Origin: Croceibacterium mercuriale
GTDB taxonomy: Bacteria; Pseudomonadota; Alphaproteobacteria; Sphingomonadales; Sphingomonadaceae
Length of the DNA: 64,000 nt
NCBI RefSeq assembly: GCF_000802385.1
Contig: NZ_JTDN01000001.1
Location: 1,433,501-1,497,500 of the forward strand
Direction: 5' to 3'
Each line of letters begins with the position of its first letter. Positions within the stretch are counted from its first letter, which is position 1. The notes below the pieces were generated by a model. It was not told where the DNA came from, ran no database searches, and worked only from the letters and a program-made list of their open reading frames with translations. The position numbers were made by a program, and so were the translations under genes. Below are positions 1-64,000 of the stretch, one piece after another.

Positions 1-69
1 CATCGCCAGGCCGGACGACACCGCCAAGGCAGCCCCGCTCAGCAGGGCGATCCAGGTGCCGCGCCTCAT
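1..69 (-). CDS. N-terminus of an exported protein, cut by window edge
   Basis: Only the first 23 codons are present and the rest lies beyond the left edge. They start MRRGTW and continue with a hydrophobic run rich in Ala, Leu and Ser, which looks like a signal peptide or membrane anchor. The ATG overlaps the TGA of the small membrane protein gene upstream (ATGA), so the two are probably translated together. The function cannot be told from this fragment. Confidence 0.5.
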   Translation of the reverse strand, partial: MRRGTWIALLSGAALAVSSGLAM

Positions 70-197
70 TGTCCGCTCTCCAGCACAACCGGCTGCTCGA
101 TCATCCGCTGTGGCTCCCGCCCGCCATCGATCCAGGCCAGCAGCACGAACAGCGCCACCAGACCAATCGACACCTGCATTATGGTTTTCCGGCGCAT
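66..197 (-). CDS. small single-pass membrane protein
   Basis: This is a 43-residue product with one hydrophobic helix at about residues 8 to 22, preceded by RRK and followed by a polar tail with GGREPQ. A second in-frame ATG at 179 would give 37 residues. I do not recognise the family. It is divergent from aroK across a gap of about 70 bases and overlaps the next leftward gene by ATGA, so it probably works with that exported protein. The support is the overlap and the clean membrane-helix pattern, and no motif helps further. Confidence 0.5.
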   Translation of the reverse strand: MRRKTIMQVSIGLVALFVLLAWIDGGREPQRMIEQPVVLESGQ

Positions 198-264
198 CGC
201 CACTGTGTCTGTACTTCCCCGCACGCTTGCGCCGGCGGTTAGCGCAACTATAGCGCGCACGGCA

Positions 265-846
265 ATGACCATCGAGCCCAGCAGCCCGAACGACGCCACA
301 ATCCGTGATCTCGCCACGCGGCTGCAGACCCGTATCGACCGCCCGATCGTGCTGGTCGGCATGATGGGCGTGGGCAAGACCAGCGTCGGCCGCCGGCTGG
401 CGCAGGCGCTGCAGATGCCCTTCAGCGATGCCGACGAGGAGATCGAGCGCGCCGCGCGGATGAGCGTCAGCGAAGTGTTCGGTCGCTTCGGCGAGGCGTA
501 TTTCCGCGACGGCGAGCGGCGCGTGATCGCCCGGTTGCTGCAAGGGGGGCCCGGCATCGTCGCCACCGGCGGTGGCGCCTTCGTGCAGCCGGATACCCGC
601 GCCATGATCATCGAGCGCGGCATCGCCGTCTGGATGGACAGCGACACTGCAACCCTGGTGGAACGGGTGAGCCGCAAGGACACCCGCCCGCTGCTGCGCG
701 GCGGCGATCCCGCCGAAATCCTGGCACGGCTGAAGGCGGAGCGGGAGCCCGCCTACGCCCTGGCGCCGCTCAAGGTCCTGAGCGGGAACGGCCCGCAGGC
801 CGACACCGTGCACCGCATTCTGGAGGCGATCGACACATGGCTGTAA
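265..846 (+). CDS. aroK: shikimate kinase
   Basis: The enzyme phosphorylates shikimate with ATP, the fifth step from DAHP to chorismate, in the cytoplasm. The 193-residue product has the P-loop GMMGVGKTS at about residues 32 to 40, the substrate-binding stretch SDADEEIE near 54 to 61, the GGG turn near 102 and the lid segment with RPLL near 141. I chose the ATG at 265 because the longer frame from 181 adds 28 residues that do not fit the family. The 3' end overlaps aroB by 10 bases, so the two are translationally coupled. Confidence 0.95.
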   Translation: MTIEPSSPNDATIRDLATRLQTRIDRPIVLVGMMGVGKTSVGRRLAQALQMPFSDADEEIERAARMSVSEVFGRFGEAYFRDGERRVIARLLQGGPGIVATGGGAFVQPDTRAMIIERGIAVWMDSDTATLVERVSRKDTRPLLRGGDPAEILARLKAEREPAYALAPLKVLSGNGPQADTVHRILEAIDTWL

Positions 847-1943
847 TCCCCGTGGCCCTTGCCGGCCGGTCCTACGATGTGCGTGTCGGCACCGGCCTGC
901 TGCCCGATCTGGCCGCCCGGTGCGGCACGCTGCTGCGCAAGACCCGGGTACCGGTGGTGACCGATGCCAACGTCCATGCCCGCTGGGGCGAGACGGTGGC
1001 GCGGGCGCTGGAGGATGCGGGCAAGGAGGTGCGCTGGCTGGTGCACGCGCCGGGGGAGCAGGCCAAGAGCTGGGAGGGCCTCGCCCGTACGGTCGACTGG
1101 CTGCTGGCGGAGGAGGTGGAGCGCGGCGACCACATCCTGGCGCTGGGCGGCGGAGTGATCGGCGATCTGGCGGGCTTCGCCGCCGCCATCACGAAGCGCG
1201 GCTGCGGCTTCATCCAGCTGCCCACCAGCCTGCTGGCGCAGGTCGATTCCTCGGTCGGCGGCAAGACCGCGATCACCACGCCTGCGGGCAAGAACCTGGT
1301 CGGCGCGTTCCACCAGCCCGCGCTGGTGCTGGCCGATCTCGACACCCTGACCACGCTGCCGCCGCGCGAGCTGCGTTCCGGCTTTGCCGAGGTGCTGAAA
1401 TATGGCGTGCTGGGCGATCGGGCGTTCTTCGACTGGTGCCGGGCGCATGGCGGCGCCGTGGTGGGCGGTGATCTCATGATGCAGCAACATGCCGTTGAGC
1501 AGAGCGTCGCCGCCAAGGCGCGCATCGTGGCGGAGGACGAGCGCGAGACGACCGGCACGCGCGCGCTGCTCAATCTGGGCCACACCTTCGGCCACGCGCT
1601 GGAGGCGGAAACCGGCTATGGCCAGGACCTGCTGCATGGCGAGGCGGTGGCGCTGGGCATGGTGCTGGCAGCGCGCTACTCCGCGCGGATCGGCCACCTA
1701 GCGGCAGAGGAGGCGATACTGGTGGCTGAGGCGGTCGGCGCGGCCGGCCTGCCGGTAGAGATCGCCCGCCTGCAACTCGACACGGATGGTACCGGGCTGG
1801 CGAAGCACATGCTGCACGACAAGAAGATGGATGCGGGCACCCTGCCCTTCATCCTGCTGCGCGCAATCGGCGAGGCGTTCCTGGACCGCGCGGTGTCGCT
1901 GGACGACGTGGCGGTGTTCCTGGACGAACAGCTGCGGGGCTGA
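837..1943 (+). CDS. aroB: 3-dehydroquinate synthase
   Basis: This enzyme converts DAHP to 3-dehydroquinate, the second step of the shikimate pathway, using NAD and a divalent metal. The 368-residue length is normal. Visible motifs are the nucleotide-binding GGGVIGDLAGF at about residues 103 to 113, the substrate/NAD stretch SSVGGKTAIT, the segment KNLVGAFHQP, and the metal ligands around HTFGHALE and LLHGEAVALG. It starts inside the end of aroK, and the two form an aromatic amino acid operon. It faces the glutathione reductase gene across only 32 bases. Confidence 0.96.
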   Translation: MAVIPVALAGRSYDVRVGTGLLPDLAARCGTLLRKTRVPVVTDANVHARWGETVARALEDAGKEVRWLVHAPGEQAKSWEGLARTVDWLLAEEVERGDHILALGGGVIGDLAGFAAAITKRGCGFIQLPTSLLAQVDSSVGGKTAITTPAGKNLVGAFHQPALVLADLDTLTTLPPRELRSGFAEVLKYGVLGDRAFFDWCRAHGGAVVGGDLMMQQHAVEQSVAAKARIVAEDERETTGTRALLNLGHTFGHALEAETGYGQDLLHGEAVALGMVLAARYSARIGHLAAEEAILVAEAVGAAGLPVEIARLQLDTDGTGLAKHMLHDKKMDAGTLPFILLRAIGEAFLDRAVSLDDVAVFLDEQLRG

Positions 1944-1975
1944 CGCGCACCTGCAAGGGCGCGTCAGCCGGACAG

Positions 1976-3322
1976 TCACCGCATCAGCACCAGCTCTTCC
2001 GCCATTGTCGGGTGGATCGCCACCGTTGCGTCGAAATCGTCCTTGGTCAGGCCGGCCTTTACCGCCACGGCGGCACCCTGCATGATCTCGGGTGCGTCCG
2101 GGCCGATCATGTGGATGCCGACGATCCGGCCGGACGTCTCCTCGCAGATCATCTTGTATAGCGCGCGTTCGTTGCGGCCGGCGAGCACGTTCTTCATGGA
2201 GCGGAAGTCGGACTGGTAGACCCTGACCGCGCCCAGCGTGTTGCGTGCCTGCGCCTCCGTCAGGCCGACGCCCGCTATCGGCGGATGACTGAACACCGCA
2301 TTCGGAATGCAGTCATGGCTGACGGCGGTCGGCTTGTTGCCGAACAGCGTGTCGGCCAGCGCCTGCCCCTCCCGGATCGCCACGGGGGTCAGCTGCACCC
2401 GGTCGGTCACGTCGCCCACGGCATGGATGCTGTCGACCGCCGTCTTGCTGAACCGGTCGACCGCGATCGCACCGCGCCCGCTCAGCTCGACGCCTACCTC
2501 GGCCAGGCCCAGCCCTTCGGTGTTCGGCAGGCGGCCGGTGGCGAACAGCACGCAGTCGACCTCCAGCGGATCGTGGTTGGTCATGGACACCAGCAGGCTG
2601 CCATCCGCCTGCTTCTCGATCCCGACGAAATTGGCGTTGAAGCGGAAGGCGATGCCCTTGGTCAGGCTGATCTGCAGCAGACGGTCGCGCATGCTCTCGT
2701 CATAGCCGCGCAGCAGCTGGTCGGTGCGGTTGATGATCGTCACCTGGCTGCCCAGCTCGTTGAAGATGCCGGCAAATTCGTTGGCGATGTAGCCACCGCC
2801 GGCGATCAGTACGCGGCGTGGCAGGGCATCCAGATGGAATGCCTCGTTGCTGGTGATGCCATGCTCGTGCCCCGGGCAATCGGGCACATGCGGGCGTGCG
2901 CCGGTGGCGATCAGGATGTGGCGGGCCGTGACCACCTCGCCATCGGCCAGGGTCACCTCGTTCGGACCGGTCACTCGTGCGCGCTGCGGGATGATGGTGA
3001 CGCCGTTGTTCTGCAGCGTCTGGCTGTACAGCCCTTCCAGGCGCGTCACTTCGTTCAGGACGTTGTCGCGCAGCGTGCCCCAGTCGAACCGGGGGTTCTC
3101 CACCGTCCAGCCGAAATTGCGCGCGTCCTGCAGGTCTTCGGCAAAGTGCGCACCGTAGACGAGCATCTTCTTGGGCACGCAGCCGCGGATCACGCAGGTG
3201 CCGCCGACCCGATGCTCCTCCGCCACGGCCACCTTGGCGCCATGGGCCGCGCTGATCCGGCTGGCGCGGACGCCGCCGGAACCTGCGCCGATGGTGAACA
3301 GGTCGTAATCGTAATCAGGCAT
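1976..3322 (-). CDS. gor: glutathione-disulfide reductase
   Basis: The product is an NADPH-dependent flavoenzyme that reduces oxidised glutathione. Its 448 residues show the FAD-binding GAGSGG near 12, the redox-active disulfide in GGTCVIRGCVPKK (Cys43 and Cys48), an NADPH-binding GGGYIANEFAG, a second FAD motif ending in HAVGDV, and the catalytic His in AIHPTMAEE near the C-terminus. I took the ATG at 3322, after a GGGAG-like site, and not the start 23 codons further upstream. It lies 85 bases downstream of the RNA helicase on the same strand. Two glutathione S-transferases in the 51-55 kb cluster would use the same thiol pool. Confidence 0.93.
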   Translation of the reverse strand: MPDYDYDLFTIGAGSGGVRASRISAAHGAKVAVAEEHRVGGTCVIRGCVPKKMLVYGAHFAEDLQDARNFGWTVENPRFDWGTLRDNVLNEVTRLEGLYSQTLQNNGVTIIPQRARVTGPNEVTLADGEVVTARHILIATGARPHVPDCPGHEHGITSNEAFHLDALPRRVLIAGGGYIANEFAGIFNELGSQVTIINRTDQLLRGYDESMRDRLLQISLTKGIAFRFNANFVGIEKQADGSLLVSMTNHDPLEVDCVLFATGRLPNTEGLGLAEVGVELSGRGAIAVDRFSKTAVDSIHAVGDVTDRVQLTPVAIREGQALADTLFGNKPTAVSHDCIPNAVFSHPPIAGVGLTEAQARNTLGAVRVYQSDFRSMKNVLAGRNERALYKMICEETSGRIVGIHMIGPDAPEIMQGAAVAVKAGLTKDDFDATVAIHPTMAEELVLMR

Positions 3323-3407
3323 CGCTCGCTCCCGTGCAGGAGCGGGATATGGCGGACGGCACCCGGCTTGCCAACCGGGCGCCGCCGTCATTCAGGTCAG
3401 GCGTCGA

Positions 3408-4901
3408 TCAGGCGCGGGGTGCGCCCGAGGCGCGGCCGCCACCATTGCCGCCGCGGCCGCCACCAGTTCCGTTGCCGCCACCGCCGCTACGGCTACGCTG
3501 GCCACCGCCGCTGGATCGGCCGCCACCCTGGGGCGGACGCCCGCCGCCGGCCGCCGCGGTCCGCTGACCACCGCCGGCCGCACCGGTACGCTGACCGCCA
3601 CCCTGCCCCTGCGGTGCGCGACGCTGCGCGCCATCAACTCGCTGCGGCTCCACCGTGCGCTTGGGCCGACGCGGGCCCTGCTGCTGCTGGCGCCGTTCGG
3701 GGCGGTCCTCGTCCTTGGGGCTGGTCATCGGCAGCGCCGCAACCCGCTCCACTTCGCTGCGGAACGAGTCCGGCAGCTGCACGGTGTCCAGCGTGACCTT
3801 GGTCAGCTTCTGGATGTCGCGCAGATATTCCTTCTCGTCCGCCGCGCAGAACGACATGGCCACGCCTTCGCGGCCGGCACGCGCGGTGCGGCCGATGCGG
3901 TGGACATACTGGTCGGGCACGTTGGGCAGTTCGAAGTTCAGGACGTGCGACACGCCCGGAATGTCGATGCCGCGGGCGGCGATGTCGGTCGCCACCAATA
4001 CGCGCACGCTGCCTTCGCGGAACTCGCCCAGCGCCTTTTCACGCTGCGGCTGGCTCTTGTTGCCGTGGATCGCGGCGGCGCGGATGTTGCTCTGCGCCAG
4101 CTTGCGCACGACACGGTCGGCGCCATGCTTGGTGCGGGTGAACACCAGCGCGCGGTCGATCTCCTTCTTGGCGAAGCCTTCGCGCAGCACCAGGTTCAGC
4201 AGCGCCTGCTTTTCGGCCTGGTTGACGTGCATGACGTACTGCTCGACCCGCTCCGCCGTGGTGGCGGCCGGCGTGATGGCGACCTGCGCCGGATCGGTCA
4301 GGAACTGGCCGGCCAGCGTGCGGATCGCCGGCGGCATGGTGGCGGAAAAGAACAGCGTCTGCCGTTCGGTCGGCACCATCTTCACGATGCGGCGCAGCGC
4401 ATGGATAAAGCCCAGGTCCATCATCTGGTCGGCTTCGTCCAGCACCAGGATCTCGACATGGCCGAGATCGAGCGCGTTCTGCTCCGTCAGGTCGACCAGG
4501 CGGCCCGGCGTGGCGACCAGGATGTCGACGCCGCGCGCCACGTCCTGCCGGTTCTTGTTGACGGAGGTGCCGCCGAACACGGTGACGACCTTCAGGTGGG
4601 AAAAGCGCGCATAGTCACGGGCGCTCTCGGCGATCTGGCCGGCCAGTTCGCGCGTCGGCGCCAGGATCAGCATGCGGCAGCAGCGGGGGCGCGGGCGCTT
4701 GTCCGCGGCGACCAGCCGGTCGATCGAAGGCAGCATGAAGGCCGCCGTCTTGCCGGTGCCGGTCTGTGCGATGCCGAGCAGGTCGCGCCCTTCCAACAGA
4801 TGGGGGATGGCCTGCGCCTGGATCGGGGTGGGCGTATCGTAGCCCTTCAGGGCAAGCGCCTGGACGACGGGCTGCGACAGCCCGAGCGTTTCGAATGTCA
4901 T
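3408..4901 (-). CDS. DEAD-box ATP-dependent RNA helicase (RhlE type)
   Basis: The 497-residue protein unwinds RNA with ATP and probably helps ribosome assembly and mRNA turnover. The Q motif (GYDTPTPIQ) comes first, then motif I (AQTGTGKT), Ia (PTRELA), Ib (TPGR), II (DEAD), III (SAT) and VI (HRIGRTARAGR). The last 110 or so residues are a low-complexity tail rich in Arg, Gly and Gln, typical of RhlE proteins and likely RNA-binding. The start at 4901 begins the MTFETLGLS helicase N-terminus, since the longer frame adds 63 unrelated residues. It has a long leader with a hairpin. Confidence 0.92.
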   Translation of the reverse strand: MTFETLGLSQPVVQALALKGYDTPTPIQAQAIPHLLEGRDLLGIAQTGTGKTAAFMLPSIDRLVAADKRPRPRCCRMLILAPTRELAGQIAESARDYARFSHLKVVTVFGGTSVNKNRQDVARGVDILVATPGRLVDLTEQNALDLGHVEILVLDEADQMMDLGFIHALRRIVKMVPTERQTLFFSATMPPAIRTLAGQFLTDPAQVAITPAATTAERVEQYVMHVNQAEKQALLNLVLREGFAKKEIDRALVFTRTKHGADRVVRKLAQSNIRAAAIHGNKSQPQREKALGEFREGSVRVLVATDIAARGIDIPGVSHVLNFELPNVPDQYVHRIGRTARAGREGVAMSFCAADEKEYLRDIQKLTKVTLDTVQLPDSFRSEVERVAALPMTSPKDEDRPERRQQQQGPRRPKRTVEPQRVDGAQRRAPQGQGGGQRTGAAGGGQRTAAAGGGRPPQGGGRSSGGGQRSRSGGGGNGTGGGRGGNGGGRASGAPRA

Positions 4902-5169
4902 GGAATGAGTACTCGCAAAGATCTGCGGCGCGCAGCGACAAGCATGCGCGGCCCGCGGGTCAGAAGGAAACCGCCCGCGTGAAAGGGAAGCTTTGTGCTT
5001 GGACCGAGATGCTGCCGGGGCGGTCCCTTGGGACCGCTCAGTCACGCTGCACGCGTCTCGATGGCGCTGCAGATGGACGCTGCACTGCAAAAAGTCAATC
5101 GATTGTGTTTCCGGGGCAGCCGCCGCCCTGCCATCCCGGCTCCGCGTCCGGGATGGCAGGGCGTGCCGT
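4902..5169 (-). promoter_or_regulatory. leader and promoter region of the RNA helicase gene
   Basis: These 268 bases hold no gene. On the minus strand TTGACT at 5098-5093 could be a -35 box, next to the palindrome CAATCGATTG at 5096-5105, but the matching -10 (CATCTG) is weak. A perfect 8-bp stem, GCGGTCCC with GGGACCGC, sits at 5020-5037 with a 2-base loop, about 120 bases before the helicase ATG. Long structured leaders are known for cold-induced DEAD-box helicases, and such control here is an inference. Confidence 0.4.
5124..5163. terminator. strong hairpin downstream of pgi
   Basis: CGCCCTGCCATCCCGG at 5124-5139 pairs perfectly over 16 bp with 5148-5163, with an 8-base loop. It begins 7 bases after the pgi stop codon. 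There is no T-tract on either side, so it may end transcription without one or protect the mRNA 3' end. Confidence 0.7.
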
Positions 5170-6702
5170 TCAGTCCAGCCCGGCGGCCTTCAGCAGCGCT
5201 TCGGTGCTGGGATCGAAGCTCTCCCCACCGGCGTCGATCCTGTTGGCGATCTCCTTGCCCAGTTCCACGCCGAACTGGTCGAATGGATTGATGCCCATCA
5301 TCACCGCCGCTGCGAAGGTGCGATGTTCGTGGAAGGCGATCAGCGCGCCCAGCGTCTCGGGATCGAGATCGTCCACCAGGATGGTCGCGCTGGGCCGGTC
5401 GCCCGGATAGGCGCGCGCCGGGTCGTCGCTCTGCTTGCCGGTCATCAGCGCCGCGCCCTGCGCGAAGCAGTTCATCAGCAGGATGCGATGGTGCGCCAGA
5501 TCCTGCATGTCGCCCGGCGCGATGCTGGCGATAAAGTCGATCGGCACCAGGTGGGTGCCCTGGTGCAGCAGCTGGAACACCGCGTGCTGCGCATCGGTGC
5601 CGACGCCGCCCCAGGTGATCGGCGCGGTCGGTCCCTCGACCGGCCTGCCCTCGGCGGTCACGCTCTTGCCGTTCGATTCCATCTCCAGCTGCTGCAGGTA
5701 GGACGGGAACAGCGCCAGCCGCTGGTCATAGGCGAACACCGCGCGGGTCTCGGCTCCGCGCAGGCGGGTATAGTACAGGTCGGCAAAGGCCGCGCGCAGC
5801 GGCAGATTGGCGATCCCGTCCGTGTCGCGGAAGTGCCGGTCCACCGCGGCAGCGCCCGCCAGCATGGCCTCGAACTCCTCCCACCCGATCGCGACCGCGA
5901 TGGGGAAGCCGATGGAGGACCATAGCGAATAGCGGCCGCCCACGCTTTCGGCGAAAGGCAGGATGCGGGTTTCGTCCACGCCCCATTCGACCGCCTTCTC
6001 CGGATATGCGGTCAGCGCCACGACCCGGCCGCTGGGATCGTCCACGCCATTGTCGGCCAGCCACTTCAATGCGCTGGCGGCGTTGGTCATCGTCTCGATG
6101 GTGGTGAAGGTCTTGCTGGCGACCGCGATCATGGTCGTCTCCGGATCGCAGGCGGCGAAGGCATCCTCCAGCGCGACGCCATCGATATTGGCGACGACAT
6201 GCACGTCCACCAGCTCCAGGTCGCGCGCGAGCGCATCCACGGCCAGCGCGGGGCCGAGCGCGCTGCCGCCGATGCCGATATGGATCAGGTGGCGCACTTC
6301 GCCCAGCGAACCGTCATGGATCGCCTCGACCAGCAGGCGCATGCGCTGACGCAAAGCTTCGGCCTCCTCCACGCTGCTGTCCTTCCCCACACCGCGCAGG
6401 GCGGAATGTTCGGCAGCACGGTTCTCCGTCGGGTTCACCACCTCGCCGGCGAACAGCCGGCGGCGCATCTCGGTGAAGTTGCTCGCGTCCGCCAGCGCCT
6501 CGAATCCGGCGACCAGCTCGCGCGTGAGGTGAGTCTTGGACCAGTCCAGCAGCATGCCGGAGGGCCGCTCGGCATCCAGCGTCAGGTCGAACCGCGTGGC
6601 GAGCCAGTCGACACGGGCCGGATCGGCGGCAAACAGCTCCGCCAGAGGAAGGCGGGGCTGATCCGCCAGCTGCTGCCAGGCCGTGGCGCGCGCATCGGTC
6701 AT
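5170..6702 (-). CDS. pgi: glucose-6-phosphate isomerase
   Basis: This enzyme interconverts glucose 6-phosphate and fructose 6-phosphate in glycolysis and gluconeogenesis. The 510-residue product has both family signatures: ESVGGRYSLWSSIG for the first and INPFDQFGVELGK near the C-terminus for the second. The sugar-phosphate-binding SKTFTT segment lies in the middle. I chose the ATG at 6702, which has AGGAGAG just upstream. The longer frame to 6831 would overlap lepB and adds non-family residues. It is divergent from lepB over 113 bases. Confidence 0.96.
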   Translation of the reverse strand: MTDARATAWQQLADQPRLPLAELFAADPARVDWLATRFDLTLDAERPSGMLLDWSKTHLTRELVAGFEALADASNFTEMRRRLFAGEVVNPTENRAAEHSALRGVGKDSSVEEAEALRQRMRLLVEAIHDGSLGEVRHLIHIGIGGSALGPALAVDALARDLELVDVHVVANIDGVALEDAFAACDPETTMIAVASKTFTTIETMTNAASALKWLADNGVDDPSGRVVALTAYPEKAVEWGVDETRILPFAESVGGRYSLWSSIGFPIAVAIGWEEFEAMLAGAAAVDRHFRDTDGIANLPLRAAFADLYYTRLRGAETRAVFAYDQRLALFPSYLQQLEMESNGKSVTAEGRPVEGPTAPITWGGVGTDAQHAVFQLLHQGTHLVPIDFIASIAPGDMQDLAHHRILLMNCFAQGAALMTGKQSDDPARAYPGDRPSATILVDDLDPETLGALIAFHEHRTFAAAVMMGINPFDQFGVELGKEIANRIDAGGESFDPSTEALLKAAGLD

Positions 6703-6815
6703 GAACTCTCCTGAAGATTGATCGGGCCTAAAGATAACGTCGGGCACGGGACACGTGCCATGATTCGGCGACAGTAGCTTGACGCCGTGCCCGCCTGCCA
6801 ACAAGACCCGTCGCG

Positions 6816-7649
6816 ATGAGCGACACTGCACCTGCCCCGGCCGACACCCCCGCCCCGCCCCCGGCCAAGCCGAAGAAGGAGGAGGACAGCCTGGTCGTCT
6901 TCCTGCTGAAACTGGTCGTGGTCGTGCTGATATTCCGCACGCTGATCTTCTCCAGCTTCTCGATCCCCAGCGAATCGATGATGCCGCGCCTGCTGGAAGG
7001 CGATTACCTGTTCGCCGCCAAATGGCCCTATGGTTATTCGCAGGCTTCCATGCCGTTCGACCTGCCGCTGGTATCTGGCCGCGTCCCGGCGGGCATGCCG
7101 GATCGCGGCGACGTGGCGGTGTTCAAGCATCCGGTGGACCGGGTGGACTACATCAAGCGCGTGATCGGCCTGCCGGGCGACCAGGTGCAGATGGTCAATG
7201 GCGTGCTGCACCTGAACGGCGATCCGGTGCGCAAGACCCGGGACGGCACGCTGGTCGTGTCCCTGCGCGAAGGGGGGCGCTGTGCGGAGCCGCAGTTCCA
7301 GCAGGACAGCGCCGACGGCGCGCCCACCTGCAGCTATCCCCGCTTCCGCGAGACGCTGCCGAACGGGGTCACCTACGAAGTGCTGGATTTCGGGCTGCGG
7401 CAGGCGGACACCACGCAGACCTTCATCGTGCCCGAAGGGCACCTGTTCATGATGGGCGACAACCGCGACAACTCGCTCGACAGCCGCTTCCCGGCGGTGC
7501 CCGGCCAGGGCGTCGGGCTGGTGCCGGTGGAGAACGTGGTCGGCCGCGCCAGCTTCGTGTTCTTTTCCACCGACGGCACCGCCGAATGGCTGAAGCCGTG
7601 GACCTGGTTCACCGCCGCCCGCTGGAGCCGGATCGGGAGGGGGATCTGA
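6816..7649 (+). CDS. lepB: signal peptidase I
   Basis: This inner-membrane serine protease removes signal peptides from secreted proteins. It has 277 residues: a short Pro/Ala-rich cytoplasmic start, one membrane helix at about residues 26 to 45, then the catalytic domain outside. The catalytic Ser54 lies in PSESMMP and the catalytic base Lys114 in DYIKRVIGLPGD. The last signature, GDNRDNSLDSR, is also present. It is followed directly by rnc, with no gap or a short overlap, and then era, the common lepB-rnc-era order. Confidence 0.95.
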   Translation: MSDTAPAPADTPAPPPAKPKKEEDSLVVFLLKLVVVVLIFRTLIFSSFSIPSESMMPRLLEGDYLFAAKWPYGYSQASMPFDLPLVSGRVPAGMPDRGDVAVFKHPVDRVDYIKRVIGLPGDQVQMVNGVLHLNGDPVRKTRDGTLVVSLREGGRCAEPQFQQDSADGAPTCSYPRFRETLPNGVTYEVLDFGLRQADTTQTFIVPEGHLFMMGDNRDNSLDSRFPAVPGQGVGLVPVENVVGRASFVFFSTDGTAEWLKPWTWFTAARWSRIGRGI

Positions 7650-8317
7650 GCGTACTCGATCCCGCCGCCCGTGCCTGGCTGAAGGCGACCGGCTTCGGCA
7701 TCATGGAAGAGTCTCTGTGGGCGGAGGCATTGACCCATGGCAGCATGGGCGCCGCGCGGGATTACCAGCGGCTGGAGTTCCTGGGCGACCGCGTGCTGGG
7801 GCTGTGTGTCGCGGAATGGCTGCACGCCACGCAGGCCGGCAGCGAGGGACAACTGGCGCAGCGGCTGAACGCGCTGGTCAGCCGGCAGATGTGTGCCCGG
7901 ATCGCCCGCACCATCGGCGCACCGCCGCATCTGCTGCTTGGCAAGCAGGCGCGCGACGATGGCGGTGCAGACAGCGACAACATCCTGGGCGACGTGATGG
8001 AGGCGCTGCTGGGCGCACAGTTCCTGCAGAACGGATGGGAAGCGACCCGTACGCTGGTCCGCGGCCTGTGGGCCGATGCCGCGCAAGGGCAGGACGGCCG
8101 GGCCAAGCATCCCAAGAGCGCGTTGCAGGAATGGGCGGCAGGCAATCGCCGGCGCACGCCGATATACGAGGTGGTCGACCGGTCCGGTCCCGACCATGCG
8201 CAGCGCTTCACCGTGCGGGTCAGCGTGCACAATGTCGGCCAGGTGGACGCCACCGCCAACAGCAAGCAGGAGGCCGAAACGGCCGCCGCACGCGCCTTCA
8301 TGGAACAGTTCGGGTAA
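7646..8317 (+). CDS. rnc: ribonuclease III
   Basis: This double-strand-specific endoribonuclease processes rRNA precursors. The signature RLEFLGDRVLG carries the catalytic acidic residues, a second acidic site lies in DNILGDVMEALLG, and the C-terminal domain (from PKSALQEW to about the end) is a double-stranded RNA-binding domain. The start is uncertain. The family needs the residues LDPAARAWL upstream of the first ATG (7703). A CTG at 7646 has GGAGG five bases upstream, and a GTG at 7598 would overlap lepB by 52 bases. I list the CTG because of its ribosome-binding site. Confidence 0.85.
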   Translation: MSVLDPAARAWLKATGFGIMEESLWAEALTHGSMGAARDYQRLEFLGDRVLGLCVAEWLHATQAGSEGQLAQRLNALVSRQMCARIARTIGAPPHLLLGKQARDDGGADSDNILGDVMEALLGAQFLQNGWEATRTLVRGLWADAAQGQDGRAKHPKSALQEWAAGNRRRTPIYEVVDRSGPDHAQRFTVRVSVHNVGQVDATANSKQEAETAAARAFMEQFG

Positions 8318-8360
8318 TGGCTGCCGTGCCGTTCCCGATCATACTGCCCCTTTTTTCACA

Positions 8361-8390
8361 TTCGCCCGTCCCGAGCCTGTCGAAGGACGC
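8361..8390. repeat. sphingomonad-type small dispersed repeat
   Basis: In the 93-base rnc-era gap, the stretch around CGAGCCTGTCGAAGG is flanked by CGTCC (8367-8371) and GGACG (8385-8389), which can pair. From memory this core, and its complement with TTCGACAGGCTC, is scattered in many copies through Sphingomonadales genomes. There is only one copy in this window. A run of six T lies just upstream at 8351-8356. Confidence 0.55.
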
Positions 8391-8410
8391 CCGCGCAAGG
8401 CCCGAACATC

Positions 8411-9316
8411 ATGACTGAACAACACGAAACACAATGCGGCCTGGTTGCCGTCATCGGCGCGCCCAATGCCGGCAAGTCGACTCTCGTCAACCAGCTGGTC
8501 GGGCAGAAGGTCGCCATCACCAGCGCCAAGGCGCAGACCACCCGCGCCCGCCTGCTGGGCATCGCGCTGGAAGGCACCACCCAGATCATCCTGGTCGACA
8601 CGCCCGGCATCTTCGCGCCCAAGCGCCGGCTGGACCGGGCGATGGTCTCCGCTGCGTGGGAAGGCACCGTGGCCGCAGACGCGGTGCTGCTGGTCGTCGA
8701 CCCGGTGAAGCAGCGCCGGCACGAGCTGGAGCCGCTGCTGGCCCAGCTGAAGGACCGCAAGGAGCGCAAGCTGCTGGCGCTGAACAAGGTCGATGTTTCC
8801 AAGAAGGAGCCGCTGCTGGAACTGGCGCAGGATCTGGTCGGCCGCATCGGGTTCGAGGAGGTGTTCTTCATCTCCGCCCTGACCGGGGATGGCGTGCCGC
8901 AGCTGAAGACGCACCTGGCCAAGGCCATGCCACCCAGCCCGTGGCACTACCCCGAGGATCAGGTGAGCGACGCCAGCGAGCGCCTGCTGGCGACCGAGGT
9001 CACGCGCGAGCAGCTGTATCGCCAGCTGCACGAGGAACTGCCGTATGACTGCGCCGTGCGGCCGGAGCAGTACCTGCAGCGGGCCGACGGCAGCGTGGAG
9101 ATCCACCAGCAGATCGTGATCGCGCGCGACAGCCAGAAGCCGATCGTGCTGGGCAAGCACGGCACCCGCATCAAGGCCATCGGCGAGGCCGCCCGGCTGG
9201 AGCTGGCCGAGATCCTGGGTGCGCCGGTGCACCTGTACCTGCATGTGAAGGTCGACGAACGCTGGCAGGAAAGCCGCGAGATCTACGAGGAGATCGGGCT
9301 GGACTGGGTCCGGTGA
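8411..9316 (+). CDS. era: GTPase Era
   Basis: Era is an essential GTPase that binds 16S rRNA during 30S ribosome assembly. The 301-residue product has G1 GAPNAGKS at about 16 to 23, G3 DTPG, G4 NKVD, and a C-terminal KH RNA-binding domain around GKHGTRIKAIGEAAR. It is the last gene of the rightward lepB-rnc-era run. It converges on fbp across 107 bases that contain a 12-bp inverted repeat. Confidence 0.96.
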   Translation: MTEQHETQCGLVAVIGAPNAGKSTLVNQLVGQKVAITSAKAQTTRARLLGIALEGTTQIILVDTPGIFAPKRRLDRAMVSAAWEGTVAADAVLLVVDPVKQRRHELEPLLAQLKDRKERKLLALNKVDVSKKEPLLELAQDLVGRIGFEEVFFISALTGDGVPQLKTHLAKAMPPSPWHYPEDQVSDASERLLATEVTREQLYRQLHEELPYDCAVRPEQYLQRADGSVEIHQQIVIARDSQKPIVLGKHGTRIKAIGEAARLELAEILGAPVHLYLHVKVDERWQESREIYEEIGLDWVR

Positions 9317-9348
9317 CGATCGACTGAGCTGCCATCCCGCCCGTCCAT

Positions 9349-9390
9349 CCATCATCGTCGCCTCTGCCCAGACAGGAACGACGATGATGG
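9349..9390. terminator. inverted repeat between convergent era and fbp
   Basis: CCATCATCGTCG at 9349-9360 pairs perfectly with CGACGATGATGG at 9379-9390, with an 18-base loop. It sits midway between two convergent stop codons, so a bidirectional terminator is the natural reading. There is no T-tract. Confidence 0.5.
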
Positions 9391-9423
9391 TGACCGGTCA
9401 GATGGCCGTCTGATCGGGCTCGT

Positions 9424-10434
9424 TCAGACGCTCACGCTGCCATAGGCCGTGACCGTCTCGACCTCGGTCCGATCGCCGAGGATGACACCGACCCGTTCGT
9501 GCAGCCCGCGGGGTTGCACATCCAGGATGCGCTCCACGCCGTTGGTCGCGGCGCCGCCTGCCTGTTCGATCAGGAACGCCATCGGATTGGCTTCGTACAT
9601 CAGGCGCAAACGGGCCTTCCCGGCCGTCCGGTGATCGGCAGGGTACAGGAAGATGCCGCCACGCTTCAGGATGCGGTGAACGTCGGCAACCATCGAGGCC
9701 GTCCACCGCATGTTGTAGTCCTTGCCGCAGGGTCCGTTGACGCCGGCGAGGCGCTCGTCAAGGTAACGGCGGACCGCAGGCGACCATTGCTCATGACGGG
9801 CCGTGTTGACGGCGAACTCGCAGGTACCGGCCGGCAGCTGGAGCGGGCCGTCGGTCATCTGCCAGGAACCAACCTCCCGATCGAGGGTGAACTCGTAGAC
9901 GCCGGTGCCAAGCGTCAGCACCAGGATCGTCTGCGGGCCATAGATCGCGTAGCCGGCTGCGACCTGGCTGGTGCCGGGCTGCATGAAGTCCTGCTCCACG
10001 ATGTCCCGGCCCGATGCATCTGCCGGAGCCTTCAGGACCGAGAAGATCGTGCCGACCGAAAGGCCCACGTCGATGTTGCTGGAACCGTCGATCGGATCGA
10101 ACAGCAGCAGATATTCGCCCTTGGGATAACGGTTGGGAATGCGATGGATCGCCTCCATCTCCTCCGACGCCATTGCGGCCAGGTGACCGCCCCACTCGTT
10201 GGCTTCCAGCAGCAGCTCGTTGGCGATGACGTCCAGCTTCTTCTGGACCTCCCCCTGGACATTCTCGCTGCCCAGGCTGCCGAGAACCTCTCCCAGCGCG
10301 CCCTTGCCGACAGCGTGGCTGATGGTCTTGCAGGCCCGCGCCACCGTCTCGATCAGCAGCCGCAGCTCAGGCCTGAGAACGCCCGAGCGGCGCTGTTCCT
10401 CGATCATGAAGCGGGTAAGGGTGAGGCGTTTCAT
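9424..10434 (-). CDS. fbp: class I fructose-1,6-bisphosphatase
   Basis: This gluconeogenic enzyme hydrolyses fructose 1,6-bisphosphate. The 336-residue product has the metal-site motif [11 protein letters not shown] and the class I motif [11 protein letters not shown]...GGIFLYP. The N-terminal [16 protein letters not shown] and the stretch [15 protein letters not shown] look, from memory, like betaproteobacterial class I enzymes. Many alphaproteobacteria instead use the class II GlpX type, so transfer is possible. Its ATG directly follows the TGA of an unknown ORF (TGAATG), which suggests translational coupling. Confidence 0.93.
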
Positions 10435-10716
10435 TCAGTTCTCTCGCATGCTGACGAAGGCTTGATCCGCCTCGAAAAATACCCTCACCCGGTGGCGGGT
10501 CCTCGAAACCCGGTGCCACCGAACGGCCTGATCCAGTTCCTGCTCCACTGCTCTGCCAAGGGCAAAGCCGCGTGCAGGATCATGCAAGCTGTCAAAGCCG
10601 ACAACAACGATCCGGTCAACATGCCAATCGGCTGCGAAGACTTCACGTGCGAGACAATCCCGGGGCCGATTGCGGGTATCGATCGCCCACGGCCGCGAGG
10701 GCGCTGTGCCTTTCAC
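10435..10716 (-). CDS. unknown ORF coupled to fbp, possibly a gene remnant
   Basis: A 93-codon frame starts with GTG 8 bases after the MFS gene and stops exactly where fbp starts. The product is charged, with a beta-strand-like DRIVVVGFD near residues 34 to 42 and an Arg-rich end. I do not recognise it. Its codon third positions are less GC-rich than in neighbouring genes, which fits recent acquisition or decay. There is no ATG except near the end, and the ribosome-binding site is poor. It could be a short real gene, the tail of a broken gene, or chance. Confidence 0.35.
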   Translation of the reverse strand: MKGTAPSRPWAIDTRNRPRDCLAREVFAADWHVDRIVVVGFDSLHDPARGFALGRAVEQELDQAVRWHRVSRTRHRVRVFFEADQAFVSMREN

Positions 10717-10724
10717 CGCCTCAG

Positions 10725-12140
10725 CTACCGTGTGCGTTGCGAGCTCCTGAACCGTGCCAGGCTGCAACCCGCCGCCACGCACGCCAGCGCGCAGCTGACC
10801 AGCAGCGGAGCAGGCCCGGTGCCCATGCCGCCCGCCAGCAGGATGCCCAGTGTCACTGCGGCCAGCGTCTGGCCCAGCAGGCGCGAGGTCGAGAGCAGCC
10901 CACCGGCAGCCGCCGCACGTTCCCGCGGGGCACGGCCGATCAGCAGGCGGCTGTTGGGGGCGAAGAATAGCCCGAAGCCAAGTGCGGCCAGCGCCAGGCG
11001 CCAGGCGATGCCCGTCTCGCCAGCGCTGACCGGCATCGTGGCGAGCAGCAGCAGGCCGGTAACGGCGATGGCCATGCCGGTAACGCCCAGCTTGCTCGCC
11101 GCCACCCGGTCGGACAGCCAGCCGGCCACCGGCGAGACCACCAGCATGGTCAGCGGGAACGGGAGCAGCAGCACGCCGACCTTTTGCGGCGGGTAACCAA
11201 ACACGCCTTCCAGCCGGAAGGGCAGCGACAGCATCAGCGCGCCGCTGGCCACGAAGCAGGCGATCGCGGCCAGTGCCGACAGGCCGATCACCGGGGTGGA
11301 CAACAGGTCGACGGGCAGCACCGGCTCCGCCCGCTGCCGCTCCCGCCGGACCAGCAGCACCAACGACACGATCCCCGCGGCAACCCCGGCAATGCCGGGC
11401 ATCGGCGCGCCGTGACTCGCCAGCTGGATGCCGCCGATCAGCAGCAGCATGGTGCCCGCGCTCCATACGCCGCTGACCCACTGTGCCGGCACGTCGCGCC
11501 GCACCGGATCGGGCAGCGCGCGTCCCAGCAGCAACGACACCACCGCCAGAGGGGCCGCCGCGACGAACACCCACTGCCACGGCAGGTGGCCGACGATGTA
11601 GCCGCCCAGTGTGGGCGCCAGCGCGGCGGAGCTGGCCACGACCACCGAATTCACGCCCATGCCGGTCCCCAGCTTCGCCGCAGGGTAGATCTGCCGCACC
11701 ATCGCAGCCGAGACGCTGAGCGCCATGCCCGCCCCGAGAGCCTGCACCGTGCGCAGGACCAGCAGCCCCGGCAGGGTACCGGCGAACAGGCACAGCGCAC
11801 TCGCCACCATGAACAGCGCCTGCCCCGCCTGGTACAGCCGGCGATGGCCGATCCGGTCACCCAGGCTGGCAAAGGGCAGCAGCACCATCACCAGCACCAG
11901 CTGGTAGACGGCGACCACGTTGGTCACGACGGAATTGGTGACGCCCAGATCGCGCGCGATCGTCGGCAGCGCGACATTGGCGATGTTGGTGTCCAGCACC
12001 ATGACCGCCGTGCCGAAGCTGATCGCGGCGATGGCCCACCAGCGGCGGGGCGTGGGCAGGCCGTCATCGACCGACCGGCCCGGAACAGCGTGGTCTGCTG
12101 CCACCGGGGCGGCCGTCGGGGTCTGCAACATGCGCGCCAT
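10725..12140 (-). CDS. MFS drug exporter, DHA2 (EmrB/QacA) type
   Basis: The 471-residue protein has about 14 hydrophobic segments, fitting the 14-helix proton-coupled exporters. Helix 1 carries the DHA2 motif VLDTNIANVALPTIARDLG, and the loop after helix 2 has the MFS motif A form LGDRIGHRR. The substrate is unknown, and drugs or small toxic compounds are typical. I placed the start at the ATG at 12140, while a GTG at 12170 would add ten residues. It follows the small gene after topA by 45 bases on the same strand. No dedicated regulator is next to it. Confidence 0.85.
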   Translation of the reverse strand: MARMLQTPTAAPVAADHAVPGRSVDDGLPTPRRWWAIAAISFGTAVMVLDTNIANVALPTIARDLGVTNSVVTNVVAVYQLVLVMVLLPFASLGDRIGHRRLYQAGQALFMVASALCLFAGTLPGLLVLRTVQALGAGMALSVSAAMVRQIYPAAKLGTGMGVNSVVVASSAALAPTLGGYIVGHLPWQWVFVAAAPLAVVSLLLGRALPDPVRRDVPAQWVSGVWSAGTMLLLIGGIQLASHGAPMPGIAGVAAGIVSLVLLVRRERQRAEPVLPVDLLSTPVIGLSALAAIACFVASGALMLSLPFRLEGVFGYPPQKVGVLLLPFPLTMLVVSPVAGWLSDRVAASKLGVTGMAIAVTGLLLLATMPVSAGETGIAWRLALAALGFGLFFAPNSRLLIGRAPRERAAAAGGLLSTSRLLGQTLAAVTLGILLAGGMGTGPAPLLVSCALACVAAGCSLARFRSSQRTR

Positions 12141-12185
12141 GTGATCGCCCCGCCGCGCGAGTTCAAGCACGCCGAGCCCGGGCGG

Positions 12186-12368
12186 TCAGCGTTTCTTGAG
12201 GATCTCGATCCCGTTCTTCTTGGCAAAGTCCCTGGTGGATTCCTCGCTGCGGTTCAGCGACTTGGCGATGTCCTTCAGCCCCTTGCCCTTGGCGGCCAGG
12301 GTGCGCAGCATGCCCGCCTCCTCCGCCTTCCACGGCTGCTTGTGGCGTTCGAAGACTTCCTTGCCCAT
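12186..12368 (-). CDS. small basic protein downstream of topA
   Basis: The 60-residue, Lys-rich product reads MGKEVFERHKQPWKAEEAG, then a helical stretch LKDIAKSLNRSEESTRDFAKK that resembles a helix-turn-helix or SANT-like fold. Its ATG overlaps the topA stop codon (TGATG), so it is translated from the same message. It is probably a nucleic-acid-binding accessory protein, which is inferred from charge and fold pattern only. Confidence 0.7.
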   Translation of the reverse strand: MGKEVFERHKQPWKAEEAGMLRTLAAKGKGLKDIAKSLNRSEESTRDFAKKNGIEILKKR

Positions 12369-14998
12369 CAGCTGTCTCCCTCTGCGGCCGGCGCCTTGGC
12401 CGCCGCTTTCTTCGCCGGCGCCTTCTTCGCCGGTGCCTTCTTCGCGGCCGGCTTCTTCTCCGCCGCCGCTGCCTTGGCAGGTGCCTTCTTGGCTGGTGCC
12501 TTCTTCTTTGGCGCCGCCTTCTTCTTCGCCGGCGCCTTCGCCGCCCGGTCGCGGATCAGGGCGATCGCCTGTTCCTCGGTCAGGTCCTCCGGCTTCATGT
12601 CCTTGGGAATGGTCGCGTTGGTGGTGCCGTCCGTGACGTACGGGCCGAAGCGGCCGGGCAGCACCTTCATCTCCGCCCCGCTGTCCGGATGCGCGCCGAA
12701 CGCCTTGATCGGCTCCGCCTTGGTCCGCGTGCCACCCTTGCGGTTGGCGGCTTCGGCCAGCATGCTGACGGCCGCGTTCATGCCGGTCTCGAACACCTCT
12801 GCGGTGCTGGTCAGCCGGGCATACTTGCCGTCATGCACCAGATAGGGGCCGTACTTGCCGATACTGGCGCTAATGTCGTTGCCGGTCTCCGGATGCTGGC
12901 CCACCACGCGCGGCAGGCTGAGCAGCTTGAGCGCCCATTCCAGGTCGAAGTCGGGCAGGTCCTTGGGGATGCTGGCGCGCTTCGCCTCCTTGCCCTCGCC
13001 CAGCTGCACATAGGGGCCGAAGCGGCCGACCTTGCGCTCCACCGGCAGGCCGGTGACCGGGTCGTTGCCCATCACCTCGTCCTGCGACTCCTCGCCATCC
13101 GCGCCCGGCTGGCCAAACCGGCGACGGAAGTTGCACTCCGGGTAATTGGCGCAGGCGATGAACGCGCCGAACTTGCCGCCGCGCATCGACAGACGGCCGC
13201 CCTCGCGCCCTTCGGTCACGCATTTGGGGCAGGTGCGCGGATCGCCGCCATCTGCCTGTGGCGGGAACAGGTAGTCGGACAGGAACAGGTCCAGCGCCTC
13301 CGTCACCTCGGACGGCTGGCGCTCCATCACCTCGTCGCTCTTGGGCTTGAAGTCGCGCCAGAAGGCTTCCAGCACCGTCTTCCACGCGGCGCGCCCGCCG
13401 GACACGTCGTCCAGTTCCTCCTCCATCTCGGCGGTGAAGTCGTAGCCGACATAGCGGGGGAAGAACCGCTCCAGGAACGCGGTCAGCAGCCGGCCGGATT
13501 CCTCCGCGAAGAAGCGGTTTTTCTCCATGCGGACATAGGACCGGTCGCGCAGCGTCTGGATGGTGCTGGCATAGGTGGACGGACGGCCGATCCCCAGCTC
13601 CTCCATCCGCTTGACCAGGCTGGCCTCGGCAAAGCGCGGCGGCGGCTGGGTGAAGTGCTGCAGCGCGTCCACACCCTTGCGCGCCGGGGCATCGCCCTTG
13701 CGCATCAGCGGCAGCAGGCCCTCCGCCTCGTCCTCGTCCTTGGCATCGAAGCCTTCCTCGTACACCGCCAGGAAGCCGGCGAACTTCACGACCTGACCGG
13801 TAGCCCGCAGCGCGTGGCGGCCCGTCGGGTCGCGCAGCGTCACGGTCGTGCGCTCCAGGCTGGCGGCGGCCATCTGGCTGGCCATCGCCCGTTTGAAGAT
13901 CAGGTCGTACAGCTTGCCCTCGTCACCGCTGCCGGCGCGATCCCTGGTGAAGTCGGTCGGACGGATCGCCTCGTGCGCTTCCTGCGCGTTCTTGGCCTTG
14001 GTCTGATACTGGCGCGGCTTCTCGGGCAGGTAATGCCCGTCATACCGCTCCGTTATGGCCTTGCGGCAGGCGCTGATCGCGCTGCCGTCCATCTGCACGC
14101 CGTCCGTCCGCATGTAGGTGATGTGGCCGGCCTCGTAGAGCGTCTGCGCCAGACGCATCGTGTGCTGTGCCGAATAGCCCAGCTTGCGCGCAGCCTCCTG
14201 CTGCAGGGTGGAGGTGGTGAACGGGGCCGCCGGGTTGCGCTTCAGCGGCTTGGTCTCGACCTCCTCCACCGTGAAGCGCGCGGCCTCCACCGCAGCCTTC
14301 GCGCGGTTTGCCGTGGCACCGTCGCCGATGCTCAGCCGGTCCAGCCGGTCGCCGTCGAACTGCACCAGCCGCGCCGTGAACGGCATGCCGTCCTGCTCCA
14401 TCTGCGCGGTGACGGACCAGTATTCCTGCGCGGTGAAGGCCTCGATCTCCCTCTCCCGATCAACGATCAGACGCAGCGCGACCGACTGCACGCGCCCGGC
14501 GCTCTTGGCCCCGGGCAGCTTGCGCCACAGCACGGGGCTGAGCGTGAAGCCGAACAGGTAATCCAGCGCGCGGCGCGCCAGATAGGCATCGATCAGATCG
14601 GTATCGAGCTGGCGGGGCGCCTTCATCGCGTCCGTCACTGCCGCCTTGGTGATGGCGTTGAAGGTCACGCGCTCCACCTCCGCCGGCAACGCCTTGCGCT
14701 TCTTCAGCAGTTCCAGCACGTGCCAGCTGATCGCCTCCCCTTCCCGATCAGGGTCGGTGGCCAGGATCAGGCGGTCGCTCTTCTTCGCCGCATCGGCGAT
14801 GGCCTTGACCTGGTCCTTGTTGCGCTTGTCGTCATAGATCTCCCAATCCATGGCGAAATCCTCGTCCGGACGGACGCTGCCATCCTTGGGCGGCAGGTCG
14901 CGGACATGGCCGTAACTGGCCAGGACGCGGAAGTCCTTGCCCAGATAGCCTTCGATGGTTTTGGCCTTGGCCGGCGATTCGACAATGACGAGCTGCAT
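12368..14998 (-). CDS. topA: DNA topoisomerase I
   Basis: This type IA topoisomerase relaxes negatively supercoiled DNA. Of its 876 residues, the N-terminus is the TOPRIM domain (IVESPAKAKTI at 5 to 15, DPDREGEAI near 82 to 90). The catalytic Tyr295 lies in ITYMRTDG. A zinc finger follows in the last third (CPKC...CANYPEC). Two or more topo C-terminal repeats with GKYGPYL and GRFGPYV come next, and the tail is a Lys/Ala/Pro-rich stretch that should bind DNA. It heads a leftward run that ends with fbp. Confidence 0.96.
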   Translation of the reverse strand: MQLVIVESPAKAKTIEGYLGKDFRVLASYGHVRDLPPKDGSVRPDEDFAMDWEIYDDKRNKDQVKAIADAAKKSDRLILATDPDREGEAISWHVLELLKKRKALPAEVERVTFNAITKAAVTDAMKAPRQLDTDLIDAYLARRALDYLFGFTLSPVLWRKLPGAKSAGRVQSVALRLIVDREREIEAFTAQEYWSVTAQMEQDGMPFTARLVQFDGDRLDRLSIGDGATANRAKAAVEAARFTVEEVETKPLKRNPAAPFTTSTLQQEAARKLGYSAQHTMRLAQTLYEAGHITYMRTDGVQMDGSAISACRKAITERYDGHYLPEKPRQYQTKAKNAQEAHEAIRPTDFTRDRAGSGDEGKLYDLIFKRAMASQMAAASLERTTVTLRDPTGRHALRATGQVVKFAGFLAVYEEGFDAKDEDEAEGLLPLMRKGDAPARKGVDALQHFTQPPPRFAEASLVKRMEELGIGRPSTYASTIQTLRDRSYVRMEKNRFFAEESGRLLTAFLERFFPRYVGYDFTAEMEEELDDVSGGRAAWKTVLEAFWRDFKPKSDEVMERQPSEVTEALDLFLSDYLFPPQADGGDPRTCPKCVTEGREGGRLSMRGGKFGAFIACANYPECNFRRRFGQPGADGEESQDEVMGNDPVTGLPVERKVGRFGPYVQLGEGKEAKRASIPKDLPDFDLEWALKLLSLPRVVGQHPETGNDISASIGKYGPYLVHDGKYARLTSTAEVFETGMNAAVSMLAEAANRKGGTRTKAEPIKAFGAHPDSGAEMKVLPGRFGPYVTDGTTNATIPKDMKPEDLTEEQAIALIRDRAAKAPAKKKAAPKKKAPAKKAPAKAAAAEKKPAAKKAPAKKAPAKKAAAKAPAAEGDS

Positions 14999-15123
14999 GG
15001 CAGTGAAACGTGATCCTTCGTGTGTACGCGCGAGGGTGGAAAGGCCGGGGGGTCATCGTCAAGTGCTGATGCACGGCGAAGACCATTGCCCGCCGGGCTG
15101 CTTGGCCCTATCCGCCCGGCGCC

Positions 15124-15654
15124 ATGGTCACCCCCAACCTTGCCGACGCCGCCACGCTGATGCCGCTGGCCGATCACGACCCGCTTGGCGTGGAGGCGCT
15201 GCTGGATCTCGTGTTCGGGAATGGCCGGCACGAACGCACCGCCTACGCCATCCGGCAGGGCACGGACTACCTGCCCGCGCTCAGCTACGCGGCGCTGGCG
15301 CCCGATGGCACGCTGGCCGGCACGATCCAGGCATTCCCCGTCGCGCTGACCGACGATGCCGGGCGCGATCATCCGCTGATCATGGTCGGGCCGGTGGCGG
15401 TCCATCCCGATCGGCGCGACCAGGGCTTCGGTCGTGCGCTGATGGCGGCGCAGACCAGCGCGATCGATCCGCGCGCGCCTCTGCCGCAGATGCTGATCGG
15501 CGATCCGGCCTATTACAACCCGTTCGGCTTCCATGCCGACTACACCGCCGGCTGGCGCTGTCCCGGCCCGTGGGAGGCGCACCGCCTGCTGCTGCGTGCC
15601 AGCAACCCCGCCGTGCTGCCCGCCACCGGCATTCTGGGCCCTTGGCGCGGCTGA
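15124..15654 (+). CDS. GNAT family N-acetyltransferase
   Basis: This 176-residue protein has the acetyl-CoA binding motif VAVHPDRRDQGFGRALM at about residues 93 to 109, preceded by the GPVAV strand. The C-terminal YYNPFGFHA is typical of the YhbS-like subgroup. The substrate is unknown. It is divergent from topA, and the 125 bases between them should carry both promoters. It lies 23 bases before the DUF1285 gene and could be the first gene of that operon. Confidence 0.85.
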   Translation: MVTPNLADAATLMPLADHDPLGVEALLDLVFGNGRHERTAYAIRQGTDYLPALSYAALAPDGTLAGTIQAFPVALTDDAGRDHPLIMVGPVAVHPDRRDQGFGRALMAAQTSAIDPRAPLPQMLIGDPAYYNPFGFHADYTAGWRCPGPWEAHRLLLRASNPAVLPATGILGPWRG

Positions 15655-15677
15655 CGCGGCATGGCAGGGGAACTGCC

Positions 15678-16196
15678 GTGACCAGCCCGGACGATCTTCT
15701 GCACCACGCCGCGCGCCCGCTGCCGCCGGTCGACCGCTGGCAGCCGGCCGAGACGATCGACAGCCAGATGCGCATCGATGCAGCCGGGCACTGGTTCTAC
15801 CAGGATTCGCCGATCCAGCGCCCCGCCATGGTGCGCGCCTTTTCCACGCTGCTGCTGCGCGATGCGGATGGGCAGCACTGGCTGATGACGCCGCAATGCC
15901 GGCAGTCGATCGCGGTACAGGACGCCGCCTTCATGGCGGTGGATGTGGTGCAGGAAGGCGCGGTGCTGGTGTTCCGCCTGAACACCGGCGACCGGATCGA
16001 GGCCGGGCCGGACCATCCCTTGCGCGCTGCCGGAACTGCGGCAGCGCCTGCACTGTACCTCGCAGTGCGACATGGATGCGAGGCCCGGCTGGACCGCGCC
16101 ACCTGGCTGCAGCTGGCCGATCTGGCGGAGGAGGCGGTGGACGGATCGTTTCACGTCACCAGCCACGGCATGCGCTTCGCGCTGGAGCCGGCTTGA
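15678..16196 (+). CDS. DUF1285 family protein
   Basis: The 172-residue product fits the uncharacterised DUF1285 family of alphaproteobacteria: GHWFYQDSPIQRPAMVRAFSTLL near the start, a central QDAAFMAVDV, and a closing SHGMRFALEP. Its function is not known. I chose GTG at 15678 because AGGGG lies eight bases upstream and the product then starts at the family N-terminus. Its TGA is shared with the TTG start of the Nudix gene (TTGA). Confidence 0.8.
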   Translation: MTSPDDLLHHAARPLPPVDRWQPAETIDSQMRIDAAGHWFYQDSPIQRPAMVRAFSTLLLRDADGQHWLMTPQCRQSIAVQDAAFMAVDVVQEGAVLVFRLNTGDRIEAGPDHPLRAAGTAAAPALYLAVRHGCEARLDRATWLQLADLAEEAVDGSFHVTSHGMRFALEPA

Positions 16197-16801
16197 CCCT
16201 GTTCGACCGCCTCGTTGCCCTGTTTGACGAAGGACACGGCATCGTCCTGCCCGATCTGGCCACCGATGCCGACCTGGCGCCGCCGCGGCTGCGCCCGGCT
16301 GCGGTGCTGATTGCGGTGACGGAGCGGGCGGACCCCGGCATGCTGCTGATCCACCGGCCGGCCACCATGCGCGCCCATGCCGGGCAGGTCGCGTTCCCCG
16401 GCGGCAAGATCGACGCGGGGGAGGACGCGGTAACGGCGGCCCTGCGGGAGGCGCAGGAGGAACTCGGCATCGACCCCGCCCGGGTCCAGCTGATCGGCGC
16501 CAGCGATCGCTTCGTCACCGCCACCGGGTACGACGTGACGCCGGTGCTCGCCACCATCCCGGCGGACCTGCCGATCGTGCCCAGTCCGGCCGAGGTCAGC
16601 GCCTGGTTCGAGGCGCCGCTGCGCTTCCTGCTCGACCCTGCCAACCATCGCCAGCGCACCGGCGAATGGCTGGGGCAGCAGCGCCATTATACCGAGATCA
16701 TGTGGCAGGATCATCGCATCTGGGGCATCACCGCCGCGATCCTGGTCAACCTGTCGCGCCGTCTGCGCTGGCAGAGCCTGTTCGAAGGTTCGGCATCGTG
16801 A
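16193..16801 (+). CDS. Nudix hydrolase, CoA pyrophosphatase type
   Basis: The 202-residue product has a complete Nudix box (GKIDAGED...REAQEELG at about residues 72 to 94) preceded by HAGQVAFPGG, the pattern of NudL/NUDT7-type enzymes that split coenzyme A or acyl-CoA into phosphopantetheine and 3',5'-ADP. The start is TTG at 16193, overlapping the DUF1285 stop, with TGGAG upstream. The next gene starts in its stop codon (GTGA). The three overlapping genes form one translational unit. Confidence 0.88.
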   Translation: MTLFDRLVALFDEGHGIVLPDLATDADLAPPRLRPAAVLIAVTERADPGMLLIHRPATMRAHAGQVAFPGGKIDAGEDAVTAALREAQEELGIDPARVQLIGASDRFVTATGYDVTPVLATIPADLPIVPSPAEVSAWFEAPLRFLLDPANHRQRTGEWLGQQRHYTEIMWQDHRIWGITAAILVNLSRRLRWQSLFEGSAS

Positions 16802-17982
16802 CCCACCTGCCCGCCCCCTCCTGGACCGCCCGCGCTGACCTCGCCGCGCTGGTCGCTGCATTGGGGCCGGACAACCTGCGCTGGGTCGGGGGCGCCGTGC
16901 GTGACACGCTGCTGGACCAGCCGGTGAAGGATGTGGATGCCGCCACGCCGCTGCGACCGGATGTCGTACTGGAGCGTCTGGCGGCGGCCGGCATCCGCGC
17001 CGTGCCGACCGGCATCGCCCACGGCACGGTGACGGCCGTGCTGCCCGATGGCCCGGTCGAGGTCACCACCCTGCGTCGCGACGTCGCGACGGATGGCCGT
17101 CATGCCACGATCGCCTTTGCCAGCGAGTGGCGCGATGATGCCGCGCGGCGGGATTTTACCATCAACGCCCTGTACGCCGATCCGCGCACGCTGGAGATCA
17201 GCGACTGGTTCGACGGCCTGCCCGACCTGGCGGCGCGGCGGGTGCGGTTCATCGGCGATCCGCACCAGCGCATCCGGGAGGATCACCTGCGCATCCTGCG
17301 CTATTACCGCTTCCAGGCCCGCTTCGGCGCGGAACTGGATGCAGCGGCGGAAGCGGCCTGTGCGGAGCTGGCGCCGACACTTAAAGGCCTGAGCCGGGAG
17401 CGGGTGGCCATGGAATTGCTGAACCTGCTCGCCTTGCCGGACCCTGCGGCGACACTGGCGCGGATGGAGGCGGCCGGTGTGCTGCCGATCGCCCTGCCCG
17501 AACGCAGCACCGGCGGCGTGGAACTGCTGACGCAGCTGATCGGGTGGGAGCAGGCACACGGGATGGCGCCAGACCCGCTGCGGCGGTTGGCGGCGCTGCT
17601 GCCGGCCGATCCCCGGCAGGTCGATCAGGCGGCGGCGCGGCTGCGACTGTCCACCGCGCAGCGCAAGCGACTGGCGCAGGCGGCGAAGCGGCAGTCGCAT
17701 GACGGAGATGACCCGCGGGCGTTGGCCTATCGGCTGGGACGGGCAGAGGCACTGGACCGGCTGGCGCTGACCGGCGGCGATCCGTCTGCCGTTGCAGAAT
17801 GGGACATGCCCGTGTTCCCGCTCAAGGGCGGGGCCATTATCGCGCGCGGCGTGAGCGCCGGGCCGGACGTGGCGCGTCTGCTTCGCATGGTGGAAGATCG
17901 GTGGGTCGCAAGCGGCTTCCCCAACGCCGAGGCCACGGATGCCTTGCTGGACCATGTGCTGGCGGCACACCGTGGTGGGTAG
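16798..17982 (+). CDS. CCA tRNA nucleotidyltransferase
   Basis: This class II nucleotidyltransferase adds or repairs the 3' CCA of tRNA. The 394-residue product has the family start WVGGAVRDTLL, the metal-binding DVD in VKDVDAAT, then RRDFTINALY and the R-rich EDHLRILRYYRFQARF. No C-terminal HD phosphohydrolase domain is evident. It starts at GTG 16798, sharing bases with the Nudix stop. The DUF1285-Nudix-CCA order is, from memory, common in alphaproteobacteria. A small hairpin at 18054-18073 lies 70 bases after the stop. Confidence 0.92.
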   Translation: MTHLPAPSWTARADLAALVAALGPDNLRWVGGAVRDTLLDQPVKDVDAATPLRPDVVLERLAAAGIRAVPTGIAHGTVTAVLPDGPVEVTTLRRDVATDGRHATIAFASEWRDDAARRDFTINALYADPRTLEISDWFDGLPDLAARRVRFIGDPHQRIREDHLRILRYYRFQARFGAELDAAAEAACAELAPTLKGLSRERVAMELLNLLALPDPAATLARMEAAGVLPIALPERSTGGVELLTQLIGWEQAHGMAPDPLRRLAALLPADPRQVDQAAARLRLSTAQRKRLAQAAKRQSHDGDDPRALAYRLGRAEALDRLALTGGDPSAVAEWDMPVFPLKGGAIIARGVSAGPDVARLLRMVEDRWVASGFPNAEATDALLDHVLAAHRGG

Positions 17983-18226
17983 AATGCTGCATCGCGCCAA
18001 TTCGTCCCGTCTGAGTAACGACTGACCGATTCACCGGGGCCGCGATGGAAGTTTTGCCGTTCAGTGACGGCAACGGGTCATCCGGACGGGAAATTGGGGT
18101 TCTGCCGACATACGCCGGCATCCCTAGTGGTCGCGCCAACAGCGGCTTCCTTGTACCGACCCCGTGAACAGAACCGCGGCCTTTCCGGCCACCAAGACTG
18201 TCAGACGAAGATACGGAGTTGATCAT
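17983..18226. other. intergenic region before secreted repeat protein
   Basis: No gene is visible in these 244 bases. A 7-bp stem, TTGCCGT (18054-18060) with ACGGCAA (18067-18073), may end the CCA transcript. The promoter of the downstream gene should lie between there and 18200, and GGAG about ten bases before its ATG is the ribosome-binding site. I see no clear -35/-10 pair. Confidence 0.4.
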
Positions 18227-18817
18227 ATGAACATCAGGACCCTCGCGACTGCTGCGGCCCTTGCCTGCACCACCGCCCTGGCACCTGCCGCCCTCGCCCA
18301 GGCCACCGCACCGGCCGCAACGCCCGCCGCTCCCGCAGGGGCCACCGGCGTCACCGCCGGCGCGACCATCTACGGCCCGGACGGCCAGCCGGTCGGCACG
18401 GTGGAGCAGGTGGAAGGCACCAATGTCGTCGTCAATACCGGCACGCAGACCGCAACACTGCCGGCCAGCACGTTCAGTGCCGGCGCGAATGGCCCGACGA
18501 TCGGCTGGAACAAGGCTGACCTGGAAGCCGCGATCGCGGCCGAGGAGCAGAAGGCCGTCGCCGCGCTCGATACCAAGCTCGTGGCCGGTGCGCAGCTGTT
18601 CACCGTAGACAATGTGGCGGTCGGCACGATCACCGAGGTGAAGACCGACGGGATGGTCGTCGTGGAGCACACCACGGCCGGCCCGATCCAGCTGCCGAAG
18701 GAGCAGATGACGGTGCAGGGTGAAAACCTGACCTTCCTCGCGACCGCGGCCGACCTGAACGCAGCGGTGTCCTCGCAGGCCTCGGCCGCAGCACCGGCGA
18801 CTGACGCCGTAAGCTGA
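18227..18817 (+). CDS. secreted protein with two tandem beta-rich repeats
   Basis: The 196-residue product begins with a signal peptide ending near ALA-QA (residue 24), then an Ala/Pro linker. Two copies of a module of about 60 residues follow: TIYGPDGQPVGTVEQV...VVVN at roughly 45 to 105, and QLFTVDNVAVGTITEV...VVVE at 122 to 180. Each ends in a helix with AxLxAA. The pattern resembles a PRC-barrel-like fold, so a periplasmic role is likely but unknown. The shorter start at ATG 18227 is preferred because it begins the signal peptide. Confidence 0.8.
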   Translation: MNIRTLATAAALACTTALAPAALAQATAPAATPAAPAGATGVTAGATIYGPDGQPVGTVEQVEGTNVVVNTGTQTATLPASTFSAGANGPTIGWNKADLEAAIAAEEQKAVAALDTKLVAGAQLFTVDNVAVGTITEVKTDGMVVVEHTTAGPIQLPKEQMTVQGENLTFLATAADLNAAVSSQASAAAPATDAVS

Positions 18818-18835
18818 TCGGCGCAGGCTGAACAG

Positions 18836-18870
18836 AAGGGCCGGGACACCGCGATGGTGTCCCGGCCCTT
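18836..18870. terminator. bidirectional terminator hairpin
   Basis: AAGGGCCGGGACACC at 18836-18850 pairs perfectly over 15 bp with 18856-18870, with a 5-base loop. It sits between the convergent stops of the repeat protein (18817) and the small membrane protein (18878), so it can end both transcripts. Confidence 0.85.
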
Positions 18871-18877
18871 CCTGTAT

Positions 18878-19069
18878 CTACGATCCGGTCATCCACAACA
18901 GCGCCGCGACGACCGACGATCCCGCCAGTGGCGCGGCGGCGAACATCAGCACGACGTTCGCCAGCAACACCATGCCCAGCCGCTTTTCCTGCCGGCGGGT
19001 CAGCCGTGCCGGACGGGGCCGTGGCCGCCATGGTGGCGGCATCGGCGGTTCGCGGAAGTCCATGAACAT
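18878..19069 (-). CDS. small membrane protein downstream of parC
   Basis: The 63-residue product has a Pro/Arg-rich N-terminus (PPMPPPWRPRPRPARLTRRQ) and one or two hydrophobic helices in the second half. AGGAG lies eight bases before the first ATG. It follows parC by 35 bases on the same strand and ends at a strong hairpin, so it is probably the last gene of a parC operon. The function is unknown. Confidence 0.65.
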   Translation of the reverse strand: MFMDFREPPMPPPWRPRPRPARLTRRQEKRLGMVLLANVVLMFAAAPLAGSSVVAALLWMTGS

Positions 19070-19104
19070 GGGCAGTGCTCCTGTTGCCTGCCCTCAACGT
19101 GCGA

Positions 19105-21390
19105 TCAGAAGCGATTATCCCGCGGGAAGCCGTTGGGCGGCAATCGCCCGGCTCCGCCCCGGGCAACCTTCCATTGCTGGATGTCGCGCTCGGTCCGCGT
19201 CCGCCCTGTCTCGCCGCCCATGGCCCAGCTCAAACCTTCCTCCAGGCGGAAGGTGATGGCATCGGCCATGCCGCCGTCGCGGTAACGCTGCAGCGCCACA
19301 CCCTGCCCCCGCGCCATCTGCGGCAGCTCGTCCAGGTGGAACACCACCAGTTTGCGGTTGTCGCCGATCACCGCGACGTGGTCATGCGCCGGCGCGATCT
19401 CCCGCAACACCGACAGCTTTCCGTCACCCTTCAGATTGACGACCTGGCGGCCCTTGCGCGTCTCGGCCAGCAGCTCGCTCGTCTCCGCCACGAAGCCGCG
19501 CCCATGGCTGGATGCCAGCAGCAGCCGCAGGCCGGGCCGATGCACGATCAGCGCCACCGTCTGCACCGACGCCTCCATGTCCAGCATCGTGCGGATCGGC
19601 TCGCCGAAGCCGCGCGCGCCCGGCAGCTTGTCGGCACCCAGGGTGAAGAACCGGCCATCGTCGCCGGCGATCAGCAGCTTGTCCGTAGTCTGCGCATGGA
19701 CGGCGAAGGCGGGGCCATCGCCCTCCTTCCACTTCCAGTCGCCATCCAGCGGCACATGCCCTCGCGCCGCCCGGATCCAGCCGCGCTGCGACAGGATCAC
19801 GGTCAGCGGCTCCTTCTCGATCATCGCCTCCATGCTGAATGTGACGGTCGGCGCGGCCTCGGCGATGGTGGTGCGGCGACGGCCCAGCTTCGTCTCCTCG
19901 CCATATTCCTTGCGCAAGGCGCGCAGGTCGCGCTTGATCCGGGTGCGTTGCTTGGCGGGGCTGTCCAGCAGCGCCTCCAGCTCGCCACGCTCCGTCATCA
20001 GGGTGTCGTGCTCCTTGCGCAGCTCGAACTCTTCCAGTCTGCGCAAGCTGCGCAGCCGCATGTTCAGGATCGCCTCGGCCTGCCGGTCAGTCAGCTCGAA
20101 CTCCGCGATCATGACGGTCTTGGGTTCGTCCTCGGTCCGGATGATCTCGATCACCCGATCCAGGTTGAGGAAGGCGACGATGTAGCCGGCGACCAGCTCC
20201 AGCCGGTCGGCGATCTTGTCGAGCCGATGCCGCGTGCGCCGCTGCAGGATGTCGATCTGGTGCGCCACCCAGTTGGACAGCAGCTCGTGCAGGCCCATCA
20301 CCATCGGCGTGCGGGTGGCGTCCAGCACGTTGAGGTTGAGCGAGAAGCGCACCTCCAGGTCGGTCAGCCGGTACAGGGCTTCCTTCAGCTGCTCCGGATC
20401 GACATTGCGGCTGCGCGGGACGAAGACGATCCGCACCTGCTCATCGCTTTCGTCGCGCACATCCTCCAGGATCGGCAGCTTCTTGTCGCCGACCAGGGCG
20501 GCGACCTGCTCGATCAGCTTGCCCTTCTGTACCTGGTAGGGGATCTCCGACACGACCAGCTGCCACTGCCCGCTGCCCAGCCGTTCGATCCCGGCCGCGC
20601 GATCCGCCTCGCTCCCCGCCTCCGGCGCATGGAAGCGGGCACGGACGCGGAACGCGCCGCGGCCAGTCTCGTACGCGGTACTGATCGCGCCCGGCCCGTC
20701 CACGATCACGCCGCCAGTGGCGAAATCGGGCCCGTGGAACAGCTCCATCAGCCGCTGGTGCGTGGCGTGGGGATTATCAATCAGCTCCAGCGTCGCATCG
20801 ACGATCTCGGCCACATTGTGGCTGGGGATGCTGGTTGCCATGCCCACGGCGATCCCGCTGGCGCCGTTGGCCAGCAGATTGGGGAACAGGCCGGGGAACA
20901 GCGCCGGCTCCTCCTCCTCATTGTTGTAGGTTGGCACGAAATCGACGGCACCCTCGTCCAGCCCCTGCATCAATGACAGGGCGGTGCGGGTCAGCCGGCA
21001 CTCGGTGTAACGGTAGGCGGCGGCGCTATCCCCGTCGATATTGCCGAAATTCCCCTGCCCTTCCACCAGCGGGTACCGCAGGGTGAAATCCTGTGCCAGG
21101 CGGACCATCGCATCATAGACCGCCACGTCACCGTGAGGGTGATACTTGCCGATCACGTCGCCCACCACGCGGGCCGACTTCTTGGGGGCGTCCGTCGGGT
21201 TCAGCTTGAGCTGCCGCATGGTCCACAGCAGACGGCGATGGACCGGCTTCAGCCCGTCGCGCAGGTCCGGCAGCGAGCGGGCGGTGATGGTGGAGAGCGC
21301 ATAGACGAGGTAGCGTTCGGACAGGGCGCTGTCGAACGGGGTGTCGACGATCGCATCGAACGGGTCTTTTGCAGCATCGATGGTGGCCAT
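19105..21390 (-). CDS. parC: DNA topoisomerase IV subunit A
   Basis: ParC is the cutting and rejoining subunit that, with ParE, unlinks daughter chromosomes. Of 761 residues, the first 480 or so hold the winged-helix and tower domains with catalytic Tyr128 in AAYRYTE, and the rest holds the beta-pinwheel domain. The quinolone-determining loop reads [15 protein letters not shown], with Val89 where E. coli ParC has Ser80 and Asp93 where it has Glu84. The start at 21390 begins [12 protein letters not shown]. The gene is divergent from the PfpI-type gene. Confidence 0.93.
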
Positions 21391-21498
21391 GCGCCCGGCC
21401 CTACCACCGGCACGCCCGACGACAAAGGGTGCGGCGGGCCGGAACGGTCCGCTTCCCCCACTCATTGCAGGGCCAAGCACCTTCCAAGGAGAGTTACG

Positions 21499-22038
21499 AT
21501 GGCACAGCGCATATTGATCATGGCCACCGACGGGTTCGAGCAGTCCGAGCTGGAAGAGCCGATGGAGCTGCTGCAGGATGCCGGGTACGAGGTGCTGGTG
21601 GCGAGCCCCGAGGAAGGTTCGATCCAGGGCTGGGACCAGGACGACTGGGGCGACGATGTGGATGTCGACCTGACGCTGGACGAGGCGAATGCGGCGGATT
21701 TCGACGCCCTCCTGCTGCCCGGCGGGCAGATCAACCCGGACAAGCTGCGCATGGATCCCCAGGCCGTTCAGCTGGTGCGCGACTTCGTGGATGCGGGCAA
21801 GCCGGTGGCGGCCATCTGCCACGGACCGTGGCTGCTGGTGGAGGCGGACGTGGTACGCGGCAAGCGGGTGACCAGCTGGCCATCGATCCGCACCGACCTG
21901 ACGAATGCCGGCGCCAATGTGGTGGACGAGGAAGCCGTCGTAGATGGCAATCTGGTCACCAGCCGCAAGCCGGACGACATCCCGGCCTTCGTCAAGGCGC
22001 TGCAGGGCCTGCTGGAGCAGGTGGCCGAACCCGCCTGA
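21499..22038 (+). CDS. DJ-1/PfpI family protein (YhbO-like)
   Basis: The 179-residue product has the family's nucleophile elbow AICHGPWLL, with the Cys at about residue 113, and the N-terminal [17 protein letters not shown]. Relatives are deglycases or chaperones that act in stress responses, or glutamine-amidotransferase-like hydrolases, and the exact reaction here cannot be told. AGGAGAG lies six bases before the ATG. A strong T-tailed terminator follows. Confidence 0.9.
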
Positions 22039-22055
22039 GCCGGAGGACACCAGCG

Positions 22056-22091
22056 ACAAGGCCCCGTCAGCAAGCGCTGACGGGGCCTTGT
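22056..22091 (+). terminator. intrinsic terminator after the PfpI-type gene
   Basis: ACAAGGCCCCGTCAGC at 22056-22071 pairs perfectly over 16 bp with 22076-22091, with a 4-base AAGC loop. It is followed by CTTTCTT, which gives the U-rich tail of a classical rho-independent terminator. Confidence 0.92.
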
Positions 22092-22278
22092 CTTTCTTGC
22101 GCAACACAGACGACGCACCACCCGTCCAAAAGATTTCTTCATTGCATCTTGCCGTCGGCGAGCATTGAGCCAGCGACCGGCGATGTTCCTTTTTGGGGCA
22201 AGGTCTGCCACCGTACGTTCTATCGACTTTCACTTCGATCTGCTTCTCTGTCTCGCAGGTGCGAGATGGGAAACATTG

Positions 22279-23361
22279 ATGACGTCACGATCCAAGATGC
22301 CGCTGACATTGGCGACCCTCTTCCTCCCGACAAGCCCCGGCGCGTTCCGGCTGTTCCTGGCATTGCTGGTCTTCGGCCATCACCTCAGCAGCTTCGGCTT
22401 CGGCAAGTTTGCAGTGTACGTCTTTTTTGCCCTGTCCGGCTTCTGGCTGAACACCATGTGGCGCGACCGGTATTCCCATGCGCGCACGCCCTATCGCACC
22501 TATCTCGTCAGCCGCGTGTGGCGGCTGGCGCCTGTGATGATCGTGACGAGCATCATCACCATACCCCTGCTGGTGCTGATCGGCATCGAGCGCGAGGTGG
22601 TCTTTTCAAGCGATCCCCTCCATCTCGCCGTTTCGACCGTGTTCCTCCTGTCCTACTCCTACCTGACCTATGTGCCGGTGGCGCCCGCATGGTCGCTGGA
22701 TATCGAGATGCAGTTCTATCTGTTGGCACCGCTGCTGGCTGTTGCGCTGTTGCGGCCGGCTCTGCGCCTGCCGCTGATTGCCGGCGCGGCCATCCTTGCG
22801 CTGGTGGCCACATGGTCCTTGTCCGTGCCGACCCTTGCCCATTATGCGATCTTCTTCCTTGCCGGCATGACGGTGTCTGCCACGCGCTGGCAGCCCGGCA
22901 GCACCCTGGCCTACGGCTCGGCCGCAGCAGTTGTCGGAACGCTGGTGCTGGTCACGGTAACGCCATTGGCGGGCATCCTGTGGGGCGGGGCCAATCCAAG
23001 TCCGCTTTACGCCTGGAACCCGCTGTTCAACGTGGTCATGGCATTCGTCTGCCTGCCATATGCCATGTGGACGGTGTACCAGAAGTCAGACCGGGCGGAC
23101 CGCATGCTGGCCGACCTGTCGTATGTCATCTACCTGCTGCACTGGGTGGCCGTGCAATGGTTCTACTCGATGGCGGGCCAGCCGGTGCTCGAGCGTCTGA
23201 TGGTCGCCGGCACGGGCGTGGTCGCCGTCTGCCTGGGTTCGCTGGCCTTGTGGCACCTGGTCGACCGACCGGCGAATCGCCTGCGTCACGCGTGGGTCTC
23301 GTCCCGCATGCCGGCGGCTGGTGACGAAGGCTCAAGCGGCGTGCTCGCGGCTTCGGCCTGA
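22279..23361 (+). CDS. membrane-bound acyltransferase family 3 protein
   Basis: This 360-residue protein has about ten hydrophobic helices. It matches the OafA/OpgC family, which transfers acetyl or succinyl groups to surface sugars. The N-terminal catalytic region carries GHHLS, the middle has the typical [19 protein letters not shown], and the C-terminal part has YVIYLLHW. The target is unknown, and no polysaccharide genes are nearby. The start at 22279 is one of several possible ATGs. It converges on the ferredoxin gene across 13 bases. Confidence 0.83.
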
Positions 23362-23374
23362 GCCGGAACGCTGC

Positions 23375-23677
23375 CTACGGCACAGCTGTCAGGAGGCCAT
23401 CCAGTCCATCGCTCAGCACGATCTGGCACGCCAGTCGGCTTGTGCTGCAGGCGCCGGGGGCGAGGTCCAGCAGGTCCTCCTCCTCGGCGCTGGCGGGCGG
23501 CAGGCGGCCGAACCATTGCGGGGCCACGATCAGGTGGCAGGTCGAACAGGCCATCTGCCCTTCGCAGGTGCCCTCCAGCGGCAGGCCGGCGGCCTGTGCG
23601 ATATCAAGCAGGCGGTCGCCGACCCGGGCGTCGGCGGTGATGCGTTCGCCACCTCTGGCGAGGAACTGGACCTGCAT
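23375..23677 (-). CDS. [2Fe-2S] ferredoxin, adrenodoxin type
   Basis: The 100-residue electron carrier has the cluster ligands in CEGQMACSTC (Cys-x5-Cys-x2-Cys) and the fourth Cys in SRLACQI near residue 83. Its ATG overlaps the TGA of the cysteine desulfurase upstream by one base (TGATG). In iron-sulfur assembly operons such a ferredoxin donates electrons for sulfide formation, so the context supports that role. It is the last gene of a three-gene unit. Confidence 0.92.
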   Translation of the reverse strand: MQVQFLARGGERITADARVGDRLLDIAQAAGLPLEGTCEGQMACSTCHLIVAPQWFGRLPPASAEEEDLLDLAPGACSTSRLACQIVLSDGLDGLLTAVP

Positions 23678-24762
23678 CAGCCTTGCGCCTCTGCCGCGGC
23701 GTTGAGCAGCGCGGCGGCATCCGCCAGCTCCGCTTCGGTGGTGTAGCGACCCACTCCCAGCCGGATCGAGCCCTTCGCCTCGGCCGCGGACAGGCCGATG
23801 GCGGCGAGCACGCGGCTGGGCTTGCCGCTGTCGCTGGCGCAGGCGCTGCCGGCGGAAAAGCACACCTGGCGCACATCCGACATCAGCCGGGCGACATCCA
23901 GCCCGGCGCGGCACAGGTTTAGGTTGCCCTTGTGCCGCTGATCCGCGCTGCCGTTCAGCGTCCAGCCGGCGAACAGATCCATCGCGCGGGCGAACAGCCG
24001 ATCCATGTGCGCGGCGTCCGCCTCCATGCGGGTCAGCGCCAGCTCTGCGGCAGCGCCCATTCCGGCGCACAGGGCGGGGCTCAACGTGCCGGAGCGAAAG
24101 CCGCCCTCCTGCCCGCCGCCGGTGATCAGCGGCTGCAACGCCACGCCGTTGCGGACCCAGAGAGCGCCGATGCCCTTGGGGCCATAGAACTTGTGCGCGC
24201 TGATCGCGATCATGTCGGCGCCGGCAATCGGCAGCTTGCCCGCAGCCTGCACCGCGTCGCACACGAACAGCGCCCCGGCGGCCTGAGCGCGCTGATACAC
24301 CCGCTCGACCGGCTGGATCGTACCAATCTCGTTATTGACCTGCATCACGCTGACCAGGCCGACCTCTGCGGGCCACTCCGCCTCGGCATCCAGCAGGCCG
24401 GCGGCGTCCACCGGCAGCACGGTCAGCCTGTTAGGCAGGGAGCGGGCGGTTTCCTCTATCGCGGCATGTTCGATCGCGCTGATCGCCACGCGTCGTCCAG
24501 CCCGGACCGGGCCCGCGCCGCGCAGCGCCAGGTTCAGGGCTTCCGTCGCGCTGCCGGTGAAGATCACCTGCCCGCCGGACGGGAACAGCGCCGCGACCCG
24601 CTCCCGCGCCAGCTCCACGGCGGCATCGGCCTGCCGGCCCAGCCGGTGCGGCGAATGCGGGTTGCCGAAACTGGCGCTGTCGGCTCCACCCAGCCAGCGC
24701 TCCATCGCCGAGCGCGCCTCGGGCGCCAGCGGGGTGGTTGCCTGATGGTCAAGGTAGATCAC
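23677..24762 (-). CDS. cysteine desulfurase, second of a tandem pair
   Basis: This PLP enzyme takes sulfur from cysteine for iron-sulfur clusters or thio-cofactors. The 361-residue protein keeps the PLP lysine in ISAHKFYGPKGIGAL and the persulfide Cys in SAGSACASDSG near residue 325. It begins with GTG at 24762, sharing bases with the stop of the other desulfurase (GTGA). The N-terminal YLDHQATTPL is typical. It resembles its neighbour at every motif but differs around the Cys loop, which suggests an old duplication. Confidence 0.93.
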   Translation of the reverse strand: MIYLDHQATTPLAPEARSAMERWLGGADSASFGNPHSPHRLGRQADAAVELARERVAALFPSGGQVIFTGSATEALNLALRGAGPVRAGRRVAISAIEHAAIEETARSLPNRLTVLPVDAAGLLDAEAEWPAEVGLVSVMQVNNEIGTIQPVERVYQRAQAAGALFVCDAVQAAGKLPIAGADMIAISAHKFYGPKGIGALWVRNGVALQPLITGGGQEGGFRSGTLSPALCAGMGAAAELALTRMEADAAHMDRLFARAMDLFAGWTLNGSADQRHKGNLNLCRAGLDVARLMSDVRQVCFSAGSACASDSGKPSRVLAAIGLSAAEAKGSIRLGVGRYTTEAELADAAALLNAAAEAQG

Positions 24763-25838
24763 GCGGCGCGCCCGGCGGCCGGTCGCGCCAGCCCGAGCCA
24801 CGCATCGCAGAACCGGTCCAGATCCTCGCGCGTGGTGTTCCAGCCCAGGCTGATGCGGATCGTGCGGGCGGCAAGCGCGTCGGGCAGGTCGATGGCAGCC
24901 AGGACGTGGCTGATGCGCAGGGAACCGGAAGAACAGGCGCTGCCCTGGCTGACCGCGATGCCGGCCAGGTCGAACCGCATCAGCTGCGCCGTTGCCGACA
25001 GCTCCGGCATGGCGACCGCATGGATGTAGCCGGATGGCGCGGCCAGGCGGTCGGACAGCCACACCCCACCCAGGGCGCGCACCTCCGCAGCGAAGGGGCG
25101 CAGGACCTCGTCCGGATCGAAGGACATGTACGCGTCGCCGGCCGCATTCAGCGCGGCGGCCATGGCCAGCGCGCCCGGCAGGTTCTCCGTGCCCGGACGA
25201 TAGCCACGCTCCTGCCCGCCGCCCGGGCGCAGCATGGCCCAGTCCGCCACCAGCAGGGCGCCGATGCCGACCGGTCCGCCGAACTTGTGCGCGGACACGA
25301 TCACCATGTCCGGCGTACAAGGCAGCGGATACTTGCCCGCGCTCTGCGAGGCATCGACCAGCAGCAACCCGCCAGCCGCGCGCACATGGTCGGCGATGGC
25401 GGGCAGATCCTGCCGCGCGCCGGTTTCCGAATTGAGCGACTGCACCGCCACCAGCGGATCGTCGGCAGCGGCAAGCTCGCGCGCCAGTACCTCCGGATCA
25501 AGCGCGCCGTCCGCGCCGACCGGCAGCACGGTCGCGCCTGTGGCGGCCCGCAGGATGCTGTCATGCTCCACCGCGCTGACCAGCCGGCTGCCAGCCTGGG
25601 CGTGGTCCAGCGCCAGGGCCGCGGCCTCGCTGGCGCCGCTGGTGAAGACCAGTTCGCCTGTCCAGCCGAGCGCCTGCCTGATGCGCTCGCGCGCATCCTC
25701 CAGCGCCCGGCGCGCGGCGCGCCCTTCCGCATGGGGACTGGACGGATTGGCCCACAGGCGCCAGCCTTCCTCCAGCGCGGTACGGGCCTGCGGGCGGAGC
25801 GGCGTTGTGGCCGCATGGTCAAGATAGGTGCGGATCAT
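24759..25838 (-). CDS. cysteine desulfurase, first of a tandem pair
   Basis: The 359-residue enzyme has YLDHAATTPLRP at the start, the PLP lysine in VSAHKFGGPVGIGAL, and the Cys in SQGSACSSGSLRISHVL near the C-terminus, as in NifS/IscS proteins. The ATG at 25838 is preferred over an upstream TTG. It heads a leftward operon with a second desulfurase and a ferredoxin. It is divergent from the alpha/beta hydrolase across about 110 bases that hold a 21-base dyad. No scaffold gene (sufB, iscU) is in view. Confidence 0.93.
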   Translation of the reverse strand: MIRTYLDHAATTPLRPQARTALEEGWRLWANPSSPHAEGRAARRALEDARERIRQALGWTGELVFTSGASEAAALALDHAQAGSRLVSAVEHDSILRAATGATVLPVGADGALDPEVLARELAAADDPLVAVQSLNSETGARQDLPAIADHVRAAGGLLLVDASQSAGKYPLPCTPDMVIVSAHKFGGPVGIGALLVADWAMLRPGGGQERGYRPGTENLPGALAMAAALNAAGDAYMSFDPDEVLRPFAAEVRALGGVWLSDRLAAPSGYIHAVAMPELSATAQLMRFDLAGIAVSQGSACSSGSLRISHVLAAIDLPDALAARTIRISLGWNTTREDLDRFCDAWLGLARPAAGRAA

Positions 25839-25846
25839 TCGTGACA

Positions 25847-25876
25847 ATTGCGAAACCGGTTCGCAATCCTATATAG
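25847..25876. promoter_or_regulatory. operator-like dyad and promoter between desulfurase and hydrolase genes
   Basis: ATTGCGAA at 25847-25854 and TTCGCAAT at 25860-25867 form a perfect 8-bp inverted repeat around ACCGG. On the plus strand TTGCGA (25848-25853) is followed after 16 bases by TATATA (25870-25875), a good promoter for the hydrolase gene. A repressor bound at the dyad would block it and could also act on the leftward desulfurase operon, which starts at 25838. The regulator is not identified. Confidence 0.6.
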
Positions 25877-25947
25877 CGGCCCACTTTCCGCGCGCCACCC
25901 GTGCTCGCGATCCAGCCGCCAAACCAAGCACGAGAGTCCTGCCAAAG

Positions 25948-26604
25948 ATGCCATCCGTTATCTTCCCCGGCCCCGAAGGCCGCCTCGAAGGCCGCTTCTC
26001 CCCCGCCACCCGTCCGCGGGCGCCGGTCGCCATGATCCTGCACCCGCATTCGCAGGGTGGCGGCACCATGAACGACCGGATCGTGCAGCGCCTGTACAAG
26101 ACCTTTGCCGATCGTGGCTTCGCGACGCTGCGCTTCAACTTCCGCGGCGTGGGTCGCAGCCAGGGCAGCTTCGACAATGGCATCGGCGAGCTGAGCGATG
26201 CTGCCAGCGCGCTCGACTGGGTGCAGCAGGTCCATCCCGAGGCGCAGACCACCTGGGTCGCCGGCGTCAGCTTCGGTGCATTGATCGGCATGCAGCTGCT
26301 GATGCGCCGGCCGGAGATCCGCGGCTTCATCTCGATCGCGCCGCCGGCCAACATGTACGACTTCTCCTTCCTGGCGCCCTGCCCCGCCAGCGGCATCTTC
26401 ATCCAGGGGACCGCGGATACGGTGGTGCAGCCCAATTCGGTGCAGAAGCTGGTCGACAAGCTGCGGACCCAGAAGCACATCACCATCCATCACGAGGAAA
26501 TCCCCCGGGCCAACCACTTCTTCGAGAACGAGCAGGAGGAGCTGATGGCCTCCGTGAAGCGCTATCTCGACTTCCGGCTGGACCCGGCCTGCACCATCCG
26601 CTGA
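25948..26604 (+). CDS. small alpha/beta hydrolase
   Basis: The 218-residue protein is a compact alpha/beta hydrolase without a lid. The nucleophile elbow is GVSFGAL (Ser near 111), the acid is likely the Asp in GTADTVV, and the catalytic His is in RANHFFENE near 193. An oxyanion region LHPHSQGGGTMND lies near the start. The substrate is unknown. From memory it is a conserved neighbour of iron-sulfur assembly genes in alphaproteobacteria, and here it faces the two cysteine desulfurases. Confidence 0.86.
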   Translation: MPSVIFPGPEGRLEGRFSPATRPRAPVAMILHPHSQGGGTMNDRIVQRLYKTFADRGFATLRFNFRGVGRSQGSFDNGIGELSDAASALDWVQQVHPEAQTTWVAGVSFGALIGMQLLMRRPEIRGFISIAPPANMYDFSFLAPCPASGIFIQGTADTVVQPNSVQKLVDKLRTQKHITIHHEEIPRANHFFENEQEELMASVKRYLDFRLDPACTIR

Positions 26605-26622
26605 TGGCGGCCGGTCGGCCGG

Positions 26623-26787
26623 TCATGGCGGGGGCAGCGACCAGATGGCGACATTGGCCAGCATCACCCCCGCCAGCACCAGCATCAGCCACATCTGCCG
26701 GGTGGCGCCGCCGCGGCGCCGCAGCCAGGCGGCGCCGATGACCAGCGCGATGGCGGCCAGCATCGTAAGAGACAGCACGAAGTCCAT
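26623..26787 (-). CDS. small two-helix membrane protein
   Basis: From the ATG at 26787 the product is 54 residues: helix one at about 2 to 19, an Arg-rich loop RRRGGATRQ, and helix two at about 29 to 48, ending in WSLPPP. The upstream extension of the frame adds residues unlike a membrane protein. It converges on the hydrolase gene by 18 bases. No family is recognised. Confidence 0.6.
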   Translation of the reverse strand: MDFVLSLTMLAAIALVIGAAWLRRRGGATRQMWLMLVLAGVMLANVAIWSLPPP

Positions 26788-26888
26788 CGCCCGGCTGTAG
26801 CGGCTTGTCGCCACGGGCGGAACCCGCAGGCCAGCCACCCATTGCCGATCCAAAGCCGCGCAGCCTGCGCAGGCGGAGGAGACAAGCC

Positions 26889-27302
26889 TTGGGCATTTTT
26901 CAGAAGATCACCGACGCGATCTTGGGCAAGAAGCCCGAGAAGAAGGCGGCTGCACCCGCCCAGCCGGCGGCAGCGCCCCGTCCGGCTGCTCAGGCCGCGC
27001 CCGCTGCGCCACGTCCTGCGGCGCCGGCCGCTGCTCCCGCCGCAGCGCTCAGCGAGGTCGATGTCGAGGCGCGTCTGTCCGCGATGGACGGTGCGGATGG
27101 GCTGAACTGGCGCAGCTCAATCGTCGATCTGCTGAAGCTGCTCGATATCGACTCCAGCTTTGCCAACCGCAAGGAACTGGCCGGTGAACTGGGCGACACC
27201 GACTATTCGGGCGAAGCGGCGGAGAACATCGCGCTGCACAAGCGGGTGATGCGCGAACTGGCGAAGAACGGCGGCAAGGTGCCGGCTGCGCTGACCGACT
27301 GA
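26889..27302 (+). CDS. DUF3597 domain protein
   Basis: The 137-residue product begins (M)GIFQKITDAILGKK, followed by an Ala/Pro linker of about 40 residues. A helical DUF3597 domain then takes up the second half (WRSSIVDLLKLLDIDSSFANRKELAGELG). Part of the family is annotated as LysM-associated, but no catalytic role is known. The start is TTG at 26889 with GGAGGAG upstream, because no ATG lies at the family N-terminus. Confidence 0.82.
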   Translation: MGIFQKITDAILGKKPEKKAAAPAQPAAAPRPAAQAAPAAPRPAAPAAAPAAALSEVDVEARLSAMDGADGLNWRSSIVDLLKLLDIDSSFANRKELAGELGDTDYSGEAAENIALHKRVMRELAKNGGKVPAALTD

Positions 27303-27384
27303 TCCGTCCTTCCCGACACCTTGCCCTGCGGGCCGTACCTGTCCTAGCCTGTGCGCCAGGGACAGGCGGCTTGGGGGAGTCGGG

Positions 27385-28959
27385 ATGCGATTGCTGGGTT
27401 TGACATTGCTGCTGGCGTGCTGGTCGGATGCGGCACAGGCGCGCTGGCTGGAGGCAGCCAGCGATCATTTCGTCGTCTATGCCGATACCCGCGAAACGAC
27501 GCTGCGGGAGTTTGCCGACGAGCTGGAACTCTACCACAGCGCGGTCGAGAAGGTTTCCGGCCGCAGCGTCGCGGTACCCAGCCCGTCCAGCCGGATCACG
27601 ATCTACGTCGTCGGCGACATGCGCGAGATCCGGCGGCTGAGCCGCGATGAAAGCCGCTTCGTGGCCGGGTTCTACATGCCGCGTGCCAGCGGGTCGCTGG
27701 CCTTCGTACCACGGATCACCTCGCGCGGGAGCGCCACGGACTTCTCGCAGACCGTCCTGCTGCACGAATACGCCCATCACCTGCTGATCTCGACCGGCAA
27801 CCACGCCATGCCGCGCTGGCTGTCCGAAGGCGCGGCGGAGTTCTACGCCTCGGCCAAGTTCAACCGCGATGGCAGTGTCCTGATCGGCACGGCGGCGATG
27901 CACCGGGCGGGCGAGCTGTTCAATGCCGCCGAGGTGTCGGTCGAGCGGCTGCTCGACGACAGGCTGTACCAGGAAGGGCGCGGCCGGGGCTATGATGCCT
28001 ATTACGGACGCGCATGGCTGTTGTACCACTTCCTCATCTTTACCGATGCCCGCAGGGGCCAGCTGTCCAGCTACTGGGCCAAGCTGACCTCCGGCACACC
28101 CAGCCTGCAGGCCGGGCGGGAGGCTTTCGGCGACCTGGCCGTGCTGGAAGACGAGCTGGACGATTACCTCCATGGCCGTCGTATCAACCAGTTCCAGCTG
28201 ACCGACCTGTCCGGATCGCCGATCACGATCAGGCCGCTGAGCGCCGGCGAAGCTGCGGTGATGCCGTTGCGGATGGTATCGAAGCGGGGTGTTTCGCGGG
28301 AGGAGGCGCTAGAGCTGCTGCCGAAGATCCGGGCGGTCGCCGCCAGCTTCCCGGATGACGCCGCCGTGCAGGCCGCGCTGGCGGAGGCGGAGTTCGATGC
28401 CGGCAACACGGCGGAGGCGATCGTCGCCGCGGATGCGGCGCTCGCAGCCGATCCGACGCAGGTGAACGCCTATGTGCAGAAAGGCTTCGCGCTGTTCCGG
28501 CAGGCGGAAGGGAGCGACAATGCGGCGGCCACCTACCACGCGGCGATGGAGCCATTCCGTGCGCTGAACCGGCTGGAGAACGATCATACCCTGCCGCTGA
28601 TCTACCTGTACCGCAGCTATCGCGAACGGGGCGAGGAGCCCAGCGAACTGGCGATCCAGGCGCTGGAGCGGGCGCTGGAACTGGCGCCCTACGATCAGGA
28701 CCTGCGGATGATGGCTGCGCTGCAGCAGGCGAGCGACGGGCGGCTGGAGCCGGCGCGGCTGACGCTGCAGCCGGTCGCCTTCGCGCCGCATGGCGGCGGT
28801 CGCTCAATCGCGGCGGGCCGCCTGCTGACCTATCTGGCCGATCGGGAGGATGGCACCATCATCGGAATGGACCCGCTGATGGCCGCCATGCGGGCCCCGA
28901 CAGCGGCGGAGACAGCCATAGCAGGCGCCGACGCGGCGGACACTTCGACGGAGGACTGA
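27385..28959 (+). CDS. secreted zinc metallopeptidase with TPR-like repeats (DUF1570-like)
   Basis: The 524-residue protein starts with a signal peptide (MRLLGLTLLLACWSDAAQA). The peptidase part has LLHEYAHHLL, an HExxH motif near residue 130, and a downstream Glu in SEGAAEFYA that can be the third zinc ligand, as in gluzincins. The second half, from about 300, has helical pairs such as AALAEAEFDAGNTAEAIVAADAAL that look like TPR repeats. Its substrate is unknown. It stands alone, with pckA convergent downstream. Confidence 0.8.
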   Translation: MRLLGLTLLLACWSDAAQARWLEAASDHFVVYADTRETTLREFADELELYHSAVEKVSGRSVAVPSPSSRITIYVVGDMREIRRLSRDESRFVAGFYMPRASGSLAFVPRITSRGSATDFSQTVLLHEYAHHLLISTGNHAMPRWLSEGAAEFYASAKFNRDGSVLIGTAAMHRAGELFNAAEVSVERLLDDRLYQEGRGRGYDAYYGRAWLLYHFLIFTDARRGQLSSYWAKLTSGTPSLQAGREAFGDLAVLEDELDDYLHGRRINQFQLTDLSGSPITIRPLSAGEAAVMPLRMVSKRGVSREEALELLPKIRAVAASFPDDAAVQAALAEAEFDAGNTAEAIVAADAALAADPTQVNAYVQKGFALFRQAEGSDNAAATYHAAMEPFRALNRLENDHTLPLIYLYRSYRERGEEPSELAIQALERALELAPYDQDLRMMAALQQASDGRLEPARLTLQPVAFAPHGGGRSIAAGRLLTYLADREDGTIIGMDPLMAAMRAPTAAETAIAGADAADTSTED

Positions 28960-28992
28960 GCGGGGGCCGTCATCACGTCCCCGCCCGGCCGG

Positions 28993-30603
28993 TCATGCTG
29001 GTTGCGGGGCAGCCTGCCGGACGCTCTCGTCCACATGCGCCTCGAAATCGGCAAAGTTGTCGACGAACAGCTGCACCAGCTTGCCGGCGGCCGCATCATA
29101 GGCATCCTTGTCGTCCCAGGTGGCACGCGGATCCAGGATCGTCTGGTCGATGCCGGCTGCGGCCAGGGCCGGCACGCTGACCGGCACGTCAAACCCGAAA
29201 TTCGGATCCTTGCGGAACTCGGCATCGTTCAGCGATCCGTCCAGTGCCGCGTTCAGCAGCGCCCGCGTTGCCTTGATCGGCATCCGCTTGCCCACGCCAT
29301 ACTTGCCACCGGTCCAGCCGGTGTTGAGCAGCCAGCACTGCACGCCGCCCCGCGCGATCCGCTCCTTCAGCAGATTGCCATAGACGCTGGGGTGTCGCGG
29401 CATGAAGGGCGCACCGAAGCAGGTGGAAAAGGTCGCCTCCGGCTCCGTCACCCCGATCTCCGTACCCGCGACCTTGGCGGTGTAGCCCGACAGGAAGTGG
29501 TACATCGCCTGATCGGGGGTCAGCCGTGCAATGGGGGGCAGCACGCCAAATGCATCCGCCGTCAGCATCACCACATTCGAAGGTACCGGGCCGAGGTTCT
29601 CGGCCGAGCAGTTGGGAATGAATTCGATCGGGTATGCACCCCGGCTGTTTTCCGCGAGGCTGTTGTCATCGAAATCCAGCACCCGCGTATCCGGATCCAT
29701 CACCACGTTTTCCAGCACCGTGCCGAACCTGCGGGTCGTGGCGAAGATCTCCGGCTCCGCCTCTTCCGACAGGCGGATCATCTTGGCGTAGCAGCCGCCT
29801 TCGAAGTTGAAGACCGCCGTGTCGGACCAGCCATGCTCGTCATCGCCGATCAGCGTGCGGCTGGCATCGGCCGACAGCGTCGTCTTGCCGGTGCCCGACA
29901 GGCCGAAGAACACGGCAGTGCGCCCGTCCGGCCCGACATTGGCGGAACAATGCATCGGCATCACGCCCTGTGCCGGCAGCAGATAGTTGAGGATGCCGAA
30001 CACGCTCTTCTTCATCTCGCCGGCATAGGCCGTGCCGCCGATCAGGATCAGCTTCTCGGTGACGTTGACCGCCACCACTGTCTCCGTGCGGCAGCCGTGC
30101 CGTTCCGGATCCGCGCGGAAGCTGGGCAGGTCGATGATCGTGTAGTCAGGGGCGAAACCTTCGAGTTCGTCCGCCTTGGGCCGTACCAGCAGCGTCCGGA
30201 TGAACAGGTTGTGCCACGCCAGTTCGTTGATGACCCGCACGTTGACGCGGTATTCCGGTTGCGAACCGCCGAACAGGTCGGCCACGAACAGCTCTTCCTT
30301 GTCCGCCAGCGCGGCCAGGAAATCGGCCTTCAACGCGGCGAAATGCTGCTCGCTCATGGCCTTGTTGACCTTGCCCCACCAGACCGTATCTTCCGTCTCC
30401 GCATCGCGGACCAGGAACTTGTCCTTGGCGGACCGGCCGGTGTGGCGCCCGGTCTCGACCACCAGGGGCCCGTCCTTGGCCAGCCGGCCTTCGCCCCGCA
30501 TGACGGCCTGTTCCACCAGCGCGGCGGTGCCCAGATTGGCATGGATGGTGGCGTCGGTGGTTATCCCCTGCTGCGAAAGCGGGAACGACAAGGTGGCTGT
30601 CAC
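28993..30603 (-). CDS. pckA: phosphoenolpyruvate carboxykinase (ATP)
   Basis: The enzyme makes phosphoenolpyruvate from oxaloacetate with ATP and opens gluconeogenesis from organic acids. The 536-residue product has the kinase loop [14 protein letters not shown], the metal-binding GDDEHGWSD and the substrate stretch around FPREYxx-equivalent [11 protein letters not shown]. The start is GTG at 30603 with AAAGGGAGA upstream. It is divergent from chvI, an arrangement known in Rhizobiales, where ChvI affects pckA. A leader hairpin and dyads lie between them. Confidence 0.96.
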
Positions 30604-30957
30604 TACGAATTCTCCCTTTTGGGCCTGCGATCATCCTGCGGCACCCAGGCCGCAGACATGGTTGTGTGTACCCCGTCCCCACAGCGTCGTGCATCGCGCC
30701 AAGGTGGTCGGGGATCCCCGTCACACGCCGTGATGCATTGACGATCAGACGGGGAAAGTCACGCAGGAAAGCACCAGAAGCAAAGTTGATCCATGTCTGA
30801 TAAATCCCGCAAAACAGCCACTTTTTCATGACACCGGTGGTCATTCCGGTGTGGTCCGATCCATGTTGCAGGACCTGCAAGCATTGCCGTCCGGGCGCCC
30901 TGCCCCTAGGCTCCATCGGGTTCGCATCTGCTCACCAGAAGAGACCCGACCAGCGCC
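30604..30957. promoter_or_regulatory. pckA-chvI divergent control region with dyads
   Basis: This 354-base stretch has no gene but three symmetric sites. A 7-bp stem, CTGCGGC (30636-30642) with GCCGCAG (30649-30655), lies in the pckA leader. A 12-base perfect palindrome, CGGGGATCCCCG, is at 30709-30720. A dyad ATGAC..GTCAT around ACCGGT is at 30828-30844, overlapping ACACCGG (30831-30837) and CCGGTGT (30846-30852). The last two may bind regulators of pckA or chvI. I could not match any of them to the rhizobial ChvI site. Confidence 0.5.
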
Positions 30958-31713
30958 ATGACTCCGCCACCAGCCATCGCCGAAACCCGGCGCTCCATTG
31001 CCCTGGTGGATGATGACCGGAACATCCTGACGACCCTGTCGATCGCGCTGCAGTCGGAAGGTTATGCCACCCGGCTGTATTCCGATGGGGAAGCCGCCCT
31101 GCGCGCGCTGACCGACAATCCGCCTGACCTTGCCGTGTTCGACATCAAGATGCCGCGGATGGACGGAATGGAGCTGCTGCGGCGTCTGCGCGAGACGTCC
31201 GACCTGCCGGTGATCTTCCTGACCAGCCGGGATGACGAACAGGACGAGGAGGCCGGCCTCGCCATGGGCGCGGACGATTATATCGCCAAGCCGTTCAGCC
31301 AGCGGCTGCTGCTGGCGCGTATCCGCGCCATCCTGCGCCGTGCCGCGCCGCTGGGGGAAGTCGGCAGCGTGGGGGAGCAGGTCGCGACCGAGAGCGTCCA
31401 GCCGGCCGCGCCGATGCTGGAACGTGGCCGGCTGCAGATGGACCCGTCGCGCCATCGTGTGACCTGGGCCGGGTTGCCGGTTTCCCTGACCGTGACCGAG
31501 TTCCTGATCCTGGAAGCGCTGGCGCAGCGGCCGGGCGTGATCAAGAGCCGCAACCAGCTGATGGATGCGGCCTACCCCGACGACGTCTTCGTGGATGACC
31601 GTACGGTCGACAGCCACATCAAGCGTCTGCGCCGCAAGTTCCGGGTTTCGGATCCCGAATTCTCCGCCATCGAAACCCTGTATGGCGCCGGTTACAGCTT
31701 CGCCGATGGCTGA
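30958..31713 (+). CDS. chvI: response regulator ChvI
   Basis: This 251-residue OmpR-type regulator receives phosphate from ChvG. The receiver domain has the acidic pocket VDDD near 17 to 20, the phospho-acceptor Asp62 in [12 protein letters not shown], and Lys111 in IAKPF. A linker of about 25 residues leads to a winged-helix DNA-binding domain (KRLRRKFR...YGAGYSF). In Rhizobiales, ChvI controls envelope, acid-stress and central-carbon genes. It overlaps chvG by 8 bases. Confidence 0.94.
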
Positions 31714-33289
31714 CGCGGATCTGGAGGACCGTTCGCTCCGTCCCACCGGGCGGGCGCAGCATGCCGGGCGGTTTCGGAGTACCATCTCGCTCACTACCCG
31801 CATCCTCGCGGTCAACCTGATCCCGCTGGTGGCGCTGGGCGGCAGCTTGTTCCTGCTCGATTCATACCGCCGGCAATTGCTGGACGAACGCTACAAGCTG
31901 GCGCGGATCGAGGCGCAGATCACGGCGGAGGCGCTGGCCGGGGCCACGGCGGAGCGGCAGAAGGCGCTGCTGATCCAGATCGGCAAGGAGCAGAACATGC
32001 GCCTGCGCATCTTCGACCGGGACGGCACGCTGACGGCGGACAGCTTCGCGCTGGCGCCGCCATCCTTCCGGTTCAACGATCCGGCGGCCGACCCGTGGCC
32101 GGAGGATGTCGCCCGCTGGATGGATGCCACCGTGGATTTTCTGACCGGAGCACGGGGATCACCGCCCTACACGGAGCCCACCCAGCCGCTGGCCGATGCC
32201 TGGCCGGAAGTCGCCCGCGCGCGGCAGCAGGGCCTGACCCAGATCGAGCTGCGCCATGCGCCGGACCGCACCCCCGTGATCACTGCCGCTGCGCCGGTCG
32301 GCCTGCGCGGGGCGACGCTGCTGACCACCCGCAATGCCCGCGACATCACGCTGACGGTCCGCTCCGCACGCAGTCAGCTGCTGCTGATCATCGCCGTGGT
32401 GCTGGTGATCTCCTTCTTCCTGTCGCTGTACCTGGCGCGCACCATCATCGACCCGCTGCGCCGGCTCAGCCGGGCGGCGGTGCGCGTGCGGCTGGGGCGG
32501 GAGCGTGACGTGGAGGTGCCGCGCATGGGCGCGCGGGGGGACGAACTCGGCGTGCTGGCCCGGGCCGTCTCCGACATGACCGCCGCGCTGCGCCTGCGGA
32601 TCGACGCGGTCGAAACCTTCGCCGCAGATGTCGCGCACGAGATCAAGAACCCGCTCGCCTCGCTGCGCAGCGCCGTCGACAGCCTGCAGCGCGTCAGCGA
32701 CCCGGACCTGCGTACGCAACTGATCGACATCGCCGCGCATGACGTGCGCCGGATCGACCGGCTGGTGACGGAGATCGCGGAGGCCAGCCGGATCGACGCG
32801 GAACTGAGCCGGGCAACGTTCGAGGCGATCGATCTTGCCACCCTGACCGAACATCTGGTGCGTGCCCGGCAGGACCGGCAGCACAATCGCGACTGCCGGG
32901 TGCAGGTGGAGCGCGAGGGCCGGCCCGCCATCGTGCTGGGCGTGCCGCTGCGGCTGGAACGGGTGCTGGACAATCTGCTGGACAACGCCGTGTCCTTCTC
33001 GCCACCGGGCGGCCGGATCACGGTGACGGTTGCCGGGCATGACGACCGGGTGATCGCCACGATCTGTGACGAAGGGCCGGGCATCCCGCCGGAGCGTCGC
33101 GAGAAGGTGTTTGCCCGCTTCCACTCGGTCCGGCCGGAAGAAGAAGGGTTCGGCGATCACAGCGGCCTTGGGCTCGCCATCGCCCGTACAATTGCGGAGG
33201 CGCATGACGGATCGCTGCGCGTGGCGGATCCGAACCTGCCGGAGCAGCCAGGTGGCGCCTGCCTGGTGCTGGACCTGCCCGCGGCATGA
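31706..33289 (+). CDS. chvG: sensor histidine kinase ChvG
   Basis: The 527-residue membrane kinase has one helix at about residues 33 to 52, a periplasmic sensor region to about 220, a second helix at 223 to 243, and a HAMP segment. The phospho-His311 lies in [14 protein letters not shown], followed by the N box [11 protein letters not shown] and the G boxes DEGPGIP and GLGLAIA. It starts within chvI and its stop overlaps the hprK start (ATGA), so all three are translated together. Confidence 0.94.
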
Positions 33290-33741
33290 GCAATGGCGGC
33301 TCGTGGCAGGCCAGTTGCGTGGCGATCGGCGGGCGCGGGCTGCTGATCGAAGGGCCGCCGGGCAGCGGCAAGTCCAGCCTGGCGCTGGCGCTGATCGACC
33401 GGGGCGCAGGCCTGGTGGGGGATGACGGTGTCCGGCTGACGCTGACCCAAGGTCGTCTGTGGGCGCATCCACCGGCCGCCACGGCCGGGCTGCTGGAGGT
33501 GCGCAATATCGGGCTTGTCACCCTGCCCGCCGCGTCCGCGTGGATCGCCCTGGTGGTGCGGCTCGACCCCACGGCACAGCGCTATGTCGAGCAGGCTGAA
33601 CAGGTCGCACGTCATGGCGCCGGCCTGCCATTGATCCGCCTGTGGCCGGACACGCCCGCGCTGCCGCTGCGCGCGGAATGGGCATTGCGGCAATATGGCC
33701 TGCCGGCTTCACAAGCGCCGGCGGGAGGCGCAGAGGCCTGA
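33286..33741 (+). CDS. hprK: HPr kinase/phosphorylase, catalytic domain only
   Basis: HprK phosphorylates HPr on a serine. The protein has just 151 residues with the P-loop GPPGSGKSS at 23 to 31 and the conserved GLVGDDGVRL downstream. The N-terminal domain of the 310-residue firmicute enzyme is missing, which is the normal alphaproteobacterial form. It overlaps chvG by 4 bases and is followed by rapZ after 4 bases, with EIIA and HPr beyond, which is the usual arrangement for its target. Confidence 0.92.
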   Translation: MSNGGSWQASCVAIGGRGLLIEGPPGSGKSSLALALIDRGAGLVGDDGVRLTLTQGRLWAHPPAATAGLLEVRNIGLVTLPAASAWIALVVRLDPTAQRYVEQAEQVARHGAGLPLIRLWPDTPALPLRAEWALRQYGLPASQAPAGGAEA

Positions 33742-33745
33742 GCCG

Positions 33746-34654
33746 ATGGCCACCGACTCGCCTGTACCGCCCCGCCGCTTGCTGCTGCTCACCGGATTGC
33801 TGGGCGCCGGCAAGACCACGGCCTTGCGCGAGCTGGAGGATCTGGGCTGGGAGGCGATCGACAATTTCCCGATCCGGCTGCTCGACCGTCTGGTGGATGG
33901 CGATGGTTCAGGAGAGGCACTGGCGATCGGTTTTGACAGCCGCACGCGCGGTTTCCTGCCGGCCGAGGTCATCGCCCGCGCCGCGGCGCTCGGCCAGCGC
34001 GGCGATACGCAGCTGGCGTCGCTGTTCCTGGACTGTCGGTCGTCCGAACTGGTGCGCCGCTACAACGAGACACGCCGGCGGCACCACCTGGCGCAGGACC
34101 TACCGGTCACCGCGGCCATCGCGGCGGAGCGGGAACTGCTCGCTCCCCTGCGGGACTGGGCGGACATGCTGATCGACACGACCGACCTTAACAGCAACGA
34201 CCTGCAGTTCCGCATTCGGGAACTGTTCAGCGCATCGGCCCCACATGAAATGGCCGTGACCCTCACCTCCTTCGGCTTTGCCCGCGGCATGCCACCCATT
34301 GCCGATCTGGTGTTCGACATGCGGTTCTTGGACAATCCGCACTGGGAGGCAGACCTGCGCGAGCGGACCGGACTGGATGAAGCGGTGGGAGCGTATATCG
34401 CACGCGATCCGGGCTTTGCGCCGAACCTGACACGCATCGTGGAACTGCTTGCCGACCTGCTTCCTCGATATGCGGCCCGTGGCAAGAGCCATGTCAGCAT
34501 CGCCGTCGGCTGTACCGGAGGGAAACACCGATCGGTTTATACGGCAGAGCGCATCGCCGCAGGCTTGCGCGCAGACGGCTTTTCGCCCACTGTGCTGCAC
34601 CGCAACCTGGCGGGGCGCGGGGCCGCGCTGCTGGAAGGGCCGGACAGGGCATGA
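33746..34654 (+). CDS. rapZ: RNase adapter RapZ
   Basis: The 302-residue P-loop protein has GLLGAGKTT at 17 to 25. The C-terminal half carries the RapZ stretch FGFARGMPPIADLVFDMRFLDNP, and the conserved VSIAVGCTGGKHRSV. In E. coli RapZ guides RNase E to the small RNA GlmZ to tune glucosamine-6-phosphate synthase. GlmZ is not known here, so the role in this group may differ. I chose ATG 33746, which follows the hprK stop and drops 17 unlikely residues. Confidence 0.93.
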   Translation: MATDSPVPPRRLLLLTGLLGAGKTTALRELEDLGWEAIDNFPIRLLDRLVDGDGSGEALAIGFDSRTRGFLPAEVIARAAALGQRGDTQLASLFLDCRSSELVRRYNETRRRHHLAQDLPVTAAIAAERELLAPLRDWADMLIDTTDLNSNDLQFRIRELFSASAPHEMAVTLTSFGFARGMPPIADLVFDMRFLDNPHWEADLRERTGLDEAVGAYIARDPGFAPNLTRIVELLADLLPRYAARGKSHVSIAVGCTGGKHRSVYTAERIAAGLRADGFSPTVLHRNLAGRGAALLEGPDRA

Positions 34655-34739
34655 TGCACACCACATGGTTGCGAAACAACAGCTTGGTCGCTGCCTCGCG
34701 GGCTTCGATGGCTGACCATAACAAGGATCGCACTGCAAC

Positions 34740-35144
34740 ATGATCGGGATCATCCTGGTCACTCATGGCCGCCTGGCCGATGAGTTCGTCCACGCCATGG
34801 AGCATGTCGTCGGCCCGCAGGTCGACGTGGCAACTGTGTGCATCGGCCCAAGCGACGACATGGAACAACGCCGCAAGGACATCGCCCGGGCGATCAAGGC
34901 GGTGGATAGCGGCAATGGCGTGGTGCTGCTGACCGACCTGTTCGGCGGTACGCCGTCGAACCTGGCGATTTCCTTGCTGCAGCGGGGCAAGACCGAGGTG
35001 ATCGCGGGCATCAACCTGCCAATGTTGATTCGACTCGCAGGCGCGCGCAAGGATATGACGCTGTCAGCGGCGGCATCGGCGGCGCGGGACGCAGGGCGCA
35101 ACTACATCACGGTCGCGTCCGAGTTCTTGGGCCAGGATGCCTGA
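34740..35144 (+). CDS. PTS EIIA component, mannose family
   Basis: The 134-residue protein is a lone EIIA domain. The phospho-acceptor His9 is in ILVTHGRLADE, and the second conserved stretch is LLTDLFGGTPSNLA. No EIIB, EIIC or EIID is nearby, so it should work in regulation and not in sugar uptake. The 85 bases before it contain GGTTGCGAAACA at 34667-34678. It is followed by HPr after 42 bases. Confidence 0.94.
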   Translation: MIGIILVTHGRLADEFVHAMEHVVGPQVDVATVCIGPSDDMEQRRKDIARAIKAVDSGNGVVLLTDLFGGTPSNLAISLLQRGKTEVIAGINLPMLIRLAGARKDMTLSAAASAARDAGRNYITVASEFLGQDA

Positions 35145-35186
35145 CCGAACGGCCCCGCAAAGGGCGCGCCGGTGAGGGAGACAAGG

Positions 35187-35465
35187 ATGTCGGAACAGGT
35201 CGAGGCAGCGGTCACCATCGTCAACAAGCGCGGGCTGCATGCACGCGCCAGCGCCAAGTTCGTGTCAGCTGTCGCCCAGATGGAAGGCAGCGAGGTTCGC
35301 GTCAGCAAGGATGGCGGCAGCGCTGCCGGCGGATCGATCCTGGGGCTGATGATGCTGGGCGCCGCGCGCGGCGATTGCGTGCAGTTGCAGGTGAGTGGCA
35401 AATCCGCGGAAGAACGGCTGGCGCAACTCGTCGCCATGATCGAGGACGGCTTCGGCGAGGATTGA
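35187..35465 (+). CDS. HPr phosphocarrier protein
   Basis: This 92-residue protein carries phosphate from enzyme I to EIIA. The active His18 lies in NKRGLHARASAKF, and Ser50 in GGSILGLMM is the site that HprK should phosphorylate. The ATG at 35187 is preferred over an in-frame GTG at 35172 because AGGGAGACAAGG lies just before it. It is the last gene of the chvI-HPr run. Enzyme I is not in the window. Confidence 0.95.
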   Translation: MSEQVEAAVTIVNKRGLHARASAKFVSAVAQMEGSEVRVSKDGGSAAGGSILGLMMLGAARGDCVQLQVSGKSAEERLAQLVAMIEDGFGED

Positions 35466-35499
35466 CCTCGTCGGCCCCTCGTCACACCTCGGAAGTCCC

Positions 35500-36324
35500 A
35501 TGCGTCGCCAGATCACCGGTTTCTCCAATCCCACTGTCAAGCTGCTGCGCTCGTTGCGCGACAAGAAGCAGCGCCGCCTGCACCAGCGCTTCCTGGCAGA
35601 AGGATTGCGCCTGCTGACCGACGCGCGCGAGCATGGCCGCCTGCCGGAAATGCTGGTGATGGCCGAGGGGCGCGACGAGCACCCGCTGCTGCAGGCGCTG
35701 GAAGCCGACGTGCTGGCTGCCGGGGGCGAGGTGATCGAAACCAGCGCCGACATCCTGAGCAAGATCACCGGCAAGGACAATGCGCAGGCCGTTACCGGAG
35801 TGTTTGCGCAATGGGATACCGGCCTCGCGCAACTGGATCGTGCCGCTGCGCCGATCTGGCTGGTGGCCCAGGCGCTGCGCGATCCGGGCAATCTCGGCAC
35901 GATGCTGCGCACGGGCGATGCGGTCGGCGCCGGCGGGCTGATCCTGCTGGATGATTGCGCCGATCCGTTCGGGGTGGAGGCGGTACGCGCCAGCATGGGC
36001 GCGATCTTCACGCAGAGCCTAGCCCAGGCGAGCTGGGACGAGTTCAGCGGCTGGCTGCGGCAAGGTGACGGGCAACTGGTGGCTGCCTCTCTGGCATTCG
36101 GATCGCAGCCCTATCGCGGCGCCACATACCAGGCACCCTGCTTCGTGCTGGTCGGCAACGAGTCGCGTGGCCTGCCGGCGGAGTATGAGAGCGCGTGCGA
36201 CATGCACGTCACCATGCCGATGCGTGGGTCGGCGGACAGCCTGAACGCGGCCGTTGCAGCGGCCGTGCTGGCCTATGAAGTGCTGGCGCAGCTTTCGCCC
36301 GAGACGGCGATCAGTCCCCGCTGA
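35500..36324 (+). CDS. SpoU-family RNA 2'-O-methyltransferase
   Basis: The 274-residue enzyme has the three trefoil-knot motifs of SpoU/TrmH proteins: LRDPGNLGTMLRT near 128, LVGNESRGL near 217, and MRGSADSLNAAVAAAVLAYE near 238. The N-terminal KKQRRLHQRFLAEG is a substrate-binding L30e-like domain. It probably methylates rRNA or tRNA with S-adenosylmethionine, and the exact nucleotide cannot be assigned. Its last 14 bases overlap the end of the convergent lipoprotein gene. Confidence 0.92.
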   Translation: MRRQITGFSNPTVKLLRSLRDKKQRRLHQRFLAEGLRLLTDAREHGRLPEMLVMAEGRDEHPLLQALEADVLAAGGEVIETSADILSKITGKDNAQAVTGVFAQWDTGLAQLDRAAAPIWLVAQALRDPGNLGTMLRTGDAVGAGGLILLDDCADPFGVEAVRASMGAIFTQSLAQASWDEFSGWLRQGDGQLVAASLAFGSQPYRGATYQAPCFVLVGNESRGLPAEYESACDMHVTMPMRGSADSLNAAVAAAVLAYEVLAQLSPETAISPR

Positions 36325-37015
36325 CCAAGCTGGTGATGCTCCACCTGCCGTTGCGGCTGGAGGCGGTCAGGCGGTAGTCCACCGGACTGCGCAGGGCTTC
36401 GCTGGCGATGAAGCCGGTTCGTTCGTCCGGCAGCATGATCTGCTGGAAGGGTGCACCGGGCCGCAGCGCAGCGATCCGCACCAGATCCCAAGACACTTCG
36501 CCCAGCCGCTGCGCGTCCCCGGCGGGTGCGGCAAGTACCGGCACATTCTCACCGAGCACCAGCATGGTGGAGAACGGATCGCGGCGCCCCAGGTCCTGAT
36601 CGGCTATCCACGGGATGGTCACCCCACCCTGCTCGTTCTCAGCGCATCCGAGCGGCAGCATGGCTTCCAGTTCGGTCCAGAGGGCCTGCTCCGGATCGGC
36701 GAGCCGTTGCTGCAGTTGCGCCACGCCGCCCCCACCACCGAAATCCAGCTTGATGTCCTGAGCCGCCAGCCCCGACAGCGCGACTGCGTCACGCCGCCGC
36801 ACGGCATCCGCCAGGCTGGACCGGAAGGCCGCCGCGCCGGTGACGGTTGCACAATCATCATGCGGCGCGAACTGGCCGCGGGCCAATGCCGTGGGTTGCG
36901 CGGCCGGCTCCATCAGCTTCTCGGCGGTTTCCTCGATGGCTTCAGCAGGCGCCTCGTCCTGACGACAGGCGGCGGTCGCAGCCAGCAATGCAAGGGCGGC
37001 CAGCGCCAGTCTCAT
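36311..37015 (-). CDS. lipoprotein with SH3-like C-terminal part
   Basis: The 234-residue product has a lipoprotein signal peptide with the lipobox ATAAC (Cys17), then an acidic linker. The middle part resembles a small periplasmic domain, and the last 70 residues (VLGENVPVLAAPAGDAQRLGEV...TGFIASEALRS) look like a bacterial SH3 fold. The function is not known. It is 17 bases downstream of rmuC on the same strand and overlaps the methyltransferase gene by 14 bases tail to tail. Confidence 0.72.
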   Translation of the reverse strand: MRLALAALALLAATAACRQDEAPAEAIEETAEKLMEPAAQPTALARGQFAPHDDCATVTGAAAFRSSLADAVRRRDAVALSGLAAQDIKLDFGGGGGVAQLQQRLADPEQALWTELEAMLPLGCAENEQGGVTIPWIADQDLGRRDPFSTMLVLGENVPVLAAPAGDAQRLGEVSWDLVRIAALRPGAPFQQIMLPDERTGFIASEALRSPVDYRLTASSRNGRWSITSLVSGD

Positions 37016-37032
37016 CCGATCGTCTCCCGCCG

Positions 37033-38436
37033 TCAGGCAGGATCAACCATCCGCGCTGGTGCGGGTTCCCCGTCCGGCGGGCAATCGCCCGCCGTGTACC
37101 GCGGCGCGCTTTCCACCAGCGGCACCTCGTCCACCTCCCGCTTGCCGATTTCCACGCCCTTGTCGCGCAGCTTGCGGGCGGAGGAGAGGACGTTGCGTTC
37201 GAAGCTGCCGACGAACTTGTTGTAATTGCCGACCGCGCTTTCCAGCCCGGATCCGACCCGCTTGAGATGCTCGCCCGCAACGGCGATGCGGTCGTACAGG
37301 TCGCCCGCCAGCGTGCCGATCGCACGCGCCTCCTGCGCCAGCGCATCCTGTCGCCAGACCTGCGCCACGGTGCGGGCGATCGCCACCAGGTTGGTCGGCG
37401 TCGCCAGCAGGACCCGGCGCTCGAAAGCGTAGTCCCACAGTTCCGGATCATGCTCCAGCGCGGCGGCAACGAAGTGCTCGCCCGGCACGAACATCACGAC
37501 GTAGTCGGGAGCATCGGTGAACTGGCTCTGGTATGACTTGGCGCCCAGCTGCTGCACATGCGCCTTCATGGACCGCACATGCGCCGTCATGGCGATGCGC
37601 TTGGCCTCCTCCGTGTCGGCATGGAACGCCTCCTGATAGGCGTTCAGCGAAACCTTGGCGTCGATCACCAGCAGCTTGCCGCCCGGGATCCGCACGATCG
37701 CGTCGGGTCGCAGCCGACCCTCCTCCACCGTGACGGAGTGTTCCAGCTGGAAATCGGTGTGTTCCGCCAGGCCGCAGCTTTCCAGCAGGTTCTTCAGCTG
37801 CTGCTCGCCCCAGCGGCCACGTGCCTTGGGCGCGTTGGTCAGCGCATTGCCCAGCCGCATCGCCTCGTTGCGGACCGCCTCCTGCCCAACGCGCATTGCC
37901 TCGATCATGCCGGTCAGCTGGCCGAAGGCATCCACCCGGTTGCGCTCCAGCGTCTCGACCTGCTGTTCGTAGCTGCGCAACCGCTCCCCCACCGGCTCCA
38001 GAAGGGCGCGGATCTTCGCCTCGCTGGACCGTTCCGCATGGCCGAACCGCTCGGCCGCGCGCTCCAGGAAGCTGTCTTGCGCGCGGGACAGCACGGCGGA
38101 ACCGGTATGCTCGAACTCCTTGAGCAGCCGGTCGCGCGATTCTTCCAGCAGGCGCTTCTGCTCGGCAAAGCCGGCCGCCTGCGTCTTCAGCACCACAAGC
38201 TCCTCGCGCGTCACGTCGAGCATGTCCGAGAGCTGATCCGCCCGTGCCGCGCGAACGCTGGCCCCTTCCAGATCGACAATCGCCTGCCGAAATCTCTCCT
38301 CCAGGGCCTTTGCCTCTGCCTCCCGCTGGCCATGCCGCGTCCGCCAGTCAGCTGCCGGCCGCCCGCCGGCAAACCAGCCGACCGCCAGCCCGGCAAGCAG
38401 CGCCAGCACGATCAGCACCACGGCAAGCAGATCCAC
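37033..38436 (-). CDS. rmuC: DNA recombination protein RmuC
   Basis: RmuC limits recombination at inverted repeats and is thought to be a nuclease-like protein. The 467-residue product has an N-terminal membrane helix at about 3 to 25, a long coiled-coil to about 190, and the conserved domain with GRWGEQQLKNLLESCGL, VIDAKVSLNAY and YVVMFVPGEHF. It is divergent from fhs across 168 bases with a 9-bp inverted repeat. The lipoprotein downstream may be in the same transcript. Confidence 0.92.
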   Translation of the reverse strand: MDLLAVVLIVLALLAGLAVGWFAGGRPAADWRTRHGQREAEAKALEERFRQAIVDLEGASVRAARADQLSDMLDVTREELVVLKTQAAGFAEQKRLLEESRDRLLKEFEHTGSAVLSRAQDSFLERAAERFGHAERSSEAKIRALLEPVGERLRSYEQQVETLERNRVDAFGQLTGMIEAMRVGQEAVRNEAMRLGNALTNAPKARGRWGEQQLKNLLESCGLAEHTDFQLEHSVTVEEGRLRPDAIVRIPGGKLLVIDAKVSLNAYQEAFHADTEEAKRIAMTAHVRSMKAHVQQLGAKSYQSQFTDAPDYVVMFVPGEHFVAAALEHDPELWDYAFERRVLLATPTNLVAIARTVAQVWRQDALAQEARAIGTLAGDLYDRIAVAGEHLKRVGSGLESAVGNYNKFVGSFERNVLSSARKLRDKGVEIGKREVDEVPLVESAPRYTAGDCPPDGEPAPARMVDPA

Positions 38437-38523
38437 CCGACACCCCTTCAGCCCAAGAACACATGGGGAACGTAGCCGAGGGTGCCGGCGCTGGCAAGCA
38501 GCGGGCCGCAGGTGCGGACGTCA

Positions 38524-38554
38524 TTCGCAACCATGAAGCCGTCAGGGTTGCGAA
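38524..38554. promoter_or_regulatory. inverted repeat upstream of fhs
   Basis: TTCGCAACC at 38524-38532 pairs perfectly with GGTTGCGAA at 38546-38554, with 13 bases between. It lies about 50 bases before the fhs ATG and about 90 before the divergent rmuC start. It could be an operator or a leader hairpin. No tetrahydrofolate riboswitch pattern was seen. Confidence 0.45.
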
Positions 38555-38604
38555 ACATGGGCCGGCATCGTCTAACCCGCCCCGCAGCTTGCGCAGGAGA
38601 GTTC

Positions 38605-40266
38605 ATGCCGACCGATATCGAGATCGCCCGCCAGGCCACGCTGATGCCGATCGCGGAAGTGGCAGGCCATGCCGGCGTGCCGGAGGCAGCGCTGATCCCC
38701 TATGGTCGGTACAAGGCGAAGATCGATGTCGGCCTGCTACCAACGAAGCCGCGCGGCAAGCTGATCCTGGTGACGGCGATCAGCCCGACACCGGCGGGCG
38801 AAGACAAGACCACGACCTCCGTCGGCCTGTCCGACGCGCTGCACCGGATCGGCAGGAAGACGCTGTTATGTCTGCGCGAGCCGAGCCTGGGCCCGTGCTT
38901 CGGCGTGAAGGGTGGCGGTGCCGGCGGCGGCAGGAGCCAGGTCATGCCGATGGACGAGATCAACCTGCACTTCACGGGCGACTTCCACGCGATCACTTCC
39001 GCCCACAACCTGCTGAGCGCGATGCTGGACAACCACATATACTGGGGCAACACGCTGGAGATCGACTTGCGCCGGGTAACCTGGCGGCGGGTGCTGGACA
39101 TGAACGATCGCGCGCTGCGGCAGATCGTCGGGCCGCTCGGCGGCGTGTCCAACGGCTTCCCGCGCGAATCCGGCTTCGACATCACTGTCGCGTCGGAGAT
39201 CATGGCCATCCTGTGCCTCGCCGCGGATCTGGCCGACCTGCAGCAGCGGCTGGGCGACATCATCGTCGGCTACCGCCGCGACCGGACGCCCGTGTTCTGT
39301 CGCGACATCAAGGCCGACAGGGCGATGACAGTGCTGCTGAAGGATGCGATCCTCCCCAATCTGGTGCAGACGCTGGAGAACAATCCGGCGCTGCTGCACG
39401 GCGGCCCGTTCGCCAACATCGCCCATGGCTGCAACAGCCTGATTGCCACCAGAACCGCGCTGGCGCTGGCGGATTACGTGGTGACGGAGGCAGGCTTCGG
39501 CGCGGACCTGGGCGCCGAGAAGTTCATGGACATCAAGTGCCGCATGGGCGGGCTCGCGCCAGCGGCCGTGGTGCTGGTGGCGACGGTGCGTGCGCTGAAG
39601 ATGCATGGAGGCGTGGCGAAGAAGGATCTGAGTGCGGCGAACCCGGATGCCGTGCGCGCCGGCGCCGTGAACCTGCGCCGGCATATCGAGAATGTGCAGA
39701 AATTCGGTCTGACGCCGACGATCGCCATCAACCACTTCGACACCGACACGGACGAGGAGCTCGCCGTCATCCAGGAAATGGCCGGGCAGTTTGGCGCCGA
39801 TGCCGTCATCTGCCGCCACTGGGCCGAGGGGAGCGCGGGTGCCGAAGAGCTGGCCCGGATCGTGGCGCAAAAGGCGGATGCGGATGCGCCTGATTTCAGG
39901 CTGCTATACCCTGATGACATGAAGCTGGCCGCGAAGATCGAGACCGTCGCCACCGAAATCTATCGCGCGGGCAGCGTGGCGATCACTGAACCGGTGCGCA
40001 GGCAGCTGCAGCAATGGGAGGAGATGGGCTATGGCCAGTTCCCCGTCTGCATGGCCAAGACGCAATACAGCTTCTCCACCGACCCCGGCGCGACAGGCGC
40101 GCCGGTCGGGCACGAGATCGCCGTACGCGAGGTGCGCCTGTCGGCCGGCGCGGGTTTCGTGGTGGCGATATGCGGGGAGATCATGACCATGCCCGGCCTG
40201 CCCCGCGTACCCAGCGCCGAAAGCATCCATCTGGACGAGAACGGACAGATCGAAGGCCTGTTCTAG
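38605..40266 (+). CDS. fhs: formate-tetrahydrofolate ligase
   Basis: The enzyme makes 10-formyl-THF from formate, ATP and THF, feeding one-carbon metabolism and, via fmt in this same window, initiator tRNA formylation. The 553 residues include the second family signature [12 protein letters not shown] intact. The first signature reads [11 protein letters not shown], where the usual pattern is GIKGGAAGGGY, and the phosphate loop reads TPAGEDKTT in place of TPAGEGKTT. The overall fold-level match is strong. AGGAGAG lies before the ATG at 38605. Confidence 0.92.
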
Positions 40267-40294
40267 GCGCGCTGGCGCCTGCCTCGTTCTTGTG

Positions 40295-40331
40295 TTTACA
40301 GCCGTAGTCGATTTGACTACAAGCGTAGTCA
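40295..40331 (+). promoter_or_regulatory. tandem BlaI-type operator sites
   Basis: Two copies of a similar element, TTTACAGCCGTAGTC and GACTACAAGCGTAGTC, lie upstream of the BlaI-like gene. The second is a perfect 6-bp inverted repeat (GACTAC 40315-40320, GTAGTC 40325-40330), and another GTAGTC is at 40304-40309. BlaI/MecI repressors bind TACA/TGTA-type dyads, so autoregulation of this gene pair is likely. Confidence 0.65.
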
Positions 40332-40346
40332 CAAGAAGGAGCCACC

Positions 40347-40733
40347 GTGTCCGACCCCGACATCCAGCCTGAACGTATCAGCGACGCGGAACATGCGGTG
40401 ATGGAGGCGCTATGGACGCGGCATCCGCTGACCGCGGTGGAGGTGTGCGACCATGTCTGTGTCCAGCGCGACTGGACCATGGCCACGGTCAAGACCCTGC
40501 TGGCCCGACTCGTCACCAAGGGCGCCGTGGCGACCGAGCCGGATGGCCGCCGCTTTCTCTATTCCCCGCTGCTGGAACGACAGACCTGGGTTGGCGGAGA
40601 GTCCCGTCGGCTGGTGGATCGGCTGTTCGGCGGCAGCGCCGCCTCCCTGTTTGCGCATCTGGCGCGGGAAGAAGCGCTGGACGAGCGTGACCTGAACGAG
40701 ATTGAACGCCTGCTGCAGGAGCTGCGCCGATGA
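40347..40733 (+). CDS. BlaI/MecI family transcriptional repressor
   Basis: The 128-residue protein has the family's winged helix: ISDAEHAVMEALW near 11, VCDHVCVQRDWTMATVKTLLARLVTKGAV at about 33 to 61, and YSPLLER, then a helical dimerisation region (DRLFGGSAASLFAHLAREEALDERDL). It should repress its own operon through the sites at 40295-40331. The next gene starts within its stop codon (ATGATG), as in blaI-blaR1 pairs. No beta-lactamase is nearby. Confidence 0.92.
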   Translation: MSDPDIQPERISDAEHAVMEALWTRHPLTAVEVCDHVCVQRDWTMATVKTLLARLVTKGAVATEPDGRRFLYSPLLERQTWVGGESRRLVDRLFGGSAASLFAHLAREEALDERDLNEIERLLQELRR

Positions 40734-42304
40734 TGTCTGCCTTTGTGGAATGGCTTGCCGACACAGCCATGTGGACCGGCCTGCTGATCGCGATCATCCT
40801 GCTGGTGCGCCGTCCGGTGGCGCGGCAGTTCGGGCCCGGTCTTGCCTATGCGCTATGGGCTCTGCCACTGGCGCGACTGGTGCTGCCGCCCGTAACCCTG
40901 CCTGCCGTTCTGGCCCCGGCTGCGGCGCCGATGCCGCCAGCCTTGGCGCCCGGTCTTGCGATCCCGCCGACCATGCCGATGCCGGCCGCAATGCCGCACA
41001 CGGCGGCCGTGACCGGCTCCTCGTACCTCGTCGTGATCCTGCTCGGCCTGTGGGCGGCGGGTGCAGTCGGGTTTGTCGTCCTGCGCGTGGTCACGTACCG
41101 GCGGATGCGCCGCACCCTGCTGGCACGGGCGCGCACGGTCGGGAAGGTCGGGCGGGTCCGCCTGCTGGAGACGCCGGTGATCGATGGCCCGGTCGCCTTC
41201 GGCGTGCTGGACAAGGTCGTGGCGCTGCCGGACGGCTTCATGGACCAGCCCGATCGGCAGGCCCGCGACTTCGCCATCGCGCATGAGCTGAGCCACCATC
41301 ACGCGCATGACCTGCTCGCCAACATGGCCGCGCAACTGGTGCTGGCGCTGCACTGGTGCAATCCGCTGGCATGGTTCGGCTGGCACGCCATGCGGCAGGA
41401 TCAGGAGGCGGCGTGCGATGCGCGGGTGATGGCGGGCCGCGGCCGGGCCGAGCGGGCGTGCTATGCCGCGCTGATCGTCGGCATAGCCACGGGCCAGCGC
41501 ACGGCCTCGCCGCGGGGGCTGCCCACGGCGCTGGCCTGCCCAATGGTCGGGCCGGTGCTGGGCGAGGCCTCCATCGTGCAACGCCTGCGCAGCCTGACCC
41601 GTACGGAGGCCTCCCGCCGGCAGCGGCTGCTCGGCCGGGCACTGATCGCTGCAGGTGCGTTGGCGCTGCCGCTGACCGCATCGATCTCCTATGCGGCGGT
41701 GCAGGACGGACCGATTGCTGCCGTCCCGCCTGCCCCGGTCGCTCAACCCCGGCACCCGCATCTGCCGACGCTGGTCCACTCCATCGACCCGGATACCGCG
41801 CATGACGGGGAGATCCTGGTCACCAGCCATGCCGCCCCGGCAGAAGAGGGCGATGCCTGGGCCGCATTCGGCGCACGGATGGAGGCATATGGCCGCCAGA
41901 TGGCACTGCACGGCGCCAGCACGGAGGCAGACGCTGCCGCTATCGAGCGCGATGCCGCCGCCATGGCCAGCGATATCGAGCAGCAGTTCGCGGAGGGTGG
42001 CGCGATGCACGCTGCGATCATGCGACAGACAGCGGATGTCACGGCGCTTGCCATGGTTGAGGCGTGCGCTTCGCAAGCCGCCACCGCAGGGGCAGCCTCG
42101 ATCGAGTGTGGCAGTCCCGATCCTACCGTGACAGCCGCCAGTGCCGAGGCAAGTATCGAGGCCAATGCCCTGCGCGCCGCCCGTCGTGCGCTCATCGGAG
42201 CGCGCGCTGCCATCGCCGGCAACATGCAACTGCCGGCGCAGCAGCGGGCCGAGGTGTTGCGCGAACTGGATGCGGAGATCGCCGGCATGCAGGCCGGCAC
42301 CTGA
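40730..42304 (+). CDS. M56 (BlaR1-like) membrane metallopeptidase
   Basis: This 524-residue protein has membrane helices near residues 12 to 25, 40 to 60 and 98 to 122. The zinc motif HELSHHH comes at 185 to 191, with the third ligand likely the Glu in DQEAACDARVM. A further helix near 310 to 325 leads to an outside domain of about 200 residues rich in Ala, Asp, Glu and Met. That domain lacks the penicillin-binding SxxK, SxN and KTG motifs, so the signal is not obviously a beta-lactam. It likely cleaves the BlaI-type partner. Confidence 0.86.
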   Translation: MMSAFVEWLADTAMWTGLLIAIILLVRRPVARQFGPGLAYALWALPLARLVLPPVTLPAVLAPAAAPMPPALAPGLAIPPTMPMPAAMPHTAAVTGSSYLVVILLGLWAAGAVGFVVLRVVTYRRMRRTLLARARTVGKVGRVRLLETPVIDGPVAFGVLDKVVALPDGFMDQPDRQARDFAIAHELSHHHAHDLLANMAAQLVLALHWCNPLAWFGWHAMRQDQEAACDARVMAGRGRAERACYAALIVGIATGQRTASPRGLPTALACPMVGPVLGEASIVQRLRSLTRTEASRRQRLLGRALIAAGALALPLTASISYAAVQDGPIAAVPPAPVAQPRHPHLPTLVHSIDPDTAHDGEILVTSHAAPAEEGDAWAAFGARMEAYGRQMALHGASTEADAAAIERDAAAMASDIEQQFAEGGAMHAAIMRQTADVTALAMVEACASQAATAGAASIECGSPDPTVTAASAEASIEANALRAARRALIGARAAIAGNMQLPAQQRAEVLRELDAEIAGMQAGT

Positions 42305-42309
42305 TCCAT

Positions 42310-43188
42310 TCAGCTCAGATCCTCGCGCGGGCGTGACACGGCCGGACGCCCGGTGAGTGCCGCGCCCGCGCTGGCTGCGATCATCAGCGCGATGGCGATC
42401 CCCTGTGGCAGCGTCAGACGCTCCCCCAGCACGGCATAGCCTGCCAGCGCAGCGGTGGCGGGGGCGGCGCTGATGATCAGGCCGAACAGCCGCGGACTCA
42501 GCCGGCCGAGCGCAAACATTTCCAGCAGATACGGCAGGCAGCTCGACAGCACGGCCACCAGCATCCCCACCGCCAGCACCCACGGGTTCAGCAGCGCCGC
42601 GCCGGCATGGTCTATCCCGATCGGGACGGTGACGAGGCAGGCGATGCCGAGCCCCAGCGCCACCACCTGCTGCCCGCCGATGCGGCTGACCTGCTTGCCG
42701 AACAGTATGTATGCCGCCCAGCATGCCGCCGCCCCCAGCGCCAGCGCCACGCCGCGCCCGTCCAGCGCCGCGGAGTGGTCCGTCCACGGCACCAGCAGGG
42801 CAAGACCGACCAGCGCCACCAGGGCCCACAGCCAGTCGCCCAGCGTGCGCGAGCCGGCCAGCACCAGCACGAGCGGCCCGGTGATCTCGATCGCCACCGC
42901 AACCCCGATGGGGATGAACAGGAACGACCAGTAGATCAGCAGGTTCATCGCGCCCATGGTCAGGCCGTACAGCAGCACCCAACCCCACTGCGCCCGGCTC
43001 AGCCGTACGCGCCATGGCTTGCCCAGCGGCAGGAGCAGCAGCGCGGCGATGGCGGTGCGCAGCGCAACGATGCCTTCGAAGCCGATCGTGGCGAACATGC
43101 CCTTGGCAATTGCCGCGCCCAGATTGACGCAGCAGATCGATCCCACGATCGCCAGCGCGGCGGCAAAGACGGTGCGATCGGGGTTCAT
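42310..43188 (-). CDS. EamA/DMT transporter, RhtA-like
   Basis: The 292-residue product has ten hydrophobic segments in two repeats of five, as in the drug/metabolite transporter superfamily. The first repeat has RTAIAALLLLPLG and the second APATAALAGYAVLGERLT, typical of EamA domains and resembling the threonine/homoserine exporter RhtA. The substrate is a guess at the level of small metabolites. It converges on the M56 peptidase gene by 5 bases and precedes nothing else on its strand. Confidence 0.85.
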   Translation of the reverse strand: MNPDRTVFAAALAIVGSICCVNLGAAIAKGMFATIGFEGIVALRTAIAALLLLPLGKPWRVRLSRAQWGWVLLYGLTMGAMNLLIYWSFLFIPIGVAVAIEITGPLVLVLAGSRTLGDWLWALVALVGLALLVPWTDHSAALDGRGVALALGAAACWAAYILFGKQVSRIGGQQVVALGLGIACLVTVPIGIDHAGAALLNPWVLAVGMLVAVLSSCLPYLLEMFALGRLSPRLFGLIISAAPATAALAGYAVLGERLTLPQGIAIALMIAASAGAALTGRPAVSRPREDLS

Positions 43189-43227
43189 TGCCCGTCCCTG
43201 TATGCTGCGCCTGCGTGATGCAACGGA

Positions 43228-43599
43228 TCAATCGGCGGCGCTGTCCTTGCGTTGCTGCCACGGCCACCTGCCGTCGATCTCCACCTCCAGGCTGAAGGAC
43301 AGGAAGGTGCGAATGATCACGATCAGGCCCAGCACCAGGACGCTGTTCAGCGTCGGCTCGACCGCCACGGTGCGGATGATGTCGGCCGCGACCAGCAGCT
43401 CCAGCCCGGTCAGCACCGATCGCCCCAGAGTGCGGCGGAACGCTGGCAGGACACCATCGCGCCCCTCCGCCCCGCGCTGCACCTGGCCACGCAGCAGGCT
43501 GAGGCCGAACTGCACCGTTGCCAGCACCGCGCCCAGGATGATGGCGGCGATACCGGCCAGTTCGAACCATTGCGCCACGATGGTGGCGGTGTTCAGCAT
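43228..43599 (-). CDS. DUF1622 membrane protein
   Basis: The 123-residue product has a helix at about 10 to 30, the conserved RRTLGRSVLTGLELLVAADIIRTV near 55 to 78, and another helix at 83 to 103, a pattern that fits the DUF1622 family. The role is unknown. I start it at the ATG at 43599, since the frame further upstream adds residues that read as leader. It is 39 bases upstream of the EamA gene on the same strand and divergent from the SDR gene. Confidence 0.78.
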   Translation of the reverse strand: MLNTATIVAQWFELAGIAAIILGAVLATVQFGLSLLRGQVQRGAEGRDGVLPAFRRTLGRSVLTGLELLVAADIIRTVAVEPTLNSVLVLGLIVIIRTFLSFSLEVEIDGRWPWQQRKDSAAD

Positions 43600-43738
43600 G
43601 AAGGCTTCGCTCAGCACGGGAAGTAAATAGGTGCTGCCGATGCTTGTTCCGCCTGATTGCAGGCACACGGAGAAAAGCCGGACCTTACGGGCAGCCGCCC
43701 CGTTTCCGCTGCGAACATCCGCACATCAGGACACCACC

Positions 43739-44758
43739 ATGCCAGCCACGCCGAAGCTGAAGTCGGTCGCCGAACAGACCATCGTCATTACCGGAGCTAC
43801 CTCGGGCCATGGCCTGGCCACTGCGCAGATGGCCGCGGAAGCCGGCGCCAGGGTCATGCTCGCTGCCCGTGACGAGGATGCACTGCGCCACGCCGTCGGC
43901 GGGATCCGACAGAAGGGTGGCACGGCCGAATATGTCGTGACCGATGTCTCGCAGGTGCAGGATGTGGATCGGCTGGCCGAGGAAACGATCCTGCGGTTCG
44001 GCGGGTTCGACAGCTGGATCAACAATGCAGGTTCCGGCGCCTATGGCGAACTGGCCGAACTGTCGCTGGAAGATCACCGGCAGGTGTTCGAAACGAATTA
44101 CTGGGGCCTGGTGCACGGGTCGCTGGCGGCGCTGCGGCATCTGCAGAACCGGCCGCAGGGTGGTGCGCTGATCAATGTGGGATCGATCAATGGCGACATG
44201 GCCAGTCCGATCCTGGGCGCCTACAACGCGTCCAAGCACGCCGTGAAGGGCTTTACGGACTCGCTGCGGATCGAGGTGCTGAAGAACGGCCATCCGGTGT
44301 CGGTCACGCTGATCAAGCCGAGCGCGATCGGCACGCCCTTCCCGCAGCATGGCCGCAACATCACCGGCGAGAGCGGCCGTCTGCCACCACCGCTCTACGC
44401 GCCTGAGGTGGTCGCGCGGGCGATCCTGGATGCGGTGAGCCATCCGCGCCGGTCCGTCACGGTGGGCGGCGCCGGCAAGCTGCAGGTGCTGGCCGCCACG
44501 ATGTTGCCGAACCTGTTCGACCGTCTCGCCACCACCATGGGGCCGGTCCTGACCGACCCGAGTCGGCCGGTCGGCAACAAGGCCGGCAACCTGTACGCCC
44601 CGCAGGGGAATGACGGGGCCACGGAAGGGCGGCAGCATGGCCGCCGCTTCAGCATCTTCACCATTGCGGCTCGCCATCCGGCGGCCCTGATCGGGGTGGC
44701 CGGCGGGCTGACCGCCGGTACGATCTGGGCCGTGACGCGCGGGTTCAAACGCGCGTGA
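43739..44758 (+). CDS. short-chain dehydrogenase/reductase with C-terminal extension
   Basis: The 339-residue protein is a classical SDR: NAD(P)-binding TGATSGHGLATA at about 20 to 31, INNAG near 97, catalytic Ser in INVGSINGD, and YNASK with the active Tyr and Lys near 163 to 167. After about residue 250 a 90-residue extension follows, ending in a hydrophobic helix (PAALIGVAGGLTAGTIWAV), which may anchor it to the membrane. The substrate is unknown. Confidence 0.88.
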   Translation: MPATPKLKSVAEQTIVITGATSGHGLATAQMAAEAGARVMLAARDEDALRHAVGGIRQKGGTAEYVVTDVSQVQDVDRLAEETILRFGGFDSWINNAGSGAYGELAELSLEDHRQVFETNYWGLVHGSLAALRHLQNRPQGGALINVGSINGDMASPILGAYNASKHAVKGFTDSLRIEVLKNGHPVSVTLIKPSAIGTPFPQHGRNITGESGRLPPPLYAPEVVARAILDAVSHPRRSVTVGGAGKLQVLAATMLPNLFDRLATTMGPVLTDPSRPVGNKAGNLYAPQGNDGATEGRQHGRRFSIFTIAARHPAALIGVAGGLTAGTIWAVTRGFKRA

Positions 44759-44770
44759 AGGCCGGCCGCA

Positions 44771-45337
44771 TCAGGCAGCCTTGCGCAGCTTGTCCAGCTT
44801 CTTGAGCGCCATGTTGCGCTTCAGCCGGCTGAGATGGTCGATGAACAGGATGCCGTTCAGGTGATCCATCTCGTGCTGCAGGCAGGTCGCCAGCAGCCCG
44901 TCCAGCTCCTGCTCATGGTTCGCGCCATTCAGGTCCTGCCAGCGCACGCGGCAGCGGGCGGGCCGCTCCACATCGCCGTAGATCTCCGGGATGGACAGAC
45001 AGCCTTCCTGGTAGACGCTCAGCTCCTCGCTGACCTCGACGATCTCCGGATTGATGAAGGTGAGTGGGTTCTTCTTCGTGGGGCGGTGATCGTGGCCGCA
45101 GCCGTGATCGCCGCATTCCTCGCCTTCGGCATCCGGGTCCGGCTCCTGCAGGTCGATCACCATCACCCGCACCGGCTCGCCCACCTGAATGGCGGCAAGG
45201 CCAATGCCATGCGCGTCATACATCGTCTCGAACATGTCAGCGACCAGGGTGCGCAAGCTGTCGTCGAACGCCTCCACCGGCTGGGAGACGAGCTTCAGCC
45301 GGGCGTCCGGCACTTCCACGATTTCACGAATAGCCAT
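44771..45337 (-). CDS. def: peptide deformylase with His/Cys-rich insert
   Basis: The enzyme removes the formyl group from new proteins. All three motifs are present in the 188-residue product: [10 protein letters not shown] (44 to 53), EGCLS with metal ligand Cys113, and QHEMDHL with His155 and His159. Between the first two is an extra stretch of about 24 residues with [10 protein letters not shown] (75 to 84), which is not part of the catalytic site and may bind a metal. Together with fmt, 0.7 kb away, it forms the formylation/deformylation pair. Confidence 0.95.
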
Positions 45338-45387
45338 GGCGCCCAGATAGTCCGGTCGGCGGCGCTAATCAATCAGGGGACAAGCGC

Positions 45388-45984
45388 CTACAGCACCGAG
45401 CGCCGGGCACGCAGCGCCTGCGCCAGCGTGCCTTCGTCCAGATAGTCGAGCTCGCCCCCGACCGGCAGGCCATGCGCCAGCTGGGTCAGGCGCACCGGCA
45501 TGCCCTCCAGCCGTTCCGCCAGGTAGTACGCGGTCGTCTGACCTTCCAGCGTGGCGTTCATGGCCAGCACCACCTCCTCGATGCCGCCGGCGGACACCCG
45601 GTCGAGCAGCTGGCCGATGCTCAGATCCTCCGGCCGGATGCCGTCCAGCGCGGACAGGCGCCCGCCCAGCACATGGTAACGGCCGGTGAACAGATGCGCG
45701 CGGTCCAGCGCCCACAGATCGGCCACATCCTCGACCACGCACAACTGGCGCGCATCGCGCCGCGGGTCGGAGCAGATGGCGCAAGGGGTGACCGTATCGA
45801 CATTGCCGCAGGTGCCGCATTCCACCAGGCTGCGGCGCATCGTCTCCAGCGCTTCGGCCAGCTGGACCAGCGCGGTTTCCCGCCGCTTGACCAGCCACAG
45901 CACGGCGCGCCGGGCGGAGCGGGGGCCGAGGCCGGGCAGCCGCGCCAATGCGCCCGCCAGCGCCTCGATCTCTTGCGATGCCAT
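45388..45984 (-). CDS. recR: recombination mediator RecR
   Basis: RecR loads RecA onto gaps with RecO. The 198-residue protein has the helix-hairpin-helix [14 protein letters not shown] near 13 to 26, a four-Cys zinc finger CGTCGN...CAIC near 56 to 70, and a TOPRIM domain with VVED and the conserved [10 protein letters not shown]. The ATG at 45984 is preferred because the frame upstream of it overlaps fmt. It is divergent from fmt by 48 bases. Confidence 0.95.
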
Positions 45985-46032
45985 CCACCGGCAGATAGGG
46001 CGCGCCACCGGCAAACGCAAAGGGGCAGGCAG

Positions 46033-46938
46033 ATGCGCATCACCTTCATGGGCACGCCCGACTTCGCGCTCCCGACGCTGGACGCGCTGGTGGAGGCCGG
46101 GCACGACGTGGTCGCAGCCTATACCCAGCCGCCCCGCCCCGCCGGGCGCGGCAAGGCCCCCCGTCCCTCACCCGTGCAGCTGCGGGCGGAGACGCTGGGT
46201 ATTCCGGTCCACTCGCCCAAAAGCCTGCGCAATCCGGAAGCTCAGGCGGACTTCGCCGCCCTGCAGCCGGAGGTTGCCGTGGTCGTCGCCTATGGCCTGA
46301 TCCTGCCACGCCCCATCCTGGACGTGCCGGCATTGGGCTGCATCAACGTGCATGGCAGCCTGCTGCCGCGCTGGCGCGGGGCCGCGCCGATCCAGCGCGC
46401 GATCCTGGCGGGCGATCCCGTGACCGGCATCACCATCATGCGCATGGCCGAAGGGCTCGACACCGGGCCGATGCTGGCGACGGCCCGCGTGCCGGTGGAG
46501 GACAAGACCAGCGGCGCGCTGTTCGCCGAACTGGCGGAGGTCGGCGCGCACCTGCTGGTGGAGGTTCTGGCCGATCACCAGCACTGGCGCCCGGAGGATC
46601 AGGACGAGCTGGGGGCGAACTACGCCGCCAAGATCGACAAGGCCGAGACGCGGCTGGACTGGACCAAGCCGGCCGAACTGCTGGAACGGGAAGTGCGCGC
46701 CTTCGCCCCTGTTCCCGGTGCCTGGTTCGAGCTTGATGGCGAGCGGATCAAGGTGCTTGGCGCGCATGTCGTGGCCAGCAATGCGGCGCCGGGCACGGTG
46801 GTGGACGATCAGCTGACGGTCGCCTGCGGCGAGGCCGCCCTGCGCCCCGCGATCGTGCAACGCGCGGGGCGCCCGGCCATGCCGGCGGCGGACTTCCTGC
46901 GCGGGCGCTCCATCCCGCAGGGCACGGTACTGCGATAG
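46033..46938 (+). CDS. fmt: methionyl-tRNA formyltransferase
   Basis: The enzyme formylates the initiator Met-tRNA using 10-formyl-THF. The 301-residue product has [12 protein letters not shown] near the start, the folate-binding [17 protein letters not shown] near 109 to 125, and the catalytic Asp in [20 protein letters not shown] precedes the ATG. It is followed by truA after 9 bases. The 10-formyl-THF could come from the formate-THF ligase encoded at 38.6 kb. Confidence 0.96.
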
Positions 46939-46947
46939 GGGCGACAG

Positions 46948-47697
46948 GTGACGCGCTTCGCCCTGACGCTGGAATTCGACGGCGGCCCGTTCATGGGCCT
47001 GCAGCGGCAGGCGCACGGCCCCAGCGTGCAACAGGCGGTGGAGGAGGCAGTGCTGCAGGTCACCGGCGAGACGGTCGTGCTGCACAGCGCGGGCCGGACC
47101 GACAGCGGCGTGCATGCGCTGGCAATGCGCAGCCATGTGGAGATCGCCAAGGAGATCGCCCCGTTCCGGTTGATGCAGGCGCTTAACGCCGTGCTGCGCC
47201 CGCAGCCGGTGGCAGTGACCGCCTGCGAAGCGAAACCGGACGACTGGCATGCGCGCTTTTCCTGCACCGGCCGCGCCTATCTCTACCGCATCTGCAATCG
47301 CCGCGCGCCGCTGACGCTGGAGCATGGCCGCGCCTGGCAGGTGACCCGGCCACTGGATGCGGACGCCATGCACCAGGCGGCGCAGGCACTGGTCGGGCTG
47401 CACGACTTCACCACCTTCCGCTCCGCCCATTGTCAGGCCGCCAGCCCGGTGAAGTCGCTCGACCGGCTGGACGTAAGGCGGGAGGGCGAGTGGGTGCTGG
47501 TGGAGGCTGCGGCGCGCAGCTTCCTGCACCATCAGGTCCGCTCCATGGTCGGCACGCTGGCGCTGGTCGGCCTGGGCCAATGGCGGCAGGAGCAGGTGGC
47601 AGAGGCGCTGGCCGCACGCGACCGCAGCCGGCTGGGCCTCAACGCCCCGGCGCAGGGGCTGTACTTCGTGCGCGCGACCTACCCGGACGAGGGCTGA
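46948..47697 (+). CDS. truA: tRNA pseudouridine synthase A
   Basis: TruA makes pseudouridine at positions 38 to 40 of tRNAs. The 249-residue product has the catalytic Asp52 in [24 protein letters not shown] and the C-terminal [13 protein letters not shown]. It starts at GTG 46948, 9 bases after fmt, and should be cotranscribed with it. Its stop lies 3 bases from the end of the convergent penicillin-binding protein gene. Confidence 0.96.
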
Positions 47698-47700
47698 TCG

Positions 47701-49860
47701 TCACAGGCCAGGTGCGGGCTCCGGCGGCGGTCCGCTGCTGACGCTGACGCCGTTCTCGTCCAGCCGCAGGTCCAGCGGCATGCCGGCCACATCGCTGGAG
47801 ATCACCGCGCCGCCATCGTCCAGCCGCAGCACCGGACCGCCTTCGCCCCCCAACGGAACGTCGCCGATATCCGGCAGGTCGAGCGGCTGGACCGGGCCGC
47901 TCGGGTTCGGTGCCGGGGCATCGCGGCGCCGCACGGGGCCGCTCCGCTCTCCCAGCGCCTGCTGCATGAAGTCGCGCCAGATGCGCGCGGGCACGCCGCC
48001 GCCGCTCATGCCGCCAGGCAGCGGGCTGTTGTCGTCATTGCCGACCCACACGCCGACAACCAGATCGCCCGAATAGCCGACAAACAGCGCATCGCGGTTG
48101 TCCTGCGTGGTGCCAGTCTTCCCGAAGTTCGGCGCCTGCAGCACCGCCGCACGGCCGGTGCCGCGATTGACCGCGGCGCGCAGCATCTGTTCCATTGCGC
48201 CATGTTCGTACGTGCTCAGGCTGTCCGGCCGGTTGAACAGCCAGTCCCACAGCCGCCCCAGCCAGCCGCGTTCCTCCACCGGCAAGGCGCGCGGCTGCAC
48301 CGGGAAGCGGTTGGCCGCGACCCCGCCATAGGCGGCGGTCAGTTGCAGCAGCGTCACGGTGGTGGTGCCCAGCGCCAGCGACGGATCGCCTTCCGGCATA
48401 GGCCCGGTGATGCCCAGATCCTGCGCCATCTCGATCACCCGGTCCGACCCGACCTCCCCCAGCAGGCGCACCGCGGCGACATTGCTGGATTGGGCGAAGG
48501 CGTCCTCCAGCGAGATGAACTCGGAATAGCGTCCACCCGAATTGCCCGGGCGGTAGCTGCCTTCGGTGATCGGCTGGTTGCTGATCGGATCCTCCGGCTC
48601 CCACCCATCCTCCAGCGCCGCCAGGTAGACGAACAGCTTGAAGGTGGAGCCCGGCTGCCGGCGGGCCTGGGTCGCACGGTTGAACGGGCTGTCGCCATAA
48701 TCGCGCCCCCCGATCATCGCCACCACTTCGCCCGTGGTGCGCATCGCCACCAGCGCCACCTGCGCCTTACCCAGCGATGCCCGCTCCACCGCACGGCGGG
48801 CCGCGTTCTGCAGCCGGCTGTCCAGCGTGGTCACCAGCGTCTGCCGCGCGTAGCCGGCCGATGCCACCCGTCGCGCCTGCGGCAAGGCCCAGTCCGCGAA
48901 GTAGGTGCCGGTCGGCAGCGTCCTGGCGCCCCGCACGTCCAGCCGCGGCGCCCGCAGTGCGTCACCCTGCGCGGCGGTCAGGTATTCGGCATCGACCATC
49001 GCGCCGACCACCGTCTCCATCCGCTCCCGCGCAAGGGCATAGTTCTTGGTGGGGGCGTAGCGGGACGGCGCCTGCAGCAACCCGGCCAGCATCGCCGCCT
49101 GCGCCACCGTCAGCCGTTCCGGATGGCGATGGAAGTAATGCATGGAGGCGGCTCGCAAGCCGTAGGTGTTGTCGCCGAAATAGGCGTTCGAGAGGTAGCG
49201 CTCGAGGATTTCGTCCTTGCTCAGCCAGGCCTCCAGCCAGAACGCGATCAGCGCCTCGCGCCCCTTGCGGGTCAGGCTCTGTTCGGGCGTGAGGAAGGTG
49301 AACTTGGCCAGCTGCTGCGTGATGGTGCTGCCGCCCTGCGTCCGGCCGCTGGTCAGGTTGCCCCACACGGCGCGCGCGATGCCCAGCGGATCGATGCCCC
49401 AATGCTGGTAGAAGCGCCTGTCCTCGATCGCCAGGAACGCTTCCACCACGTGCGGCGGCAGCTCGGCGATGGCGACCGGCGCATCCACATTCGCGCCGTT
49501 GCGGGCGATCGGCGTGCCATCCGCCGCCAGCAGGGTGATCTGCGGCGGCACGATCGGCTGCAGGCTCTTGGACAGGGGAGCGGTGACCGCCAGCCACCCG
49601 ATCAGCAGGATCAGCACGGCCAGCGAGGCGGCCAGCCCGTGCCGCACCCACCAGCCGCGGGTGCGGCCACCTGGCGTTACGACACTCGCAGGTTCCGCAA
49701 CCGGCACGAACGGGCGCGGCGGCTCGCGCCAGCCATCGTCGCGCTCGTCTTCGTCATCCAGGCCGTAAAGCGGCGACCACGGCGCATCCTCGCGGTCCCG
49801 CCAGGCCGGCGGATCCTCCCGCCGCTGCGCCCTGCCCGTCAGCCGATGCCACAATCCCAT
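47701..49860 (-). CDS. class A penicillin-binding protein (PBP1 type)
   Basis: This bifunctional enzyme polymerises and cross-links peptidoglycan at the inner membrane. Of 719 residues, a charged cytoplasmic part of about 70 precedes a membrane helix at 74 to 94. The glycosyltransferase domain has Glu146 in AIEDRRFYQHWG and GGSTITQQLAK. The transpeptidase has the nucleophile in PGSTFK, then SSN, and KTGTTQD. A short variable tail rich in Pro and Gly closes it. It lies 43 bases after cobS on the same strand. Confidence 0.93.
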   Translation of the reverse strand: MGLWHRLTGRAQRREDPPAWRDREDAPWSPLYGLDDEDERDDGWREPPRPFVPVAEPASVVTPGGRTRGWWVRHGLAASLAVLILLIGWLAVTAPLSKSLQPIVPPQITLLAADGTPIARNGANVDAPVAIAELPPHVVEAFLAIEDRRFYQHWGIDPLGIARAVWGNLTSGRTQGGSTITQQLAKFTFLTPEQSLTRKGREALIAFWLEAWLSKDEILERYLSNAYFGDNTYGLRAASMHYFHRHPERLTVAQAAMLAGLLQAPSRYAPTKNYALARERMETVVGAMVDAEYLTAAQGDALRAPRLDVRGARTLPTGTYFADWALPQARRVASAGYARQTLVTTLDSRLQNAARRAVERASLGKAQVALVAMRTTGEVVAMIGGRDYGDSPFNRATQARRQPGSTFKLFVYLAALEDGWEPEDPISNQPITEGSYRPGNSGGRYSEFISLEDAFAQSSNVAAVRLLGEVGSDRVIEMAQDLGITGPMPEGDPSLALGTTTVTLLQLTAAYGGVAANRFPVQPRALPVEERGWLGRLWDWLFNRPDSLSTYEHGAMEQMLRAAVNRGTGRAAVLQAPNFGKTGTTQDNRDALFVGYSGDLVVGVWVGNDDNSPLPGGMSGGGVPARIWRDFMQQALGERSGPVRRRDAPAPNPSGPVQPLDLPDIGDVPLGGEGGPVLRLDDGGAVISSDVAGMPLDLRLDENGVSVSSGPPPEPAPGL

Positions 49861-49903
49861 GGAGCTGTATTAGCTGATCAACACAGCGGATGCGAGAAGC
49901 AAA

Positions 49904-50887
49904 TCAGGCCTTGCCGACGACGCTTTCCGGCAGGTCCTTGCCGAACACGCGCTGGTAGTATTCCGCCACCAGCATCTTCTCGGCCTCGTCACACTTGTTC
50001 AGGAAGCTGAGGCGGAAGGCGAAGCCCGGATCGGTGAAGATCTCCGTATTCTGCGCCCAAGTGATCACCGTGCGCGGGCTCATCACCGTGGAGATGTCAC
50101 CGTTCATGAAGCCCTGCCGGCTCATGTCCGCGACACGGATCATGTCAGCCACCAGCTTGTCGCCCAGCTTCGTCTTGGCGCCGACGATCGCCCGCTCGGT
50201 TTCCGCCGACAGGTAGTTCAGGCCGACCACGATGTTCCAGCGGTCCATCTGGCCCTGGTTGATCGCCTGCGTGCCATGATACAGCCCGCTGGTGTCGCCC
50301 AGCCCGACGGTGTTGGCGGTGGCAAACAGGCGGAAGCCCGCGTGCGGGCGGATCACCCGGTTCTGATCCAGCAGGGTCAGCTTGCCTTCCGTCTCCAGCA
50401 CGCGCTGAATCACGAACATCACGTCCGGCCGACCGGCATCATATTCGTCGAACACCAGCGCCACCGGGTGCTGCAGCGCCCAGGGCAGCAGGCCTTCGCG
50501 GAATTCGGTCACCTGCAGCCCGTCGCGCAGCACGATCGCGTCACGGCCGATCAGGTCGATGCGGCTGATATGCGCATCCAGGTTGATGCGGATGCATGGC
50601 CAGTTCAGCCGCGCCGCCACCTGCTCGATATGGGTCGATTTGCCCGTGCCATGATAGCCCTGCACCATCACCCGCCGGTTGAAGGCGAAGCCCGCCAGGA
50701 TCGCCAGCGTCGTGTCCGGATCGAACACATAGGTCGCATCGGTATCGGGCACGCGCTCGTCCGCGCGGGAGAAGGCCGGCACGGTCATGTCGGTATCGAT
50801 GCCGAACACCTCGCGGACACTGACGGTGGTGTCCGGAGCGGGCAGCGCGGTGCCGGATTCGTGGGCGGAACTGGTCATCTGGTTCAT
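49904..50887 (-). CDS. cobS: AAA+ ATPase, CobS subunit of cobaltochelatase
   Basis: CobS, with CobT, forms the ATPase ring that drives cobalt insertion by CobN in aerobic cobalamin synthesis. The 327-residue product has the Walker [11 protein letters not shown] near 77 to 86, Walker [10 protein letters not shown] and the sensor [11 protein letters not shown]. No cobT or cobN lies in this window, and downstream is the PBP gene. The frame has an alternative ATG three codons in. Whether it serves cobalt chelation or another ring function here is open. Confidence 0.9.
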
Positions 50888-50972
50888 GTTGCCATGTGCC
50901 TAGACAAGCGGCTTTTGCGCTGCAACCGGAATGGCTCCGCCAACCGGCTTTGCTCAGGCCATGGATAGCGAA

Positions 50973-51671
50973 TCACGCGAGCTTTGGCGGCAATGCGAAC
51001 AGCGCCACGAACCGTCGTGCCAGGTCGCGATCGCCGCGGATCGCCACGCCCGCCTGCTCCGCCTGATGCAGCGGCTGCTTGCCATAGAATACCCGCAGCA
51101 GCGGCAAGGCGGTGTCGGCGGCGAAGCCGATCGTACCCTCGCCCGGCTCGGCCCGCCGCACCGGCATGGCGCCGGCACCCAGTTCGGCCAGGAAGCTGTC
51201 TCTGGCCACGGTGAAGCCGGCCTGCACGTCAAGCGTGCGCGCCGCCTGTCGATCCAGCATCGTGCGCAACGAAAGCATGAAGGATACCGGCGACATCGGC
51301 AGCTGCGGATCATGCGCCGGCGACATCGCGGCCCACCGGCCCAGCTCCTGAATGGATGGTTCCAGCGCCAGCCCCCAGTCGGTCAGCTGGAACAGCTGCG
51401 CCGGCGTCGGCGGCGGCAGCTTGCGCCGGATCAGGATGCCGGTGGCTTCCATGCCCGCCAGCCGCTCTGTCAGCACCTTGGCCGACAGGCCGGGCAGGCG
51501 CGCGCGCAAGTCCGAAAAGCGCAACGGCCCGAGCATCAGCTCGCGCACGATCAGCAGCGCCCAGCGCTCTCCCACCAGCTCCATGGCGAAGGCCATGCCG
51601 CAAGCATCCGCGTACCATTTGCCATGCACCGGGTTGCGCAACCCCGGTCCGGTAACTTCACTAGACTTCAT
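50973..51671 (-). CDS. HxlR-type winged-helix regulator
   Basis: The 232-residue protein has an N-terminal HxlR domain: CGMAFAMELVGERWALLIVRELMLGPLRFSDLRARLPGLSAKVLTERL at about 24 to 71, with the typical wing RRKLPPPTPAQLFQLTDWG. The last 100 residues are an extra domain of unknown role, perhaps for ligand binding. It is divergent from the GST gene across 72 bases and is the likely regulator of the rightward cluster. The promoter places its mRNA start at or beside the ATG. Confidence 0.88.
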   Translation of the reverse strand: MKSSEVTGPGLRNPVHGKWYADACGMAFAMELVGERWALLIVRELMLGPLRFSDLRARLPGLSAKVLTERLAGMEATGILIRRKLPPPTPAQLFQLTDWGLALEPSIQELGRWAAMSPAHDPQLPMSPVSFMLSLRTMLDRQAARTLDVQAGFTVARDSFLAELGAGAMPVRRAEPGEGTIGFAADTALPLLRVFYGKQPLHQAEQAGVAIRGDRDLARRFVALFALPPKLA

Positions 51672-51672
51672 A

Positions 51673-51708
51673 GTTGCATTAAGTAACCAGCAGAGGCATG
51701 CTTTTCAA
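51673..51708 (-). promoter_or_regulatory. promoter and operator-like dyad of the HxlR-type gene
   Basis: On the minus strand TTGAAA (51708-51703) is followed after 17 bases by TACTTA (51685-51680). The dyad GTTGCATTAAGTAAC at 51673-51687 overlaps the -10. Transcription would begin about 51673-51672, one or two bases before the ATG at 51671, so the message may be leaderless. No ribosome-binding site is visible. Confidence 0.5.
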
Positions 51709-51743
51709 GTAGATGATTCGCACGCGAACGAAGGAGAGACTTC

Positions 51744-52427
51744 GTGGATCGGATGGAGAGCAGATATCGCGGTGATCCGGGCGAGGTCAGCGCCTTCAGC
51801 TGGGTGCCGGACTTTGCGCGCGGTAATGTCCGCGACCTGCGTGTCCGCTGGGCGTGCGAGGAGATCGGCCGGCCCTATGCCTCGGTCCTGCTGGACGCCA
51901 CGCATCAGCGCGGGCCGGACTACACCTGCTGGCAGCCTTTCGGCCAGGTACCCGCCTGGCGCGATGCCGAAGTGCAACTGTTCGAAAGCGGCGCCATCCT
52001 ACTCTATCTAGGGGAAAGTGACGACAGGCTGCTCCCGGCGGACCCGCAGGCCCGCTGGCATGCGACAAGCTGGCTGGTCGCGGCGCTCAACTCGGTCGAG
52101 CCATTCCTGGGCAGCCTGGTCGATATGCGGCTGTTCCACGCCGACCAGCCGTGGGCAGAGGATGCCTTTGCCACCTTGCGCCCACAGGCGGAGCAACGGC
52201 TGGCGCAACTGGCGACCGCGCTGGGCGGCCGCGAATGGCTGGCGGGATCGTTTTCGGTCGCCGACATTGCCATGGTCACCGTGCTGAAGATTGCGCACGA
52301 TCTCGATCTGCTGCCCGCCCATCCCGTGCTGGCCGCCTATTTCGCGCGGGGCGTCAGTCGCCCCGGCCATGCGCGCGCACTGGCGGCACAGCTGGCCGAT
52401 TTTTCCGACGAACCACCTGTGCAGTAA
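51744..52427 (+). CDS. glutathione S-transferase family protein (first)
   Basis: The 227-residue protein has a thioredoxin-like N-terminal domain with CEEIGRPYASVLLD and the glutathione-binding FESGAILLYLGE near 80 to 91, then an all-helical C-terminal domain with WLAGSFSVADIAMVTVLKI. The start is GTG 51744 with AAGGAGAG six bases upstream. It opens the rightward cluster facing the HxlR-type gene. The substrate is unknown, but electrophile conjugation is the family role. Confidence 0.86.
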   Translation: MDRMESRYRGDPGEVSAFSWVPDFARGNVRDLRVRWACEEIGRPYASVLLDATHQRGPDYTCWQPFGQVPAWRDAEVQLFESGAILLYLGESDDRLLPADPQARWHATSWLVAALNSVEPFLGSLVDMRLFHADQPWAEDAFATLRPQAEQRLAQLATALGGREWLAGSFSVADIAMVTVLKIAHDLDLLPAHPVLAAYFARGVSRPGHARALAAQLADFSDEPPVQ

Positions 52428-52448
52428 ACCGACCCGAGGAGAGCGATC

Positions 52449-52802
52449 ATGTATGTCACCGGATTCCTGCTGGCCGTGCCCGCCGCCAAGAAAGAGGCTT
52501 ATCGGGAGATGGCTGCGTCCGCCGGCCCGTTCTTCCAGAAGCATGGCGCCGTTGAGATCATGGAAGCATGGGAAGAGGATGTCCGCAACGGTGAACACAC
52601 CGACTTCCGGATGGCGGTAAAGGCAGAGGCCGGCGAGAAGATCGTGTTCTCGTGGATCGTCTGGCCCAGCAAGGAGGCGGCCGACGCGGCGGAAAAGGCG
52701 ATGGAGACCGACCCTGACATGCAGATGCCGGACGAGATGCCGTTCGACGGCAAGCGGATGATCTATGGCGGCTTCTCGCCGATCTACACGCTGGGCCGCT
52801 GA
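52449..52802 (+). CDS. DUF1428 family protein
   Basis: The 117-residue protein matches DUF1428 (YbaA-like): MYVTGFLLAVPAAKKEAYREMA, then FFQKHGAVEIMEAWEEDV, WIVWPSKEAADAA and a closing MPFDGKRMIYGGFSP. It has a dimeric alpha/beta-barrel type pattern, and the family has no known reaction. GAGGAGAG lies before the ATG. It is 21 bases after the GST and 26 before the first VOC gene. Confidence 0.87.
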   Translation: MYVTGFLLAVPAAKKEAYREMAASAGPFFQKHGAVEIMEAWEEDVRNGEHTDFRMAVKAEAGEKIVFSWIVWPSKEAADAAEKAMETDPDMQMPDEMPFDGKRMIYGGFSPIYTLGR

Positions 52803-52828
52803 AGCGCCGCGGAGACAGGAGATAGAGG

Positions 52829-53659
52829 ATGGCTGACAGCGAGCCCGGCGCCGCGCCCGATCATGGCGGCTTCATCTGGTATGAACTGGCGGTGCCCGAC
52901 CCGGGGCTGGTGCAGGAGTTCTACCAGCAGGTCGCCGGCTGGACGATCGATCCGGCGGGCGAGGACCATGACGGCACGGAGTACCGCATGATCCGGCGTG
53001 CCGATGGCGGCCTTGCCGGCGGCGTGCTGACCCTGACCGCGCAGATGGCAGGTTCCGGCATGCGTCCGACGTGGACCGGCTACATCCATCATCCCGACGT
53101 GGATGCCGCCACACAGGCGATCGTGGAAGCCGGCGGGCAGTGTTTCATGGGACCGCTCGACATGGCAGGCGTCGGCCGCATGGCCATGCTTGCCGACCCG
53201 CAAGGGGCTGCGTTCTACCTGCTGGCGCCGACCCCGCCGGAGAGCGATCCCGACGCGCAGAGCGATGTGTTCGGCTACATGATACCCGGCCGGATCACCT
53301 GGAACGAGCTCATGACGACCGACCCGGCAGCCGCCATCAGCCTGTATGGCAAGCTGTTCGGCTGGACGCAGGACGGCTTCATGCCGATGGGTGAGCTGGG
53401 TGATTACCAGTTCATCCATCACGGTGGCGATCCGATCGGTGCAGTCATGCCGCTCGTGCCGCAGCTCGATCGCTCCTGCTGGAACTTCTACATCGGAGTG
53501 CCTGACATCGATCAGGCGGCCGAGGCGGTCGTGGCGCAGGGTGGCACCCCGATGGGCGAGATCCAGGAAGTATCGGGCGGCAGCTATGTCCTGAACGCGG
53601 TCGATCCCGCCGGCGCGACCATCGGCCTTGTCGGCCCGCGCAAGGAGCAGACCGCATGA
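52829..53659 (+). CDS. VOC family protein with two glyoxalase-like domains
   Basis: The 276-residue protein has two tandem VOC modules. The first starts at FIWYELAVPDPGLVQEFYQQVAGWTI and the second at ITWNELMTTDPAAAISLYGKLFGW. Each ends in a PxGA motif (DPQGAAFYLL and DPAGATIGLV). VOC proteins use a metal to act on glutathione adducts, catechols or antibiotics, and the substrate is not evident. AGGAGATAGAGG precedes the ATG. The next gene overlaps it by 4 bases. Confidence 0.88.
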   Translation: MADSEPGAAPDHGGFIWYELAVPDPGLVQEFYQQVAGWTIDPAGEDHDGTEYRMIRRADGGLAGGVLTLTAQMAGSGMRPTWTGYIHHPDVDAATQAIVEAGGQCFMGPLDMAGVGRMAMLADPQGAAFYLLAPTPPESDPDAQSDVFGYMIPGRITWNELMTTDPAAAISLYGKLFGWTQDGFMPMGELGDYQFIHHGGDPIGAVMPLVPQLDRSCWNFYIGVPDIDQAAEAVVAQGGTPMGEIQEVSGGSYVLNAVDPAGATIGLVGPRKEQTA

Positions 53660-54141
53660 ACAAGGCCGAGATCTGCCTGTGGTTTCGCAACAATGATGCG
53701 GCCGATGCGGCGCGCTTCTACGCCGAGACCTTTCCCGACAGCCATGTGGGGCATACGCAATATGCCGCCACCGACTACCCGGGCGGCAAGCAGGGTGATC
53801 CGCTGGTGGTGCACTTCACTGTGATGGGCCTGCCCTGTTTCGGGCTGAACGGCGGGCAGGAGGACTTCTACCACAATCTCAGCTTCTCCTTCTCCGTCAC
53901 GACGGAGGATCAGGCGGAGACGGACCGGTACTGGAATGCGCTGATCGCAGATGGCGGGCAGGCGAGCCAGTGCGGCTGGTGCACCGATCGCTGGGGCATC
54001 TCCTGGCAGATCACTCCGCGCGTGCTGACGGAAGGCATGGCCGATCCGGACCCGGCCGTCGCGCGCCGGGTGATGGAAGCCATGATGACCATGGGCAAGA
54101 TCGACGTCGCCGCGATCGAGGCTGCACGCCGGGGCGGATGA
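53656..54141 (+). CDS. PhnB-like VOC protein (YjdN group)
   Basis: The 161-residue product resembles the 3-demethylubiquinone methyltransferase-like VOC group: CLWFRNNDAADAARFYAETFPDSHV at the start, then VHFTVMGLPCFGLNGG and SQCGWCTDRWGISWQITPR. The old methyltransferase name is misleading, since the fold is glyoxalase-like. It starts within the stop of the previous gene (ATGA), so both are translated together. Confidence 0.86.
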   Translation: MNKAEICLWFRNNDAADAARFYAETFPDSHVGHTQYAATDYPGGKQGDPLVVHFTVMGLPCFGLNGGQEDFYHNLSFSFSVTTEDQAETDRYWNALIADGGQASQCGWCTDRWGISWQITPRVLTEGMADPDPAVARRVMEAMMTMGKIDVAAIEAARRGG

Positions 54142-54284
54142 TCATGGCCGGCCGGAACACGGCGCCGATCACCCGTCGGGTCCGCCAGCAGAGGGTGGAA
54201 GCCGGCGCGCAACACCTTGCCATCGGCATCGAACCGGGCTGCAATGCACTGCCGGACCAGACGGTTTGGTGCGAGGGAGCATAG
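54138..54284 (+). CDS. doubtful small ORF between VOC and GST genes
   Basis: A 48-codon frame starts with ATG in the stop codon of the VOC gene (TGATG) and ends just before the second GST. The product starts MIMAGRNT and has no helix or motif that I recognise. It may be a leftover of a gene or chance, and the frame is kept only because the overlap is neat. Confidence 0.25.
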   Translation: MIMAGRNTAPITRRVRQQRVEAGAQHLAIGIEPGCNALPDQTVWCEGA

Positions 54285-54287
54285 CAG

Positions 54288-54926
54288 ATGGCCGAGTTCA
54301 CGTTCTTCTTCAATCCGATGAGCCGGGCGCAGATCGCCCGCTGGGCGCTGCACGAGGTGTCGGCGGACTACGAACCCGTGCTGGTCCCGTATGGTGAAGA
54401 CAAGCCGGCCGAGTTCCTGGCGGCGAACGCGATGGCCAAGATCCCGACGATCATCCACCATGCCCAGGGTGGCGACAAGGTGGTGACCGAATGCGCCGCG
54501 ATCTGCCACTATCTGGCGGAAGCGACCGGCTCCTCCCTGTTGCCGCGACCGGACGAAGTGGCCGACTACTTCCGCTGGCTGCTGTTCGGTGCCGGTCCGC
54601 TGGAGCAGGCGATCATCTCCCACGCCATGGGCTGGGAAGCAAAGGATGCGCAGCAGGAGATGATGCTGGGCTTCGGATCGTACGAGCGGACGATGGATGC
54701 GCTGGACAGCTGGCTGCAGGGGCGCGACTTCATCTGCGGCACCCGGTTCACCATGGTCGACGTCTATGTGGGATCGCAGGTGGACTGGGGCCTCGCCTTC
54801 GGCACCATGCCCGATCGTCCCGCCTTCCAGGCCTATGCCGGTCGACTGCGCGCCCGGGCCGCCTATGCCGAGGCCAAGGCGATCGACAACGCACTGATCG
54901 CCCAGATGAAGCAAGCCGCCAACTGA
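54288..54926 (+). CDS. glutathione S-transferase family protein (second)
   Basis: The 212-residue protein starts MAEFTFFFNPMSRAQIARWALHE, with the SRAQIARW pattern of bacterial GSTs (Ser12 a likely glutathione contact). It continues with AKIPTIIH, TECAAICHYLAE and an all-helical C-terminal domain. It differs clearly from the first GST at 51.7 kb, so the two are not recent copies. Two GSTs in one cluster suggests that glutathione conjugation is central to its role. Confidence 0.86.
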   Translation: MAEFTFFFNPMSRAQIARWALHEVSADYEPVLVPYGEDKPAEFLAANAMAKIPTIIHHAQGGDKVVTECAAICHYLAEATGSSLLPRPDEVADYFRWLLFGAGPLEQAIISHAMGWEAKDAQQEMMLGFGSYERTMDALDSWLQGRDFICGTRFTMVDVYVGSQVDWGLAFGTMPDRPAFQAYAGRLRARAAYAEAKAIDNALIAQMKQAAN

Positions 54927-54988
54927 GCCTGACGCCTCGCAAAGCGCGCCGGCGCTTCCCATCTGCACGACAATCAGGAGATTGCCCG

Positions 54989-55870
54989 ATGCGGAGAGGA
55001 TCAACACCGGCGCGCCCCTTGCGGCAGCAGCCCTGGCACCCGGCCGAACATCTGCGCCGCCAGCTGGGCAGCAGCATCCGGCGCATGTTCAACGATCCGG
55101 CGAAAGGCGAGGCGCCGGTGATGCCGGCCGGCAATGCGCTGTTCGCGCCCGACACGCCGATCCGCATGGTCCATGCCGACGTCACCTCCATGATGGTGGG
55201 CGGTATCACGGCATTGCTGCTGCAGATGCTGCACCCCCATGCGCTGCAGGGGGTGCTGGATCATTCCGACTTCCGCACCGACCTCGACGGGCGCCTGCGC
55301 CGCACCGCCCGGTTCATCGCGATCACGACCTACGGTCCGGCCGCGGAGGCGGAGCGGATGATCGGCCGCGTCAACGCGATTCACCGCCACGTCAACGGCA
55401 CCCTGCCCGATGGCACGCCATACAGCGCGACCGATCCGGCCACGCTCGCGTGGGTGCATCTGGCGGAGGCGCGGTCCTTCCTGCAGGCCTATGTCACATT
55501 GGTGCGCCCGGACATGCCGGGTGCGGAGCAGGACGAGTATTACCGCCAGTTCGCCATGATCGCCCGACAGCTGGGGGCCGATCCGGTGCCGGAGAACCGG
55601 GCCCAGGCGGCGGAGATGATGGCTGCCATGCGCCCGTCCCTGCGGGCCGCTGCCATCACGCGGGAGGTCGCGCACACCGTGCTGGCGCATCGCGGCGAGT
55701 CCATCGGCGCGCTGGCGCAGCCGGTGCTGGCGCGGGCGGCGATCGACCTGCTGCCGCCCTTCGCCCGCACGATGCTGGGTCTGCAGAGCAACGGCCTGCC
55801 GGCGATCGGCACCCGCATGGCCACCCGGATGCTGGGCGGCACCATCCGCTGGGCCTTGCGCCCGGGCTGA
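54989..55870 (+). CDS. MpaB/DUF2236 family heme oxygenase-like protein
   Basis: The 293-residue product fits DUF2236, the family of the latex-clearing protein Lcp and of MpaB-type enzymes. Visible features are DVTSMMVGGITALLLQMLHPHALQGV near the start, the central helix FIAITTYGPAAEAERMIGRVNAIHR, and the conserved LAWVHLAEARSFLQAY. The heme ligand would be a His in the HRHVNGT/HLAEARS region. The substrate is unknown. CAGGAG precedes the ATG at 54989. It lies 62 bases after the second GST. Confidence 0.8.
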   Translation: MRRGSTPARPLRQQPWHPAEHLRRQLGSSIRRMFNDPAKGEAPVMPAGNALFAPDTPIRMVHADVTSMMVGGITALLLQMLHPHALQGVLDHSDFRTDLDGRLRRTARFIAITTYGPAAEAERMIGRVNAIHRHVNGTLPDGTPYSATDPATLAWVHLAEARSFLQAYVTLVRPDMPGAEQDEYYRQFAMIARQLGADPVPENRAQAAEMMAAMRPSLRAAAITREVAHTVLAHRGESIGALAQPVLARAAIDLLPPFARTMLGLQSNGLPAIGTRMATRMLGGTIRWALRPG

Positions 55871-55921
55871 CCGCGGGAACCGGGGGCACCGCTGCGCCGT
55901 AACGCGGGCAGGAGGAAGCTG

Positions 55922-56551
55922 ATGTCCACGCAACACGATCCCGCCCCCGCACCGGCCTTCGCCGCCGGGCTTGCCGATCCGCTGGTACCAGGCGGTTCCA
56001 TCGCGCCGGCCAACTGGGGCTGGTATCTTGCCCGCGGTATGCTGCTGATCGTGCTGGGCCTGCTCGCCGCCTTCATGCCGGCGGCGGCGCTGTTCGTGTT
56101 CGCGCTGATGTTCGCCGCCTTCTCCTTCGCCGACGGGCTGCTGAACATCGTCGCGGGTGTGCGCGGGGCGACGCACCACCGGCAACGCTGGTGGGCGCTG
56201 ATCCTGTCCGGCCTGGTCGGCGTGGCCGTCGGCGTGCTGTTCGTCGGCTTCCCCGTCCTGTCCTCCCTCGCCTACGCCACGATCGCGGTGCTACTGATCG
56301 CCTTCTGGGCGATCGCCACCGGCGTGGCGGAGATCAGCGCCGCCATCCGGCTGCGGCGGGAGGTCACCGGCGAATGGCTGCTCGGCCTCTCGGGCGCCGT
56401 GTCGCTGCTACTGGGTGCCGCCCTGCTGTGGATCGCGATGGGCAATCCGGCGGTCAGCGTCGTTTCGGTCGGCTGGCTGATCGCGCTCTACGCGCTGGTC
56501 GCGGGCGTTGCGCTGGTGCTGCTGGCACTACGCCTCCGCCGGCTGCGCTGA
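55922..56551 (+). CDS. HdeD-like (DUF308) membrane protein
   Basis: The 209-residue product has six hydrophobic helices and the HdeD/DUF308 pattern ARGMLLIVLGLLAAFMP...FADGLLNIVAG. HdeD helps E. coli survive acid, and elsewhere the role is unknown. AGGAGG lies just before the ATG. It is the last gene of the rightward cluster before thpR, 51 bases after the MpaB-type gene. Confidence 0.87.
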   Translation: MSTQHDPAPAPAFAAGLADPLVPGGSIAPANWGWYLARGMLLIVLGLLAAFMPAAALFVFALMFAAFSFADGLLNIVAGVRGATHHRQRWWALILSGLVGVAVGVLFVGFPVLSSLAYATIAVLLIAFWAIATGVAEISAAIRLRREVTGEWLLGLSGAVSLLLGAALLWIAMGNPAVSVVSVGWLIALYALVAGVALVLLALRLRRLR

Positions 56552-56558
56552 TCGGGCC

Positions 56559-57134
56559 ATGCACCGCCTGTTCATCGCCATCCGCCCACCAGCGGCGGTG
56601 CTGGACGCGCTGATCGACACGACTGACGGGATCGACGGCGCACGCTGGCAAGGTGACGACCAGCTCCACCTGACGCTGCGCTTCGTGGGCGAGGTGGAGC
56701 GGCCAGTCGCCAACGAGCTGGCGGAGGCGCTGGCCGATGTCCACGCCGCACCGTTCGACCTACAGGTCGCCGGCACCGGCCACTTCGAGCGCAAGGGCCG
56801 GCCGCACACCGTGTGGGCGCGCGTGCTGCCGTCAGCCGGGCTCGACCTGCTGCATGGCCGGGTGGAGCGGGCCTGCCAGGTCGCCGGGCTGCCCCGTGAA
56901 AGCCGCAAGTTCGTGCCGCATGTCACTCTGGCGCGGCTGTCCGGCGGTGCCGGCCCGATCGCGCCGTGGCTGGCCCATACAGGAACGCTGACGGTGCCAC
57001 GCTGGTCCGTTGCCAGCTTCACCCTGTACGAAAGCCATCTGAACAAGGCCGGCTCGATCTACCAGCCGGCCGTCGACTACCCGCTGGGCGCGACCGATAC
57101 GGAGGCCGTACCGGTCAGCCGCACCGGCAGGTAG
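56559..57134 (+). CDS. thpR: RNA 2',3'-cyclic phosphodiesterase
   Basis: The 191-residue 2H phosphoesterase has the two catalytic motifs HLTL near 46 and HVTL near 126. It opens RNA 2',3'-cyclic phosphates and can ligate 2'-5' in vitro. The ATG at 56559 follows the HdeD gene by 7 bases. Its last 58 bases overlap the end of the DUF4403 gene on the other strand, so both C-termini are coded in the same DNA. Confidence 0.92.
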   Translation: MHRLFIAIRPPAAVLDALIDTTDGIDGARWQGDDQLHLTLRFVGEVERPVANELAEALADVHAAPFDLQVAGTGHFERKGRPHTVWARVLPSAGLDLLHGRVERACQVAGLPRESRKFVPHVTLARLSGGAGPIAPWLAHTGTLTVPRWSVASFTLYESHLNKAGSIYQPAVDYPLGATDTEAVPVSRTGR

Positions 57135-58546
57135 AGCCCCTGCCCGGCCGCACGCAGCGTGCCGGTGCTCACCTGATCGATGTCGGCGCGGATCACCAGC
57201 GGACCCTCGCGCTTCTCGGCGATCGCCCGCCGCACCTTGCCGAGCAGTTCATCGAAATCGCGTTCGAAATCCTGCGCCAGTGCGCTGGCGATGAAGCTGT
57301 TGACGCCCGGCGCATTGGCCAGGTCCAGCAGCAGGTCACCGCCCGTCACATCCGTGGAGCCGGTGATCTCCAGGCCGCTGATGCCCACCCGGCGCGATCC
57401 GGCTTCGTTCGACGGCGTCCCCGTGAACCAGACAGTGCCGCTCGCCCGCTCGCCCTCCGCATCCTGTGCCGCAAAGGTGACACCGACGGCAATGCGGCCA
57501 CCGGTCGTGCCGTACAAGGTGACCTTGTCGAACCGGGCGCGCACCGGCCCCAGCCCCGGTACGTCGAACGGCCGTTGCGACCGGCGCACCAGCGCCTCCA
57601 GCAGCACGGGCTGCAGCTGCCGGTAATCGGCGATGACGGGGATGAAGAAGGACAGCCGCCCGCTTTCGCGCTGCAGAGGTGCCAGGGGCGGCAGCGGCTT
57701 GACCGCCGGATCCGCAGGCCGATCGCCGATGAACGTCTCCGTCGTGGCGCTCAGGCCCAGGTTCATCCGCAGCCGACCACCTTCGATGCGGTAGCCGCCA
57801 TAACGCAGAGCATCGGGCGTGATGCGCATCCATACCGGCGGGTCCGCCCGGTTGAGCGACACGCTGGTGAAAGCCGACTGCCACGCCCGGCCGATCTGCT
57901 CGCGAACCTGCAGGCGGCCGATCTCGCCCGGCAGGTCGCGTTCCAGTTGCGCGATGATCGGCCGCAATTCGCGGTCGGCCGCTTCCGTGAATTCGATGCG
58001 CTGGCCTAGGAAGTCGATGTGCGGCGTGTCGCGCCAGTCATAGCGGATGTCGATCGTGCCGCGTGGGGTCCAGTCACGCGCCAGGTCGATGCGGATCACG
58101 GCATGCGCCATCGCCGTGGCAGTGGCAGTCTCGCGCCGCAGCACGCCACCGATATCCTCCGCCCGGACAACGGCGTTCAGCGGCATGGCAAGCGTGATCT
58201 GCTCGCCCGCGCCCGCCAGCCGCAGCGGCCCGCGCGTGACCTCGCCCACGATGCGGCAACGGATGGTGGGCGTCTTGATGGTGGCGATCCCGATATCTAT
58301 CCGGCGAGATGGCACGCAGGCCTCGCCCGGCTGGTCGATCTGCCACAGCCGACGCGGCAGACGCCGTTCCAGCGCAATGGCCAGGTTGCCCAGATCGGCC
58401 TCGACCGGAACCGCGACGAAGGATTCGATCTTCTCGACCGGAATGGGATCATCGGCGCGCGGCGGGGCACCCTCTCCCCCATGTCCGCTGCATGCGGCCA
58501 GCGCTGCCAGCAGCAGCAATGCACCAGATCTGCCCAAGTCGGCCAC
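57077..58546 (-). CDS. DUF4403 family lipoprotein
   Basis: The 489-residue product has a lipoprotein signal (LLAALAAC, Cys19), then a beta-rich periplasmic region with the DUF4403 pattern throughout: WTPRGTIDIRYDWRDTPHIDFLGQRIEF and FFIPVIADYRQLQPVLLEALVRR. The family has no known function. It overlaps thpR by 58 bases tail to tail. Upstream is the prolyl oligopeptidase gene on the same strand, 56 bases away. Confidence 0.82.
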   Translation of the reverse strand: MADLGRSGALLLLAALAACSGHGGEGAPPRADDPIPVEKIESFVAVPVEADLGNLAIALERRLPRRLWQIDQPGEACVPSRRIDIGIATIKTPTIRCRIVGEVTRGPLRLAGAGEQITLAMPLNAVVRAEDIGGVLRRETATATAMAHAVIRIDLARDWTPRGTIDIRYDWRDTPHIDFLGQRIEFTEAADRELRPIIAQLERDLPGEIGRLQVREQIGRAWQSAFTSVSLNRADPPVWMRITPDALRYGGYRIEGGRLRMNLGLSATTETFIGDRPADPAVKPLPPLAPLQRESGRLSFFIPVIADYRQLQPVLLEALVRRSQRPFDVPGLGPVRARFDKVTLYGTTGGRIAVGVTFAAQDAEGERASGTVWFTGTPSNEAGSRRVGISGLEITGSTDVTGGDLLLDLANAPGVNSFIASALAQDFERDFDELLGKVRRAIAEKREGPLVIRADIDQVSTGTLRAAGQGLYLPVRLTGTASVSVAPSG

Positions 58547-58602
58547 TCACGCCCTCCCCTGCTTTCAGGGGAAATGCGCAAGCGGCCGAGTTGGTTGCGG
58601 CC

Positions 58603-60726
58603 CTACAGTTCCAGGCCGGTCCAGTGTGCCAGGAAGGCCAGGATGTCGGCGCCTTCGGCGATGGCCTTGTCGGTCGGCTTGCCGGCGCCGTGGCCTGCGC
58701 GCGTCTCGATCCGGATCAGCTGCGGCCGGGGTCCCAGCCCCGCCGCCTGCAACGCGGCGGTGTACTTGAAGCTATGGCCCGGCACCACGCGGTCATCCGT
58801 GTCGGCCGTGGTCACCAGCAGCGCTGGATAGGCGGTGTTGTTGCGGATGTTGTGCAGCGGGCTGTAGGTCCGCAGCACGCGGAAATCCGCTTCCTGATCC
58901 GGATGGCCGTAATCATCAACCCAGTACCGGCCCGCAGTCCAGCGATCGAAGCGCAGCATGTCCATCACCCCCACCGCGGCATTGCCGGCGGCGAACAGGT
59001 CCGGGCGCTGGTTGACCACTGCGCCCACCAGCAAGCCGCCGTTGGAGCCGCCCTGGATCGCCAGGCCATCCTGCGTGGTCACGCCTTCGGCCTTCAGGAA
59101 CTCGCCCGCCGCGATGAAGTCGTCAAACACGTTCTGCTTGTTGGCAAGCCGGCCACCGTCGTGCCACGCCTTGCCGTATTCCCCGCCGCCGCGGATGTTG
59201 GCCAGGGCATAGGCGCCGCCCGCCTCCACCCACGCCAGCCGGCTGGCGGCGAAGCCCGGCGTCAGCGAGATGTCGAACCCGCCATACCCGTACAGCAGGG
59301 TCGGCACCGGCTGGCCGCTGGCGGCCACGTCCTTGCGCCGCATGATGAACATCGGCACGCGCGTGCCATCCTTGGACTGGTAGAAGCGTTGCTCCACCAC
59401 GAAGTCATCCGGCTGGAAGGTCAGGCGCGGCTGGAAGAACGGCTCGCTCGCCAGCGTGCCGACGGTCAAGCGGTTGATCGCGGCAGGCTGGTTGAAAGAG
59501 GAGAAGCTGTAGAACGCCTCCTCATCACCCGGCTCCCCGCTGACCCCGCCCATCGATCCGATGCCGGGCAGCTCCAGCCGGGACAGCTCCTGCCCCTGCC
59601 GGTCGAACACCACCGGTGCCGACTTGGCGTCTTCCAGATAGGACACGATCAGCTTCTCGCCCACCAGTGCGGCGGACTCGATCACGCTGCCACGCTCCGC
59701 GATCACCGGCTGCCATTGCGGCGGCGCGGCGGCGGTGACCTGACCCATGTCGACCGCCACCACGCGGTACATCGGCGCATCCTTGTTGGTGCTGAACCAC
59801 AGCCGGTCGCCCACGCCGTCGATCAGCGACCAGGCATTGTCGAACCCGGTGACCAGCGGCACCGCCTGCCAGGCGTCGCCGCCTTGCGCCGACAGGTCGA
59901 TCGCGTGCACCTCGTACCGGGAATCGGTGCCCAGGCTGGAGGTGACGATCGCCCACTTGCCGTCGGAGGTGACGCTGACACTGTGCCCGCGTTCGGGATG
60001 GTCGGGCGTCGCGAAGACCTGCCGGTCCTCGCTCTGCGGCGTGCCTAGACGGTGATAGTAGACGGCCTGGTTGTAGTTCAGCGCCTGGAAGTTCTGGCCC
60101 GCTTCCGGCTCCGGAAACCGCGAGTAGAGGAAGCCGTCATTGCCGACCCATGCCAGGCCGGTGAACTTGGCCCAGCGGACCTCGTCCTCCAGCGTCTCGC
60201 CAGTCGTCACGTCCAGCGCACGGATGATGCGCCAGTCCGTGCCGCCATCCTGCACGGCATAAAGCAGCCGGCTGCCATCGGGCGACGGCGACCAGTCGGC
60301 CAGCGCCGTGGCGCCATCCTGCGCCCAGGCATTGGGGTCGAGCAGCAGGCGCGGCTCGGCATTCAGGCTGTCGCGCACATAGAGCGGCGACTGGTTCTGC
60401 AGCCCGCTATTGCTGGTGTGGAAATAGCGCCCGCCGCGCTTCACCGGGGTGGAGATGCGCTGAAAATCGGTCAGCTGCGCGATCCGCTGTGCCAGCTCCG
60501 CCCGACCGGGCAGCTGGTTCAGATAGGCCTGCGTCACCGCATTCTGCTGCTCCACCCACTGCGCGACCGTCGCATCGTTGCGGACATCGTTCTCCAGCCA
60601 GCGATAGGGATCGGCGATGGTCTCGCCGAAGATCGTCTCGCTGGTCTCGACCGTGGCGGTTTCGGGATAGGCGGGCGCCGGTAGCGGCGTCAGCATGGTG
60701 GCAGCGGCAAGAAGGGAGAGGCTCAA
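58603..60726 (-). CDS. prolyl oligopeptidase family serine peptidase (S9)
   Basis: The 707-residue product has a signal-peptide-like start, then a beta-propeller of about 400 residues and the alpha/beta hydrolase domain. The catalytic Ser is in AIQGGSNGGLLV, the Asp in TADTDDRVVPGHS, and the His in TRAGHGAGKPT. It cleaves after proline in short peptides, probably in the periplasm. The N-terminal AYPETATVETSETIFGETIADPYRWLE is typical. It is 56 bases upstream of the DUF4403 gene and may be cotranscribed. Confidence 0.94.
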   Translation of the reverse strand: MSLSLLAAATMLTPLPAPAYPETATVETSETIFGETIADPYRWLENDVRNDATVAQWVEQQNAVTQAYLNQLPGRAELAQRIAQLTDFQRISTPVKRGGRYFHTSNSGLQNQSPLYVRDSLNAEPRLLLDPNAWAQDGATALADWSPSPDGSRLLYAVQDGGTDWRIIRALDVTTGETLEDEVRWAKFTGLAWVGNDGFLYSRFPEPEAGQNFQALNYNQAVYYHRLGTPQSEDRQVFATPDHPERGHSVSVTSDGKWAIVTSSLGTDSRYEVHAIDLSAQGGDAWQAVPLVTGFDNAWSLIDGVGDRLWFSTNKDAPMYRVVAVDMGQVTAAAPPQWQPVIAERGSVIESAALVGEKLIVSYLEDAKSAPVVFDRQGQELSRLELPGIGSMGGVSGEPGDEEAFYSFSSFNQPAAINRLTVGTLASEPFFQPRLTFQPDDFVVEQRFYQSKDGTRVPMFIMRRKDVAASGQPVPTLLYGYGGFDISLTPGFAASRLAWVEAGGAYALANIRGGGEYGKAWHDGGRLANKQNVFDDFIAAGEFLKAEGVTTQDGLAIQGGSNGGLLVGAVVNQRPDLFAAGNAAVGVMDMLRFDRWTAGRYWVDDYGHPDQEADFRVLRTYSPLHNIRNNTAYPALLVTTADTDDRVVPGHSFKYTAALQAAGLGPRPQLIRIETRAGHGAGKPTDKAIAEGADILAFLAHWTGLEL

Positions 60727-60820
60727 GGGTGCAGTCCGTTTCTGTTGTGACTACAGACACGTAGCGCCGTGGCGACGCCGTGCAAGGGGCAGGTGCCGCC
60801 GCCGCCTGCCTCCGGAGCGC

Positions 60821-62812
60821 CTAGATCTCCACCTGGCTCCCCAGTTCCACCACGCGGTTGGTGGGCAGGTTGAAGAACTGCATGGGCGTCGCCGCATTGC
60901 GCATCATCCAGGCGAACAGCCGCTCGCGCCAGACCGCCATGCCGGGCGTCTCGGCCGACAGCAGCGTCTGGCGCGACAGGAAGAAGCTGGTCTGGATCAT
61001 CTCGAACGGACCGCCGCCGATCTCGATCGTCTGCGGCGCGGGCTCCACATAGTCAGGGCCCTTCTTGGCCCGGCCGATCGCCTTCAGCGCGGCGGGCACG
61101 TCCGTTTCCTGCATGAAGCCGTAACGCAGCTGCACGGAATAGAAGCCGTCGCCATGCTCCTCGATCTCAAACCGGTTGGCATCTTCCACGAAGGGCACCT
61201 CGGCGATCTGCACGGTCAGCACCACGACCCGTTCATGCAGCACCTTGTTGTGCTTGATGTTGTGCAGCAGCGCCGATGGCGTGCCGCTCGCGCCCGAATG
61301 CATGAAGATGGCCGTGCCGGGCACGCGGGCGGTCGAGTTGCGCGCGCTCTTGGCGAAGATGTCCAGCGGCAGGCTGACCTCCGCCATGCGGGCGCGCATC
61401 AGGCGCCGGCCCTTGGACCAGGTGGTCAGCAGGATGAAGGCGATCGCGCCCACCAGCAGGGGGAACCATCCGCCGCTGGGGATCTTGGTGGCGTTGGCCA
61501 GGAAGTACGCGCCATTCACGATGAAGAACAGCGCCGCCACCGGCACCCAGAAATACCACTTCCACTTCCACACCGCGAGCAGCAGCACCGCGAGCAGGCA
61601 GGTGTCGATCAGCATCGCGCCGGTCACCGCGATGCCATAGGCCGAAGCGAGGTTGGACGAGTTGCGGAAGAACAGCACCAGCAGGATCACCGCGATGCAC
61701 AGTGTCCAGTTCACCAGCGGAATGTAGATCTGCCCCTGATGCTTCTGGCTGGTGTGCTGGATGGTCAGGCGCGGGATGTAGCCCAGCTGCACAGCCTGGT
61801 GCGTGACGGAAAACGCGCCGGAGATCACCGCCTGGCTGGCGATGAAGGCGGCGGCGGCGGCCAGCAGCACCAGCGGCAGGCGCAGCACTTCCGGCGCCAT
61901 CACGAAGAAGGGATTGCTGATCGCATCGGCCGCCGCGGCATCGCCCATGCCCATGATCATCGCACCCTGCCCGAAATAGTTGAGCAGCAGCGCCGGCATG
62001 ACAAAGGCGAACCACGACAGGCGCATCGGCCCGCGCCCGAAATGGCCCATGTCGGTGTACAGCGCCTCCGACCCGGTCACCGCCAGCACCACGGAGCCGA
62101 GCGCCAGGAAGGCGAGCCAGCCGTCCAGCATGAAGAATTGCACCGCATACCAGGGGTTCAGCGCCACCAGCACCTCTGGTGCCGTCACGATGTGACCGAC
62201 GCCGAGGATCGCCAGGGTGACAAAATACAGGATCATGATCGGCGCGAACAGCAGACCGATCCGGGCCGTGCCGCGCTTCTGGATGAAGAACAGCGCGACC
62301 AGCATGACCAGTGCGATCGGGATGACGAACGGGCTGAGCCCGCGCTGCACCACGGTCAGCCCCTCCACCGCGGACAGCACCGATACGGCGGGGGTGATCA
62401 TGCAGTCGCCGAAGAACAGTGCGGTCGCGAACACCGCCAGCATCAGGGTATACCAGTGCCAGCGCGACTCGCCGATGTGGCGACTGATCAGCGTGACCAG
62501 CGCCAGCGTGCCGCCCTGCCCCTTGTTGTCCGCCCGCATCAGCAAGGACACATACTGGATCGAGACGATCAGCGTCATCGACCAGAAGATCAGGCTGACC
62601 ACGCCCAGGATATGCGCGTCGTCGATCGTCAGCTTGTGCGGGCCGACGAAGGTTTCGCGAAAGGCATATAGCGGGCTGGTACCGATATCGCCGAACACGA
62701 TACCGACGGCGCCGGCCGCGAGCTTGAGCTTCGCGGAAGTGCGCTCTTCCCCCTCGATGGCGCTCAAAGCGTGCGGCCCCTCGAATAGACGCAAGATGCG
62801 ACCGGACACCAT
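60821..62812 (-). CDS. kup: low-affinity potassium transporter Kup
   Basis: Kup imports potassium with protons. The 663-residue protein has a short N-terminus, then [22 protein letters not shown], the conserved first-helix signature, and about twelve helices to about residue 460. A C-terminal hydrophilic domain follows ([10 protein letters not shown]...[16 protein letters not shown]). The start is taken as the ATG at 62812 because upstream codons in the longer frame look non-coding. It is 91 bases downstream of ccmI on the same strand. Confidence 0.94.
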
Positions 62813-62903
62813 ATCCCGGCACGAACAGGCGGCGCGCTTAGCAGCCGGTTCACAGCGCTGCAATGTGCGCTGCGGCAAGTTGTTCCGTTGCGGTCGGCGC
62901 GCC

Positions 62904-63590
62904 TCAGTCCGGCCGCCGCTTGCCGGCCTGCTCCGCCTGCAGCGCCGCCCCCAGCAACTGGTCGAGCCGGGCCAGCCGCTGTGCCAGGTACACCTGCGGA
63001 TCCGGGTCTTCCGATGCCTGACGGACGGCCGCTTGCGGCACTTGCCCCAGCGTGGCCACCCAGGTCTCCCGCCCCCCGATGATGTCACCGCCACGCATCT
63101 GGTTGAGGCCCAGGAAGTACCCGGCGGCCAGTGCGGTCCCGGGCTGCCCGGCCGCCCTGCCGTAAGCCAGCCGGGCCGGGGCGGTCAGCAGACCGTCGGC
63201 ATGCTCCACCAAGCTGTTGGCCAGCGCCAGCCATGCCTCGCCATCCCGCGGATCGTCCCGCACCGCGATGCGCAGCAGGCCGGCGGAGGTCAGGTAGTCG
63301 CCCCGTGCGGCAAAGGCATCGGCCGTGATCAGCGTCCGCGCGTCGGAACGGTTGCGCGAGGCGATCATCTCCTGCCGCAGTTCCCGCCAGGCCTGTCCCG
63401 GCGCGATCCGGGCGGCCACCCCGGCGGCAGGCGCCGCCGGCACGTCGGACCGCGCCTGCAACGCGTAGCCGGCCAGGCCCAGTGTCAGCGCCACGGCAAA
63501 GGTGGCGAGTGCGCCGCGCCCGATCCGCATCACCAGCCCGGCCAGCACCAGCGCGGCAGTGGCGAGCGCAATGACCAGCACCCAGCTCAT
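62904..63590 (-). CDS. cytochrome c maturation TPR protein CcmI
   Basis: CcmI holds apocytochrome c for heme attachment in the periplasm. The 228-residue product has two N-terminal membrane helices ([21 protein letters not shown] and [16 protein letters not shown]), then TPR-like helices ending [18 protein letters not shown]. It overlaps ccmH by 4 bases (ATGA), which supports the call. The TPR domain is short, as in some alphaproteobacterial CcmI. Confidence 0.82.
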
Positions 63591-63994
63591 CGGCTGCGCC
63601 CCCGCAGGCGGCGGGCGATCACCAGCAGTGCCGCCACCAGCAGCAGCACGGGCACGGCGAACAGCGGCCACGTCGTGGCGCCGGGCGCGGGACGGTAGCT
63701 GATGTAGTCGCCGTAGCGCCCGATCAGCCAGCCACGCACTGCCTCCGGCGTCTCGCCCGCCGCCAGCCGGGTGCGCACCTGATGGCGCATGTCGCCGGCC
63801 ATCGGCGCATCGCTGTCGGCGATCGACTGGCTCTGGCAGGTGAGACAGCGCAGGCTGTCCATCAGGTCACGCGCCTCCCGCTCCAGCCGGGGATCGTCCA
63901 GCTGGCGATAGGCGTAGGGCGCCGGCGGCAGGCTGTCCTGCGCCGGGGCGGCGACCGGCAGCAGCGCCAGCAGGAGAGCGAGCAGCAGCCTCAC
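63587..63994 (-). CDS. ccmH: cytochrome c maturation thiol protein CcmH
   Basis: CcmH reduces apocytochrome c for heme ligation. The 135-residue protein has a signal peptide, the redox motif LRCLTCQ with Cys50 and Cys53, and a C-terminal membrane helix (WPLFAVPVLLLVAALLVIA). It starts at GTG 63994, overlapping a TGA at 63993-63991 of a gene further right, probably ccmG (dsbE). The rest of the ccm operon lies past the window edge. Confidence 0.93.
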   Translation of the reverse strand: MRLLLALLLALLPVAAPAQDSLPPAPYAYRQLDDPRLEREARDLMDSLRCLTCQSQSIADSDAPMAGDMRHQVRTRLAAGETPEAVRGWLIGRYGDYISYRPAPGATTWPLFAVPVLLLVAALLVIARRLRGRSR

Positions 63995-64000
63995 CCGGCG

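What the first reader, a model, noticed from the sequence alone, without database searches (positions are those of the whole stretch)
44771..45337. Peptide deformylase carries a His/Cys-rich insert
Between motif 1 and motif 2 the enzyme has an extra 24 residues with [10 protein letters not shown], holding two Cys and three His in ten residues. The usual three catalytic metal ligands are all intact, so the insert is additional. It could bind zinc, iron or nickel, or store metal for the active site.
Basis: partly seen in the sequence, partly recalled or inferred. Interest (0 to 1): 0.55.

Follow-up and report, generated by a model that had tools for sequence, protein, structure and literature searches.

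The report
Deformylase lid with metal-binding-like loop
The one enzyme found in this bacterium for trimming the formyl group off new proteins carries an extra loop rich in cysteine and histidine, kept in many relatives, which probably grips a metal ion near the enzyme's own metal centre.

Summary
On the minus strand (45337→44771) lies a 188-residue peptide deformylase with intact catalytic ligands, the only one found in its genome. Residues 64-93 form a 30-residue CD-loop with C75-GDHG-C80-G-H82-D-H84.

It is no strain oddity. Of 181 deformylases read from the window's family and its named near relatives, 120 have a 26-38-residue loop with 4-8 Cys/His and 61 have 0-1; none is in between. All 120 have a Cys and an HxH. 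Length and spacing shift, but Cys and His are the best kept loop residues between close relatives, and they exchange with each other. In the window's subtype C75, C80, H82 and H84 stay while H78 does not. A profile of the loop found no such deformylase outside the family. One Erythrobacter MAG (L061) has a 27-residue loop with no Cys/His, so the feature can be lost.

Best reading: a transition-metal site in the mobile lid of a housekeeping enzyme, helping to load or keep the catalytic ion. Metal binding is inferred, not shown; a structural zinc staple fits nearly as well.

The parts
44771..45337 (-). def, peptide deformylase, 188 aa, ATG at 45337
   Evidence: PF01327 187.6 bits, one match in the genome
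45059..45148 (-). CD-loop (residues 64-93) between strands at 58-61 and 92-102
   Evidence: AF2 secondary structure; loop limits as used; name CD-loop after passages of PMC5071857 and PMC3101196
45077..45139 (-). insert, residues 67-87, without counterpart in P. aeruginosa PDF 1n5n
   Evidence: alignment goes from query 66 / chain 78 to query 88 / chain 79
45086..45115 (-). Cys/His cluster [10 protein letters not shown] (residues 75-84); kept in the window's subtype: C75, C80, H82, H84
44999..45001 (-). catalytic metal ligand C113 (motif 2 EGCLS)
   Evidence: invariant in 61 sequences
44861..44875 (-). catalytic metal ligands H155 and H159 and catalytic E156 (motif 3 HEMDH)
   Evidence: invariant in 61 sequences; roles from general knowledge
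45388..46104 (-). neighbouring frame upstream of def on the same strand, recR by recall of its sequence (no family search run); taken to start at an internal Met, 198 aa

Best explanation
The CD-loop, a mobile lid beside the active site of peptide deformylase, has become a transition-metal binding segment in this group of sphingomonads (named members: Novosphingobium, Erythrobacter, Qipengyuania and others). In the window's subtype the likely ligands are C75, C80, H82 and H84 (C-x4-C-x-H-x-H). In sister subtypes the role is filled by other arrangements (C-x-H-x2-H-x-H-x-H; C-x-H-x-H-x6-H-x-H; H-x-H-x-H-x2-H-C-x-H-x-H). The loop most likely holds a divalent ion (Zn2+ or Fe2+ most plausible) close to the catalytic C113/H155/H159 centre and helps to fill or refill it when metal is scarce or the catalytic iron is lost: a built-in metal-capture arm on the only deformylase found in the genome. 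Shown: the insert, its position, its conservation pattern, its clade limits by homology search, single copy, intact catalytic motifs. Inferred: metal binding. Inferred with less support: hand-over to the active site.
For: All-or-none distribution: 120 of 181 loops have 4-8 Cys/His, 61 of 181 have 0-1, none 2-3. 120 of 120 have a Cys and an HxH; 118 of 120 contain [CH]-x-H-x-H. Length (26-38) and spacing vary while these residues stay. Over 340 close pairs, Cys/His codons have pN/pS 0.111, the rest of the loop 0.288, the rest of the protein 0.143, with CAC 307 and CAT 223 in the loops. Cys (0.88) and His (0.82) are the best kept of 13 loop residue types with 200 or more comparisons, and C/H is the second commonest exchange at such positions although it needs two base changes. 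Loop between strands 58-61 and 92-102, i.e. the CD-loop, described as enlarged and mobile in Leptospira PDF and as moving on actinonin binding in AtPDF. Precedent for a cis-acting His-stretch: in all but two genomes with ureG but no ureE, UreG has an added His-rich motif (PMC2770081, passage). The window's genome gave no PF02492 (CobW/HypB/UreG) match.
Against: No metal was measured. AF2 gives the loop modest confidence (block means 60 for residues 71-80, 73 for 81-90), and no coordinates were at hand to look for a pre-formed site. L061 lacks all loop Cys/His, and genus g64 has members with (L160) and without (L131, L133, L162) the loop, so it is not indispensable. The idea that loop-bearing genomes lack G3E metallochaperones was not borne out: strong PF02492 hits in 10 of 45 loop genomes against 14 of 35 without (Fisher p = 0.09; type A alone 7 of 36, p = 0.07), no correction for kinship; counting weak hits too, 24 of 45 against 23 of 35. 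Histidine-rich acidic loops can also expand by slippage. The gene pairs are not independent and synonymous change at the ligand codons is saturated (pS 0.895).
Confidence: 0.45

Rival explanations
1. Structural or regulatory metal staple: the loop binds one Zn2+ tightly (C-x4-C-x-H-x-H), folding the lid and fixing or gating its open/closed position; no ion is handed over.
For: Four kept ligand-type residues in the window's subtype, with Cys/His exchange as in structural zinc sites (comparison from general knowledge); the CD-loop is a moving lid.
Against: Most other subtypes have five to eight Cys/His and variable spacing, more than one fixed site needs; AF2 gives the loop no regular structure and modest confidence.
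Confidence: 0.3
2. Metal sink: the loop only buffers or sequesters excess metal (Zn, Cu, Ni, Co) or shields the active-site Cys, unrelated to loading.
For: High His density in several subtypes (C.H..HHHHH in 15 of 102 distinct type A); deformylase is likely present in every growing cell (general knowledge).
Against: A sink needs no fixed small ligand set; some species keep exactly four ligand-type residues (C....C.H.H in 7 of 102 distinct type A).
Confidence: 0.12
3. Not a metal site: a charged low-complexity loop for contact with the ribosome or another partner, or tolerated drift.
For: The loop is acidic (mean 7.8 D/E against 5.5 in the short loops), of modest confidence in the model and bare of Cys/His in L061.
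Against: Cys and His are kept over the other loop residues; all-or-none distribution; two arrangements (types A and B), apart on the trees, both with Cys and HxH.
Confidence: 0.13

Closest known systems
Short-loop bacterial peptide deformylases (PF01327), e.g. P. aeruginosa 1n5n, E. coli enzyme
   Same: Fold and motifs: Z 22.8 to 5j46, 21.8 to 1n5n; phmmer E 2.4e-47 to 1n5n.
   Different: 1n5n lacks residues 67-87 of the window's protein.
Type 2 and Leptospira deformylases with enlarged CD-loops
   Same: Insertion at the same place; mobile lid in Leptospira (passages).
   Different: No Cys/His cluster is mentioned in the passages read; their sequences were not compared here.
His-stretch G3E GTPases (UreG, HypB, COG0523)
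   Same: Cis-acting His segment proposed to hold metal for a metallocentre (PMC2770081, passages).
   Different: There it sits on the chaperone; here on the enzyme itself, with no GTPase domain.
Histidine-rich loop of ZnuA zinc-binding proteins
   Same: Flexible His-rich loop in a zinc protein (seen only as titles in a reference list).
   Different: Periplasmic transport component, not an enzyme (general knowledge).

Membership tests
Peptide deformylase (PF01327) | Pfam profile match over the whole domain | tested here: met
   187.6 bits, profile 1-155 of 156
Peptide deformylase (PF01327) | Motifs GIGLAAxQ, EGCLS and QHExDH with Cys/His/His metal ligands (motifs recalled) | tested here: met
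   G44-A49 and Q51, E111-S115, Q154-E156 and D158-H159 invariant in 61 sequences
Peptide deformylase (PF01327) | Deformylase fold | tested here: met
   AF2 mean pLDDT 84.6; Z 22.8, rmsd 1.8, 165 residues to 5j46
Peptide deformylase (PF01327) | Deformylase activity | not testable with these tools
   none
G3E/COG0523 metallochaperone | GTPase domain | tested here: not met
   Pfam finds only PF01327 in the protein
G3E/COG0523 metallochaperone | HxHxHxH stretch (x = 0-4), as defined in PMC2770081 | tested here: not met
   Only three His in the window's loop (translation); relatives such as TAHGGHHHTH do fit it
Zn-binding structural site | Four Cys/His ligands conserved together | tested here: inconclusive
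   C75, C80, H82, H84 kept in the window's subtype; number and spacing change in others
Zn-binding structural site | Bound zinc | not testable with these tools
   none

The most novel reading that the evidence does not exclude
A housekeeping enzyme of translation carries its own metallochaperone: the lid of the only deformylase found in the genome captures Fe2+ or Zn2+ and delivers it to the nearby catalytic site. The device arose within the sphingomonads, took several ligand arrangements, and was lost again in single lineages.
Probability: 0.25. Interest if true: 0.7.

Novelty: new variant of a known kind. Interest (0 to 1): 0.5.

Why it matters
How deformylase receives its labile catalytic metal in cells is, to my knowledge (recall), unsettled, and the enzyme is regarded as an antibiotic target (abstract of PMC5071857). 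A group of bacteria whose enzyme lid has a kept ligand set, with short-loop sisters and a natural loss (L061) for comparison, makes metal loading of this enzyme testable in harmless laboratory species.

Tried and rejected
Composition alone as proof: a crude scan of 55 greedy ORFs of the window found one with 5 Cys/His in ten residues and none other above 4, but that one is the antisense frame over def, chosen in place of def. It is not a fair base rate; I rely on conservation.

Replacement of an external chaperone: 80 genomes were searched for PF02492, 36 type A, 9 type B, 35 without the loop. Strong hits (E below 1e-15): 7 of 36, 3 of 9, 14 of 35; not significant (tables typed by hand) and not corrected for kinship. 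With weak hits (47 of 80 genomes at E 0.001): 18 of 36, 6 of 9, 23 of 35.

The same trait in methionine aminopeptidase-like genes: four M24 loci in the genome, at most 4 Cys/His in ten residues.

Origin of types A and B: the deformylase tree without the loop columns (FastTree, 14 of 172 inner branches starred) needs 8 changes for the three states; a tree of recR+fmt+truA (106 rows, only 2 of type B, truA in 60, quick search) needs 5. In the latter two short-loop rows on long branches (L130, L132) and L061 lie in a set of 47 that holds 44 type A rows, and two type A rows (L100, L112) lie among short-loop rows. Gains against losses are not settled; no outgroup was in these trees.

Rows dropped: L086 (cut at a contig end) gave no loop, so 181 of 182 loci (L001-L182); L001 and L082 are both the window; 175 distinct proteins. 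The loci were chosen (80 best hits, hits listed, 44 genomes), so 120 of 181 is not a frequency. One search failed on a script error and was replaced.

Outside the family: of 50 loci (30 best Pfam matches, 20 picked partly for long matches), 49 gave a deformylase segment; one (L211) is a family member with the loop, the other 48 have none. Of 39 of these whose loop could be cut out, 21 have 11 residues. L215 was flagged only because its whole segment was read; its loop holds one His. The 387 and 397 genomes overlap and include family members (6 and 21 listed with a match); these searches score at most 18 first-look candidates a genome, so they can miss. 20 weaker loci (L245-L264) were looked at: 16 deformylases without the cluster, 4 loci without a deformylase. 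PDB entries 3u04 and 3oca match over 1-184 in one stretch, so they may have long loops; their residues were not looked at.

In print: 'peptide deformylase' with 'histidine-rich' (4 papers), with 'insertion' and 'CD loop' (none), with four further terms on insertion, loop, active site and iron (16 papers), with 'CD-loop' (2 papers): no title or abstract start describes this loop. One search (genus names, two of four terms) listed 25 of 1,356 papers, none of the 25 holding 'peptide deformylase', so it says little. Most subscription papers are not held.

Full report
The finding is real. The reverse strand of 44771-45337 encodes a 188-residue peptide deformylase (PF01327, 187.6 bits), the only match in a 3.48-Mb genome scored 100% complete. 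Upstream on the same strand lies a recR frame; fmt and truA lie on the other strand (these three names are recalled from their sequences, no family search was run). Of 141 loci of 2.5 kb or more, matches were found for recR in 122, fmt in 114 and truA in 61, many loci being too short to hold all. Catalytic ligands C113, H155 and H159 are invariant in an alignment of 61 sequences.

The unusual part is the segment between the strands at 58-61 and 92-102 in the AF2 model (mean pLDDT 84.6; block means 60 for residues 71-80 and 73 for 81-90). This is the place of the CD-loop, described as the loop connecting strands 2 and 3 and as insertion 3 of type 2 enzymes (PMC5071857, passages), as enlarged and mobile, with a proposed equilibrium of open and closed forms, in the Leptospira enzyme, and as part of what closes when actinonin binds AtPDF (PMC3101196, passages). 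Against the P. aeruginosa enzyme, residues 67-87 are extra. They hold C75-G-D-H78-G-C80-G-H82-D-H84.

Relatives show that it is a group trait. From 182 loci of the window's family and its named near relatives I read 181 deformylases (L086 was cut off), 175 distinct. 120 have a loop of 26-38 residues (median 30) with 4-8 Cys/His, 61 have a loop of 15-28 (median 16) with 0-1, and nothing lies between. All 120 have at least one Cys and an HxH; 118 of 120 have [CH]-x-H-x-H; all 181 keep the catalytic motifs. Type A (102 distinct, among them Novosphingobium, Erythrobacter, Qipengyuania, Croceicoccus, Aurantiacibacter and the window's genus) has a Cys first: C.H..H.H.H (26), C.H..HHHHH (15), C..H..HHH.H (14), C.H.H......H.H (9), C..H.C.H.H (8), C....C.H.H (7) and rarer forms. 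Type B (15 distinct) has the form EHDHEHGEHC[DN]H[DE]H with small changes. The window's subtype keeps C-x4-C-x-H-x-H; its middle His is D, S, E or G in others.

Selection acts on the ligand-type residues. In 340 pairs among 99 close genes with equal loop length, pN/pS is 0.111 at Cys/His codons, 0.288 at other loop codons and 0.143 in the rest of the protein; synonymous change at the Cys/His codons is saturated (pS 0.895), and the loops of 117 distinct genes hold CAC 307 and CAT 223 times. The pairs are not independent. In 336 pairs a Cys is kept in 0.88 and a His in 0.82 of comparisons, more than any of the eleven other residue types with 200 or more comparisons. Among pairs of at least 80% identity outside the loop, C/H is the second commonest change at such positions (315 pair counts, after D/H with 535), although it needs two base changes. 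Keeping ligand chemistry while order and spacing change is what metal binding would leave; this last step is inference.

Limits of the trait. A profile of the loop matched 8 of 387 alphaproteobacterial genomes at E 0.001 or better: five strong matches and one to the flank in the family, and two outside (L188, L190), which have long Gly-Asp or acidic loops without Cys/His. In 397 Pseudomonadota genomes the nine strong matches (86 bits or more) all lie in the family; the best outside is 21 bits, and 20 loci below the nine hold 16 deformylases without the cluster and 4 loci without a deformylase. Of 49 deformylases read from 50 further alphaproteobacterial loci, the 48 outside the family lack it. 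So the loop without Cys/His is probably ancestral. Within the family the trait comes and goes: an Erythrobacter MAG (L061) in a starred clade with other Erythrobacter rows has a 27-residue loop without Cys/His where these have 30 or 34, and genus g64 has both states (L160 with; L131, L133, L162 without). The number of gains is open.

Mechanism. Most likely the lid binds a divalent metal near the catalytic centre and aids its filling or retention. The His-stretch of UreG, suggested to make up for a missing UreE (PMC2770081, passages), is a precedent for a cis-acting metal segment. The window's genome gave no PF02492 GTPase (13 and 12 of 14 control genomes ring), but the comparison across 80 genomes is not significant: strong hits in 10 of 45 with the loop against 14 of 35 without, Fisher p = 0.09. 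A tight structural zinc staple fits the window's four kept residues about as well; the five to eight of most other subtypes argue against one fixed site. Nothing here shows metal bound.

Verdict: a true, group-wide variant of a known enzyme, probably a metal-binding lid, with no description seen in the listings of the paper searches.

Noticed in passing
window's whole genome G000: No match to PF02492 (CobW/HypB/UreG GTPases) in a genome scored 100% complete, while 13 of 14 control genomes in that search had one (again none).
   Followed up: partly
L188 (unnamed alphaproteobacterium, family f42): Deformylase CD-loop with a run of Gly-Asp repeats (NGDGDGDGDGDGDGG) instead of Cys/His; perhaps repeat expansion or a calcium-type loop.
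   Followed up: no
L221, L222, L223, L190 (family f15): Long acidic CD-loops (26-27 residues in L221-L223) without Cys/His outside the window's family, so enlarged CD-loops seem to have arisen more than once in Alphaproteobacteria.
   Followed up: no
L061: Erythrobacter MAG among loop-bearing relatives whose 27-residue loop has no Cys or His; a natural comparison.
   Followed up: partly
G014, G019, G025, G037, G138, G241: Six of 298 family genomes (at least 90% complete) gave no deformylase match; perhaps assembly gaps.
   Followed up: no
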